Part shown: one piece after another, positions 1 through 64,000 of the stretch
Numbering within the stretch: the first letter of the stretch is position 1
Layout: every line of letters starts with the position of its first letter
Assembly: GCA_034687125.1 (NCBI GenBank)
Contig: JAQGBZ010000024.1
Coordinates: 310,001-374,000 of the forward strand
Length of the DNA stretch: 64,000 nt
DNA from: Neelides folsomi
Taxonomy: Eukaryota > Arthropoda > Collembola > Neelipleona > Neelidae
Reading direction: 5' to 3'
Program-made: the position numbers and the translations under genes
Notes under the pieces: model-generated
Told to the model about the DNA's origin: nothing
The model's database searches: none
What the model saw: only the letters and a program-made list of their open reading frames with translations

Positions 1-49
1 AAGTGAAAGTCCTTTTATATGATGTAATAAAAAACAGGAAATTCCTTAC

Positions 50-113
50 AAGTCTCAATGTCAGCTCCAGCCAATTTTCCAGTGGCTCCGAAATGAATAC
101 GAATGAATTTACC
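50..113 (-). CDS. Mhc: Mhc exon: GKFIRIHFG segment
   Basis: 64 nt giving [20 protein letters not shown] plus T and the first base of the next codon, donor GTAAGG. This is the segment directly after switch 1 in all class II myosins. It is the last myosin exon visible in the window; the gene continues to the left of position 1. Confidence 0.93.
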
Positions 114-3100
114 CTTTAAAGTAATGGATTTATCCATAAATCTCAATGAAATCTCTTTTGTAGGTAATGATATAAAAGGATATTTATGTGTGAAAACATA
201 CGAATCGAGAAGAGTTATCGTTACGGGTGGTCTTTGCGTTTCCGAACGCCTCAAGAACGGGATTCGTCTGTACAACTTGATCTTCAAGAGAACCCTATAT
301 GAAATATAAATTAATCACAATTGTCTCATTACAACGAATTTATGAATCAGTTATATCAAAGCAAGCTTTATAGTACTTTTGCAAATATTGGAAAAAGTAA
401 AATAGTGTTAATAAAGCATCAAGCATTTGAGTCAGAGAAAATATAGCTTTTTTTAAATTCTCCAATAAATAATTAAACATCTAGTTTTAGGTGTACAAAT
501 CTCTATTCTAAATGTATCGATGCAGGTGTATCTAATTACTAATCACTATACTATTTAGGAATACTACAATTTAGTTGAAAACACGTATAAATTAAACATT
601 TCTAAATTTTATAAGGCACCATGAAAGGCTCATGATGTTGAAGGGACGATAATTATAATATTTACAATTAATCATAAGCAAGGAACTAAAAAACTACATC
701 TGAGGAATTTTGTAAGTCACAAGTCACCAAGTCACGTATGTCTGGTTGGTGACTTCAAATCAACTTGACTACAAACAAGGAATTAACATGACATTTTGTA
801 TTTTCAACGAGGGTTCATAACCAGGTACACTCTCGTGTTTTTGAGTCTTTGATCTGGTAATGAAACACCTGTCGAATTTAAATTAAATTAAACAAACCTT
901 CTTCGTATCGTCTTTCTTTCCAGTGGCACCGACATTGGCGAAGTAGGCAATAACCTTTTTCGTGTTTTCTGTCTTTCCAGCACCAGACTCACCACTATTT
1001 ATGCATTCGTCCAAATGTGATTAAAACGTTTCTCATCACAATTTACTAATTGTCCACAAGATTATTAATGTCAATCGTAATTCGTAATTCGTAATTTTGT
1101 CAAGAATTATCTGAAGTCTGAAGAATTTATAATGAAATGAAGTTTTAAAGTTTTGCTTCTGTAATTTCTATTATTTTTAGTTAGCTTATATTTCTTTTAA
1201 ATGGGATATTTAACATTATGAGTAATTAAAGAGAGCTAAACAATAAACTCCGATGATTAAATGTTTAATTAACCAAAGGTATACGTTTCTGAAATGTGAA
1301 TTTCATAATTCTGTGACTATAAGCTAAGAAGCGCGCAAATGAAAGGAAGGCTCAAAATTCGAAGAAAGTAAACGTTAGAAGAAGACTAAGAGAAAATGAG
1401 AGTGAGAAAGTTTCCCAGCGCCATTTTACATTTTCATCATTATTAAAATAAATAAATTGAATTTAATTAATTGAGATTTGAATTGATTTGGTGCAAGAAA
1501 TGTTATGCACTTGTTAAATTAAGCTGTTTTTTTTCGATATTTCTTTAAAACTTACACCGCTCGTAAATTTTGACTTGTGCCCAGAAGCCGCGACTTTGGC
1601 GAAATAGGCAATAACCTTCTTCGTATTTTCTGTTTTTCCAGCTCCGGATTCACCACTGGTAAGTTATCTTTAGCTTTAATTACTTTTTTAAATTTTGCAC
1701 TGACTGACTGTGAGTGTTTTTCCTAAACTTTGATCAATATTACACTTGACTGGCTAATTGTCGTTTACTTATGTTATTGTTTCGTCCCAATCGTAATTAT
1801 TTATTTAATTTTTCCTCTCGGGGTGTGAATAATAATTGTGTGTTTATTTGTAATTAAACTTACGTAATCAGCATAGACTGGTTCTCGCGATCTGAAATGA
1901 GAAATCATGATTAAAGAAAATGGTAATTTACATTGGCTTTAAAGAATCCTAGTAAAAACCTCATCGCCTGTCCATATTTGATAGCTTCATAAAGAATATT
2001 TCAATATTTCTTTCAATTATGTGAAAATAATTTAATTGGAAAGTTTGATATTTATTAATCACGATTTCAACTAAATAGACATGATTGTGAAGGTGCTAAA
2101 TCGTTAAGTTTCGACCATTGCATATTTTTCTAATGCCGTGAGAGTCTTGAGAGTAATTTAGAAAGTTATTTGATTCATCCTGATTACAATGCATAAAAAT
2201 TAACTAAAGCTCATTCAGTCATTCATCTATTTATTTATTATAACTTGAAAAGAATTGCACTCTTTGCATAATTTGGGATTTTCAAGTTCAAATGCATTAA
2301 TTTCATTCTATGTAATTATTGCAGTTGGTAATTCCATTGGAATGGATTTCACAACATGGTAATTTGAGAATTAGTTCAACCATTAATTGATCTGTTTCAA
2401 ATATCATCAATCCAAGCTTGACGCTCATTTCCAAATAGATTCTGAATCATAGTAAAAATACTTTTAATATGAGTTTCTTAACCATTAATCCATTTTTGAA
2501 TCAAATCAGCAATAGCAAAATGTGTGTATAAGAATATTTTACTCCTTCATGGTCCTTTTGAATGTCTTTAAATTTGAAATGACTTCCCGTTCATCAACGA
2601 GTTAAAGCCAATTCCAATAATATATGGAAGCGGAAACCATTTTCTGCAACTTTTTCCCAATGCACATGTGCTTGGTGTGGAATGTCACGCCACTCACGCC
2701 AGAATAGCTATAATAAGAACATCTTGAATCTTGAGCACATTTTTCCTATGTCCTATTTCGAGCGTGGCTTCTCGAATTTGTTCTCAATGGCTCATCCCGT
2801 CCCTATTAACTCTTTTCTCATGTTGATAATCCTCTTCTTAATCCGAATTACGCTCCATCCAACCCTTCTCTGAGAGGCCATTATACAATCATCCTCATTT
2901 CATTCATTGTTCAATTTGGAGTGATGCAAAATTGGCCTTTGCACACGTTTCACCACGCTTTATATATTCATCTCGTGCTCGTCTTGCACAATTTTTTGCT
3001 TCCACTGTTTTTAGCCTTTGAGTCTTCCGCGAACTCAAGCCTTTGAGTCTTGTAGGATGAATGTTTATGTTACAATGAATTATTTGGTTAAAAGCGGATA

Positions 3101-6100
3101 TTGTGGATAGGAAAGTTGAATAAGGTGATTTTTGCCACTGTAACCCATCTCCAGAGCTTGTGGGGAGAACGTTCATTGAAGAGGAGGTTGAAGAATGGAG
3201 GCAGAGTGCCAAAAGAAATCAAAATAAAGATTTAAACCTGGTTTATTTTAAGATAGGCTAGAGCCATTTATGGCCCCGTCTCGCTTCCACTTCTTCCCTA
3301 CTACGTACGTATTATGAACCTCAGATACTTCCATTCTTGTCTTAATAGATCCGAAATGCTTCAACTCTTTTCTCCCTTCTTTTTAAGATCCCTTCCTATT
3401 GCAGATTAATACAAAACATTGGTCATGTACCTGATGATTAAATTGCAATAGTAAATATTTGGGTTTCATTTTGCTAATTCCAATAATTCATGCCTGATAT
3501 GCTTTATTATTCTATCCCATTGACTGGGTGAGTGTGGAGTGAGTGAGAATGCACTTTATTGGAATTTGAAACTTATGCACTTAAAGCACGAACGTGCAAC
3601 TAAATGCAAAAACCTTGTTTTGGATTTAATTCCCCTATAAGTACGTTTAAGTATTTATATGATGAAATTCTGGGAGTCTTTGAAAGACCGAAAGGGAAAC
3701 ATTCGAATGCAATGCATGAGTGTACATTTGCCATTAAACACATATAGGTACTAACTCAACGAGAATTCCTAGGGGCTTTCGCAATTTGAAAGGAAAAGTC
3801 CTTTTAAAAATCCGACATCTGTTTGAGAGGAATTAAATTGAAGAGAGTATTGAAACTTACTCGTCAGCATGTCAGAGTAGGCGCCGTCGGAGATGGCGAA
3901 AATGTGGGGGGGAACTTCATTCCTCCTCTTGCCCTTGTAGATTTGGACGACTCGGTTCGTGTAGATCGGGTAACGTTTGTACGGGTTCACGGCGACACAA
4001 AAAAGCCCGGAGTAGGTCTGTTGTTACGCCAGAATATTCATTAATTTACAATTGAATGAAAATCATCAGCTTACTAATAATTCAATAATCCAACTAAAGT
4101 GATTAACAGTATCACTGCTAATACAATATAAAACTTTGTCCATTAATCACAGAAAATTTGGCCACCATTACATTGACTCACATTGAACAATATTTACATT
4201 GATCAACATTTAAACATGAATTTAATCAAATTGTATTTAATTGAAATTTAATTGAAATTTAAAGGACTGAAAATACTATTGAAAGTTGGTCAGAAGTTAG
4301 AAAGACACGGAAATACCAAATATCTTTACTAACCATTATTTACTCATTTCAATCGATATCTGTCAACTTGAATAAAATGATTAATAATACTTACGCAAGA
4401 TAGACTTTATCCAAATAATAAATAGTACTATGATTGTCATATTGGATTGTTTCTATTCCCTATTTAATAGTTATTACTTCTGCAATGCTTCGCAGTCGTA
4501 GCGTTCTGGAAAATCTAATTATAATAATTGATCAAAGAAACCCAATGTTATTTTCATTAATAACATACGCTTGATAATAAATAATGTCCATGTGCTTACT
4601 TTAAGCTAAAGAACAAAAAAGATTACATTTCATAGTTATTGTGTAAACAGGCTATATAACATTTATGGATGTAAATTCTAGCTGGATTTTATATAAGATA
4701 TCTCTTTTATTTATTATTCCACATACGAATTTTTTCCATTATGCAAAATAGGATTCAATAAGTATATCTGATATTCTGATATTCAATTTATCAATACTCA
4801 GCTTTATAGTAAAACCAAATTATATAATACTCATCATTTGATGTGGAGGGTAAACGAAGAGGAAATCCAGTCAGAGGTTTGATCAATAGAACACAAAAAG
4901 AATAAATGACGAGGTCTATTAAATTTACTCTCAAAATCCTCGTGTTTAATTCCCATTGTAATTAAATTTAAGTGCACTTTTGGTCGACACAAACTTTAAA
5001 GAAAATTTAGCTACGCCACTAGAGTCAAAATAAGTTTTACAATCTCTATACTTTTATGCATTTTTGCTGACTCTGCTCTATTAATGTTTACTACTTTTCG
5101 GGTCATTTTATTTGACAAAAGATTAAAATGAATGGTTATTAAAAATCCACATACAATTTATAAACATTGAAAGTGGAGCTTATTGTTGTAAGGATTGACA
5201 ATTGTAATAACCAGCTCTTGGAGCTTATTGGATGAAAATAATTTTATGTTTACTTTTTATCAGATCTGCTCTACGTCATAAAGATCGTGAGATGATTGAA
5301 TGAATGAATTAAATAAACAAATAAAGGAGGGAGTTAAATTAGAATAACATTTAGCTTTGAAGTATAGTTTGTATTTCCGTGGCTTAACATTTTGACGTTA
5401 GACTTTCTTTGTATTAAGAAAATTTTATCAGATTATTAATGGACAATTAATTTAATCTCCATTAATCTTTAATTTTAAAATCATAATTTTAACACTCTAT
5501 CTAGAGGGTACATAACTAGGTAAAGTTTTTGGGTGTAGATTTTTACCAATTTTAATACAGGAAGATGCTAACATGTTGGTCTTGTGTCACATGTAACATA
5601 AAACACGTTTTGGGCATTACAGGTGTACACAACATTGTAAACTGGGAAATGGTCTATGGTTCTACTAGTAGGATCAAATGATCACTCGATTTCTCTATTT
5701 GGGAATAAAGGTTCTCGTCCAGAGGGTATCCTTTTTGGACAAGCCGTGGGGAGCTTGGTATTGAGGCGAAAGCAAAGCATGAAGCCATCCAAAAGCAACA
5801 TTCCACAATAGAAATATAGAGAGAGAGATGAGACGGAGAGTACAAAAATATATTGCAAAATATATGGAAAAATTGTTTACAAAACTATTCATATACGATT
5901 CATAAATACATACAATCCATTTGGATTTAGAATATTCAGAAATAGAGTGAAGCAAAAAATTGAGAAAAAATGAATTTCAAAAGAAGTAAAATTTCATAAT
6001 TTTTACTTTTACATAAAATACCATGAAACGTATTTTGACTGTTGGAATTTTAAATTAGGCATATCCTGACATATTGTAATTAAAGTAAATGCCTTTAACT

Positions 6101-7705
6101 TACCTAAATGTATTTATGTATAAATGTTAATTACACGATGCTTGAAAGCAAGTCTTGCCTATAATAGCAAGTACTGAAACCTCATTTTTAATTGTTCTCA
6201 ATCATTTGATCCTTTATTATATAATAAAGAACCAAATACGGACTGTAGAGGTTTTTCAAAAATTTAATTGCACAGTTAGTAAATGACATTTAGTAGGAGG
6301 TGAACTGAGAGGAGGAACACACGAAGAGGTAAAAAGAAATCCACAGCTGGATCACAAAACTTCAAATATTTCAAAAAAGCAACAAAAACAGAGTTGGTCT
6401 GAAGAGTCGTGAAACTCGAACTGAAAGCTCGGAAAAGTACGACACAAAAATGAAAAAAAGGGATAGAAAAGATAAGGTTAGAAAGAGACTAGCAGTAGGC
6501 AGTTGCTGTAAACTTACGTAGATTAATTTTGTATAGTAACGCTGCTTCAAGTTATGGAGTACGGAAGCGTCATTGAGGTATGTCAAGTTGGACATATCCT
6601 CTGCTTTTTCATACTTGGGCGGATTCACTTGTTGGACCAAGTCTTTCTTAAATGATTTTTCCTGAAATAGACAAAAGCAAACCGGTACATTGCTGTCCGA
6701 AACTCACATAGATTAATCGCGCGTAGTAACGCTCTTTCAGATTGTGTAACACGGCTGCATCACTCAAATAAGTCATGTCCGCCATATCCTCCACTTTCTC
6801 GAATTTCGGTGGGTTCACTTGGGCTATCAGGTCCTTTTTTAATGTCTTCTCCTGTAGTTGGTTTAGCTCATTTAACACCTTGTCAGTTTAATATTCGCGA
6901 ATTGAAGGTCAATTATTTGATCATGCTTCTTCAAAAAGTTCAATGTTACCATTTGGAACAATTTATACTTAATTGAAAATTAATTTATCATTCATTGACA
7001 AAGTTTCATAATAAGAGAAATGCGAATTAAAGAAAGTTTAATTTAAAAAAGTTGATAAACCTACAAAAAGCATTTAAGATTCCATTACGAAAAAGCTCGT
7101 TGTGATTGGATAATTATATTATTAGCAATTTCAAGAATTGGGCAATAATTGTAGATTATTTGTTTCGTGCTTTATAGATCATATTTTTTCATCAAACATT
7201 TTAATTAAAAGTGAACTTTGAGGAAGTTCCGAGTTAAATGTACTGGCAATGAAGATCTTTGTGTTACATCATAAGGCGGAGATGATTCCATTATTATAAG
7301 TTGGCAAATCGGATTCTCATGCTCCTTTGTAATCGAATGGTTAGGCATTTGTATATAAATTATAGATGAAGCTGTTGTTGAATTCCTCAAACATTATTAT
7401 TTCATTGTCGTGAGCCGGAACCGACTCGTCATTGTTAGATATGTCTTATAATATGTGAAGAAAGTATTAGGAAATGAAGAATGTAATAATTTCATTACCT
7501 CCCCACCGGGAATCCCCACGCTCACGAGGTCTCCCTTTGTTGACCGAATCTCACCCAGGACGTAGCCGTCCTTCTCACATGGGACCCAGCAGGCCTTTTT
7601 GGCATCGTAAGGCTTCGTCTGATCGATTCTCTTTTGTTCAAGAGAAACGAAGAGGAATTCAGTGGGGTCGGGGTCAGGACCCTCGGACTTCTTCTCTACC
7701 ACCAT
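50..7705 (-). CDS. Mhc: Muscle myosin heavy chain, 5' part of gene (partial, continues past left edge)
   Basis: Encodes the N-terminal motor region of a class II muscle myosin, the actin-based ATPase of thick filaments. Exons read on the minus strand: 7499-7705 (start ATG at 7705, 69 codons, SH3-like N-terminal region), two alternatives 6708-6851 or 6518-6661, 3861-4017 ([17 protein letters not shown], then [19 protein letters not shown]), 1864-1891, two alternatives 1556-1655 or 898-994 (Walker A GESGAGKT), 202-294 ([20 protein letters not shown] = switch 1) and 50-113 ([21 protein letters not shown]). All junction phases agree (0, 0, 1, 0, 0 and so on) and the joined peptide follows the myosin head without gaps. 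The rest of the motor and the coiled-coil rod lie beyond position 1. Large introns (4018-6517, 1892-3860, 295-897) show no further myosin exon to my eye. Confidence 0.95.
202..294 (-). CDS. Mhc: Mhc exon with switch 1
   Basis: 93 nt, 31 codons, [20 protein letters not shown] then [16 protein letters not shown] is the switch-1 loop that closes on the gamma-phosphate of ATP. Acceptor CATATAG, donor GTATGT. Phase 0 at both ends. Confidence 0.93.
898..994 (-). CDS. Mhc: Mhc alternative P-loop/loop-1 exon, copy B
   Basis: 97 nt: one base completing Thr, then 32 codons: [20 protein letters not shown] followed by [12 protein letters not shown]. The first 19 residues are identical to copy A; everything that differs lies in loop 1. 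The donor is AAG followed by GTTTGT, weaker than the GTAAGT of copy A. Loop 1 composition and length are known to tune ADP release and sliding speed in class II myosins; the effect here is inferred. Confidence 0.9.
1556..1655 (-). CDS. Mhc: Mhc alternative P-loop/loop-1 exon, copy A
   Basis: 100 nt: one base completing Thr, then 33 codons: [20 protein letters not shown] followed by [13 protein letters not shown], donor GTAAGT. Holds the Walker A phosphate-binding loop and the surface loop 1 at the 25K/50K junction. Shares acceptor phase and donor phase with copy B at 898-994, so either can join to the exon at 202-294 (GSLEDQVVQ). Confidence 0.9.
1864..1891 (-). CDS. Mhc: Mhc 28-nt microexon (RENQSMLIT)
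   Basis: Acceptor ATTTCAG and donor GTAAGT bracket 28 nt. With one base from the exon before and one from the exon after, it gives [10 protein letters not shown], the strictly conserved stretch between the preceding head segment and the P-loop. Without it the frame breaks, so it is constitutive. It is too short for ordinary gene prediction. Confidence 0.9.
3861..4017 (-). CDS. Mhc: Mhc exon: N-terminal motor segment
   Basis: 157 nt, acceptor AACAACAG, donor GTAAGT, ending in phase 1. Residues [19 protein letters not shown], then [19 protein letters not shown] and [13 protein letters not shown] are standard myosin II head sequence just before the P-loop. The insertion-free match to the family and the phase agreement with the 28-nt microexon at 1864-1891 support both boundaries. 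Confidence 0.93.
6518..6661 (-). CDS. Mhc: Mhc alternative exon 3, copy 2
   Basis: Second 144-nt version of the same head segment ([20 protein letters not shown] ... RYYTKLIY), acceptor ATTTCAG, donor GTAAGT, phase 0 both sides. Differences from copy 1 cluster at charged or polar positions near the start (AQ/QQ, F/Y) and in the middle ([10 protein letters not shown] versus [10 protein letters not shown]), while the core LHNLK-RYY and LIY is kept. The gap to copy 1 is only 46 nt. Confidence 0.92.
6708..6851 (-). CDS. Mhc: Mhc alternative exon 3, copy 1
   Basis: Exactly 48 codons ([20 protein letters not shown] ... RYYARLIY), flanked by acceptor ACTACAG and donor GTGAGT, phase 0 on both sides. 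It covers about residues 70-117 of the head, the same segment that is encoded by the mutually exclusive exons 3a/3b in Drosophila Mhc. Its partner at 6518-6661 has the same length and phase and about two thirds identical residues. Joining both would duplicate the segment, so only one can be used per transcript. Confidence 0.92.
7499..7705 (-). CDS. Mhc: Mhc first coding exon
   Basis: Sixty-nine codons from the ATG at 7705 to a GAG followed by the donor GTAATG. Residues run from [14 protein letters not shown] through the N-terminal SH3-like subdomain ([18 protein letters not shown]) and end IPGGE, where arthropod Mhc genes also place the junction to alternative exon 3. The next exon starts in phase 0. 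The exon's upstream part is 5' UTR. A candidate acceptor lies about 20 nt before the ATG, so whether the leader is spliced is not settled. Confidence 0.92.
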
Positions 7706-7843
7706 TTTGGATCCTCCTTGGCTTTAGCAGATGATGAGACGATGAGAATTTGATTCGGCTCTTTCGAGCACGGACGGTGGAATTATTTTTCTGGTTGGGA
7801 AATGTACGAACAGCACTTGAAAATGAACAGCCCTTGAGCTTTC

Positions 7844-7851
7844 CTATATAA
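7844..7851 (-). promoter_or_regulatory. Mhc: Candidate TATA box of Mhc
   Basis: On the minus strand CTCTTATATAGG lies about 140 nt upstream of the Mhc ATG (7705). A start site about 30 nt further on would give a leader of about 110 nt if the leader is unspliced. TATA-driven promoters are common for highly expressed muscle genes. The call rests on motif and position only. Confidence 0.45.
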
Positions 7852-10176
7852 GAGAGAATCAAACAAGTGGATGAGGGTCGGGCCAACACGTAATATTTAT
7901 CAAAATGGTATTATTCTCTTATAAAGGGAAAGCTTAAATTCCATTCAGCGGCCTTTTTTGAGCCTTACACATCATTTTCAATTTTCCATTACTCTCAATT
8001 GCCAGACACTCCAATTTGATCCAATTTAATATTTAAGAGCTTCGTGCCGATAATAATAAAAAAATAACATTTGACTCTCTCGCCCGGTCCTCTAATTCAG
8101 GAAGAGGTCTCTTGAAAATTTAATATCTTTTTTGTTTTACTACAACTTCACCTTTGCTTTCACAACCTTCAAACCACATTGAATCATTTGGAGCAAGACA
8201 GATTGGAATGGTTGGTATTACAATTATTAGATGTTGAATAGCGCATCAAAAACAATGAGGAATCTTTTCCCCATGTGGATTGCATTTGGAAAGCGCGTGT
8301 GGGCAAGGGAAAAACAAGCGTCCGTTGTCTGGCTTTTGAGTCTGGAAACTTTCACAATGTGTAAGGTCTTGAAGGTAAATTGAAATAAATTCACAACCGC
8401 ACGGAAGAAATGGAAATAACAATTGGAATTTAAATTGTAACAATATGGGGGGCTAAAGGGGGTGCTAAAAAGGCGAGGAAAATATATTTATTATGTAGGA
8501 TAAAACAACAAAGAAAGAAGCGTGGCGGACTTACGGTCGAAAGCTGTTCTGCGGCAAGGAAGGGAAATGAATTTGGGTTTTAAAGAAGGAAGATATTGGA
8601 AGCGGGTCTTTAATTGGTCGGACCGGTTCTTCGGGGCTTGGGGAGCCAATAATACCCGAGTTTACAGTGAATCCTCATCCAGTATACAATTTCTCTACCA
8701 GCCGAATGCCATTTTTGGGACAGTCGGAGAGGTGCCAAATCAGGGCGAGTTTAAAGTTAAACTGAATTTAGGGCATCTTCCCCTCTTTGGCCCCCTAGAG
8801 AACTCAGGAGAAGCCGGGTAGTTGGGAATGGCGGCGGGGAGGAATCTTCAACTTCATCTCCTCCATCTCGTGAACCTCACCATTACATACCAATGGATGA
8901 GTCTTGTCTCTCGAGCCTCTGTCGACTAGGATGTAAAATCATATTTCCCCTCCGCCTCCTCTCCTCATCCTCAACGTTGTTCGTCTAGAGGAGGGTGGAA
9001 GTCGTCTCGGTGGTGAAGATCCTCAAGAATGAGGTTAAGAATCACCTCCATCATCCACATCACCGTTCCCACTCCGATGGCTATTTTAGTCAGGAGATGA
9101 AAAACTTTGATCGATCATTAACAGTGATTGCACGGGGAAGTTTAGGTATATTTATTTATGGCCTTCTGTAGGGCTTCAATCTCCAATATGGCTCCATAAG
9201 AAAGTTCGGACGGAGAAAGAAAGAAATGATCTAACCTTGACAAACTTTCTCAGCTGGTTAATTGAGACGGCGTCTTTTCTCCAACTTCCCTTTCTGCGTG
9301 AATGTCTTTATCAGTGGATTGAAATGGTGCCAATGCCAATTAGCTCTTAGGATTAAATGTACATGCATCTTGCACTCCAATTAATCAATTCTGTAATTGC
9401 GTATAACCATCATCTGCTTTACGTGATACTGAAAGAAATTCCACAGAGTACAAAGAGTCTGTGCCATTTGATTGTTTTTGACTAACGACAACATCAATTC
9501 TAAAAGATGGATGTTGCACATTTATAAAAATTATTTATGAGATTTATTTAACTAATTAGTAGAACTAATAGGAGACTTGATATTACAAAGAATATTTTTA
9601 ATTGTTTTTGTATTCAATAATGAGGCGATGATTATAAATACACTTTGCTTTAGCTTGAAAATGTGTTTAACTTTGATCCGTTCATTATGTGTGCCATGTA
9701 CCATGCTGTAATTATTTATATTGTCCGTCCTACATGCCCTTTTGCCTTTTTGTAAAGGTAAACAAATGAGCCAAAAGTTATGCCTTTTTGCTTACGCACG
9801 ACACGAAATTTTACGTCTTAAATATGTTATTATTAGAACCTTAACATTCATCGCCATTTAAATGAAGATTAAATAGACACTTTATTAATGATAGCTTGCT
9901 TAAAGAATATAATCTATAATAATATGTACATATTATACATAGTACTACTATGTGCTCGTATATGTAATTGTAATAGTAATGATTTTAAAAATAAACATAT
10001 TTCCCACGTAGAAAATATTATGGTGGTTAAGTTGTAGGTAATTTATTTATGTCATTTTTAGCTACCTACATGCGTGTTATAAACTTTTAAATCTAAATTG
10101 TCGAATTGAAACTAATTGAGGTGGAGAGTTAAATAATTGGAGTTGTTGAAGGATCACACCATTTTTTTATTTTCAG
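7852..10176. other. Divergent intergenic region between Mhc and the 893-residue gene
   Basis: About 2.3 kb between the two divergent genes. 8500-9060 is clearly less AT-rich than its surroundings and could hold promoter or leader exons; no ORF here has convincing coding character. The plus-strand gene must have at least one upstream leader exon in this region, because its first coding exon begins with an acceptor (TTTTCAG, 10171-10176). Confidence 0.4.
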
Positions 10177-10193
10177 GAGCCGAACCTTGATAA

Positions 10194-13100
10194 ATGATGT
10201 ATCATTTCTACGAGTCTTATGGAGAGGAAAGTTCGAGTTTCGTCGGGAGTGAAATTTGCTGTCATGAGTCTCAATCGGAGGTCCCGGAGCTAAAGCCAAT
10301 CTGTATAATTTGTCAATGCGAGAAGATCTCAGCTATCGCGTTGGATGGGAAATCTGGCGATGTGAGTTGGCTCGTCCGCGAGTATCACATTCTTCAACTC
10401 GAGGTGACCCGCAAGTCCACTTCACTCAAAACCGATGGATTTTCCAGCGTCGATGCCGTGAAGATTATTGACACAACAGCTGGTAAATTAATGAGTCAAT
10501 TAATTTAATTCCTTAATGGGAATCATGTGTCATTGTCTCAAGTTGTTTGACGGTTGTTCTCCCTTTAATTTATGGCTCCTCTCCATTCTCATTCTCTCCG
10601 CACCGATTGATCTTACCCGCTTTCACTCCCAACGTTTATTCTTTCCGCCTTCATTTCTCAGGGCATTTTGAACGCCCACATCCACTATTGCAATATTCTC
10701 CCTCCCATGTGGAGGATTTCATTATAATATACCCCGTGTGTACATTTCCCATCTATTGGCTTAAACTCCTGTGTTTCTCTATATATACAGGCATGCTGGG
10801 CATTTCGACTGAACACTCTGAGGAATTGTTCCCTCTCATTACCGAAGGTATTTTTATCCAACTATTTTAATTTGATGCTTCTCAATTCCTGGAATTTTAT
10901 TGCGTCTTTATAATTATCGTATGATGAATGAATGGTTTGATTTACAACTTTCATTTCCTTTGGCTTAATTAAATATTCAATACCATGTTTTAATGGTCCT
11001 TTTCCAAACTTTATCATTATGCACTTCGCTAATGAGATTCGGATGACAAAGCCAGTTTTACAAAACAAAATATATCAAACAATTCAGAATTCAAATGTTG
11101 AAACGATAAATATTTGTCCTTTGTTTTGTTAGAGCTTATTGGATAATATTGATCGTTTTGAATAAAATAATAATAGTTACATACTTGATTACTACACTAT
11201 GCAAGTACTTGAATTAAGCCAAATTTATCCTGTTGCTTATGCATAAGTATGAATGATGCGGTGATCTGCTAATTAATTTATGTTTTATTTAATCTGCAGT
11301 TGTTTTTCATTTGTGCCAAAGCCTGAGGCCCGAGTTTCTCAAATATTTCGTATCTGCTATATGCAACCAGGTAATCATTGCTCAATTTTTTAAGTACATG
11401 CCCATTAATTATTTTAACTCTCAATTTAAATAAACAATTCATTTTATGCTAAATTAATACTTACATTGTAAATACAGGTAGTTTTTTTTATTTAAAATAA
11501 TCAGCAAGTTAATGCTATTAATTTTACAAATGGCTATGGATTATTTTACTTGTACTTGTAAAAATAATTAATAATCAGAATAATCAGATCTATATTCACA
11601 AATGTTCGAAACATATAAAACAATCGTTCAGGATATTTGTAGTGCAATAATTCAATGAGGTGATTAATTAATCTAGGGAACGTAACGTATTTTAAACCCA
11701 GCTTCATTCTCATATAACGATCTGTATTTATTATTTCCAATACAAATATATGGAAGATTTGGCAAGATAAACTAGAGGTTCTCTTTGATAATATAAGAAA
11801 ATGGGTTCTGAATGACGCTTTGGGTTGATGAAGTAAAGAACAACATCCGCTAACTCATCGTCCAAATATTTCAATTTGAGTGAATGAGTGGAGCCTCCAT
11901 GCTCATCCATATTCGATCCTGTCCCGACTAGTTGTGAGGTCAAAATAGCTCTCGTCCGTCAAGAGGTTCCATAAGACACGGGATTCCTCTTAGCTCCTTC
12001 ATCCCGGTAATCATCGTAGAGTGGCAGAGATGGAGAATAATTGCTGTAGTTTTCTTAGCTCTTGGTGTAGTTAGTTCAAGTTAGCACAGAAAGGGGAAAG
12101 CTTTCTTTACTCTTCGCTTTTAAAATTTTCGTATATTTATAAGATTCTCTCTGTGCTTTTTGGCCTCTCTTTCCTTCTCGCCCGATGAGGTTTCGCAAAA
12201 TGGAAGCTCCCAAGTTTCTTTTACCATCATCCGCTCCAATAACATGAGACTTTTCGGGAGTCGAGATCATAAGCTTATAATGTTCAAAGAAATATACCTT
12301 TAAGTTGATACAAATAAAATATAGGGACCAATGAATATAAATATAGGAGTTGAACATTAAATGCGTACAATAGGGTTTGAGGGTATAAGTGAAGTTATTC
12401 CTATTCATAATGGAATAGCCATAAATATATATATGAAAGATCAGAGCCAGGAGCTGGGATTCATGTAAGATAGATGTAAGAATACCTAAGAGCTTGCCAT
12501 TGTAAATTTGAAAAAAGAGAAAAGAATCCAATCGGTTGTGTACTCATTTCCAATAAGGTTGAGTCGGGAGATTGAATCTCTGCCAACTCGCTATTCCACG
12601 GCCTTCTGAGTTCCGTACATGCGATAGAAGTGGTGAATCTCGGGAGTCGATGATTATCTTCATAAGATTCGGCACACACTTTACCATGTCTTCTTTTAAT
12701 TCCGGATACCGTGACTCGAGACTTATCGCTAGTTAAATTGTACAATTAACACATTTCTCGCATACTTTTCACTTGGATTCTTTAAATGTAAGGTGATAGC
12801 TAAAGTAAATTTATAACTCCTGGGTTTACTCCGAGGAAGGTGAATTAACGAATAAAATCTGGAGCATCTTTTCACATTCGTGTTTAACGAAGCACAAACG
12901 GCCTTCCTAATGCGTAACAAAAATTCAGAACACATACGGAAGGTAATCTGGTTATCGCACTTTATGTGAGTACTATAAGCGAATAAAGGGTCGTTTTTCT
13001 TTATCCTTGTGAAAGGTGTGTGGAAGTTGTGCAAGTATGACTCTTGTAGTACATACATTCACATTCCTCCTCTTTTGCTATACATACCTCCATAAGTGTA

Positions 13101-16100
13101 AATAATAAATATAGGAGAAATATCGGGAAAATGGCTCTTGTCTACCCAATCCATCTCCCTAGCTCTAGGTTTAAAAGAAGAGATTTGATCTCATTTTCGT
13201 CCTATGTAAATACGACCACGTAACTTGTGAGAACTTGTGGATGAGTTCTGAGAAGATGTGTGGAGTCATCCTTGAAGATGCTTTGGCTTCGAAACGAAGA
13301 GGAACGACTACATAGGGCTCTATTAAATTACCTAAATAAAGTAGACATTACTAAGCCCACATTTTATTTTCGTCCGTCCTGCTTACACTAGAGATTAAAT
13401 TCGTGAAGTATGAGAAAATCCTTTGGAATTTTACTCTCTGGGCAGAGAAATATTTGGCTCAAGAACCTTATAAAATTCCCTAATTTATGATTTTAGGATA
13501 AGGCCTCGTACAACAACATGGGTGTATGTTTCCTCAAATATGAAAAACCCGGAGTATTATAGCTCTATAGCGGTATGTCAGCCAAGTCAAATAATGTACA
13601 TTTCATTACACATTACATCATTTGATGTCATTTCCGACATTTGAAATATAAAATCAGCATTTCCTTCCCTTTGGAAAACTTTATAGGTTATTGAAATTGT
13701 ATTCAGTCTTTTTAATACATTTGGGAACGCTTAAAATTATAATGTTACGTAAACTTAACTTGGATGGGATCTCCAGACGGATCATTATAGTATCTTTTTA
13801 TAATGACTCATTTCTCAACTTTTATTCAATAAATATGATCTCACTTTATTACACGGAGTTGTCTATTCCAAGAAGTGAACATTCAATTAGCATGAATCAT
13901 CCTATTAATAAAATTCAATTATGAATATAATAACAAAATTAATGATTATATTCACGACATGAACAATACTCCTTTTTTATTTTTAGTTGGTTGAAAATTT
14001 TACTGGTGGGGTTGGAAGTTGTCTTGAAATCATCGTTGGGAACAGAACGTGCTTGGAAATCCTCAAGGATCTTCCTAATCTTTGTAAGTAAAATTGTCCA
14101 TAATGTAAATCATGCAAGTAAGTTTACTATTAATACAAATAGTAGTGTAGTAAGAGTCTGACGGAGCTAATCCCTTCACCTGTTCCTTCTTTCATTCCTT
14201 CGGCTTCTTTTTTCCTCTTTTATGCAAACTTTGCTGCATTTGCTATGGCTCATACCAATAAGTCTATTGGTATGATCTAAATGTAAGTAAGCCTAAACAT
14301 TCGTTATGAAAATAATTTTTAAAGCTCTGCTCTGTCTCGATCAAGTATGCATTTTTGCCATATAGAATTTTATACAAATAGCAAAAAAGAATTTTTTTTG
14401 TTAATTTTATTTATTTTACTAGATTTTGTATATTATTGTTATTATTATTGTGAATTTATGAATATTGCAAGATGCAATTAAAGTAAAGAGCAATATTGTT
14501 CATAAATTCTTGTTTGAATAAACAGTCTTTTATCTGCATTCTCTTAATGCAAATGTTTGACTTAAGAGAATACACAGAATATGATTGCTCATGATCTTTA
14601 TCTCAGGCTTCTGAGAGCGATTATAACAAAGTAATCTATTCAACCGTTCAATTTCAACTTCAACCTTATTATACAATGCGGTGAATAAAATAACAATATG
14701 CAAATTTTAGAAGTTAGAAACTTCTTCACAATTTCGAGTATAAATCTTGGTTTACTATTAATTAACCGAATAGGTATACGTGGTTAGCATAAACTGTTTT
14801 TGAGAAAATTATTTAATTAAGGTTTATACCATACATAATATATAGTAGATTTCTTCCGGAAGCCAAATGTAAATTGCTGTATTATGTTTTACAGATTCTG
14901 AAATCGTTCCGAAACTTCTGGACTGCCTAAGGCCCTCCAACAACCCCAAAGTAATTTTGAGCCTTGTTAGAACAATGAAGAGCATACTCTTCCGAAAGAT
15001 CTCTTCTCCTCTCCAATCATTTTATCCTCGACTGGTCTACGGGATCTCCGAAATCTTTAACGATTTCAGCATCAACTCAGAGGATTTCCATATAGCTGAG
15101 TTATTAGGTAAAATTCAAATATACTCCTTCCGAATAAAACAGTAAATTATCTAGTTAATTAAATCTGGATGTTGGTTAATTATTTCGAAGGGCTTGAAAA
15201 TGTAAATAACTAGATTTTGATCCTCGACTAGGCTTTTTAAATTTTATTTCCTGTATAACATTCTGTTTAAGAATGAGTAAAGAGGGAATGTTACGGTAAA
15301 TTAATTTTAGACTTTTTCTAATTTGGTAGAATTGGAGAAATGAAAAGTTAATAGGTTTAATCTGTTATTTATTGCTTCAAACTCTTCATCTGCTGTTAAA
15401 AAAGGTAATTTGTAAAGAGTGTTTGGCAATGAAATCCAGGAGGAAGATGTTCTTTCATGCTATCTAACGTTTCTTTCAATCTGCTTCATCTTATAGTTTT
15501 TTGAGCCCAGAAATTACTAGATGTTTGTTAGAGGACGATTTATTTTTAATTTGGTTTTTACGCTTTTGCAAAAAATACTTTCGAAAATCATTTGGTTATT
15601 TTACATTATGTAATGAATGTGAGTTATCATTTAAATGCATTTAAAATAAATTGCTTTTTTGCTTCTTTTGTTTTCAGAGCTCTTGAAGAATATTTTTACA
15701 AGTGAATTGATTTTAATAGCATGCCTTCGGGATAAGCTGGGAGTTTTTTCAAACCTTTTTATTTCCCTCAAAAAGATTTTCGTCGTGAAACGACCAGAAT
15801 TATCTGCAAGTCCTCTTTATTTTAAATATTAAAGCTTTACCATATTATGGTCAAACATGTCTTAAAATTATAATCTTTAATCAATTATAATTAATAATTT
15901 TATTCTTATTCTCATACAATTTATTTATTTATGCTATTTATTGATTTTATTTAGAAACTTGCTCTCGAGACGCTTAACAAAATTTTTTACACATATAATC
16001 GCTATTCTGAAATCGATAATTTGGAGAATTTGGATGCTTTTAATCCTAAAGCTTTTGAAAAAACTTTTGTGGCGAATTTGAGCTCTTCTTTCTCACAATT

Positions 16101-19100
16101 GGATATTTTGGGTAAATCGAATCAGGATTTGGAAAACTTTGGATTTTATACACAAAGTGAAGATTTTGAGGAATTTCCGCTTCCTCTTCAACTATTTCAA
16201 AGTGAATTGATTCATTTCCTTGATGATGCATGTTCAGCAACTGATGAAAAACTATTCTTGTACTATACATTATTTATATGCCTACACTGACTACCTAGCG
16301 ATTATATCAATAGATTTATAATAATATCAAAATTGTACTAGAGATGTAAAAGTAGTAATATTATAATTTTTATTATAAAATAACATAATTTGATGTTATT
16401 TTACGATGATTATGTTATTATAATTTTAATCTTTTTATTTTCAGTTCCATTATTCGCTTCTATATTAATATATTATCAATTGTTCCTTCCGGCGTGGATT
16501 ATTTTCAAAATTCTCTTGAGTCTATACTGAGATTTGCTTATCTTAAGGATAATTTCGATAATATTAACGGAAAAGTCATTTTAGACTTTTGTCATGCAGT
16601 TATTCCGAAAGTGTAAGTTCATCAACACTTATTACTTATTATTTATTTCAAGTAAATAAGTCAGGTACTCAAGTACATGACGAACATACAAAAATTAGAA
16701 ATGAGCAAAATCTTGATGCAAATGTAGTTACTGATTTTATTGTATGCAAATCTCAATCAATATCCGCTATTGTTCACACTTTACCCCTCACTCATTGTGG
16801 CATCTTTATTGTATTCCATTGATTATGCTTTCATGTATTTCAATGTTTAAAGTGTTGGGTGCTGAAGTGTTTTTTAATTGCTAATTTACTATTAATTACC
16901 AGATAATAACAATCATTTTAAACTCATTTACATTTTAATATTTTCATTTTAATCATTTATAGGACGTGTCTTAAACAAACCATTCAATTTCAATTTGTTT
17001 CATATTTTGAAAAACAATGCAGAATTTCTGATATAGAAGAACTTTTGTCATGCTCATACTTATTAAATTACTGCAATGATGAATCCTTACGTCCAAAAAT
17101 CTGGAGATGTCTTCAAATTGTTGATAGTCGAGGTAATAAAGAAATTTGGATTGAAGAGAGCATCTTGGAGCTTACAATGATTTTGAACCTGATCACTGCT
17201 TACGTCCCTTATTGGTAATTTGTGCTGATTCATTATAACTAGAATTATTCAACCCTTGGATTTTAATATTCTCAATGCATCACGTAGTAGAGTACACCTT
17301 TTGACTCCATTGTTATAATGAATTGAATGTGACGTTGTTAGTTGAGAACAATATTTTTGAAAGTGACAACATAATTGGGAAATCTAATATATATTTATTA
17401 TTCATTTCTTTCATGGTGTTTATATTTGCTTGCTAGTGATTTTCATGCAGAAGATGAAGGATCCAGTGAAAGCCTTGACAAAAGGTTTCTTCCGTTCATT
17501 ATTAAAGAGCGCTTCTTTGGACCCATTCTTGTAAATTTTCCCATTTATAATAATATATTTAATATTTTATGTATGGTATGTTTGTACTATGTACATACAT
17601 ATTCAACCTTTGGCCCTTGTGTTGGCTTGATATAATAGATTCAGAATTTTTATGGTTATTTTCAGGAACTTGTATATCAATCCGATGAAAACATTTTTTC
17701 AGAAGATAAAAATTACGGCCATACAATTTTGAAACTTTTAAATACCTTTTGTCTGAAAGAATTCTCAACAAAATGTTCTCCAGACGTTAGTCAGACGGAG
17801 TGTGACACACAGTTTACAGAGACAATGGATATCGAAGAATGCATGACTTATGGTGAACTTTTTCTCAATTTCTTGGAAAAGACATTGAGAGAACAGAAGG
17901 CAATTAAATTTACATCTGCTGTTTATCAGATCCTCACAGTCTTCCTGGAAAATGAGACCAGTGTCAATATTGGAAACGTAAGATTGTATGCATGACCAAT
18001 GCTAATTAAAATTGACAGAACATTTGCCCTCATTATTAAAGCATTAAACATTTATACTTTGTATAAAAACTTAAATGGATTGAATTTTGCTCTTTAGACG
18101 ATCAATTTGGATCTTTCATGCATGAGCCTATCCTCCTTGTACACTTCCAATGAACATTTAAACGTTCTGGCTTTGCTATTCCAAAGGGATTTTCATTCAG
18201 CTTTTATTACGGTACTTAATTGGAATCAAACACATTCTTCTAAACGCCTGTGACATACAGGGAGGGCCATAAGTATCTTTCTTTTTTAATGGGCTACCAT
18301 TTTATTGTGATTAAAGATAAAAATCTTTAAACATCAGCGATTTGTGTTGAATATATCCATCTACAATGAAGCAAACTAAAAACTGATTTGGTCAAAGCAT
18401 AAATAAACGACAGCTACTTTTCTTTGAGAAAGCGCGAACTTTGGAACTTGATGGATAGGACGGGGCCCGACGAGGCGCTTTTCCATGTCCTCCACGCTCT
18501 CCAGATCTCACTCTCTTGGACTTCTTTTTATGGGGTTTTGTCAAAACCAGGGTTTACGCCAAGATTCCATCAACACTTGATGAAATCAGGCTGGAATAGT
18601 CGAAGCGTTTGCAGAAGTTCAGGTTACTATGTGCAAACGTGGATGTGAAGCTGTCGTTTGTTTGCGTTTGCAACGCTGTCTTAAAGCTGATGGAGCTCAA
18701 GTGACAAAACGATATTACTGAATATATTATATAATATATAAGCATTACCATTGCCAAATGTTAGAAAAATTGTAAAAGATTAAAAGAGATACGAGCTGAT
18801 TAAAAAAAAGAAAGATACTTATGGCCCTCCCTGTACGTAAGGTACATAATATCTAGGGATAAATTATTTTGTTTTTCTTATAGCTCGACGAACAAGTTGA
18901 AAAGGAAGAGTTTTTAAAGACCGTCCAAGGACTCTACATCCATGTTCAAAGCTTAATTTTGAAGGTGGGTTACTCATTTAATCTTTATTTCCCTTGTGCT
19001 ATTTTCATAATTAGGGAAAGTCTCCACTTTTAATTCTTCTTATTTTAAAGTTAAATAGACGAAAGTTAAGATGTTATGTAAATTGAAAAATCAATTTCTC

Positions 19101-20738
19101 CCAATGTACAAAATGAATGCTTAATATAATTCAGTGACTCAATTATGCTGGATCAATTAGTAGCACTTTACAGAGTTTCAAATGTAATAATTAAATGAGA
19201 GCAAAAGGGGTTCATGTTGAATTTCTAACCTATATATTAAAAGCAGATTACTTCATTCCATATTCCATCTATAGACTTGCTTGTATACGCTTGTATACTC
19301 GATCCATGTATTGAATTCTTGAAACTACGTTATGTCTAAGCATTTAAATTTAAATTAGTTAGTAAGGTATCAAAAGCTCTAGGAATTTATATAGGGTAGT
19401 GTAAAGTATACAATATAGAATTAGTATACAGTATTAGAATTCAATATTAGGTTAAACTTAAAGTAAATACACAAATATTGTATACTATTGCGTATAAAGG
19501 TTAAAAGTTAAATCATTACGTTGATAAACTTTGCGAGTCATTATTCACAATCAGTGTTATTCTTCCTTCAAATATTCATTTATTGTGCAATAATTAGGAA
19601 ACAAGATTTGAAAGCGTCTTGAAAAAATACGGATATGAATATATGATAAATATGTAATTATACTCTTTGCATATCATAATCGGGAAATTATTATTTTATA
19701 ATCATTTAATTGCATATAATTAAATTTGATTTTTTGATTATTAAAGGAAAATGCATTTTAATGATATTTGACACAGTTCCTTTTGAGAAGATTAAAAGGA
19801 ATATGAAAGATCCATTACGATTTGTTATTTATTTTATCCAGATGGTTTTTATTTTAGACGACACATTTCTCATAAACTCTTGTTCTATATATGTAATGCT
19901 TAATTGTACCCACATTTCCAGAGTTCTGCTTCAAATCTCCACTGGAATCTTCTGAAAGAGTTATTAAGTTATATGAAAAGAAATAACCCATCTCATCTCA
20001 GTCCTCTTGTATTCGATCCATGGATTCCTTTCCTATTCCACATCAAATGTTCAGGGATAAATGGAAGTTTTGATCTCGAGGAAAATCCATGCCTTGAATT
20101 CATCCACGAATGGGCGACCATATTCATCGAACTTGTAAGGACGCATTTAAAGACATTAATTTTATATCTTATATCATAACCATTATAGGTTATACTTATA
20201 ATAAATACTTATACATAATATACACACAGTACATTTAATCTTGTACGTACGTATTCAAGTCAAATACAAATGATTATGGTAAATAAATAAGAACAACCTT
20301 GTTACAATTTGACTTTCAAGTAGGTACTTATTTACATTACCAGCTTTGCACTTGATTGAAGTTAAATAAATAGAGATAGGATAGTTTCAAATAAGTGTGA
20401 ATAACACATTTCTTTGGATGTTCCAACATCAACATTTTTTTCTTTCTTAGGTATCAGAAATTGATACAAGGAGTCGTGAGATTATAATCGGAGAATGTGA
20501 TGATATCTTCAGCTTTGCCAGTGTCTTCAAGTTTCTTGAAGAATCATTACAAGAGGACGAACCGGAAGCTTTATGTTTGGACACGAGGAGGTTGAAGGAG
20601 ATAAATAATTATTATTCTGTCGTAATGAATCAATATTTATCATTGAAACAAGTCACTGAAGCTGAATCCCAAGTTTTAAGTATTAACGAGAAAGAAACAC
20701 AAGTAATTGAAATGGACTCCGAAACAATTTTATTTTAA
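10194..20738 (+). CDS. Unidentified 893-residue protein, probably helical-repeat (15 coding exons)
   Basis: Exons: 10194-10482, 10791-10847, 11300-11370, 13987-14083, 14895-15107, 15678-15805, 15955-16259, 16445-16612, 16963-17214, 17437-17530, 17666-17977, 18098-18211, 18884-18964, 19922-20134, 20451-20738. Every junction is phase-consistent, giving 2682 nt ending in TAA. The ATG at 10194 follows in-frame TGA TAA, so it is the start. The protein is rich in Leu, Ile and Phe in a helix-like rhythm (for example PKLLDCLRPSNNPKVILSL, then FHLCQSLRPEFLKYFV), has no signal peptide, membrane span or known catalytic motif that I can see, and ends in an acidic tail. I would guess an armadillo/HEAT-like scaffold. 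I considered meiosis-inhibitor-1-like and FHIP-like families but cannot support either. One intron uses a GC donor; one holds a decayed transposon. Confidence 0.85.
11371..13986. other. 2.6-kb intron of the 893-residue gene
   Basis: Mostly AT-rich intron. Between 11731 and 13058 the base composition rises and several minus-strand reading frames follow one another (see findings). No myosin-like, kinase or transposase motif is visible in them. I cannot decide between a nested antisense gene and chance. Confidence 0.3.
18258..18833. mobile_element. Decayed Tc1/mariner-type transposon (576 bp) in an intron
   Basis: Near-perfect terminal inverted repeats of about 34 bp, beginning CAGGGAGGGCCATAAGTATC at both ends, bounded by TA dinucleotides (18256-18257 and 18834-18835) as expected of a TA target-site duplication. 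The interior (about 18440-18660) keeps a broken C-terminal piece of a DDE-type transposase: DLTLLDFFLWGFVK then VYAKIPSTLDEIR, followed by a stop and frameshifts. Non-autonomous now. It lies between exons 18098-18211 and 18884-18964 of the host gene and does not affect the coding sequence. Confidence 0.85.
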
Positions 20739-20993
20739 TTTTTTTATGCACGTATGGAATTAATTTAAATGTTTTTTATGTTTTTACATTTGTATTTAAA
20801 TATCAGATTTTGATGTTATTTCTATTGTTCGGAATTTTTGTTACAAAATTATCTCAATAACTATATTTTATAGGTAACAATTTAATTTGTTTCGTAATTT
20901 TATAAATTGAATGTTGAGAGTTGTTATTATAAAAATTGATCGCATGATAAATAATTTTGTTGCATTGTAAGTTTCTATTTATACTACATCAAT
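20739..20993. other. Convergent 3' ends
   Basis: The stop codons of the plus-strand 893-residue gene (20738) and the minus-strand Cys/Pro gene (20994) are only 255 nt apart, so their 3' UTRs must be short or overlap. The stretch is AT-rich, and I see no clear AATAAA on either strand. Confidence 0.5.
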
Positions 20994-21830
20994 TCACCGA
21001 GAACGTCGGAATGGAAATCCGTTTGGCGGTTGTGAATTTCCGTTGTAATAATTCTGAAAAGTCCGAGGCCAACAGTTGTTAAATGGCATATTATTCGGAA
21101 TACAGCAAGGTTGAGGGCAACAGGGCTGAGGACATGTAGGCATACAACAAGGGTTCTTTGGAACACGAACATAATTACAATTATTCAATTTCCCTTTATA
21201 ACAAAATGGTAAATTGAGAGGTCGAGGAGGGCAGGACATTTGAGGATAACAACAAGTATTAGGACTTGGACAGGGACATGGGCAGGGCATTGGACATGGA
21301 CATGGCACTGGACATGGACACGGACATGGGCAAGGCAGTGGACAACACTGAGGTGGGCACGGCTGAGGGCAACAAGGTTTTGGACTACAAGGATCAGGAC
21401 CACAAGGATCGCAACATTTGGGTGTGCAGCAAGGATTGCAAGGATCTTTGTTGCAACAAGGTTCTTTAACAATCAGCTCCTGTTTGTAGCCCACTGGATA
21501 ATGCTTCAAACAAATCGTGGTTTTGTGAGAGATTTCTCCAGGTATCTTGAAACAAATGGCTCCAGTTTTACTGTCCATTGTACAACATCCAGTGTCACCT
21601 TCTTCCTGTGATTTGCCCCGACTCCCACTTTTGCTGTACGAGGCAGAATAGGCGTAATTTGACCCTGTTCCTTTAACTTCCACAGTTGGCTCTTCTTCAG
21701 ACTCATCATCTGAACCTGAGCCCTCATCATCATCATCTCCACTTCCGCTCTCTTCTTCTGTTCCGTCATCATCTGATTCCTCCTCTGATCCAGATCCAGA
21801 CCCAGACGTTTCATCTTCTTCATCAGACAC
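20994..21830 (-). CDS. Acidic, then Cys/Pro-rich protein (about 278 residues)
   Basis: One long open frame. Residues about 1-50 are almost only Asp, Glu, Ser and Gly; about 51-80 are Ser/Tyr/Gly rich; about 80-120 hold a more ordinary segment (AICFKIPGEISHKTTICLKH); from 121 on, Cys-Pro dominates (PCCNKDPCNPCCTPKCCDPC, then runs of CPCP), closing with Asn/Gly/Arg. No membrane span. Such Cys-Pro proteins include sperm-tail and cuticle or adhesive proteins; the Mst84D/Mst87F-type male-specific family is one analogy, based on composition alone. No ATG opens this frame: the frame begins after a TAA and the first usable codon is GTG at 21830, with an acceptor-like TCTCCAG just before it, so the true start is probably in an upstream exon. 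Confidence 0.7.
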   Translation of the reverse strand: MSDEEDETSGSGSGSEEESDDDGTEEESGSGDDDDEGSGSDDESEEEPTVEVKGTGSNYAYSASYSKSGSRGKSQEEGDTGCCTMDSKTGAICFKIPGEISHKTTICLKHYPVGYKQELIVKEPCCNKDPCNPCCTPKCCDPCGPDPCSPKPCCPQPCPPQCCPLPCPCPCPCPVPCPCPMPCPCPCPSPNTCCYPQMSCPPRPLNLPFCYKGKLNNCNYVRVPKNPCCMPTCPQPCCPQPCCIPNNMPFNNCWPRTFQNYYNGNSQPPNGFPFRRSR

Positions 21831-23758
21831 TGGAGATTGTGGAGATTATTTAGATTAGGATTCGTAAATTCGTAATACATGATGAATATGGTATAGTAGG
21901 CTCTACATTGGTTGTAATCTTGGAATTGAGTTATTCAACTTTTTATGATGTCTCACTTTCTATTTTCATAGACATCCGTGTGTTTACTTGCCTATTTCAT
22001 TATCATCATATTTACAGAGTGAGCTTATGAGAGTTTGGAACATTGCTACTGCATGGGACTGATAATGTTTAACTCAAATTATGCTAAATTGTTTTGAATA
22101 GTTTTTACGAGTATTCACTTGAGTTAGATCTGGATTGTCCATTCCATAGTTAAAAAGTGAACAGATTATCGACTGCATACTACGGCAATTTCTTGTTTAT
22201 TGGGGTCTCCAAAGACTGATAACTTTTACACACGCACAGCTCATAATGAGTTCTCACAATGGGAGAGACACGTTTAAAAAGTAGAAACGCGCACACCTTT
22301 CAGTTTTGTTTGTTTTCTAGGTGGTGCCGTTGGAATTAAAGTTATACAAATACAATAACCCACCAACCATATTATTTTAAATCTCAAAATAGTTGACTTT
22401 TTAATGTTGTTTACACTCGTCTCGTTTTTACTTATAGAGCGATCGAGCGTCTTATCTCTCCATGCCAGAAAGTGCTTTATTTAACTTTATTGGCTAATTG
22501 CTTTGAAATTACACTACATGTACAAGAATAGGATGCCTAATGCTTTTACTTGTATTCGCTCTTACGAGTGCATATTTAAATACTTAGGTTTGTATAAGAA
22601 TGTTTAAATGTTTGTTTAATTAATGCATTTATCGATTATATTATTTTTATATTGATGGTAAATCTGTATTGTACCATAAATACCAGTAGTACTGTAGTAC
22701 TACATACATGTATATTTATGTATGTCCATGTATTGATTATACAAATTTCTTATGTATGGTGAGGAGTATGAATCGAATAGTGTACGTGTAATGAAGTAAT
22801 GATCGTATTCTTATTATTGTGGATAAAAATGCAGAGGGCATTTTGATAGTTGCGCATAAGATATAATCTCAGGTTACTAATTAACCGCTGACCTCGCTTA
22901 TCTTTGTTGTTAAAAGAGCCCGCAATAAACGGTAAGAGTTGAACTGAGCACCCTCGACTCACCTAAAACACTTTGCTCTTTACTTTTACCTACTCTCTAT
23001 GTATTTAGTAGGAATGGATTTCGATTTCATCATATTTCGTGCATACTAATTTTCACGATTACACTCCTCATACTTTTGATTCTGCCGTCTCCACAGTTGA
23101 AAGATATTCATATTCATATTCACGACTGATTATATTACACATCTTTTTGATTCTCTGTCAATAAATTTTATTGTGTAAATTAGGTAAATGTATATACTTA
23201 CTTTTTAAAATATTATCTTAAGAAATTTTATCCGTCCGACCCACGATGAATTGCTTTTGAATTCTTATAAAGCTATAATTTTTTCTATCAAATAAAACTA
23301 TTATATTTTCTTAGTCACTTCCAATTTTCCTTCCACTAAATCATATTATGCTATATTATACAATCTCATCGGTATGTAAGTAAACATAGGGGCTACTCTT
23401 GTTGTCATAAGAATGACCATTTATAGCATCATTTCTATGTTAAATAACAAGATTTGAATTGGGCTCTATTATTATTATTTTGAATTATTTAATTCGAAAT
23501 TTTTGTTATTTAACATTAAAATGATGCTATAAATGGTCATTTTTATGGCAACAAGATTAGCCCCTATGTTTACTTACATACCGATGAGATTGTATACAAG
23601 AATTTTATATAAAACTTTTTTACATTTTAATTATGGAGAGAACACCCATTATATGAAACGGTTTTAAAAAAATGAAGTAAGAGGTTCATAAAACCTTAGA
23701 AACTTTTTGAACGGCTTTGGTTCGCATTATCCCTAAAATCAAGTAGGGAATTAAAAAG
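21831..23758. other. Intergenic region between the Cys/Pro gene and Rbfox
   Basis: About 1.9 kb of AT-rich DNA between divergent genes. It must contain the missing first exon and promoter of the Cys/Pro gene. I could not place them. A palindromic element occupies 23357-23596; I see no other gene. Confidence 0.4.
23357..23596. mobile_element. Palindromic MITE-like element (about 240 bp)
   Basis: Two arms of about 94 bp (23357-23450 and 23503-23596) are inverted copies with few mismatches, sharing for example TACAATCTCATCGGTATGTA at the outer ends, separated by about 50 bp of AT-rich loop. The ends lie next to TA. It has no coding capacity, so it is a typical miniature inverted-repeat element of the TA-inserting kind, not related in sequence to the element at 18258. 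Confidence 0.8.
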
Positions 23759-24235
23759 ACAATGAGATTGAGTTTTGGTGGTGGTTGGTGGTGGTGGATC
23801 TGGAACTGGGTCGATGCGAGTGTGTTTTGGGTTCCTCGGTACATTCGGAAGGAAAAGGAAAGAGACGAGAGAAGGGTGACGTCAAGGGTCGAGTTTGCCC
23901 ATTGCCGATTCCCTCTATCTCAACTCAAGGGAAGTCACAGTTGAGAAGGAGCCCCAGACCACAGCGGACCTTCACGTTGGATTCTCCCAAGAGCAGATGA
24001 GGATCCCAGACACGACTCCGACTCCCAATTGGAACAACTCCCTCCTGAAGAGGTCAACCTAAAGGAAAAGGTGGCCTACATTTAATCTACACTTTTTTAA
24101 TTGTTCTCTCATGCCGTCGTGGACGTGGTGGTTATTGTGCAATTCCAAAGATTCGATTTATAATTAAAAGAGGAACCAAACCACTTTCCCTCTCTTCGCT
24201 CATTGTTGTTGGTGTTCCTTTGTGGGGAATAAAAC

Positions 24236-24592
24236 ATGGCAATGGCCATGGCAGCTCCAGTTCTCACGTCGCAACAGACAAACAGTTCAAGTCCAAGTGT
24301 CGAGTCTCAGTTTGGAACAGAGGCAGGGCGGGGTGGTGTCGTGAACGTGGTTAAGGCCGAGGTTGGATGTATGACGATGGGAACTTTAGGCTCTGGGATC
24401 GAATCGTCCCCGACCGCTAATGTGACGACTCTTGAATACCATCCTGACATTAACGTCGGAGTCATTGGAAGTGGGGTTGTGAAAAAACCAATGATGGTTA
24501 ATGGCAGCTCCTCGACCTCACCTTCACCACCGCCGATCCTCGTTAACGGGAATGGGAACAATGTAGCATTGGGATCTCCCGGGACTCAATCG
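24236..24592 (+). CDS. Rbfox1: Rbfox first coding exon A
   Basis: 119 codons from ATG at 24236 ([20 protein letters not shown]) to CAA TCG, donor GTGAGC, phase 0. Low-complexity Ser/Gly/Val/Asn sequence (ending [12 protein letters not shown]) like other Fox N-termini, which are disordered. The GC-richer stretch 23760-24235 just before it is probably its leader and promoter. The next coding exon, 37584, begins in phase 0 with [13 protein letters not shown], so the two fit. Confidence 0.8.
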
Positions 24593-27500
24593 GTGAGCTT
24601 TAATGATTTTAATGTCCCCACGACTCTTTGTTTTTTCCCACTTTTAATGATCATGTGCATTCCCGTGGCGTATTTATAAATTTTGTGTAGTAAGGTCGTA
24701 TTCACGTATTCATCAATTTGCATGATTGTAGTATGCGGTCTACTACGTGCATAATTATGCCACAGCACATCAGATGAATACATTATGCACGTAGGAGTGA
24801 TTTGATTTCTTTTCATCATTATTTCCTTCAATTTAATTCATTCTAATGGGAAAATTAGAGGAGAATTACTTGATAATAAGAAATGGCTCTTGAAACCACT
24901 TCTTGAAAAAATATCCCAAACTCCCTAAAAACTTATTATGAGCATGAATGAGTAAGGCCTTAAAAATAGCAGGGTTGTTCGTTGTAATGCTCCTTCCACG
25001 TAATGTAATTATTTATTGTTTAATTCTTGTCGTGTCTCAAGTATATGAGGTTGTGAATGGGCGAGAAGAAATTGATTGAAGTGATGAGAGGATAGAGGAA
25101 AAAGGATTATGTTTTGATGACCATGAGTGATTTAATTAGGATCCATTGATCAAGCCTGGGATTTCTTATCAGTAAAAGAAACCTGCCATAAGAATCCTCA
25201 TCATTGTCATCATTCCCTATTCAATATTTCTCATTTTCTCCCATTCTCCTTTAGAATAATATTTTCCATTGGAGTAGGGAGCCTTCAAGAATCTGTCAAT
25301 TTGCACTATCAAGGACGCATCATGCATTTTTTTCACGAAGGAATCATTGGCAAACAAAGAGGACTTACGGAGATTCTCTCAGCTCCCTTCTTTTTTGGCT
25401 TGTAAATATTAATAAACTTAAAAGACTTTGAGTGTAGACTCACATTAAATGTGTTTCGAAACTCTGTTTCATTGTTTCCCTTCTCTTGGGTCGCGTCTTC
25501 AGCTCCTTTACTTTTGAACATCACAAACGCTTGGCTTTCATGGACTCGGAACTCAGGATTCCACTTTACATATTAAGCCATGAAACAAAATGGTGTATAT
25601 TCATCAGGATCTGACAGATGAAAATTCTCTTGCAAGGTAACGTTAACCGAGAAGTACTTATAAAGAACCATTTTAAAATTTAGAGCCCAACAACCATCTT
25701 CACTTCTCTCTGTTAATATAATATTTCTTGCGAAAATTAACTACCATATACTGCAGATAGATTCAATATAAAGTGTGCTTACTCACCTTCACTCTCATGC
25801 TAACGTACCATAACACTTAACGATTATATAGTAAAATGTATTTATGTAAGAAACTTTACGGTCCGTATCCTTTTACATTATTTACATTTTAATTTATTAA
25901 CTTTATAAAGCACAATTAAAGGAGAAATCCTCTTGTACATGTTGTGCACGATATTATGTTGGGGAGATTTATAAATATAAAGATTTTATTAACTAAGGAC
26001 TTTAAATCTTGAAATGACAAATGACCGAGGAGGAGATTTAATATCTTTCCACATCTTCAATTTACGCTCGAGTCAGTGGCAAAGCATTTACGACTGCAGA
26101 CATTTATTCCACGATATAAAAATGTAATTGATGGGATTAGAATGTTAAAAATACCAAAAAATGTAAAGGACACTTTTTTGAAACCAGGATTCTTCATTTA
26201 ATAGGCCATACTCCATTTTGATAAATGAGGATTTCGTGAATAAATAATTTAGCACCTTCTAAAAAACACTTGCAAGGTATTAATCAGTTAGCTTTAAACC
26301 AAGACATGATAAATAGTAATTGTAGGGTATTTTGGAATCAATGAAAGGGGAGGAATATTATTTATTCTCGTGGATAGTGTAAGAATCGAAAGGAGGCTCT
26401 CAACTTGTATACTTGTATCAAACGATAAATAGAGAGAAAACTTGCTTAAGATTCTTAACTTGTCATACTACTTTCTACTAACTAACTTACGATAATCAGC
26501 TCTTTTATTGCATGCATGCCTTCACCGATCGACCACCTTCAAAAGCTTGGAGACGACGAGCTCTTCGACCCTTTTGATCCGTTGGGTTCGGAGAAACCCA
26601 GATGGCTTCGATGGCCATTCAAAGATTCCTCCCCAAAGATTTTACAAGGGACGACACTCGATACATCTGCTTCTGGTCTTTTGCTCTACCTTCTAAAAAT
26701 AAGCATCTTTACAACTTCTCTCTCCCCTCCATATCCGAACCCCAAGATAATAAACCCCAATGGGATATATCCCCGAATAAAATGAACACACACACATGAA
26801 AGATCTTCAAAGAGGAAGATGTACCAATGCTATGCTATGTATAAAGAAAATAAAGATGAACATTTTTAAAGTCTCATTTCTCCCCAATCCATCTCCCCTT
26901 CATTCCCATACATTGCATTGCCATTGAAGGAGGATTTTGGTTAGTCGATCGAGAGGCAGCGAACTGAAAGCTCCCCCTATTGCACTGCTCCTCCCCACTG
27001 GAAAGAAAAAGAAAAGGAGAAAACGAAAGATGGCTCACATGATCAAGCTTAATCTTTTAGAGTTATTTACTGACGATGAGGAACGAGAGAAGTATCTCGC
27101 TGCGGCTTTTGCTTGGTCTTTGACCCCGCCTGGGTCATCCTCATGTTATGAGTTTTCATTTGGTCATTGGCTTTCGGTTTTAGAAAAATCGTCAAGTGAC
27201 GAAGATTGGAAAAGCTACAATGAAGACATTTGGGTAAAGACGGACCATTTTCATCATTTTCATTTTCTCTTTCATCCTTTCATTTTTTGTATACAAAGTC
27301 AATTTTCAGTTAAATTTTTGATTAATCATCATTAATATTAATTAAACAGTGAACTTATTATAAAATCTAAGGGATTACATAAACATATATATTATTTTGC
27401 CTATACCTATTTATTATTGCTTTCAAATGCCTATAATTTGAGAATAATCTTTTGGATATTTATTACGAATTATTTTACTGTTTTATTCACACATTACTTG

Positions 27501-30500
27501 AATTTAAAAATGTATCTTTATTCGTCTAAAAGATTAATGCAAATATCATTAACATAATTTTTAATTATTTACGTTTAAATATGAAAAAGGTGCAAAAAAG
27601 ATGTAAACAAGATTTAACTTCGAATGATTTATTGCGAGAATTTGAGAAATAGAGGGCAGTATATTTCAGCGATAATGAAAGATACATGCACTTTTTATTG
27701 CCACATTTTTAATACATTTAATAGGAAGGAACCGACACTTTACAGATCATCTCGCATGCTTATTATTAGCCATTATCTTCCAACATGATTCAAAGATACC
27801 ATACATAAATATTTATAAGAGTACAATGCTAGAGATTATTATATTATTCATTTTATTACTAAATTGTCTTTGTCGGAAGATATTAACTTATCTCATTGAG
27901 ATAATGAATATTTTTCTTAACATACTCTTTGAATGGGACAAATCTCATCAAAGTTTAAAACAATGATGTTTTTTACCTTTCTCGGATTAGTGCTTAAATA
28001 ATTAATTATGGCAAAGGTTTTATGAAAAATATACGGATTACTAATCTTAATGGTAAAATCCTCAACAGTAAACCTTATATTTAATATCGCGCACCCCAAT
28101 ATTCTTGAATTATACCAAATAATATCCAATTTTTTCACTCAATTTTTTTATATTTTATTAATTTCTTGAATGGATTGTCACTTAATGGCATTAACGGTCA
28201 TTCATAAAGATTTTTATTAAAATTTTAATTTCATTGATTATTTCATTGAAGCCAATTAAAACATTAAATAATAAAAGTAAAGAGGACTATGAGCATTGGA
28301 AGCGGAATTGCGCAATGAAGGTCCCCTTTGGTCTTTGGCTACATAGAGAGGCGCGGCGAAGGGAGTTTGACTTGTGCTTGTGAGTCGGTCGGTGGTGGGA
28401 GATATGCACAGATTTCGTCTCACTCGATTCCTCGAATCCCTCCAGTTTCAGTCGAGCGGCTCAAGGAGCACCAAGTTTCCTCATTAGTCAAACCCCTTTG
28501 TTTTAAATATCCAACTTGAGTGGTGTGATTTGGGAAGTTTAATGTGTGCCGACGTTGCGAATTCATTAGCCAAACTGTGGGGTCCAGGCGCTTTCCTTTT
28601 CCCGACTTCTCAGGGAGTCCAGGGACTATACTACCCGGTAGTAAGATTCATTTTTTTCATATTTTAAAATTATAAAGCTAAAAACGATTTTGTAATATCG
28701 GTGCATATTATTGAATTTTATATTTACGTCATATTATACTCGAAATACTGAAGTAGGTAGTAGAGTATTTGTACTAACTAAATACTAACTATCACTAAAT
28801 ATCGAGCTACGAGTTAGTTTTACAATGTCTACTGTGTATTAATCATACATACTCTTGTCAGGGCTTGTCATATAATTCATAATTCGACTTGTTAAAATGG
28901 TTTATTTTTATAAAGCACAAAGACCGCTTTATTTTGATTGACTTTTTAGGCATATTTTTAATCCAGGGAGTCAGCAAGGAGTAGTGTTACAAGATAAGAT
29001 ATGACTAAGAACTCGATTTGGGTCCAACATGTTAAAGGGTGAATTGTTTAGATTACTTCAGCATGGCATGAAAATCGCAATTGGCATCTTCCTTTTATTC
29101 TTACAACCTTAGGTATGTAAATTCTCCTTGAATCTCCTTTTGTGCCCTTACCCTCTTGATCTCCTATACATTTCTTATATTTTACATTCTATACTTACTT
29201 TTAGTTAGGGTTAGTTAGTTAATATATCTTATCCACGGTTTTAGCCTCGATTAACACATTTGGGGAAACACCATATGCGCGATTGGCTCAATGGACTTTC
29301 TTTATGAAGCTCAATTTAACCCAGTTTTATCTCCGATCTACTTTAAATAGATTAGATTCCATCTTATTTATGAAAATTAAACAACTTGGTTGTACTATTT
29401 ATTTACTGATAGTTGGATTCAAGTTTATTATTTTAAAAAAAGTTTATAAAAAACTTCTGACATATTTCTTTCTTTCGGAACGAAGGACGAAGAGGAATAT
29501 TTTGACTTGTTAAATATTTTTTGTGGTAATTGAAGCTGTGGGGTGCTTGTTATCCAAAGAGCCTCCAATTTAAATTTGAAATTGATACTTTTAGTATCTG
29601 TGTTTTAACGGTTTGGGAATAGGTTTAGAAAGGAAATGAGAGAAAATTGCTTTCATTACGAGCTAGTGTTCTGGTTTCGGAGAAATTGGAGATTGAATGA
29701 CATTCAGATACGCTTTTGATTTAAATTATAATGGGAGTAATTTGATGCATGTAAATTATTATTAAAATAAATTCTCTACTCTCCATTCTAGTTTTATACA
29801 ATTTTATAGTTTCTTTCAGTTTACTAAATACTCTTAATGACTATTTATGCATGAAAATGTAACTATTTAATTGGATTAGTTGGATTTCAAATGTTTTGAA
29901 TGTCGGCATTCAAAAAGTTTGAGCTGCGTATTATACCATATACTTACTTGGAAGCACATGAACTAAAGCATTTATAAAATTATAGTTAAGTTAATCCTTA
30001 GACCTTTGTAAGTGTTTAAGAATTTGCCCAGACTTATTTTCGGCTTTGTACCCTTCGGAGAAGAACTTGTTATTAAAGGACTTCATAGGTCACGTTTATA
30101 AATACCAACTTTCCTAATTTAAAGTTCAAAGGGGTATTTTAATCGGTTGCACCCATAGTTGTTGGTTGGATGGATCCATTTTCTTATCTTTAACCATCCT
30201 TGTTTCATATTTACAAACTTTGTTCAATAATTACATTTAAAGAGTATTATAAATGGCAATAGTTTTGCAAGTTTCATGAATTGCGGAGATTTTAATCATT
30301 TCTTACTTTTTGAGTATAAAAGTGGTTCAATGATACTAACTTTGTTTTTCTTGATTAAAATAATTACATTAGCCTAACTAAACACATACATACTACTGTA
30401 TACATACATTATAAGGAGTAAATATTTATTAATTTGAAATTTCGATTAATTCAGATTGTTTGAAGTTGTTTTCTTAAATTGTTGTGTTTTATCTTGCTTT

Positions 30501-33500
30501 CAATTTGCTGGCATTTATGTCAATCATTAAGTTATTATTCGAATCTTCTTTAAAGGCTGGGTGAAGTCGTTTGGAAGAAAGCTTTTGTGAAATTGATCAC
30601 ACAAAAGTATACTAGTGGAAATGTGCACATGTACCATACATGTTCACTAAATAAATAAAACTATTTAATAGTATATAAGTAAGGAATAGCCAATGGTTAA
30701 GTACAAGAAGGAATAAAATAAAATAAATAAAAGGAAATGGGAAAACTGTTGGGTCGATAGAAATGCGGAAAGAAAGTGGAGAAAGAAGGGGATTTTGACT
30801 CGGAGCAACTTTGACTCTCTTTTGGTCTCTCTGTTGTTGAAAAAAGAGGTTTTGAGCGGAAGACGTAAAGGAGGAGAGGAATAGAGAAATAGAGGAAATG
30901 GAATAAGAGCTCTTGCGACGCCAAGTTTTTATCATCTGTCTCGTTGTCGTTTTCGTTCTCGTCTCGTAAATGATCACATCGTTCCTCTTCTCCGACCCCA
31001 ACCCATTTCCTCGTCCCTCCCGGATACCTTGAGGGTAAATCCTTAAGACCCGCTCATTCAACTTCCATTTTTTATTGCTCTGGAAGCCACCCACTCACTC
31101 GCCAGCTTCACCTCCTCCAAAGTTAAAGGAAGGGGAAAACGGGAAAATAATATTTCTCTTTTCTTAATGGGAAACTAACGGCTCTGACTTGGGCCCTTTC
31201 ATTCCCAATTTAAAGAACAATTTAGGAAGACCATGAGATAATGAATGGTTTTAATTCCCTTTTTTACCCTTTTACTTGATTCTTATACTCTCTTATACTC
31301 ATTGCTAATGTACATTATGTGGTTCTAATTCTAACTAGTATGAAACAAATTAATATATAAATGTTCCGTTTAATTGAAATTTTGTATTTTATATTCAGTT
31401 GAGTCATATTTTGTTTGTCAATTACATAACATGAGTTTATTCATAAGGCTTTCATTTTGTGATTGTTTTGTGTAGGCATACATAATATTTGTTATTGTAT
31501 TTGGTCATCAGAGTGAGATGTGATGGAGCCATCTGCTTAGGATCTTTAAGCTCTGCCTTAGCAAACTCCATGCTCGGAAACTTTGATCACTCGAAAATTC
31601 ATAAATATCTCCGGGTCTTAGGAATGTAAATAAGCGAGGAATGCTTAACATAGAAATAATTAGCAAGTATCTTTATTCGAATTGTGTAATCGAGATTCTC
31701 CTAACTCGCCCTGGTTTTTGATCCTGGCGAGTTGATGCAGAGTTGTAACTTTACTTCCTTTTGTCATAATTCTCCTTGAGCCCGAGTCTTAAATGGTTCT
31801 GATGCGGAAGAGGAAAGATTATAACCGAATCATCATATTCGTTCTCAATTTCATTTTCTCATTAATTCTGTCATGTGCGAGGGAGAGTCTGTGAGCTTTG
31901 AACTTAAAACCCTCTTTCACCGAAACCCTATTCAATATTCATGAATGCATGAATTCCGGGGTCTAAAGAAGGATAAAATCATTTTATTTATGAAATTGAG
32001 ATGAAGCTCGGATCCCTTTGTCTTTCCTCGAGGCTAAGAACCGGATATGATCAACTTAGTCGTTTAGACTCTTCTGTACTCAACATATAATTTTCCTCCA
32101 CACTTGTTAAAAGGTAAATAGAATAGGCTTCATATTTATGATTTAATTTGTTCTTGAAACATGGAGCTATGTGGTGGATCAATTTGTCAAGGCTTGTATC
32201 ACGGGTCATTAGGATTTATGTTGGATTTGGTAAAATGGAAAACTGGGCCATAACTACTGCTCCTCCCGAATGACTGAGAAAGTGTATTTGAAAGTCGGAT
32301 GTGGCCGAGTTCTCCATCATTCTACGGGTTTCATATAAACCACGCGGGCCTTTCCGGTTTTCTTGAGCGTAAAGAGCAGGCGGAAGGTCTCTGAGCCAAC
32401 TCAAATCGTTTATTTTACGATCCTCCCTACTTTCACCTTATTTATGGGCAAAAGATCGGATGGGAAGTTGAAACAAAGAGAGTCAGGATGGGAAAGTTTT
32501 AACTCGGCATGCCAATTCAGGTTTTTTATATTCCGCTTGGATTATCTTCAGTAAAAGCTTACTTTTTTCATATTTATTTTCGAACACCTCATCGTATGCA
32601 TACCTATAAGGGATTGGGCTTTTGGGCAGAGAGAAATTATTTAAATTGTAACTTTCTAAATGTTGGGCATTCACGATCAAACAAAAAAATTTTGTGTCAG
32701 AATGAGCAAACTTTTACTTATGCTCGATACACAAGAGATTGGAAGAAGAAAGCATTTGTTGTTTCCATTCTTTATATCATAGGTATAGTATAAATAGTTA
32801 AAACCCACTCTCTTTTCATGAGTCTTATTGTTTTCGTTTAATTTCTTTCCTTTTAATTTATTTCAATTTGAGAAGGATTTGGGTAAATATTTTACCTAGC
32901 GTTATTTCTAAAACTTTTGAAATTACTTTGGAACAGAAGGAATGAAATAGTATCTTTATTTCTTGATAAAACTTTTTAACGAGAGCTCAGTTAAAAGTTA
33001 GGATATATATTCATAGAGAAGTAAACATTAAACATGCATGGTTGTGATATCACATGGTAAGTCTTAAGCCCTGGGCTTTCAAACTTTATAAAAGATATTA
33101 AATAGGAGAAGTTTCCTTTTAAATTAAATTTTTCTATTTGAGCTTGAATTCATGATTTATGAAGAGTTTTTTTCCTCTATCATTTTTTTTTATGCTAACG
33201 TCGTAAAAAATTGAAAAGAAGGGGAGATGACTCCTTAAATTAAGCCCTTTTCATACTCAAACTATACAATTTTTATAAATCAACATAAATGAAATCACTA
33301 AGTGGTATATTGAAATTCTAATGAAACCTTTCAATAATATGTGATTTGATTTTTTTCCTTATTTTTGAATTTCATTTGATTGGTTTCACAATAATTACAA
33401 TCCTTAGACTTTATTATTTTTATCATGGAACTTTCAATATGGAATGATGTATTGAAAAAATGACTTATGAAATGAAAAAGTTTTCCATTATTTAAAATTG

Positions 33501-36500
33501 GTCCAGATGTCTTCAAAATTGAACTCATGATGAGCTTCCCACGTAGGCAACGATTAATTAAACTCTCCAACTTAAGTGCCTCTTATTTAGTTGAATCGTA
33601 AAGAATAAGTATGCTCTCGAGCTAAAATGAATCACTTCAATTTGTCGTTTATAACTAATTCCACATTCAGGATGACTGGGCTCCAACGAGTGTGAATATC
33701 TTTCGTCGTCGTATGGGATATGGGCAATCAAATCAAATGAGGGATTTTGAGCAGTCCCAAGAGATCCATCTAAATACAAGAGGAATGAACTCCCGGTTCA
33801 CCTTTCATAATTCTCCTTCATTTTCCAACGAATGAGGAGCATTGATAACATTGATAAGAAATAATTTTACAAGACACATTCAATCAGCTTTATTATCTCT
33901 GCTCTGCTGAGATTTCTTTAAAGGGGATGTTAAGAAGGCTTCAATGCCTGGATATTCTCTTTATGACTCATGTGTGCTGTAAAGTTGTGATCTTTGATCG
34001 TTATAAAGCAATTGATATAGCTTATATCTAGATTGTCTAAAGTTCAGAGCTTATAAATAAAATAATATATAGCTGCTTATATGTTAGTATGATGGCGAGA
34101 TTCATACACATGATCCTTTCCATATGGTTGGATATATGAATTATTTCATGATGACATTACATGCAAGACACTCCTGGGTATAGATAGAGTTTATATTTAA
34201 TAAAGCTGGCCAGTTCACCATCTACTTGTGCATCTGTTGAAAATTCGTTAAGCTTTGACAAGGAGGAATGGTTGATTAGATGCTGTTGGCTTATATATTT
34301 GAATGAACTATCAATAAAGATAACATACGATGGTTTTATAAATACATCCTTGAAGGAAAAATATCCACACGTATGGGTATATTTTATTATATTCAGATTT
34401 ATTCATTCACCAAATGGTTAATCTTCATTTGATGCTTGAAGAGGAAATCAGGATGAATAATAATTTAAACAAAATGGGGGGATTTGAATAACATTTCATC
34501 TTCCATGTTGATAATGGCCAGGGCGAAGAGCCCTCATTTTATTTAGTACTTCCAAGACTGCTTTGAGAATCAGTGAGTCGTGGATGAGCGAAGCGTATGA
34601 TTACATTATTATTACTCCTATTCCCGCTACTTTATTTCATTGTCTCTTTCCCTTTTCGGTTTGGTGTGGTGGTCGGAAATTTGTTCTTCGTATATTTGGA
34701 TTTATCCTTTTGGGCCCTTCGTTACACACGGAAGTCCATGGAAGTAAGTTAGTGTCCACGAGTAAAGGGGATTTGAACGTGGGGAGAGCTAATGGAGGCT
34801 GAGGGTCGCTATTTGCATTTTACGGTCGTAGAGGACAACAATAACTTTGGAAGAAGGAGGAGGAGGAGAAGGCGAGGATTAAATTCTCTGCCAAATGATC
34901 TCCCTTTCTCTCTCACATTATCCTGAAGAGTTGGTGAGCCGACTGCCATATTGGAAGTTGGGAAAGTTCTTTCCAGGGAAAAAACTTTTTACAGCCCACA
35001 ATCCCTCCCAACGAACCTCGTTCGGATAATTAATATTGATGCCTCGCTCCCGCCCTCGCCCAGAATGTCAATGTGGGCGAAGGAAAGTTTCTTTAATAAG
35101 GTTATCATCACTCTTAATAAATACGTATAGACATAATGTTCGGCGGCCCTTCACATCGGAAGTGTAAAGTTCAAATTCCCTATATTGTCCTGGGCTTTTT
35201 AAGATTCTAATGGAAACATTTTTTATATAAAATCTCTCCTTTTAAGATAACTTGTCAAAGTTATTATAAAGTTAGTCAAAGCCGAGACTTAAATTAATTA
35301 AAGGAAGTTTGAATTTCTCGAGATTAGTTCATTTCGTATGAGTGTATTTTATAATTATGTAAACTCGTCAAATTGAATTACTTCTCCATTTGTTTGTTTG
35401 TAGTCGAGGACTTTGGATATTTTATCCATTAACTCTTGATATATCATGGATTATTCATTCCCACAAATGTGATGGAAGCGCGAGGGGATTCAAATGGAAA
35501 TCACAATTACCTGTGTAACTGTTAACTGTGTTTATATGTTCGTAGTTTACTTATTCTCGATTTTTATCGCGCAGTATGTGAGAATAATTGGTTCTCAATC
35601 GTGGAAATAATTTCGAAATTAATTAAGATCGACTTAGATAAACGGACACGGAGAAGCAATTCAATTTGATCATGTAAGAAAGAAAAGGAGATTTTGTTTT
35701 GGATAGATCCAAGAAGGGAAAAAGTTGGTTTTAGATTTGGGGATTAGGAGAAATTCTTTCTTGTTCCACCTATCCATTATTTCCTTTTCCACGCTTGGTT
35801 CTTAATCCCAATTACGAGACTTATCGGACTTCAGCTGCTCACTTCCTCTTAAATTGGCCTAAGGTAGTTAAGCATTCCAGGGCCTTGTATTGTGGGGAAG
35901 ATCAATGTTCTTCTGGACAGTGGGACATTTATTGAGGACGAGTCTCGATTTTTCTTCCTCTTCCCTATCCATCAATTGGAATTAGGTGAACTGTTGGAGT
36001 AAAAATAAGTAAACAAAGTTCTCTGTGTAGGAACTGCCTATATAATACTTGACGCACTTCTCCGATCGTGAAGTGTAAGTAAAGTATTCGATTACGTGTC
36101 GCACGCTTGTCCCTTTCTTAATGGGCGACTCGCGTGACAAGTTTGGGGTTCTTCAGGAGCTCAACAGCCCTACAGAAACCTTTAGAATATATATCTTTTG
36201 ACGGCATTTTCCTCCTAGTGATTTTCATTTTACATATCTCTCGCCCCCTAATAATAATCTCGGCTCAAAAAGTAATTTCGCCAAAAACTCGACTCTTGCA
36301 AATTAAACGACAACTCCGGTCAGAATAACTCGGAGATATGAATGGGATCGATAAGGGTCCTAATGTATAGCATGGAAACAAATTTACGCCCAATTCCTCA
36401 TGGATTTATGAATTAATGTATGAATATTTTCAAATTATAGGCTTCGTTTTATTTTACCGGATCAGAACAGTTCGGGAGTCAATGTGGGCAAGCAAGCTTA

Positions 36501-39500
36501 GCATGTTTGGAGTATATTCGAAAATTTCATAAATTACATCTGTAAAGTTGTTCAGCACAATTGTGCTGATTCAATGGAACTTTGGCAAGATCGGTTGTAA
36601 TCATGTATTGGATAATTCCTTCTATGAAGAAAATTAATTTTAAGTCTCAACGACAAATGGATCAAGAATATACAAGTGATTATAAAATTGGAATGTATCA
36701 ATGTAATGGGATTATTTCTATTTTCTTGACGTTTGCTAATTGAGATGAAATTTTTTTCCTACTCTTTAGCCAATGGGAATTTGGGTAAAAACGATCTGAA
36801 CTTATCCATATGCTCTTTATACCAAGAAGCAAATCATTTAAAACTACCTCTTGATGCTTAAGTGGGGGGAGCCATGCTAGATTTTATAATAAAGAAGCTT
36901 GGGAAGCGTCTTTTGCGTACAACTTTGCTCGTCAGATCAGGGTCAAATTTCTCCAAGAAATCGGATCATTTAAGGGTTCATAATGTCAAGAATGACATTT
37001 TACTGGAAGAAAATTGATGACGAAGATTGGGAGATTTACAATAGGAAGATCTGGGTAAAATCTGGGAGGTTTTTGTACTTTTTTCATATCGGTTTGATCA
37101 TTTAAGGTATTTGTCATATACGCATTGGTGTTGGGTTACATATTCTTCTAAATGATTACTTTCATATTTGCTATAAACTCAGAACTGATTAGCAATTATT
37201 GTTTCAAGTTCCATTTGTCCTATATAAGAATGAAGTTATAATCATTAATCATTTTCATACAATGATCATTTGACACATTATGACACAAATTGCCAAGAGT
37301 TGGAAGTTGAGGTTAAAGGGAATCAAAGGTTCTCCTTTGAAGATAAATTCATTCCTACAATTTGCATTGCTCCAACTTTTAATCATTGTATTCATTCTCT
37401 CGCCTCCTTTGTGTTGAAATTTTAATCCGACTAATGACAATCATGTGCATTCATTGATATATCCATATCCGGCTTATCATTGGATATATCCGCCCAATTA
37501 TGAGGATTTCATAAGTGGTAACAACTGTTGGGTGGAGACGTGAAGTGAAATCTCAACTAAATATTTCTTTTTATATCTTGCAGCAAACCGTACAGGCTGG
37601 GCAGATGGCCTATGCTGGAGGAGCAGGCGGAGGTCTGCAAAACGGAGACTTGTCATCTGCAGGCGTCGTTCTTCAGCAAATGAAAGTTGACAAAGAATTG
37701 GGTCAAAATTACAGTCCAAATTCTGGAGTTGGAAGTCAGACGGTGGAGATTCAAACGGTAAGCTCTCGTACATTTAATTATCCAGAGTCGAGAATAATGG
37801 ATTTTATAATTTTAATGGGAAGAGACCGAGAGATGAACGATTGCATAATGTATGACTTTATATATGAAATTTTAGCAAACAGAGCCAGAGCCGGAGGGTG
37901 GAAATGGGCTTCTCATGGCTGGAGTCACCGTCGGTGGAATCGCACAAGGGACGTCAACGGGGACTCAGAATTCAAATGACTCAAATTGTTTGGCTAAACA
38001 CCAACCGAAACGTCTCCACGTCTCGAACATCCCATTCCGATTCAGAGATCCAGACCTTAGAGCCATGTTCGGGGTAAGATTTTTTTCTTCTTCTTTGTCC
38101 TCGCTTGATTTATGAAATCTTTGCTTTTTCGTATGCTTGGAATAGATTCGATATCCTACATAGCTCAATGTTGTACAAAATTTGTACAACACTTTTTTAA
38201 TCCTAATTGTTCTATAGATTATAAAATTCTAAAATTTTCGATAAAATAGTCTTATTAAGTCTTATTGACTATTATATGAAGTTGTGGGTGTGTGAAAAGG
38301 ATTTAATGTTGGATAAAAAGCCTTTTCACGCTGAATTAAGTTTTCAGCAAAAGTCGTTATTTTATAATATTTCCATCTTCTTCTGTGGCGTGGGGGATAT
38401 GAAGATCTCCTAGCGGAGTCTTTACTCACTTTGACTTCTAGTCTTGATGCATATTTCATTGAATAAATGTCCTTACCTCTCCGCCTTTACATAGAAGAAA
38501 AGTGGGAAGAAACTGAGGAATAAATTCTTCACGTTCAAACTCAACTTTTAAGCTTCATTGGTTGAAGTGCGAATTCAACCATCAAAGTTATGGAGAAAGG
38601 AGTGAGTAAGTATTTGACTCGAAGTAGGGGGGCGGAAGGAGGAGAAGAGAAATGGCCAAAAAGAGAGTCTTAGAGAAATAAAGGCTCTTAACTCGAGAGA
38701 GAAAGTGGGAGAGATATAGAATAGATAAAAATTTAAAGTGTTCTCCATAAGTGGTCTCAAAATGGTTTTATACCTGACTTCCTCTTTTAAATCTTTCCCT
38801 ATTCCAAAAAATATGGAGAAATTAGAGAACAATTTATATTTCATTCCGAGATTTTACCGATCCTTTTCTTTTCTAAAAAAATAAATTCATTCTTATAATG
38901 TGATTTTCCTAGATATTCTTTCCAATATTTTCCAAAAAATCCTAATGTCTTTTTGGAATTATATTTCAATGCTTTTATTACTACGCATGGACATGGACCA
39001 TAAATATAAAATGAAATAGTTGGGAAAGGAACATATAAATAAAAGTATGTTGAATGGGTCATATATGGAAAGATCAATTTTATTAAATGATCTGTGGAAT
39101 ATCTTGTTAAGCTTTTAGCTCCATTTTAGTTTCCATTTTACTCTTGGATAGTTTGGATAGATGATGAGGAAAACTGCAGGTGACTTTGGAGTGGAAGACC
39201 ATTTGGGTGTCCACTACTCTGTCAATGATCCCCATTTCCATGACGACGATGGATTGGATTTGGTTTTTATTTGGCCTCTTGAGATTTGATGAGACCAGGG
39301 GGACAGCTCGGTTGTTCTCTCCGTATTCTCAACTTTCTTGCTCTATCTCCCTTGTAATGGATTGTCTTAGGAGAAGAAGGAAAGGCTGTCAGGGAGAAAT
39401 GTTCAAAATCTGCCCTAGTCCTTTTATTATTCCTTTCACCTTTTCTCTCAAGATCCATCTTCGGGTTTTCCTCCAATGGGCTCTCCTTAATCCAATCCAC

Positions 39501-42500
39501 TGTGATCCTCTATGTCCTTCTCACGACCGAGACTTGGGAACATCCCATGTTTCCGAATGAGAACTGGCAGGGTCGTTTTCTCTCAAAGATGCAGATGAAT
39601 TGCTCCGATTCCCTCAACCCTCCTTCCTCCTTTGTCATTCCCAATTCACATCCAGGTTCCCATATCATTTGGGCGGAATTGGGATCCTCCCGAGTTTTTA
39701 TCCCTACTTTTCCAATGAAATGAAAAATGTTGTAGGGATTTATCTCTTTCAAACACAAATAAATACTTGAGACATAGAAGAGATATCAGTGAAAGTGGAT
39801 TTGGTCTCATATTTCTTATTTATTTAGAGATCTCCCCTTTTATCATGCGAATAAGATTCAAAATAAACCATTTTTCCTTCCTTTTTTCTTCTGAATTTTC
39901 CGAATGAAAATGAACTTCAACGATTTTAAATTGAATGACTGGAATGGGATCAAAGACATTACTAGTATTATACTAAACTTTGAATTGGAAGTCCGTTCGG
40001 ATCCTGGTGGAGTAATCCTACTGAATTGAATTTTCTCTCTCTTTCAAAAGCCTCCTTTTCCCCTTCATCCGCATATGAGAATCTCACTCTCTCTCGTTCT
40101 TGACTATTTCGAATAAACTTGAATAAAGTTCCTTTGAAAGCAAATTTTCTTCTGGTTCTCCAAAACATTTTCCTATCTGTATTGAGAAAATCAATAATAT
40201 CCTTTCAAGCGTACAAACTCTGAATATAACTATAAACTATTAAAGTGAGTAGTTCCTGAATATTACAAAAGTATATGTTGTATGTAGTTATTTTGTATGA
40301 TGTTTCCATTTATTGTTTGTGGAATATAACTAAAAGGATTCGAATGTATTAGGTTCATGAGCTATATATAAATATTTATTTTGATTGAAAGTCTTATTGT
40401 TCTTCTGTAACTTTCTCCTGAGACAAGTGAAGATAGTTGTTTTGTCCTCTGTAACATTTGGAGTCGTCTTTAGTTTTTGGAAGAGATGTTGCAGACGAAA
40501 GTAATCTGATAAATACACAGACATTATTGTTAGCTCTTCTTATTATTTCAAAATACGCTCACTCTGCTTTTCCAACTTTTCTATTGTATGGGTATATTTA
40601 AAGACAAAGAGATAAAAGGATGGGAGTTTCGTGCTTTGTAACATGATTGTTTTATTAACTTGTTATTTGCTATCAATTACTAAAAATGAATTCTTTTAGA
40701 GAGAATAATAAAAGTTGTTTACTAAATATATATTTTGTTTTTCTACAGCCATATGGAGCCATCTTAGACGTTGAGATCATATTTAACGAGCGAGGATCCA
40801 AGGTATGACTTTTATTACAATTTTATAATGACAAGATTTATTTAATCGAATTTTGATTTTATATATTATAAAAGGAATGTAAACTTAATAATGTGAATTC
40901 TAATCATAATAATGTCATTTAATCTTTTTTATAAAAGCTCCAGAGAAATTGTTATTGTAGGGTCGTTAAAATATTTAGGGTCAGTTCAAATTGATAGACA
41001 TCTCTTGATCGTGTAAATGATGTAGTTGTGCGCGAGAGCGTATAAAGTGAAAATTGAAAATATAGGAAAGTTAATAAATAAATATCTTCGAATCCTTTAG
41101 TGTGGAGGAATATTTAATAATAATATTTAATATGTGACATTCCCTTTTATATTTATACTTATTCTCCTTCACTTTACTTACCTTTTACAATCTCTTTTTC
41201 TGTAAAATTGTACTTAATGACTGACCATAAAATTCCCCCTTGACTTTGTATAGGGTTTTGGTTTCGTAACATTCGCCAATTGTTCTGATGCTGAACGAGC
41301 ACGCGAGAAACTTCATGGCACTGTGGTAGAAGGGCGAAAAATTGAGGTTTGCATGACACGTATTTACTACTTTTTATATTTCTTCTAATTTTTAATATTT
41401 GAATTTGTACATTTTTTGATGAATTGATGATGATGATGATGATGATGGGATATGTAGTACGTATTATTATACTTATTATACATATACTTATCACGTATTT
41501 GTAAAAGCTCTTAAATAGACTTTTTTAATACTTACTCTACTTCAACTTCTATACCATACGAAAACTCAACTAATGCTACTTTCGACATTTTTTTATTTAT
41601 ATTTCGATCAAGTTGATAATGGTGTGATGAGCAAGCTTTATATATTATTACTCTTAAACAATGATACATTCCACTCTGGAATCTGGATGGTCAGAAATAT
41701 TGAATGATTTGAATGAGGAAGGGATCCTTGTTCAAAAAGCTTCACATTTGCTGCGAATGACTCATTTTTTTGTTTTGTTATGCCTGCATATGCCGCTTTT
41801 ATTAATTCTAGCTATAGTGTATTTAGAACACGATCTTGCGAGATTAACCAGAGACCGCGTGAGAAAAACGCTGCTTTTACTACTTATATACTAAGGGAAT
41901 TCGGGTATATTCGGGTTGGATCCTAACCCATTGAGAGGTCGGATTCATTTGATCTTTTATTGTAATCTGGAATCATTATTTGGCTGCATTCCTAATTGAT
42001 TATATTTATAATATTATTATACGTCGAATTGCATCTTTTGGTTCGCACATACTGAAAGCACAATTTACATTGGGCTTCTGGTGTCGTCCTTTCTCTTGTT
42101 ATATTTTATTTACCAAAAACGTACTTGATAATATTACATAAAAAAACTACTTCCCACTTTTCCTTCCTTTTTTATTGATTGGAATTTCACATTGAATGGT
42201 TCTCGTTTTTACGATTTTGAGTATTTTTTATATTTTTTTAATATTGATATTGTTTCTTGTACTATTTTTCATAGCTCGATGAATGTATGCACCCGTCATT
42301 TAAGTGTGTCATCATAAACCCTATACAATTTTTTATTATTATTACCAAAAAAAATTTCAATTTTCTTCAACTTTCTTTATTTCAATATTTGACTTTTTTT
42401 CCATTTATTGCTTTTCTCTTCAATCCACCTTTTTTTCAAATCCTATACTTCTCTATATTATAAAATTGTTGAAACTAATTTGTGAGAGTAAATAATTAAA

Positions 42501-45500
42501 TTATAAGAAATAATTAAAGCCTGTTTGCCGAGGAGTTGTCGAGTTAATTTCAAGGAGAGGGCTCAAAGCGGCGGATTTATATCACTTGGCAAAAAAGAGT
42601 TTGTGCCAAGACCATTAGGCAATTTGATGATAGTTGAAATTCCGTCGCCTACGTCTTTTCCTCCCAAGACTCGTTAGCAAGTTTTGGGTGTGAGCTGGGA
42701 AAGATCTATTGAGTTACCCTCGGGCCCCTCCTATTTCACGACAAAGACAGCTGAGAGACAGTTGATGAAGATTTCTTGAGGGAATTTCATTTAATCTAGC
42801 CAGGAGTATAATATATTTTAACATGGTAGGAGTTATAAGGTCTTATTTAATGGTTAGTAAAGGTGTGTGTTATATTATAAGTAATAAGGGGGTTTTATAT
42901 AAACTATTTGTAGTCACTTGAGGGTCTTTTTGAAAAAGGGTAAGCATAAAAATCCTGACGTTCTCTTGTCTTGTCTTGGCGGACAGGGAGAGTGAAAGTC
43001 ACCTGGAGAAAGTTCGAGACCCGAAGACTCGGAGGAGAATCTTCTCTGTAAGTTGAGATCAAAAGTTGTCTCCTGCTCTCCTCTTCCAAATGCTGTACAT
43101 GAGGATGAACTTTGTCTTTTGGGGGTTTGAGAGCCGATATGGTTTAATTGCCTTTTCACTCCGTCTTTCCACAAAGGAAAGAATGCTTTTAGCTAAATTG
43201 AATCCACATCTTCTCCCTACCCAATTTCTTCTCCTAGGGTGTCTGGGAAATTTCCTTGTTTTTTGAATATTGGCTAATTTCATCCCCTTAATTCAAAGAG
43301 GAATGGCGTGGGGAGGAGATGTTGTTGGAATGGGATTCAAATCATAGAGAATGGCCTGTACTTTTTCTGCCTCCATATAGCTCTCTCTTTCTCGCTTCCC
43401 CATTTTCACCCAGAATGAGAAATGTACACGAAGATGTGGTACATTGTAGTTGAGGAAGGGGGATCGATGATGAAGATGAACCTTTTGCCACTCTACTCAA
43501 TTCTCCCTACTTTCTCTACGATGAGGAATTGTGGAGGAAGTATAGAAGCTCAATGCCAGGGAAGCCTCCTTTTGTTATATAAGTACGCTAATCCTTTTTC
43601 CGACCTCGTGAAAAATCCTTTTACTACTCCTGCCGAGAAGGATCGGGAGGAAAGTTGAGAATGGAATTGAATTGACTTTTCCCTAAGCTGGAGGTAGGAT
43701 AGGAATACAAGTAGAGAGTGAAACAAAGAGACACTTGATAGACTTAAATAGCTTCCCATAATGTTTCTCTATTTGGTTGAACTCCTTCGGAAAATCCTCA
43801 TCAACTTTCCCTTTGTTTAAAGATTAATGATGAGTCGTTAGCGGCGTATGTGAGCTCCCTATAGATTTATCTCCTTATTAATCAACCAACACGTCTCTTT
43901 GACTTTGGCACCCCTTTTTGTTCCCTGACACCTCCGTTGGTTCATCCGGTGAGTAATGAGGATGTTGAGGAAATCTCCCGATTTCTCAGACTCAACTCAC
44001 TCAATGTTATCCGACGTTTACTCATGGGAGGATGATAAATCAAAGCGACGCCAGTCTTTCATGCCATCTGATCCGTCGATCCTCTTTCCAATATCTTCCC
44101 ATTTTTACTTCCATAATCCAATATACCTTCGATTAATATAGCGGAGGACGCTATGGTCGCTATTCACTTCTGCTATATAGTCAAATTGAATTATTCCATT
44201 TTTCCTAGTCTAGTTTTTTTTTCTCAAGGAAAATCACATTCGCACTTTTCTTATGAGGAATAATATATTAGGCCTTTCATGATATGATGAATGGATTTAA
44301 TAAAAACCACCAACGATGTTAGAGAAAGTAGGAATCGCATTCTTCATTTTATTCCTGTGCTATCTGCATTCGACCGTGTAGTTTTTGTGCATTGGCCGTA
44401 AAATCTTTTTTGCCACATACCACATAAATAATCAATGATACTAATTGAATTCCTATTGTTGAAAATGCTTCCATTCATTGTTGTGAAAGGTTTTTGCATT
44501 TTTCCACCATACTTTAACATTTTTGTAGGTTTGGCTATGGTTGAGTGAAATCATATCACACAAATCTCACGATAACTTTAATGGACGTGTTAATGAGTGC
44601 ATCCAATTAATGCATTTAATTTGTAATTACATTTATGAAATTATGTAGATAAATTCTAAAAAGTAGATTAACACTAAAAGAGTAATTTGTCAATAATGTT
44701 CGCTTTTGTATACAATTATGAATTTATATTTAAAGTAACATAATGGGAATTGGGGCCAATTCATAGAATATTTTGTTTTTGATTTTGGAATGCGAGAGAG
44801 GTAAATTGTGGTTAAATTTTGATTCTGACTTGAAACCATTGCGGCAGTTCCGTCATCTTTTTAACACTAACACAATGGTGAATGACACGGTGAACCGCTT
44901 TTGTGCTTTACTGCTTCTTCTCTCATCAACCACCTTGAGGAGGTTGAGGAATTGATGGGGTGGTATGTGGGTTTTTGGATGACTGGTCTCGAACTGTTTG
45001 AATTGATGTGAAGTGGAAAGTCAAAGTAGCATTAGATGAAATGTATTCCATAGAAGTTTAAAAAAGTGAGTAATCCGCAAGAGTCTTCCGAGGCATGAAC
45101 AAATTAAATGAAAATGAGAAACTCCCGCGAATGTTAACCATCATCTCTTTCTTTTTGATTCCTCCGACCCTTTAGGTGAATAATGCAACGGCCCGTGTTC
45201 AGACGAAGAAGCCACTCGCTGCTGGAATTGCCAACGGTCAGTTTCTAAATTACTTTCCCCATGCCACTCATCCTCTCTTTCAATCTGGTCAAGTCCCTTC
45301 TTGCCAATTGATTCTTATATCCTCTCTGCTTTTGGACTGTTTCTACTACTATTACAAACCGCTCTTTTCCAGCTTCTTTTTCCTATTTGCTCCCTATCTT
45401 TGAATCAAATATTAATGGCACTGAACAGTCTCGCCCCATTAATTTCCAAACCCCCCGACGAATGGTCGATCGAGTTGATATTCATAAAACCTTAAGTACT

Positions 45501-48500
45501 TCCATTACCCTCTTCCTATTCTATATGAACTATGAACTTATTTATTTATTCATTATCACTGGGTGGGGATCTTTATTTAAAACTTTCCAAATTCCAAAAA
45601 CTCCAAATTTAAAACTTCTACCTTCGTTGTTGCGCATCTTTTTATATTATAAATTACATCATTTTGGTACAATCATTTTTAAAGTATAATCATATCCTGG
45701 AGGACATAAACATGACATGAAAATATTATATTTCCTTCAGAATTGAGAAAGATGTTGGGTCAATTCATACTTGTGTAAGTACTTAAATTAAGTTAGGTGC
45801 ATTTGCATGGAAAGCGAGTTGTCACCATTTGTCAATCGAGTGAGATAAAACAGAAGATTTAGTGTGAGCTTGTGGCATCAACAACCATTTTGAGTTACTT
45901 TGTAAAAAGCCGTGGGGGAGGAAGATTCATTCTTTTTTGAAAAAGCATATAGGAAGAGAGGGAGAAGAAGGAGGAAAGGGAGAGAGACACAAACGCGAAT
46001 ATTTATTCTCAACTTCCTCGTACGAACTTGGTTCGGAGAAGGAGTTTTATATCTCTGGGCATAAAAGCGGAATCTCATATGGCAAATGTAGATTTAGATC
46101 CACTGACAGCTTTATATAGGACCCGTAAAGAGACAAGATAATTCTGCCAACTGTGCGGCATTGGTGACTCTCCATACATTACTCTCCGTTCCCTGCAGTT
46201 CCCAAAATATACACGGAGAAGTTTTGATAACGGCACATGCACTTTGTACATGTACTTATAATAGTCGATATTAAACCCTGTGTGTTATATCCCACATTCT
46301 ATAATGGTTATATACGAATTTGGGCTTTCTTCCTCTTTCATTTTTTTCTGTCTTTTTACGCTCGTCACGTCTGGGGGAACGGAGGTTGTTTCAAATCTCT
46401 TACGAGAGCCCCCCGTCTTCAAAAGACGTGATCATGTTAATTTGGATCTCTATCACACCATTTTACAACCCAAAATCTCCTGGCCGAATAAGAATTGTGG
46501 GCCTTGGCGAAGGTTCCGCTTGAACCGGAACCCCAATGAATCTCGCCTTGATTTACTCCGACCGATCGAGGGAATTCCTTATGTTCGCCCTGACTCTCCA
46601 AATTACTCCCTTTCTGTCTTCATCAAATTTATTGGGGTGGAAGATGGAAAGTTTGAATTGCTTCCTTTTGCAAATCAGTCAGGGTCTTTCGAGCTGCTAA
46701 CTAACTAAACTAAAAGACCCATTTCTTGTAATTCACATTTAGCTAGTTCAACTACGCCGTGATGAATGTGAAATGATTAGAATCCTTAAATCCAAATAAA
46801 TTAAGGACATCAGCTCCAGGGATTAATATATTCGCTCATTAGTTTAGATTTGGGCATTTTTCCAAAGAGTAATACATATGCTTTTACCTTTGAACTGAGG
46901 TAAGAAAGGATGACGAAGATGATTAAAAACTAGAAACTTGTATGTAATATGAACGCAAGTTAAAAAGTCTCTCTTAGTGAAAAGACTTTTAAGACATTTT
47001 AATTATTTACTCAGAAAGTAAAGGTTTTTCATACAAAATTCCTTGCCATTTCTAGAGGAAAGATTTAATTAGACTTTGAAAAATGGAGAAGAAAGGAGAA
47101 TTTCTCCAAGCTTTAATAATGTAAAAGATGTTTTATTTTCAAAGAGATTCTGAGAGTGAGGAACACATATAGAGATGCATACTATTATGTATGGTATCTG
47201 TTTGTATAATGTATGTAGTATTTAATGTACAATTTTGAATGTTCTTTTCTTGGTTTTTATTGTCAAAATTACTTTTTGATGTCCTTATTGCATTAACGGA
47301 GACTAGAGTTATGGAAGGAGTGGATTAGACCCAACAGCCGCTTTTAGAGAAATGAATTGAGCAATAAATGCGAACAGGAAGGAATTAATGGTAACGACAT
47401 GGGAGGATAAAAAAGGCTGTTTAACCTTATTTTCGAAGTTTAGGAAATGAGAAGGAGAATTGAAAGGATTTCTTAAAAGAGACTCTTCTCAATTTACATA
47501 TTTACATTTACTTTTGGACCAGAAGGAATAGAGGGAAGAGATAGAGGAAATTTTATGAGATGGCATACATCATCGAGTGGGAGGAACCCAAAGAGATTTG
47601 AAAAGGGATTAGTCCACCAACTCCTTCTGTCTTATCTCTTGGGTAATATTTAGACCCAGGAGCTTGGAAAATGGGAGATGAAACTTTTCCAAGGAGGTTA
47701 AAAGAGAGTTGATAGAGATGCCTACTTGAGTGTGGAGGCAATTCTTTCCCATTTGGCCCATCTCCTTCATTCGGGAAAATGAAAGGTATAAATGGGGTGT
47801 GGAGGAGCGTAGTTATGTAATATACACGGATGCATAGTCCATTTCCTTTCCTTTGCATACAGCTGGGATCCTCTCCATTCCGCACAACCGAATGTGAACC
47901 ATGTCTCTCTGTGTGCGTTCGGATTCAAAAATAGTAGTTACATTTTAGTTTCAATCGGGCGGGCGTTTGGGTCTTTTGGATTATATGTAAATTCACACGA
48001 ATACTTCATATAATGCAATTTTGAATGTTTGGATGGTATGAATGGAGATAGGGAACTATACGAATAATAGTTAAAAGTATGATTATTGTATAATCTGAGG
48101 GTGTGTAATGAAATGGACGGGTGACGTATATTAGGTGTTAGTCTGCCTCAACTTCCCTGGTCTTGGTTTGGGCCAGCAGCGTCTCCTGCTGCAGCTGCCG
48201 CTCTTCCCACCAATCCTCTAGTCCTCGCTTCTAGACCGTTAAGAAGGAGGTAAGTTAGTTAAAATGGGTTCTATGCCATGTAAAACATATTTGCATGGAA
48301 GAGAAAAGATTGCCTCTCGAGAGGTTCAGAAATTGGTTCCTGGGCCCTAGACCCAAACTGGAAGGTCTGGAAAAAGAGGGAAGGGAAAGAATAATAAAAT
48401 GGATCCTTGTTCATTTACGAACACTTAAAGCTCTCTCCCTCTGTTCTCACTCTAGCCTTGGCCTGGAGGAGGGTCGTCGTATTAAGGCAACATTAAGGGT

Positions 48501-51500
48501 TGTCAACCTCCCTCTTTCCTCCCCATCACTTCTCACTTGAGGCGAAGAGTGAATTTGTTTTTAAATTTTAATAACCTTCAATGTGGCCCATATGAGGGGC
48601 GTTTATTGAGATTAAAGGCTCTTTCCTATTAGCCTCAAGTGGATCGTTTGGGAAGTTGGGGAATGTCCTTTTTGGAGCTTCATTAGCCCAAATGACTCAC
48701 TAAACTCGATCCATGGCGAAGAAAGGGAGTGGGAAGGACCAATTAAGGACTTTACACATTATATACATCTCTTTCACAGGACACCGACTGTTGTTAGGAA
48801 ATGGTTTATTAGAAGGGGGAGAAGACCCAGAGAACGACACTTTTAATTTATTGTTGAGTAAAGGGCTAATTTATTGAGGTATTTTTATCCTCATTGTTAA
48901 ATTAGGAGGGGAGTTTTATTTGATCCGCATTGCGTAGTGGGGAATATTCCTATATATGGTAAAGAAATGGAATGAGAGAGAGGTTTGGTGAAGGAAAACT
49001 CGGGAATTCTTGGGAGCGTTGGTGGGTTTTGGGGGAAGGAATCAGGAGAGAAGGCGACGCTTTCCACTTTCGCACGTGCCCTGGCTTGAAATTCCAAAGT
49101 GAGTCCCTTTGTCACCGAATGCTTCGACTTCTCATTCAATCGCATTTTCATTTCTCACGTTTCATCCCAAACTCGGTGTTCTCCGTTTCCCTTTGCGGAG
49201 CTTCCACACCAGAGAACAAACACATTGTGGATTTTGACGCATTTTGCTCTCCTCATTTGTTAGCAAGTCTTGCTATTATAACATTTTCGATTTAAGTCCT
49301 TTGATTTATAACCACAAATTCATCATTTTCTTTTATTAATGTTGTTTTAAGTTCTTTTGAGTAATCCTCCTCCTTGTTATTTTGAGAAAACCTTTTCCAG
49401 GAGAATTCTTGTTATGTTAAATTTCATCAAGTCTGTTTTGAATTGCTTTAATATAATAATATTTACTTTGATTTATTATTACTATTCTTTGAGAGAAAAG
49501 AGAATGAATGTTTTAATCGAGACACGCTACTTTGTTTACATTATGTAAACAAATATTCTATTTTCCTCTTTAACTTTCCCTTTCTCTTCTGAAGTGGAGC
49601 ATCAGAGAGAGAAAAACCCAGGGGTTTGCAACCAATCGGCCCATTTATTTTAATATATACGGAATTGAATCATGCTTTATTCATCCTTGGGCATTTTAAA
49701 AACCCATACATAAAAAGGATACACATTAAACATAAATACATAAAAGAGAGTTGCTTTTTGAAATTCACCTTTAATTCTCAGCACATTCTTTTTACACACC
49801 CAGACGTTTGCATTGAATGATTTGCGTTGCGGCCTTTAAAAAGCCCAAACTTCTTGCCCAATGCATGAAGAAATTGTGAATTGTTTTGATAAGAACTTTT
49901 TTTGTGTGTACACACTACTTGATGGAATTGGAATAAAATATTGGAATTTCAATAAATATTCTTTGGGTTTACATAAGATAACTATACATAAATACATAGT
50001 GTGTGCATCCCGAGAATTTTCAAATTGCTTTCTTCGATTCAAAGTTTGATGGAATAAATATACTTTCACTTTTTCCTTTTACAATTTCTTTCCTCCCTTT
50101 CTTCCTATTATTCTCTTTGCTTGGATTGACATTATGGATTGAAAGACACTTTGAAAGTATTGGATTTTGGATTAAATAACTGAAGGGTATTTTATCCTCT
50201 TTTTTTGTTTTCTTTTTTGACCCTGTATGATTTTTTGAATGCTGACTGGATGTCTTCCGAATTCACTTAACCTGTCTCCTTCGTCTCGTGAATGAAATAA
50301 ATAAAAACAAATAGTTGGAGCAATCCGTAACGCTGCGATGCTCCAGCGTGGTCTTGCAAGCCACCGACTTGCCACTGTGGCCCATCACCACCAGTCGCCA
50401 CTCGTTGGACAAAATAGCTCAGCCGCGGCGATTGCCGCCGCTGCCTTGGCACGTCAATCGTCGATCAATCTGAATGCGGCAGCTGCCAGTTTGCATGGAT
50501 TGGGACCGTAAGTTGATTTATTGCCTTTTCGTCTCCTTCACCTCTTCACCTCCTTAAAATGAACTTCTTTGTACCTTCTTCTTTCACCAAGCGACTTTCA
50601 CTTCTCTACCTCGTTTGCACCCGTTTGAATTCCCACCTTTGTTAGTTTGATCAACGGAACAATTTGATATTTATTACGTCTCGTTATTTACTTGTACTTG
50701 ACTTGCCGTGTTTTTTATTCTGAGAATGCCATATTTATAAGAATTTATACTTAATTAATATTTACGATAATTAAAGGCAGTTTTTTCCCATCTGTGATCT
50801 GATAAGTATTTACAATGAGTGTGAAGCATTTTGAATTGATTATAACTACGTTTTTTAATGATTAAGTGTATCTTAACTTTTGAATGCAGATATTGGGATG
50901 AATTATGAGCAAATATTTTCTGCATGACATGAAAATTAATCTAATGAATTTCGCCTTTCCTTTTTGCGTCCATTGAAGTGGAGGATGTTAATTGGGAGAG
51001 AGAGAGAGTCATGTGGGTTCACTCCCAGAGAAAAGACATGAGAAAAGAAGGACGTCTTGTGAATTAGATTCCACTTCCAAGTGGATCAATAGAAAGACCA
51101 GATGATAATATAGAAAATTAAAATGGTAGAGCGGATCCTATTCTTCCCAATTCATATTTCTCTCACTTGCAAGAGACCTTACAAGAATATGAGTGGGATG
51201 ATTGGAAGCGTATAGCTGATAATTCAATAACTATTTATTACTATATGTATACCGATAGTTAATATAAGTTCTTTTTCTCCATGAAAGGAAAACTGCCGGT
51301 GAATGGCAGAGAAGAGAGTTCTTGGGCTCTCCAAGTCAGTAGGAGGGGAAATTTCTTAAAATGAATTTTATAAACGAGGTGGTAGAAATTTGAAGGACTG
51401 GATAGGTGAAAGTTTTTAATGAGGAAGAGTCGTCAAAGGGTAAAAAATACAGGGCAAACGAACGGAACCTCTTTCGAAAGGAAATCGAAAATTTGTGCCA

Positions 51501-54500
51501 TGAACGAGAGGAGCTAATCAATTTTCTTTTTCTAGCAGCGTCTACTATGATCCTTTCCTAGCCTCGGCCGCGGCTGCTGATCCAAGAGTTCAGGTAAGAT
51601 TTTATTTTTCCATCCCTCGCCTTTTTTATCTTCTCTCCTTTGCCTTTGTTTGCTTGGGGGCTCTGGTCCTTGGAGCATTATAAGTATGAATTTTCTCTAT
51701 GGTTTGAGAACCATGTGGGTTTGGTGAGTTCCAGAGACGGTTATTTTACACGTTTCGTCATTGTGCGCCTACTCCGAGGTCGTTGGATCCAAAGCTTACA
51801 GTAGAAGAACTCGATCTGGGTTATTCCAGTCTCGTGTAGGAATTTTACTCTTTTCCCTCACATACGGACGGAGATATATCCGGAAAGCTGAAATACTGTT
51901 TGAGCTGAATAAATGCATAGAGGGAGATTGCAGAGTGGGATATAAAGCCACCACCACACCAGGCCTTTTCATTTCGTTTTCAGGGGAGTTTAACGAGGAA
52001 GCAATTTTAAAAGTTCCATTAGCTCAAAAATTAAACATCCTCTCATATCCGTAAGAGAAAACTGGATGTTGAACAAAAATATACAATGTCTCAACCATTG
52101 GTTGTGTTTACACGCTCGGAAGGCATTTACTTTCCCCGCAAATACATAATGTAAGATAAATAGATCCCATGTACTAAATACAAACTACGTATGTACAAAT
52201 ATAAATACATCCGTTTGTGTGTTAACCTTGTAGTCTATACATTCAATTTAATATAGCGGGCGGAGAGAGCACATATAGAGTTACATTGTACAGTTATGGT
52301 ATAAGCAGCTTGCAGTTTAATGTATTACCTCGGAATAAATAATAGGATTATAGGACGCCTGGTAGTAACCCACAATGGAATCGTATGTAGGAGTAATTTA
52401 ATTCTAAGTTCTCGGAGTGTATTCGAATAACCTCCTTGGCCAATAACATTTACAGAATGGTTTTCTGAGATTGCATTCTTCTATTCCATTGGGTTGGTTC
52501 TTCTTACGAGTTTCGATTAGCCGCCTGTTTCACACTAATTTCATTTTTTAAATGGAATGACCCTCTCCTATGGTCCCCCGCCCCTCACAGCCTCAGATCC
52601 ACCACACTCATTTTAGGTCTTCCAACACGACAAAAGTTTTTGTTTTATGGAGCGAGTCCTTCATGTATTAGCTGTAGCTTTCATTAAATGAAACTTTCGT
52701 TTATTAGTTTTTGTTCGGTTTTGTTGGTCGTGCAGAGAGCAAATATGCATAGGAGATAGAATATATAGGAGACTTACTGCGGGTTGATGTAATCAGGTAG
52801 TTTTCATATTAGCGAGATTAGAAATATATTGATTAGATAATTGCAATGTATTCATCCTCCTTTAATAAATATTATGTTCACATGTTGCCTTTAGTAGATG
52901 GGCCCTTTACCTTTTCCCCAGCCTGATAATAAAGTAATTTTATGTGTATGAACTATTACGAGGTTCTATTTAGGAAATCCATTATTTGTAGTTATACACA
53001 GTAAAGTATCTGGGTTCTTCGTCTCCGATCATGTTTCGCAATCATGCCGCCGTCATAAGGAGGAGTCGTAACTTTCAACAAAACAAAATTTATGGGATAG
53101 GGGAATCCTGTCGGCGACTTCCAGAAGGTTTCCTACCAAGGATCAAGATAAATTTACTATTTATCGTTAGAGCCCCATTCAATTTCAACGAGCCGTGTCG
53201 GAGAAGGTTTATAGGATGAGGAATGACGTTAATTAAACCATTTGTTGTTGAAGATGATAGCCGACTTTGGAATAGAAATTTTATATAGAGTATGTAGGAG
53301 AAGTTTCAGAAGTAGGGTGCTATAAGAGTTGGGAGACAAATGGTTGTTTTGATCTTCGATTAGATTATTATTAAGTGAAGTTTTCTCTCTGTTGAGAAAC
53401 TCGTTTAGAGGCGAAATCGAGGAGATCTGTCGCTTTTCATTTTCTCTAACAATTAAAACCATGTTTTCTTTTCATCTCTCTTCTATCTCCTGTTGGGTGT
53501 TGGGAAAGCTCGGGGAAGACTTTTCATCTTAAGGATGTCATTTCCCCTCTAGGTTTTAATGAAGGGCGAGCGAAGGATGGAGACATCAATATAATTTTAT
53601 CTAATGGTTCAAAGGGATTCTTGATAGGGTTCTTCATTGGAGAGGAGTTTGGAGGAGGAAAGTGAGGTTTTAGAGAGCTGATGATGAGATCAGGTTCCTT
53701 CCGAGGCAATGTCATTAAGAGCCAAGAATTACTTTGTGGGATTTTCCTTTCACCGCCATGGCTTTGATTACAAGTTTTTCGACCCGGTCGGGTCTCCCTG
53801 GAGAGAGACCTATTAACTACGACTCTCATGTCGTGAATGCTCGCCTCCGACCGCCGACTCATTATTAATCTCCGCCCTATACGTAGTAAAAAAGATTAAA
53901 GAGAATTATAGACCCGTGGTGAATAATCGCCCATGAAATTCAGGGATTGGGTCTGACTTTGAGTGAGAGGAAAAAGGACGTCTCTTCCTCTATATATTTA
54001 TTTACATAAATTGGTTGAACTATAGGGTGTTGTGCTCAGGTTTTCTCTTTGATCCTTTCTTTGTTCCTATTATTCTCGCTTAATGGCATTCAACTCCCAA
54101 AGACCGAATTACGCATTATCTTCTCGAGTGTGTTTTATTAATTTGAAGTAGATATACTTTTAAGTAATATTACAAGGTTTTTGTTCTTATATGGTTTCAT
54201 TAATTAGGCGACGTATGCTGCTGCAGCGTCTTACTCTGCCGCTGCTGCTAGAGCCGCCTATGCTGGCGCTGCGGCTGCTCAGCCAACTGGAGTTGCTGGT
54301 TTCGTACCAGGGTAAGTTCATTTCTAAATAAATATCGTATTAACCAGGATTGGCACCAACTGGAGAGACCTAATCTTCAAAGCTGTGCGAGGAGAATAAA
54401 AGAACGGAAAGGGTTATTTAGGTCGAGGGGGGAGACGCTGAAAGTTTCAAGTTTCGGCTGATTTTCTCCTCTCCTGTGAGACTCCCTCACAAGATCCCTT

Positions 54501-54931
54501 ATTCCACTTTGGGAATAAGGAGATAAATTTCTTTTTATTCCTTTCTAAGGGAAAGGAGGATTTGGCGCAGTTCCGCCATTCCTGAGTTTTTACCCATATG
54601 GTCAAAATCTGGGTTGATGTGTGTCTGATGGATCTGTTTCAATTACTGGATCGGAAAAATGATTTATTAGAAATGATTTACTTAAAAAGCTTTTTTTGTG
54701 CCCTTTTTTAGTTACGGGAGAGAATTTCCGGAAACATACCTGAGCCACAATATTGGTCCAGTTACTGGATACGGGGTAAATCTTCATGTTCGAAATCTAT
54801 ATTTTTATTTTAAACATTTTTTACCATCAGTTTTGTGTTGTCTACTTGGTTGTATTTGAGTTTAATTCTGGTTTTTTTTGTTTTAGGCGGCAGTTTACCG
54901 AAGTGGATTTAATCGCTTTGCACCATACTAA
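24236..54931 (+). CDS. Rbfox1: Rbfox (Fox-1/A2BP1-type) RNA-binding splicing regulator
   Basis: Nuclear splicing factor binding UGCAUG through one RRM. Exons: first exon 24236-24592 (others possible), 37584-37757, 37876-38073, 40749-40802, 41254-41346, 45176-45236, then 48135-48249 or 50315-50507, then 51536-51593, 54208-54311, 54712-54775, 54887-54931. The RRM reads [80 protein letters not shown], with RNP2 HVSNIPF and RNP1 GFGFVTF. Exon lengths 54, 93 and 61 nt equal those of vertebrate RBFOX genes. The C-terminus is Ala/Tyr-rich ([19 protein letters not shown]) and ends [13 protein letters not shown], the family's hallmark tail. Total about 466 residues with the 193-nt exon. A first intron of 13 kb and several alternative starts are typical of the family. 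Confidence 0.95.
26509..26518 (+). promoter_or_regulatory. Rbfox1: Overlapping double UGCAUG (Fox binding site) in Rbfox intron
   Basis: TGCATGCATG gives two overlapping Fox motifs. Further single TGCATG copies in the same introns: 29746, 29848, 31946, 33035, 41350, 45804, 48292. Fox proteins are known to regulate their own transcripts through such sites. Confidence 0.5.
27030..27233 (+). CDS. Candidate Rbfox alternative first exon ([13 protein letters not shown])
   Basis: 68 codons from ATG at 27030 to ATT TGG, donor GTAAAG, phase 0, compatible with the exon at 37584. The peptide ends [14 protein letters not shown]. The same ending pattern with donor recurs at 36983-37054. Unlike the other Fox N-termini it is not low-complexity. 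It may be a Fox isoform start or the first exon of something else on the same strand. Confidence 0.4.
28542..28640 (+). CDS. Rbfox1: Rbfox alternative first exon ([14 protein letters not shown])
   Basis: 33 codons: [20 protein letters not shown] then [13 protein letters not shown], donor GTAAGA at 28641 (a second GT lies 3 nt earlier). It ends in phase 0 and would read on as YYPV-QTVQAGQ into the exon at 37584. The preceding 28300-28541 is GC-richer and looks like a leader. The peptide character and donor make this the best supported alternative start. It has no similarity to exon A, implying a second promoter. Confidence 0.6.
36983..37054 (+). CDS. Candidate Rbfox alternative first exon, DEDW-type copy 2
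   Basis: 24 codons from ATG at 36983 ([20 protein letters not shown] then RKIW), donor GTAAAA, phase 0. An in-frame TAA lies four codons upstream, so the ATG is the only possible start. It resembles the end of the exon at 27030-27233 (DEDW, two residues, YN, two residues, IW, donor). It lies 530 nt before exon 37584. Confidence 0.35.
41254..41346 (+). CDS. Rbfox1: Rbfox 93-nt RRM exon (RNP1)
   Basis: 31 codons, [20 protein letters not shown] then [11 protein letters not shown], carrying RNP1. Same length and boundaries as the vertebrate exon whose skipping yields a dominant-negative Fox protein lacking RNA binding. Acceptor TATAG; the donor is GTTTGC, far from consensus, and overlaps a UGCAUG at 41350-41355. 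Skipping keeps the frame (93 = 3 x 31). Confidence 0.93.
41350..41355 (+). promoter_or_regulatory. Rbfox1: UGCAUG inside the 5' splice site of the RRM exon
   Basis: Exon end ATTGAG is followed by GTTTGCATG; the Fox motif starts at intron position 4, inside the region that U1 snRNA must contact. Bound Fox protein should block this weak donor and cause skipping. Confidence 0.6.
41426..41447. repeat. (TGA)n microsatellite
   Basis: About seven copies of TGA in the Rbfox intron just after the RRM exon. Confidence 0.8.
46304..46708 (+). CDS. Open frame with signal-peptide-like start, inside an Rbfox intron (doubtful)
   Basis: From ATG 46304 (an earlier in-frame ATG lies at 46280): [20 protein letters not shown] then VTSGGTEVV, i.e. 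a hydrophobic stretch followed by a small-residue cleavage-like site, and then about 100 polar residues with three Pro-rich stretches to a TAA at 46708. I recognise no family and see no adjoining exon. It may be chance; 142 codons open in AT-rich DNA is unusual enough to list. Confidence 0.2.
   Translation: MVIYEFGLSSSFIFFCLFTLVTSGGTEVVSNLLREPPVFKRRDHVNLDLYHTILQPKISWPNKNCGPWRRFRLNRNPNESRLDLLRPIEGIPYVRPDSPNYSLSVFIKFIGVEDGKFELLPFANQSGSFELLTN
48135..48249 (+). CDS. Rbfox1: Rbfox mutually exclusive exon, 115-nt version
   Basis: Acceptor ATATTAG, donor GTAAGT. Enters in phase 1 (after AAC G) and leaves in phase 2: [39 protein letters not shown]. It can join to exon 51536 (giving [11 protein letters not shown]) but not to exon 50315, where the frame meets TAA after five codons. 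A UGCAUG at 48292-48297, 43 nt into the downstream intron, is in the position where Fox proteins promote exon inclusion. Confidence 0.8.
50315..50507 (+). CDS. Rbfox1: Rbfox mutually exclusive exon, 193-nt version
   Basis: Acceptor AAATAG, donor GTAAGT. Enters in phase 1 and leaves in phase 2, as the 115-nt exon does: [74 protein letters not shown] resembles the RG-containing part of other Fox proteins (FRGAHLRGRGR). It contains a TGCATG about 10 nt before its donor. Confidence 0.85.
51536..51593 (+). CDS. Rbfox1: Rbfox exon [18 protein letters not shown] with tandem acceptor
   Basis: Phase-2 entry, phase-0 exit, donor GTAAGA. The acceptor is TCTAGCAG: use of the first AG (exon from 51536) adds one Ser, use of the second (from 51539) omits it. 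VYYDPFLA is conserved among Fox proteins. Confidence 0.88.
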
Positions 54932-56394
54932 ACAAAGTTCTCGTCGACGTCGTTTATTTCAACTGAAACAAAGATTTATTGATTTCCTAATTTACTCCTT
55001 TACAAGTTTGAATTGAACAAATACTTAAGTTTCCTAAATTTGCAAATCTCACGAGAGATCTGTTTAAGATGATAATTATATTATAGAAATTATTAATTAT
55101 ATTGAAGTTTAAATGTTAGAAGTGATAGGATAGAAGTTTTATGTAAAACTATTTAATTAATTGTCAAAATCTCATTCATTGTGCCAATTTACATCTTTAC
55201 ATATATTATTATACAATGCGTTTTGAAGCGAGAACTTCAAGATTTTCGAGAGTGAAGATGAAGCGTGTAGGATTCGGATTCTAGTTGTTCGCTGTAAGTT
55301 AAATGTTCAAATAGTTTAAAAAATTTATAACTTTTAGGATATTCTTCAAATTATTTCTCTTTTACTATTTTGTTTTCTATGAACTAGACTTATAGATTTA
55401 TTAATTTAATGAGTACTCAAATCCGAGTTTTTACGTACACGTTACGTACAATACGAGTCTTAGTCAGCCAGTATCAAATATCTTCATTTGGCTATGTAAG
55501 TTTAAGACAAATTGTTTATATAATTAAATAATAACTTCATATTTTACTTAAAAGTAAAAAGATTAACTCTATAATCACGATTGATATCATTACTATTCGA
55601 ATATTGTAGGATATTAAAAAATTAACTTTATGACAAGGGCGTCAACGGGAGCTAGCGATAAAAAACAAAGGAAAAAGAACAAATTGCAACAAGCAAAATT
55701 CTAATTTACATTACTAGATTTAAAATAATATTGTAATATCCTAGTGGTTTAGTCTTAAAGATCTGATATGTGAATCTTTGAATATTGGAAAGCTTGCACA
55801 ATGCAGCTAATTGTTAGTATTAAGATAATTATTAGGTTTATAAGGGATGTAATATCTCATTCAAAAATGAATCTCTTCAAGAAAGCTCATGATATAAATT
55901 CACAATTAATTAACTAATTAGGTATATTTAACTCAACATTGGCAGCTAACAATGTTAGTGTTTGAAAAGAACGCAGCTCCAACATTACTGATGCAATCAC
56001 TTTGACATACCTAAACTCACTGTTAACTTAAGCTAATGAGAGGTTAATTAAGCACAATGCAAAATTGGATACTCAATAAATACCTTAATATTCTCCCCTT
56101 TTCATTTACTATTTCTTCCCCGGCTTTCAAAATAGCAATTATGATTTTCTCCCCAGTGGCATTAGGACGGAGGGATTGACGAATATTTGCAATAATGTTT
56201 AGAACTTACAACTTCACACCATAAACTAAATCCAACGAGATATTTAAATACATGCGTTAACTCACATTATGCTAATATATAATTAGACACGATATAATAC
56301 TCCATTAACTATGATATCCCTCGCATTTATTGATTTTATTTTTAATTCTTGATTCTTAGATATTGTTTCAAATACTCTTTATTATTAATACCTA
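54932..56394. other. Rbfox 3' UTR and intergenic DNA
   Basis: AT-rich, no gene seen. The Rbfox 3' UTR lies in its first part; its end cannot be placed. Confidence 0.4.
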
Positions 56395-56396
56395 TA

Positions 56397-56767
56397 GTTC
56401 ATTCCCAAAATCGGTGCAGGTGAGTTTGAAAAACCCGCATATAATTTCCAGATACGAATTACAATTTCACTGTTACTATTAATTGTAGTAATGCTAATTT
56501 ATATTGTTTTTGAAAATGTTTAATGTTTATTTTATATTTTGGCCTCAATTTCATTATTTTATTTTTGCATTAAAACATCAATAAAATTCAAATGCAATGA
56601 AATGTTATTGAAATAGTTATGTATGTATTTTGTAGATGAGTAATGAATTGGTTTAAATATTGCATATGCAATACTACAATTAATTGTCACCATTAAATTG
56701 TAATTCGTATCTCTGGAAATTATATGCGGGTTTTTCAAACTCACCTGCACCGATTTTGGGAATGAAC
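56397..56767. mobile_element. TIR element 1 between Rbfox and the adaptor gene (371 bp)
   Basis: Ends begin GTTCATTCCCAAAATCGGTG on both strands and are flanked by TA (56395-56396 and 56768-56769). The inverted arms are near-perfect for about 70 bp and recognisable for about 110 bp. No coding sequence. A MITE-type, TA-inserting DNA element. Confidence 0.82.
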
Positions 56768-56816
56768 TATGTAGTGATAAACGTTTCCTAATTCAATATT
56801 TATTCTTATAAGTTTG

Positions 56817-57324
56817 GTATAATTACTGTTTAGTGGACCAAATGAATTTGTGTATTAGTTAAGCGTTTTAGGACTAATTTGATAGTGCTGATTAGGAATC
56901 TGGACGAATTAAGCGGCGGTCACTTATATTTAATAAGTTAGAGAAACTAATTGAGATTCCAAATTCAAATGAGCCTCCTTGTTCCTCTCCTTGTTCCTTT
57001 CCTTCCCCTGTACGAACTTTTATTTTATTTCCAATTTCACTTTTAGTTAGACCCAATTTGCAATGGACACTCAATTAAATATAAAGAACCTTTTAAATTG
57101 GCATGATCACAAAAGGATAAAAAAATTGGTGGACCGGGCAAAGAGTAATTGTTTTTTTTAATATTATCATCTCTATTAGGCTAGGTTAGGTTAGATCTTC
57201 AATCTTCTCAATTGTATCTGACCGCCACTTAATTCATTCACATTCATAATCATCACTATCGAATTAGTCAAAAAACACTTACCTAGTACACAAATTCATT
57301 TGGTCCACTATTCCGTAATTATTC
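56817..57324. mobile_element. TIR element 2, next to element 1 (about 500 bp)
   Basis: Inverted arms starting around TAGTGGACCAAATGAATTTG at 56831 and at 57310 on the other strand; similarity covers about 100 bp per arm, with point changes, and stretches to about 56817 and 57324 so the exact ends are unclear. It includes GACCGCC-type motifs in both arms. Unrelated in sequence to element 1, 50 bp away. Non-coding. Confidence 0.75.
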
Positions 57325-58398
57325 CATAAGTTTCATATCTTTTAAATAATTTTGAGCATAAGTTATTCATTTAAGTAGAAATTACACGTGTTGACCTAAA
57401 GAAGAAATTGGATTTCTGATGAATGTAGTCAAGTTAGTTTTTCTAATAGCCGTTTAAAACCAATTTTTCTACTTTATAAATGTTTATCAATGTAGGATAT
57501 TTATTATAGATAAATACCACACCATATTTATAACTTTCTAAATATTAACTCGTATTAAGATTTCAAAGAGTAGATATGGAATCACTGAAGGTCTATTCTT
57601 ACAGGAAAAAGTCTTCTAATTTCATGATTGTTTTCTATTGGATTAGTATCAACTATGGGTAGGTATATCGTATATTATGTATAAATGTTTCCTCACTAAA
57701 TAAGTAATATTTTAATAGTCGAAGAGATTTGCATTTTATCTTAATAATACACCCATGAAGATATTTTTATTATATTATACATTAAAGTAAATGTATAAAT
57801 GTCTTCAATCACTAAACTTTCTAATAAACCCATTTATTGCGCGCCATTGGAATTGGTCAACCTTCTCAAATACGAAGATTCAATTACGTAATAAGATTTA
57901 CGATTAAATTGTGTTATTGTTAATATCAATATTATGTATTAAATAGTCTATTACTCGTAATTCTTATTCTTACACAAGTTGCTCAATTATTGCCTAAGAC
58001 CTAATGAGAATATTTTTTGAAGTAGTTAATGAATTATAAATGCTACACATGGAAGTTAAATTGTCAGGCACACCCACGTATGTACTTTATGTAGATACAT
58101 ATTATATTTAAAATTGAACATGATAATTATTTATATATTACACTTAACTACTACGAATGACGAAAGACTTTTCTATACACTTTTGTAATAATGTTCAAAA
58201 AACTGGATATATTAAACCCAAGTCTAATTACAATTGGAAATGTTAGCTGTGAAGGATTTACATACAACTCTGTATATTAGCTGCTTTGCAAAGAAAGAAT
58301 AAGTAAAAGAGAGTTTTGAACTCTTTATCCTCTCTTAGCTTTTAGATAGAGGTTGTAAACTGCCAAAGAGTAAAAGATTTGAAAAATTAAATTCACAA
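57325..58398. other. Intergenic DNA and 3' UTR of the adaptor gene
   Basis: AT-rich, no coding frame recognised. It must contain the poly(A) site of the minus-strand gene ending at 58399. Confidence 0.4.
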
Positions 58399-61300
58399 TC
58401 AAATGTACTCAATACTGCTCTCGTCAATCTCCGTCGTCTTCTTCTTTTTCTTTTTATCTACACGGGCATAAAGTTGGGACAAATCCGCCACATCGGCCAG
58501 AGCACTCGCCGCAACTTGTTCAGCTTCAGCAAATCCTCTTGCTTCTTCTCTTCTCAACTGAGCATAAGCAATGTCTTCATAGAAGTTCGGTTCTTCTCGT
58601 AAATCATCATGTGATTCTTTAAGTCTCTCATACGGTGGGTATTTGACTCTCTCATACATTTCATCCACACGTTCTTCCTCCTCATCGGATCCTTCAACGA
58701 GAACGGGACCAGCAGGGAGTTTCCGAAGTTTTTCATACCCGTGTTTCTTCTCTTTGTCTACCTTGGCATAAAATGCATCTGGGTCAGCCAAACGTTCACC
58801 AATCTCTTGATAGAAACCATTTGGAACAGCAATGGTCTGATAATGATCCATCGGTTCTTCAGGTTCTTCCTCTCGATGTTCTTCAATCTCATTGTATGGA
58901 TTGGGAGCCAAGTCGTCAATTTCTTGGTAATTGTCTTTCCCACTGCTGCTCGCCACTAAAGTCTCACTCATTGCCTCTCGAACAACTTCGAACTCGGAAT
59001 AGGAAATATCAGCCTTGGACCATCGGCGAGGTTCTTCACGCACTGAGGGTGACGGAGGATTCTGACTAGAATTCGAAACAGTTGGAGTGAGCGGGGCTTT
59101 CTTCTTCTTTTTAGTGACTTGGGCGTAGAGGGGAGGTGTCGGATGAACGACCGTGCTGGTCGAGGCGATTGCTGGACTTTCGAGTGGAGAAGGAACAGGT
59201 GGAAGAGGAGAATTCGCCTCTCTTCGCTCAGGAATTGGAGTAGCGTTTGGACCGCCTATAATAACATTAACATCATTTATCATTTCATTTCAGAATAACT
59301 ACATACAGTATTTATTGATAAATTTAAAGAAAATTTACCAGCCCATGATGGGTGTCCATCTTCGCCTGAGATTCTCATATAATTATTTTCTGGATCTTCT
59401 ATTGCAGCGTACATCTCCTCTGTAAACAGAGTTGAATGGATTAAATATTTAAATAACATTTACAATTTTGAGTATTATATTAATAATGTAATGTTAGAAC
59501 TTTAATAATCAATACTATTTTTATTAAATGTAATATTTAAAATTACCCGAGTCATCAGAAACGGTAGCGTAATGAGAGTCATAATTCCGAGTATTTTTAA
59601 CTTGACTTCTAATATTTGATAAAGGTTCCCTAACGCTAATACTCGTATATCCCCTCGAATCTTGCGAGTCTCCAGAAAAATGAACTTGAACTGGTTCACC
59701 CTGTAAGAAATAATAAAATTCCGAAATTGTATAACTATTTGTTAATTCTGTTAATTAATTAAATCAATAAATATAATAGTCTAGTATAACACAGTTAAAA
59801 AATAATCCCGTACAGGCTGAGGTGGTCCAGGTGGTGGTGGGCCAGGATCATTACTTTGAGTTCTTCTCCACTGCCTTGCAACTCTTCTAGGCGGAACGGG
59901 ATTTTCGGGAGGGTCGGGTTCACCATTAGGGTTTAAATTCGGGGGCGGGTCATTTTCTCTCCTTCCACTTTGCGCGTAAGGTTGGGGCATGTCGTAATTG
60001 TCCGTGTCAGTCTCTTCATCTTGCAAACTTTCATTCCTCACCCTCGCGTAAGGGTTCTCAAGTTTCTTTAATTTTGCATATGGATGATTGGACCCATAGG
60101 TCTCGGAATCACTCGACGGTTGCGGTTCCTTCGACGTGGAAGGCTTCTCTTCTTTTGAGTATCCCACTGTGGCGTAGAGCTCCGACGTCCCATCGTGGCT
60201 CAAAACTGACGAACTTCGACGCGGAGGATTTTCAGGTGGAAGGTCAGGGAGTTGACGATGAAGCGTCGCCCTATTCAATTAAACCAATAATGAACTCGGA
60301 GAATATTGATTCACTTTAGAGAGCAGTGGTGTAAAATACAAAATGAGAGATATGAAACTAATTGTAAGTGTAATTTGTTATGAGATTAGGAGGAGGGAGG
60401 GAGAGCGATGAGAGAGAATGAAAGCGAAACGAGGAGATAGCGATGAAAGACACCTTTTGAGGGAGTCGGTGAGATGAAGGGATTCGGCGGGTGAAGGAGA
60501 TTCATCCCCTTGGGAGAATTGAAGCCCTGAAGGATCTGGATGGAGATCCAACTTCACCTCTCGGTTATTATTTGATGGCCGAGGACCGAACGGAACTTCT
60601 GACGTTGAGAGAATCGTCATCCGCCCTTCGACACCAAACATCTCTTCTCTGCTTGGTCGGAGGAGAGAACAGAAAAAACGGAAGCAAATTATAATTCATG
60701 CCGGGACGAAGCCAAATAATTCATCAAATAATATTACACAAATTATAAAAATCATAAATTAATCCACAATTGAATAAAATCTACTAATATTTAACATGGT
60801 CATGCGGAGAAGATATTTCACTAAACTTAACTCACTATTCTTATATCATACAAATACAGGTAGTTATCTTTAATTAAATAATATTAAACTTTGAGCTACC
60901 TCTTACAATAATACCTAATTAATGAACTTTATATTATACTTTCAAATAATTAAGGGGAAGAGTTAGCTTTAAATACGTTTCCATTTTGAACAAATATACG
61001 AGAGTTGGATTATTAATGTATTTAAGAGGTAAATACTTATTATCAGCATATTATAGATTATTGATATAATTAGTTTACTTACATATATTACAAATTTATA
61101 TAGATTTAGGCATATCTTCTTATCTTATGATAAAATGAAACCGAATGAATGTCTTTGATATCGAGTTTCTCGGTAAAAAATTTAAGATATGAAATTGATT
61201 TTGTAACTTCAAATGGGAGTTAGAATTGGTCCCTGTATTTGCTTAAATTCTCATACGAGCTTCATTGTTCGTATTCAAGATGAAATTAATACTTTTTTTG

Positions 61301-62331
61301 TTAATCGAGGAATGATTTTTCTTTCTTTTCAAATACAGTGCATTTTACATTGTGAGTGAGACGTGACATTCATTCAGACGCCAATTTTGGCTTTTGTCTT
61401 AAGAAACCAATTTTGAATTACTGAAAAAATATATTTTAAATATAAGATAATACATTAAATATTAACATTTAAAATTGATATATTGTTTAAAAACGAATTG
61501 ATCGAATTATTAATTTAATTATACATGTTCATTAAAAGTGCAGAGCTCCTAATTTTAATATCATTTAAAGAATTAATAATTAATATTTTAAATTAAGAAA
61601 ATTTAAGTATTTATTAAGACACCAATAATCACAATTTGCAAAACCTACAAGACTCATACATAATTTACAACGCCAAAATACTTTGCATTTATTAAAGAGC
61701 AGAGCTTTTATACCCAATCTACATACAATACTCATAGATTAGGCAAATAATAATAAATTATTAATCAACAAGATCACATTAAAGTCTACAGGTTAACTAA
61801 AGATTAAAGTACAAAACAGTTAATGATTAAAAATAAGTGAACAAAGAATCAACTACAGTTCAACATTACAAATCTACAACACTCATAAATGACAGGAGTG
61901 ACAGGTTTATATAACAAACGACATGAACACGTCAACACTACCCAAAACCAACCAAAGACAATAAAGAGTAAACAAGACCATATGATTAATGGTATACTTA
62001 ATTAGACTAATGCCCAACAAATAAGCCAATTAACTTTCCAACATATTCCGAGCAGCGAAAACCCATTAAAGTAAAGAGAGAAAAGGCGACCCGCAACAGA
62101 AAAGAAACAGTTTGGGAGGAGAGACGTCAGAGTCGAGAAGAAGAATTGTTGTTGAGTCTAGTTGTGGTAAACGATGACGTACTTTGTGTTTGAGCGACGG
62201 ACACAGCAGTGGTTGAGGATGCATTTGAGGAGGACGAGGACTCCGATGACGAGAGGGAGGAGGAGGGTCACGAGAAGCGGCGCCGATCCGATCCTCGCCC
62301 ACGCCAACTCATCCCTTGACAAGACGGCCAT
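58399..62331 (-). CDS. Transmembrane adaptor with many Tyr motifs and three ITAM-like sites (PAG1/Cbp-like plan, 631 residues)
   Basis: Six coding exons: 62183-62331, 60454-60651, 59814-60270, 59547-59700, 59339-59419, 58399-59255; all phases match, 1896 nt including TGA. Residues 1-15 are a short outer end, 17-35 a hydrophobic span (PLLVTLLLPLVIGVLVLL), followed by Cys 37, 42, 43 next to Arg-Arg, a likely palmitoylation site. The rest is a disordered cytoplasmic tail with Pro-rich SH3 ligands (LPDLPPENPP, PPPPGPPQP) and more than twenty Tyr-x-x-[VIL] sites (ELYATV, NPYARV, AFYAKV, QLYARV), some followed by poly-Lys. Three pairs fit Yxx[LI]-x6-8-Yxx[LI] at residues 323-336, 456-470 and 485-498. 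The C-terminus IEYI could be a class III PDZ ligand. Vertebrate PAG1 has the same plan (span, juxtamembrane Cys, LP-IPPE, YASVDRNKK), so an adaptor recruiting Src-family and SH2 proteins is inferred. Orthology is not shown. Confidence 0.85.
58801..58842 (-). other. ITAM-like motif 3 (residues 485-498)
   Basis: YQTI, six residues (AVPNGF), YQEI. Fits the ITAM consensus. Fifteen residues after motif 2. Confidence 0.6.
58885..58929 (-). other. ITAM-like motif 2 (residues 456-470)
   Basis: YQEI, seven residues (DDLAPNP), YNEI. Fits the ITAM consensus, with acidic surroundings typical of kinase substrates. Confidence 0.6.
59370..59411 (-). other. ITAM-like motif 1 (residues 323-336)
   Basis: YAAI, six residues, YMRI, preceded by EEM. 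Lies wholly in the 81-nt exon 59339-59419. Fits the consensus Yxx[LI]-x6-8-Yxx[LI]. Confidence 0.6.
62183..62331 (-). CDS. Adaptor exon 1 (membrane span)
   Basis: Begins with ATG at 62331 (MAVLSRDELAWARIGSAPLL) and ends at donor GTACGT in phase 2. Holds the single membrane span and juxtamembrane cysteines. There is no classical signal peptide before it. An upstream out-of-frame ATG at 62362 overlaps the start and could reduce translation. Confidence 0.8.
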
Positions 62332-62365
62332 TCTCTAAGACCCAACGAGCCCCACCGCCCATCGC

Positions 62366-62421
62366 CTACAAAATGAAGGAATTAAGGGATGGAATTGGAA
62401 CTTTAATTAATTCCCACTCAC
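62366..62421 (-). other. Short 5'-UTR intron of the adaptor gene (56 nt)
   Basis: On the minus strand GACGAG is followed by GTGAGT (62421-62416) and the acceptor TTTTGTAG ends at 62366. The exon before it runs upstream from 62422. The open frame in that exon does not join the coding frame, so it is leader. Confidence 0.5.
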
Positions 62422-62589
62422 CTCGTCTCAATCCGCTGGACCCAAGAGTCGTTGACACATTCTTGGAGTTGTAGGTCAACTTCAACCACCCGCGCCCCAC
62501 TCCCTTCCCTCCATACTCATTTTTTACCTTCCTCGTCCCATCTTCTTTCTCGCCATGCCCCTTCATCCAACCCTTTTCTTTTGACATTT

Positions 62590-63201
62590 TTACATCAATT
62601 AGATTTAATTTGATTATGTATGGTAAGACCTAAGTAAATGAACTTATTTTAATGCTACAAGTTAACGACTCGTTCAGTTACTTACACTATTCGTATCTAA
62701 ACTTTAAGGACCAAGGCCATAAGTTCAATTGATATGATGTAGGATGAAATAATTTTATGAAATGATTTATAATATTTAGAATGGAGAATTTTTTTATTGT
62801 TTAAATTGTGAATTGGGCTACAAAACTTACAAGCATATAATGGTATAAGAATTAACAGACATGATTAAGCATTTTTATATTGAAGCAATTATTCTAATAT
62901 GTAACATCTTCAATTCCTCGTTGCATTTCCATTTACTTATTTTAACAAAACCAAACATTAAGAATTTTAGTTTTAACATTACTGATTATAAGTATAAAAT
63001 ACAAATTGAGTATAAGAGATAGTTTTGACATTTTAATATATTTAATTAAAGTATTACAATGGGAAGGGGAAATAATTTGAAAGATCTTATACCTAAATGT
63101 TATTCGGGTTATCGTAAAGTTATTTGTGAGTAAATTATCAATCAAAGGAAGACTTAAATGGAGAAAAAAGTGAAAAATGAAATCAAGAATTGGTAAATGA
63201 G
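62590..63201. other. Intergenic DNA between the adaptor and CCT1 genes
   Basis: Both neighbours are on the minus strand; about 600 bp of AT-rich DNA with the CCT1 3' UTR and presumably the adaptor promoter. Nothing else recognised. Confidence 0.45.
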
Positions 63202-63950
63202 TTAATCATAATCGTCTCCACATTGGTTTCTGTTATTCTGCCTGTCCTCTGGATTCAACTTAATGAGATCATCTATCCGAAGGATCGTGATAGCAGCCTC
63301 AGTTGCGAACTTGAGACTTTTGATCTTAGAAACCGCTGGTTCCAAAACTCCAACTTCTCTGTTGTCTCTCACAGTTCCTTCGTAGAGGTCAAGGCCATAC
63401 CTGTACCAAAGATATTTTATAGTTGTTATAAATATAAATACAAATTGTCACATCACATGAAAGAATAGTTTTTTTATAAATTAATTAATATTGATTTATA
63501 GTTTACCATTTGAGATGCTCTTGATCGGTTTTGGTCTGTGATGCATTGTGATACGCTCGAAGTTTAGCTACGAGTTCTGTAGCATCCTGAGCCGCATTCA
63601 CCGAGAGCGTCTTCGGAATCACTAAAAGAGACTTTGCAAATTCGGCAATTGCCAATTGTTCCCGAGAGCTCAATGATGTAGCGAAGTTCTCAAGATAAAT
63701 GCTTAAAGCAGCTTCAACTGCACCTCCACCAGGAACAACCTTTGAAATAATTAACACAAATTAATTAAAAATTAAGATGAATCAGTAATGTTGAAATATA
63801 TTATTACGTAAGGTATTTATTATTACCTTCTTGCTCTCACAGACTCTTTTGACAACGCAAAGAGCGTCATGAATCGATCGCTCCATTTCATCAACATAGA
63901 AATCATTCGGACCTCTGAGAAGAATTGATGCCGCAGTTCTCGCCTTCGGC
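63202..63950 (-). CDS. CCT1: Chaperonin TCP-1 alpha subunit (CCT1), 3' part of gene
   Basis: One of eight subunits of the cytosolic TRiC/CCT ring that folds actin, tubulin and other proteins using ATP. Exons 63827-63950 (PKARTAASILLRGPNDFYVD, then EMERSIHDALCVVKRVCESK), 63507-63739 (VVPGGGAVEAALSIYLENFA and EQLAIAEFAKSLLVIP) and 63202-63400 (YGLDLYEGTVRDNREVGVLE, AVSKIKSLKFATEAAITILR, IDDLIK), ending TAA at 63202. PGGGAVE and SIHDAL are CCT signatures, and AALSIYLEN with LVIPKTL is alpha-specific. The KIKSLKFATEAAITILRIDD segment is the returning equatorial domain with its ATP-site Asp. Junction phases are 0 and 2. The N-terminal two thirds lies beyond the right edge. Tail NPEDRQNNRNQCGDDYD is variable in the family. 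Confidence 0.95.
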
Positions 63951-64000
63951 CTGTAAATAACAATTAAAAATTAGTAAAAGAGTAAACACGAAGAAAAATA

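Follow-up and report, generated by a model that had tools for sequence, protein, structure and literature searches.

A predicted membrane protein of Neelides folsomi with a tyrosine-rich tail, a putative scaffold for Csk and Src

A predicted gene on the minus strand at 62331-58399 of the window, the 64-kb stretch of Neelides folsomi DNA analysed here, raises the question of what an arthropod protein would do with one membrane span and a long tail crowded with tyrosines. The earlier note had read this locus both as a PAG1/Cbp-like adaptor and as a multi-ITAM scaffold for Src/Shark signalling. We approached the question through the gene model, the statistics of the tyrosine motifs, the SH2 proteins and kinases of the same genome, and the search for relatives.

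Gene model and membrane span

Six predicted exons with GT..AG introns (Table 1) join computationally into a single frame of 631 codons, reproducing the six-exon gene and the 631-residue protein of the earlier note, and the result is a coherent and unusual, though predicted, gene model. The G+C content is 40-59% in the exons versus 16-37% in the introns, the exon 1 donor reads AAA/GTACGT, and the start codon, with an in-frame TAG two codons upstream of it, is flanked by A at -3 and by G at +4. Proteins longer than 400 aa came from 9 of the 96 splice combinations tried, one of the others among the nine likewise giving 631 aa; all nine have exons 3-6 in common and differ solely at the exon 1/2 junction, so that the tail from exon 3 onward is independent of that choice. 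The proposed frame of exon 1 has the lowest codon score of six (3.6 versus 17.3-30.4 in the other five), in a test biased by its training on the rest of the protein, a hydrophilic tail, and by its passing over stops; exon 1 still draws no support from this score.

The predicted protein has a short N-terminus, one strong span, juxtamembrane cysteines and a long tail. Its best 19-residue segment, residues 17-35, coincides with the span and has a mean Kyte-Doolittle value of 2.79, and every window from residue 51 onward stays at or below 1.0. The single span that had been claimed for this locus is present as one hydrophobic segment, as are the juxtamembrane Cys, three in number just behind it, and the Pro-rich SH3 ligands, predicted as three class I and two class II motifs. 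When the frames of 45 aa or more that start with ATG were screened on the two strands of the window, two showed a strong span that begins 5-25 residues in and has at least two Lys/Arg behind it, and Cys stand there in the exon 1 frame only.

This combination bears on a different reading of the locus, in which exon 1 is foreign or noncoding and the protein is a Dok- or p130Cas-like general docking protein that lacks a span and starts at Met 54 of exon 2 or in a missed exon. We consider this unlikely: the span rests on one splice over the 1531-base intron, and exon 1 has its poor codon score, is GC-rich and reads on its opposite strand as an acidic low-complexity frame, but exon 1 has a fitting phase, donor, ATG context and in-frame stop, and the filter retained no other frame of the window in which Lys/Arg and Cys come after a span.

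Folded alone as a single sequence, exon 6 gave a mean pLDDT of 60.7 and a pTM of 0.19, with pLDDT below 50 in 95 of 284 residues and helices without a convincing packed domain. The TRAP class is described as having few outside residues, one span and a long tail with several Tyr, with juxtamembrane palmitoylation in most members (PMC4861716). Few outside residues, a span and a Tyr-rich tail are all found in the six-exon model, and the protein predicted from it fits the TRAPs as a structural class, sharing with LAT, NTAL and LAX the anatomy defined in that source.

Table 1. Predicted exons and introns of the gene, in positions of the window
Feature	Position	Strand	Content
Exon 1	62183..62331	minus	Start codon; outside part of about 16 residues; span (about residues 17-35); Cys 37, 42 and 43; Arg-Arg
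Exon 2	60454..60651	minus	Cytoplasmic tail begins; pyrimidine-rich acceptor; donor AAG/GTGTCT
Exon 3	59814..60270	minus	Pro-rich SH3-ligand segments and first Tyr cluster (148 to 214)
Exon 4	59547..59700	minus	Tyr 286 (YTSI), 308 and 312 (YATV)
Exon 5	59339..59419	minus	EEMYAAIEDPENNYMRI, the first full ITAM-consensus pair (323/333)
Exon 6	58399..59255	minus	ITAM-consensus pairs 2 and 3 (456/467, 485/495); C-terminus IEYI; stop TGA included
Five-intron stretch	59256..62182	minus	Introns of 1531, 183, 113, 127 and 83 bases; stops in all three frames

Tyrosine motifs of the tail

The tail carries 27 Tyr, of which 19 have the form Yxx[VIL] and 12 the form Yxx[LI]. More than twenty of the former had been reported; the count of 19 is lower and still far above the mean of 3.7 and the maximum of 11 in 5000 tail shuffles, none of which reached it, and likewise 0 of 5000 shuffles (mean 2.3) reached the 12 Yxx[LI] sites. 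Sorting the tyrosines by the SH2 domain they might attract sharpened this picture. Sites of the Csk-SH2 type, Y[AST]x[VIML], number 10 against a shuffle mean of 0.88 and a maximum of 5, a stricter Csk-type form occurs seven times against a mean of 0.20, and Src-SH2-type sites occur five times against a mean of 0.43 and a maximum of 4, with 0 of 5000 shuffles reaching the observed count in each case. In these shuffles the Tyr positions were fixed, and the classes came from general SH2 preferences, were picked after the sequence had been read, hence not blind, and were applied to this one protein sequence. Ala directly follows Tyr in 10 of the 27 cases, and sites such as EEMYAAI, ELYATV and SHYATV share the form of the human Cbp peptide ISAMpYSSVNK, which binds the Csk SH2 domain with a Kd of 0.5-1 uM (PMC5071372). 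In PAG itself, phosphotyrosine 317 has been called crucial for Csk binding (PMC4861716).

The ITAM pairs gave a weaker signal. The full consensus D/E-x(0-2)-Yxx[LI]-x(6-8)-Yxx[LI] occurs at residues 323-336, 456-470 and 485-498, so the three pairs of the earlier note are all present, each with an upstream D/E; when Val is allowed at spacing 6-8 there are three extra pairs, 180/190, 312/323 and 509/520, rather than the two it had given. With the motifs kept and their positions permuted, the three Leu/Ile pairs at spacing 6-8 compare with 0.68 expected (P 0.025) and the six pairs with Val with 1.7 expected (P 0.003), and a denser null restricted to residues 300-631 gave P 0.033 and 0.023 at the same spacing. 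At spacing 6-12 there is no clear excess (P 0.20 for Leu/Ile, 0.079 with Val), and the P values of these several forms of the test are uncorrected for multiple testing. The ITAM spacing is thus only weakly non-random, and single sites of the Csk and Src types show a much stronger enrichment.

Sites of the ITIM type show no enrichment, with two observed against 0.92 expected and 1176 of 5000 shuffles reaching that number. The joined protein contains none of the YxN (Drk/Grb2), YxxM, NPxY or EVH1 (FPPPP-type) motifs. It does have two NPY motifs, a single YxxP and a single PPxY, the last overlapping a Tyr site. LAT and NTAL, by comparison, carry YxN (Grb2) sites. LAX is described as having multiple GRB2-binding motifs (PMC4861716).

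SH2 readers and kinases of the genome

A profile search of the genome for SH2 domains gave at least 31 matches, 30 of which were taken as loci, and the domains that the enriched sites would call for are among them. Compared with solved structures, the Csk SH2 exon matches CSK best (119.7 bits), ahead of Csk-homologous kinase (90.6), SYK (89.1) and SHP2 (65.9). Its alignment keeps the Glu of VEHYR, which the published positions of Cys119 and Cys122 place at 127, and Glu127 is reported to be the main determinant that sets Csk apart from Chk with its Src-like specificity (PMC10016382). An exon with SH3, SH2 and the start of the kinase matches Src (263 bits) ahead of Fgr (255) and Hck (248), and a Corkscrew/SHP2 relative reaches 350 bits to SHP2, again among solved structures. 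By eye, other SH2 exons resemble those of Abl, RasGAP, PLC-gamma, Crk and Drk. As an observation apart, the Csk SH2 exon (L009/L089), aligned to the numbering of PMC5071372, has Trp at the place of Cys122, which belongs to a disulfide reported there, and a Cys one place earlier. A further SH2 exon (L090:4403-4708; PF00017, E 6e-6) resembles by eye those of SLP-76/BLNK, a class of proteins that might partner with membrane adaptors.

Shark was not found. Among the 30 SH2 loci, the best matches to a first Shark SH2 sequence were Src and Csk, and the best to the second was an SH2B-like exon; an SH2-ANK-SH2 query, for which 105 of 254 candidates were scored, listed SH2 exons of Src and Csk only; and two exact patterns for the Syk/Shark kinase gave no match in the genome, in a search run without a positive control. 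A kinase survey with 132 of 503 candidates scored gave at least 181 matches, of which 30 search loci and 20 further stretches were inspected. Shark was therefore not detected in the assembly by four routes, which does not prove its absence, since introns could hide it.

One kinase considered as Shark, on contig C131, was rejected, as among solved structures it matched an EGFR entry first (396 bits, over two stretches), then ACK1 (251), and scored 203 bits to ZAP-70. A pattern scan of plus-strand frames in the 16 kb before this kinase revealed no clear SH2 exon, the only frame to show YLVR there matches no Pfam family, and a frame after the kinase resembles the Ack SH3 by eye only, also with no Pfam match. 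Elsewhere in the genome, ankyrin-type matches fall on 33 contigs, and 16 of these are also among the at least 86 contigs with kinase-profile matches (for example C639, C682, C699, C756, C532 and C563), some with ankyrin open frames of up to 1495 aa; the 16 possibly represent an expanded ankyrin-tyrosine-kinase family, a candidate grouping in which two of the 16 contigs, C26 and C69, carry kinases that are by eye of the Ser/Thr type. Five kinase loci (L043, L048, L049, L075 and L086) have HAD, HCD or HGD in place of HRD in the catalytic loop.

Possible functions and genomic neighbourhood

These data favour a single-pass membrane adaptor that would work like PAG/Cbp, as a putative scaffold for Csk and Src, a reading that we regard as evenly balanced between right and wrong. 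The enriched Csk-type and Src-type sites, the presence of Csk and Src exons in this genome, the Pro-rich ligands, the TRAP anatomy and the rarity of a span with adjoining Cys argue for it; the missing kinship with PAG, the codon score of exon 1, the missing YxN and YxxM, the unenriched ITIM-type sites and the missing VTRL weaken it. With almost no ectodomain, such an adaptor would be anchored on the cytoplasmic side of the plasma membrane by the span and the cysteines beside it, which may be palmitoylated if the gene is expressed as modelled. A Src-family kinase could dock on the Pro-rich motifs and phosphorylate tail tyrosines, whereupon the Y[AST]x[VIML] sites would bring in Csk through its SH2 domain and sites of the Y[QNE]EI type would retain Src through its own. 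Csk would then meet Src on the scaffold and switch it off, and the adaptor might thereby act as a local brake or threshold device.

The likeness to PAG1/Cbp is one of architecture. Both proteins have little outside the membrane, a single span with Cys next to it, Pro-rich SH3 ligands and many Tyr, among them sites of the form that Csk binds, and to this extent the earlier description as PAG1/Cbp-like stands; the family assignment it implied does not. A Pfam search with the joined protein returned no family, PAG included, at a limit of E 10, although the HMMER filters drop most matches above about E 0.1, and the PAG profile PF15347 found nothing in the genome, a weak result as the control was also silent. 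PAG is described with 10 Tyr, two Pro-rich regions and the C-terminal PDZ ligand VTRL (PMC4861716), whereas the window protein has 27 Tyr, ends in IEYI, and carries Lys clusters after three Tyr sites as well as ITAM-spaced pairs. The PAG/Cbp-like working is thus a proposal on paper, and membership of the PAG1 family is unsupported by the sequence. Wider searches were equally silent: in the 75-Mb genome the joined protein matches its own six exons only, at E up to 1; among solved structures it gave one chance-level match (E 0.9); and exon 6 had no confirmed relative among 117 and 315 pattern-matched stretches of viral contigs and prokaryote genomes, respectively, and none among phages. These last results are expected from collections that hold no eukaryotes and are uninformative on arthropod orthologues, one of which may already lie unnamed in arthropod proteomes.

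A more specific form of the adaptor reading, which we offer tentatively and hold to be rather improbable, is that the protein is a new arthropod membrane anchor for Csk that arose separately from vertebrate PAG1 and combines Csk and Src sites with ITAM-spaced pairs; one scaffold would then apply the brake on Src and could also serve as an ITAM chain.

The multi-ITAM reading proper holds that Src phosphorylates both tyrosines of a pair, that such pairs then attract the tandem SH2 domains of Shark/Syk, or else those of Corkscrew, PLC-gamma or PI3K, and that the protein could act in trans as an ITAM adaptor for receptors without a motif of their own. We judge it unlikely, although the three full-consensus pairs, the P value of 0.003 for six pairs with Val at spacing 6-8 and the Corkscrew/SHP2 relative in the genome would suit it. 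It would also suit the fly sensor of extracellular actin upstream of Src42A and Shark, which is given as unidentified in PMC5138034 and for which its authors suggest an ITAM/hemITAM receptor or one with an ITAM chain in trans. The consensus pairs of the proposed Src/Shark scaffold therefore stand, but the proposal as a whole is weakened because their spacing is barely enriched and loses its excess at 6-12, the Csk-type and Src-type sites are far more enriched, and Shark went undetected; for the suggested link to phagocytosis or immunity this analysis gave no evidence. Draper and MEGF10 resemble the window protein as membrane proteins with ITAM-consensus Tyr pairs for which a Src kinase is the expected writer. 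The Draper ectodomain is large and of the EGF type, whereas the window protein has no large ectodomain and probably many more single Tyr sites. Draper also has an NPxY motif (PMC8092387), which the window protein does not.

It is very unlikely that the protein is instead a junctional or cytoskeletal scaffold for which Csk is nothing special and whose YA-x-V sites with Lys clusters, Pro-rich segments and PDZ-type end bind cytoskeletal adaptors, for while a Lys cluster follows directly on each of the three Y-A-x-V sites at 390, 509 and 609 in exon 6, and the terminal EYI might serve as a PDZ ligand of class III, EVH1 and NPxY motifs are missing and the PPxY, NPY and YxxP motifs are as few as given above.

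Should the Csk/Src adaptor reading hold, the membrane anchor of Csk in arthropods would have a concrete candidate in this scaffold with its many Csk-type and Src-type sites. The scaffold would be a weaker candidate for what acts ahead of Src42A and Shark when flies sense actin, be it the sensor or an ITAM chain, and a design of vertebrate immune adaptors would occur outside vertebrates. A limited look at the literature, which included parts of a Csk review and of a Drosophila Csk paper, gave no account of how Csk is recruited to the membrane in arthropods and nothing on point on an invertebrate counterpart of Cbp/PAG, which is not proof of absence in print.

Several features of the surrounding window stand apart from these readings. 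The next gene upstream is represented by TCP-1/cpn60 chaperonin exons at 63202-63760 on the minus strand, with another likely exon of this type, by eye, at 63782-63970. At 56394-56770, some 1.6 kb past the 3' end of the predicted gene, lies what appears to be a small non-autonomous transposon: the arms of a perfect inverted repeat, 59 bases each, enclose 259 bases, and a second pair of 45 bases with 87% complementarity is nested inside. On the minus strand, 6374-7723 holds exons of a muscle-type myosin heavy chain, for which Myosin_N scores above its cut-off and Myosin_head, with 27.2 bits, stays under its own of 33.3; by eye, 6374-6703 and 6651-6887 look like two alternative versions of one myosin head exon. 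Also by eye, a plus-strand frame at 18459-18596, which has no Pfam match, resembles a mariner-type transposase fragment, and plus-strand pieces at 37515-38112 and 50305-50508, of which the part at 37868-38074 likewise has no Pfam match, resemble an Rbfox-type RNA-binding protein.
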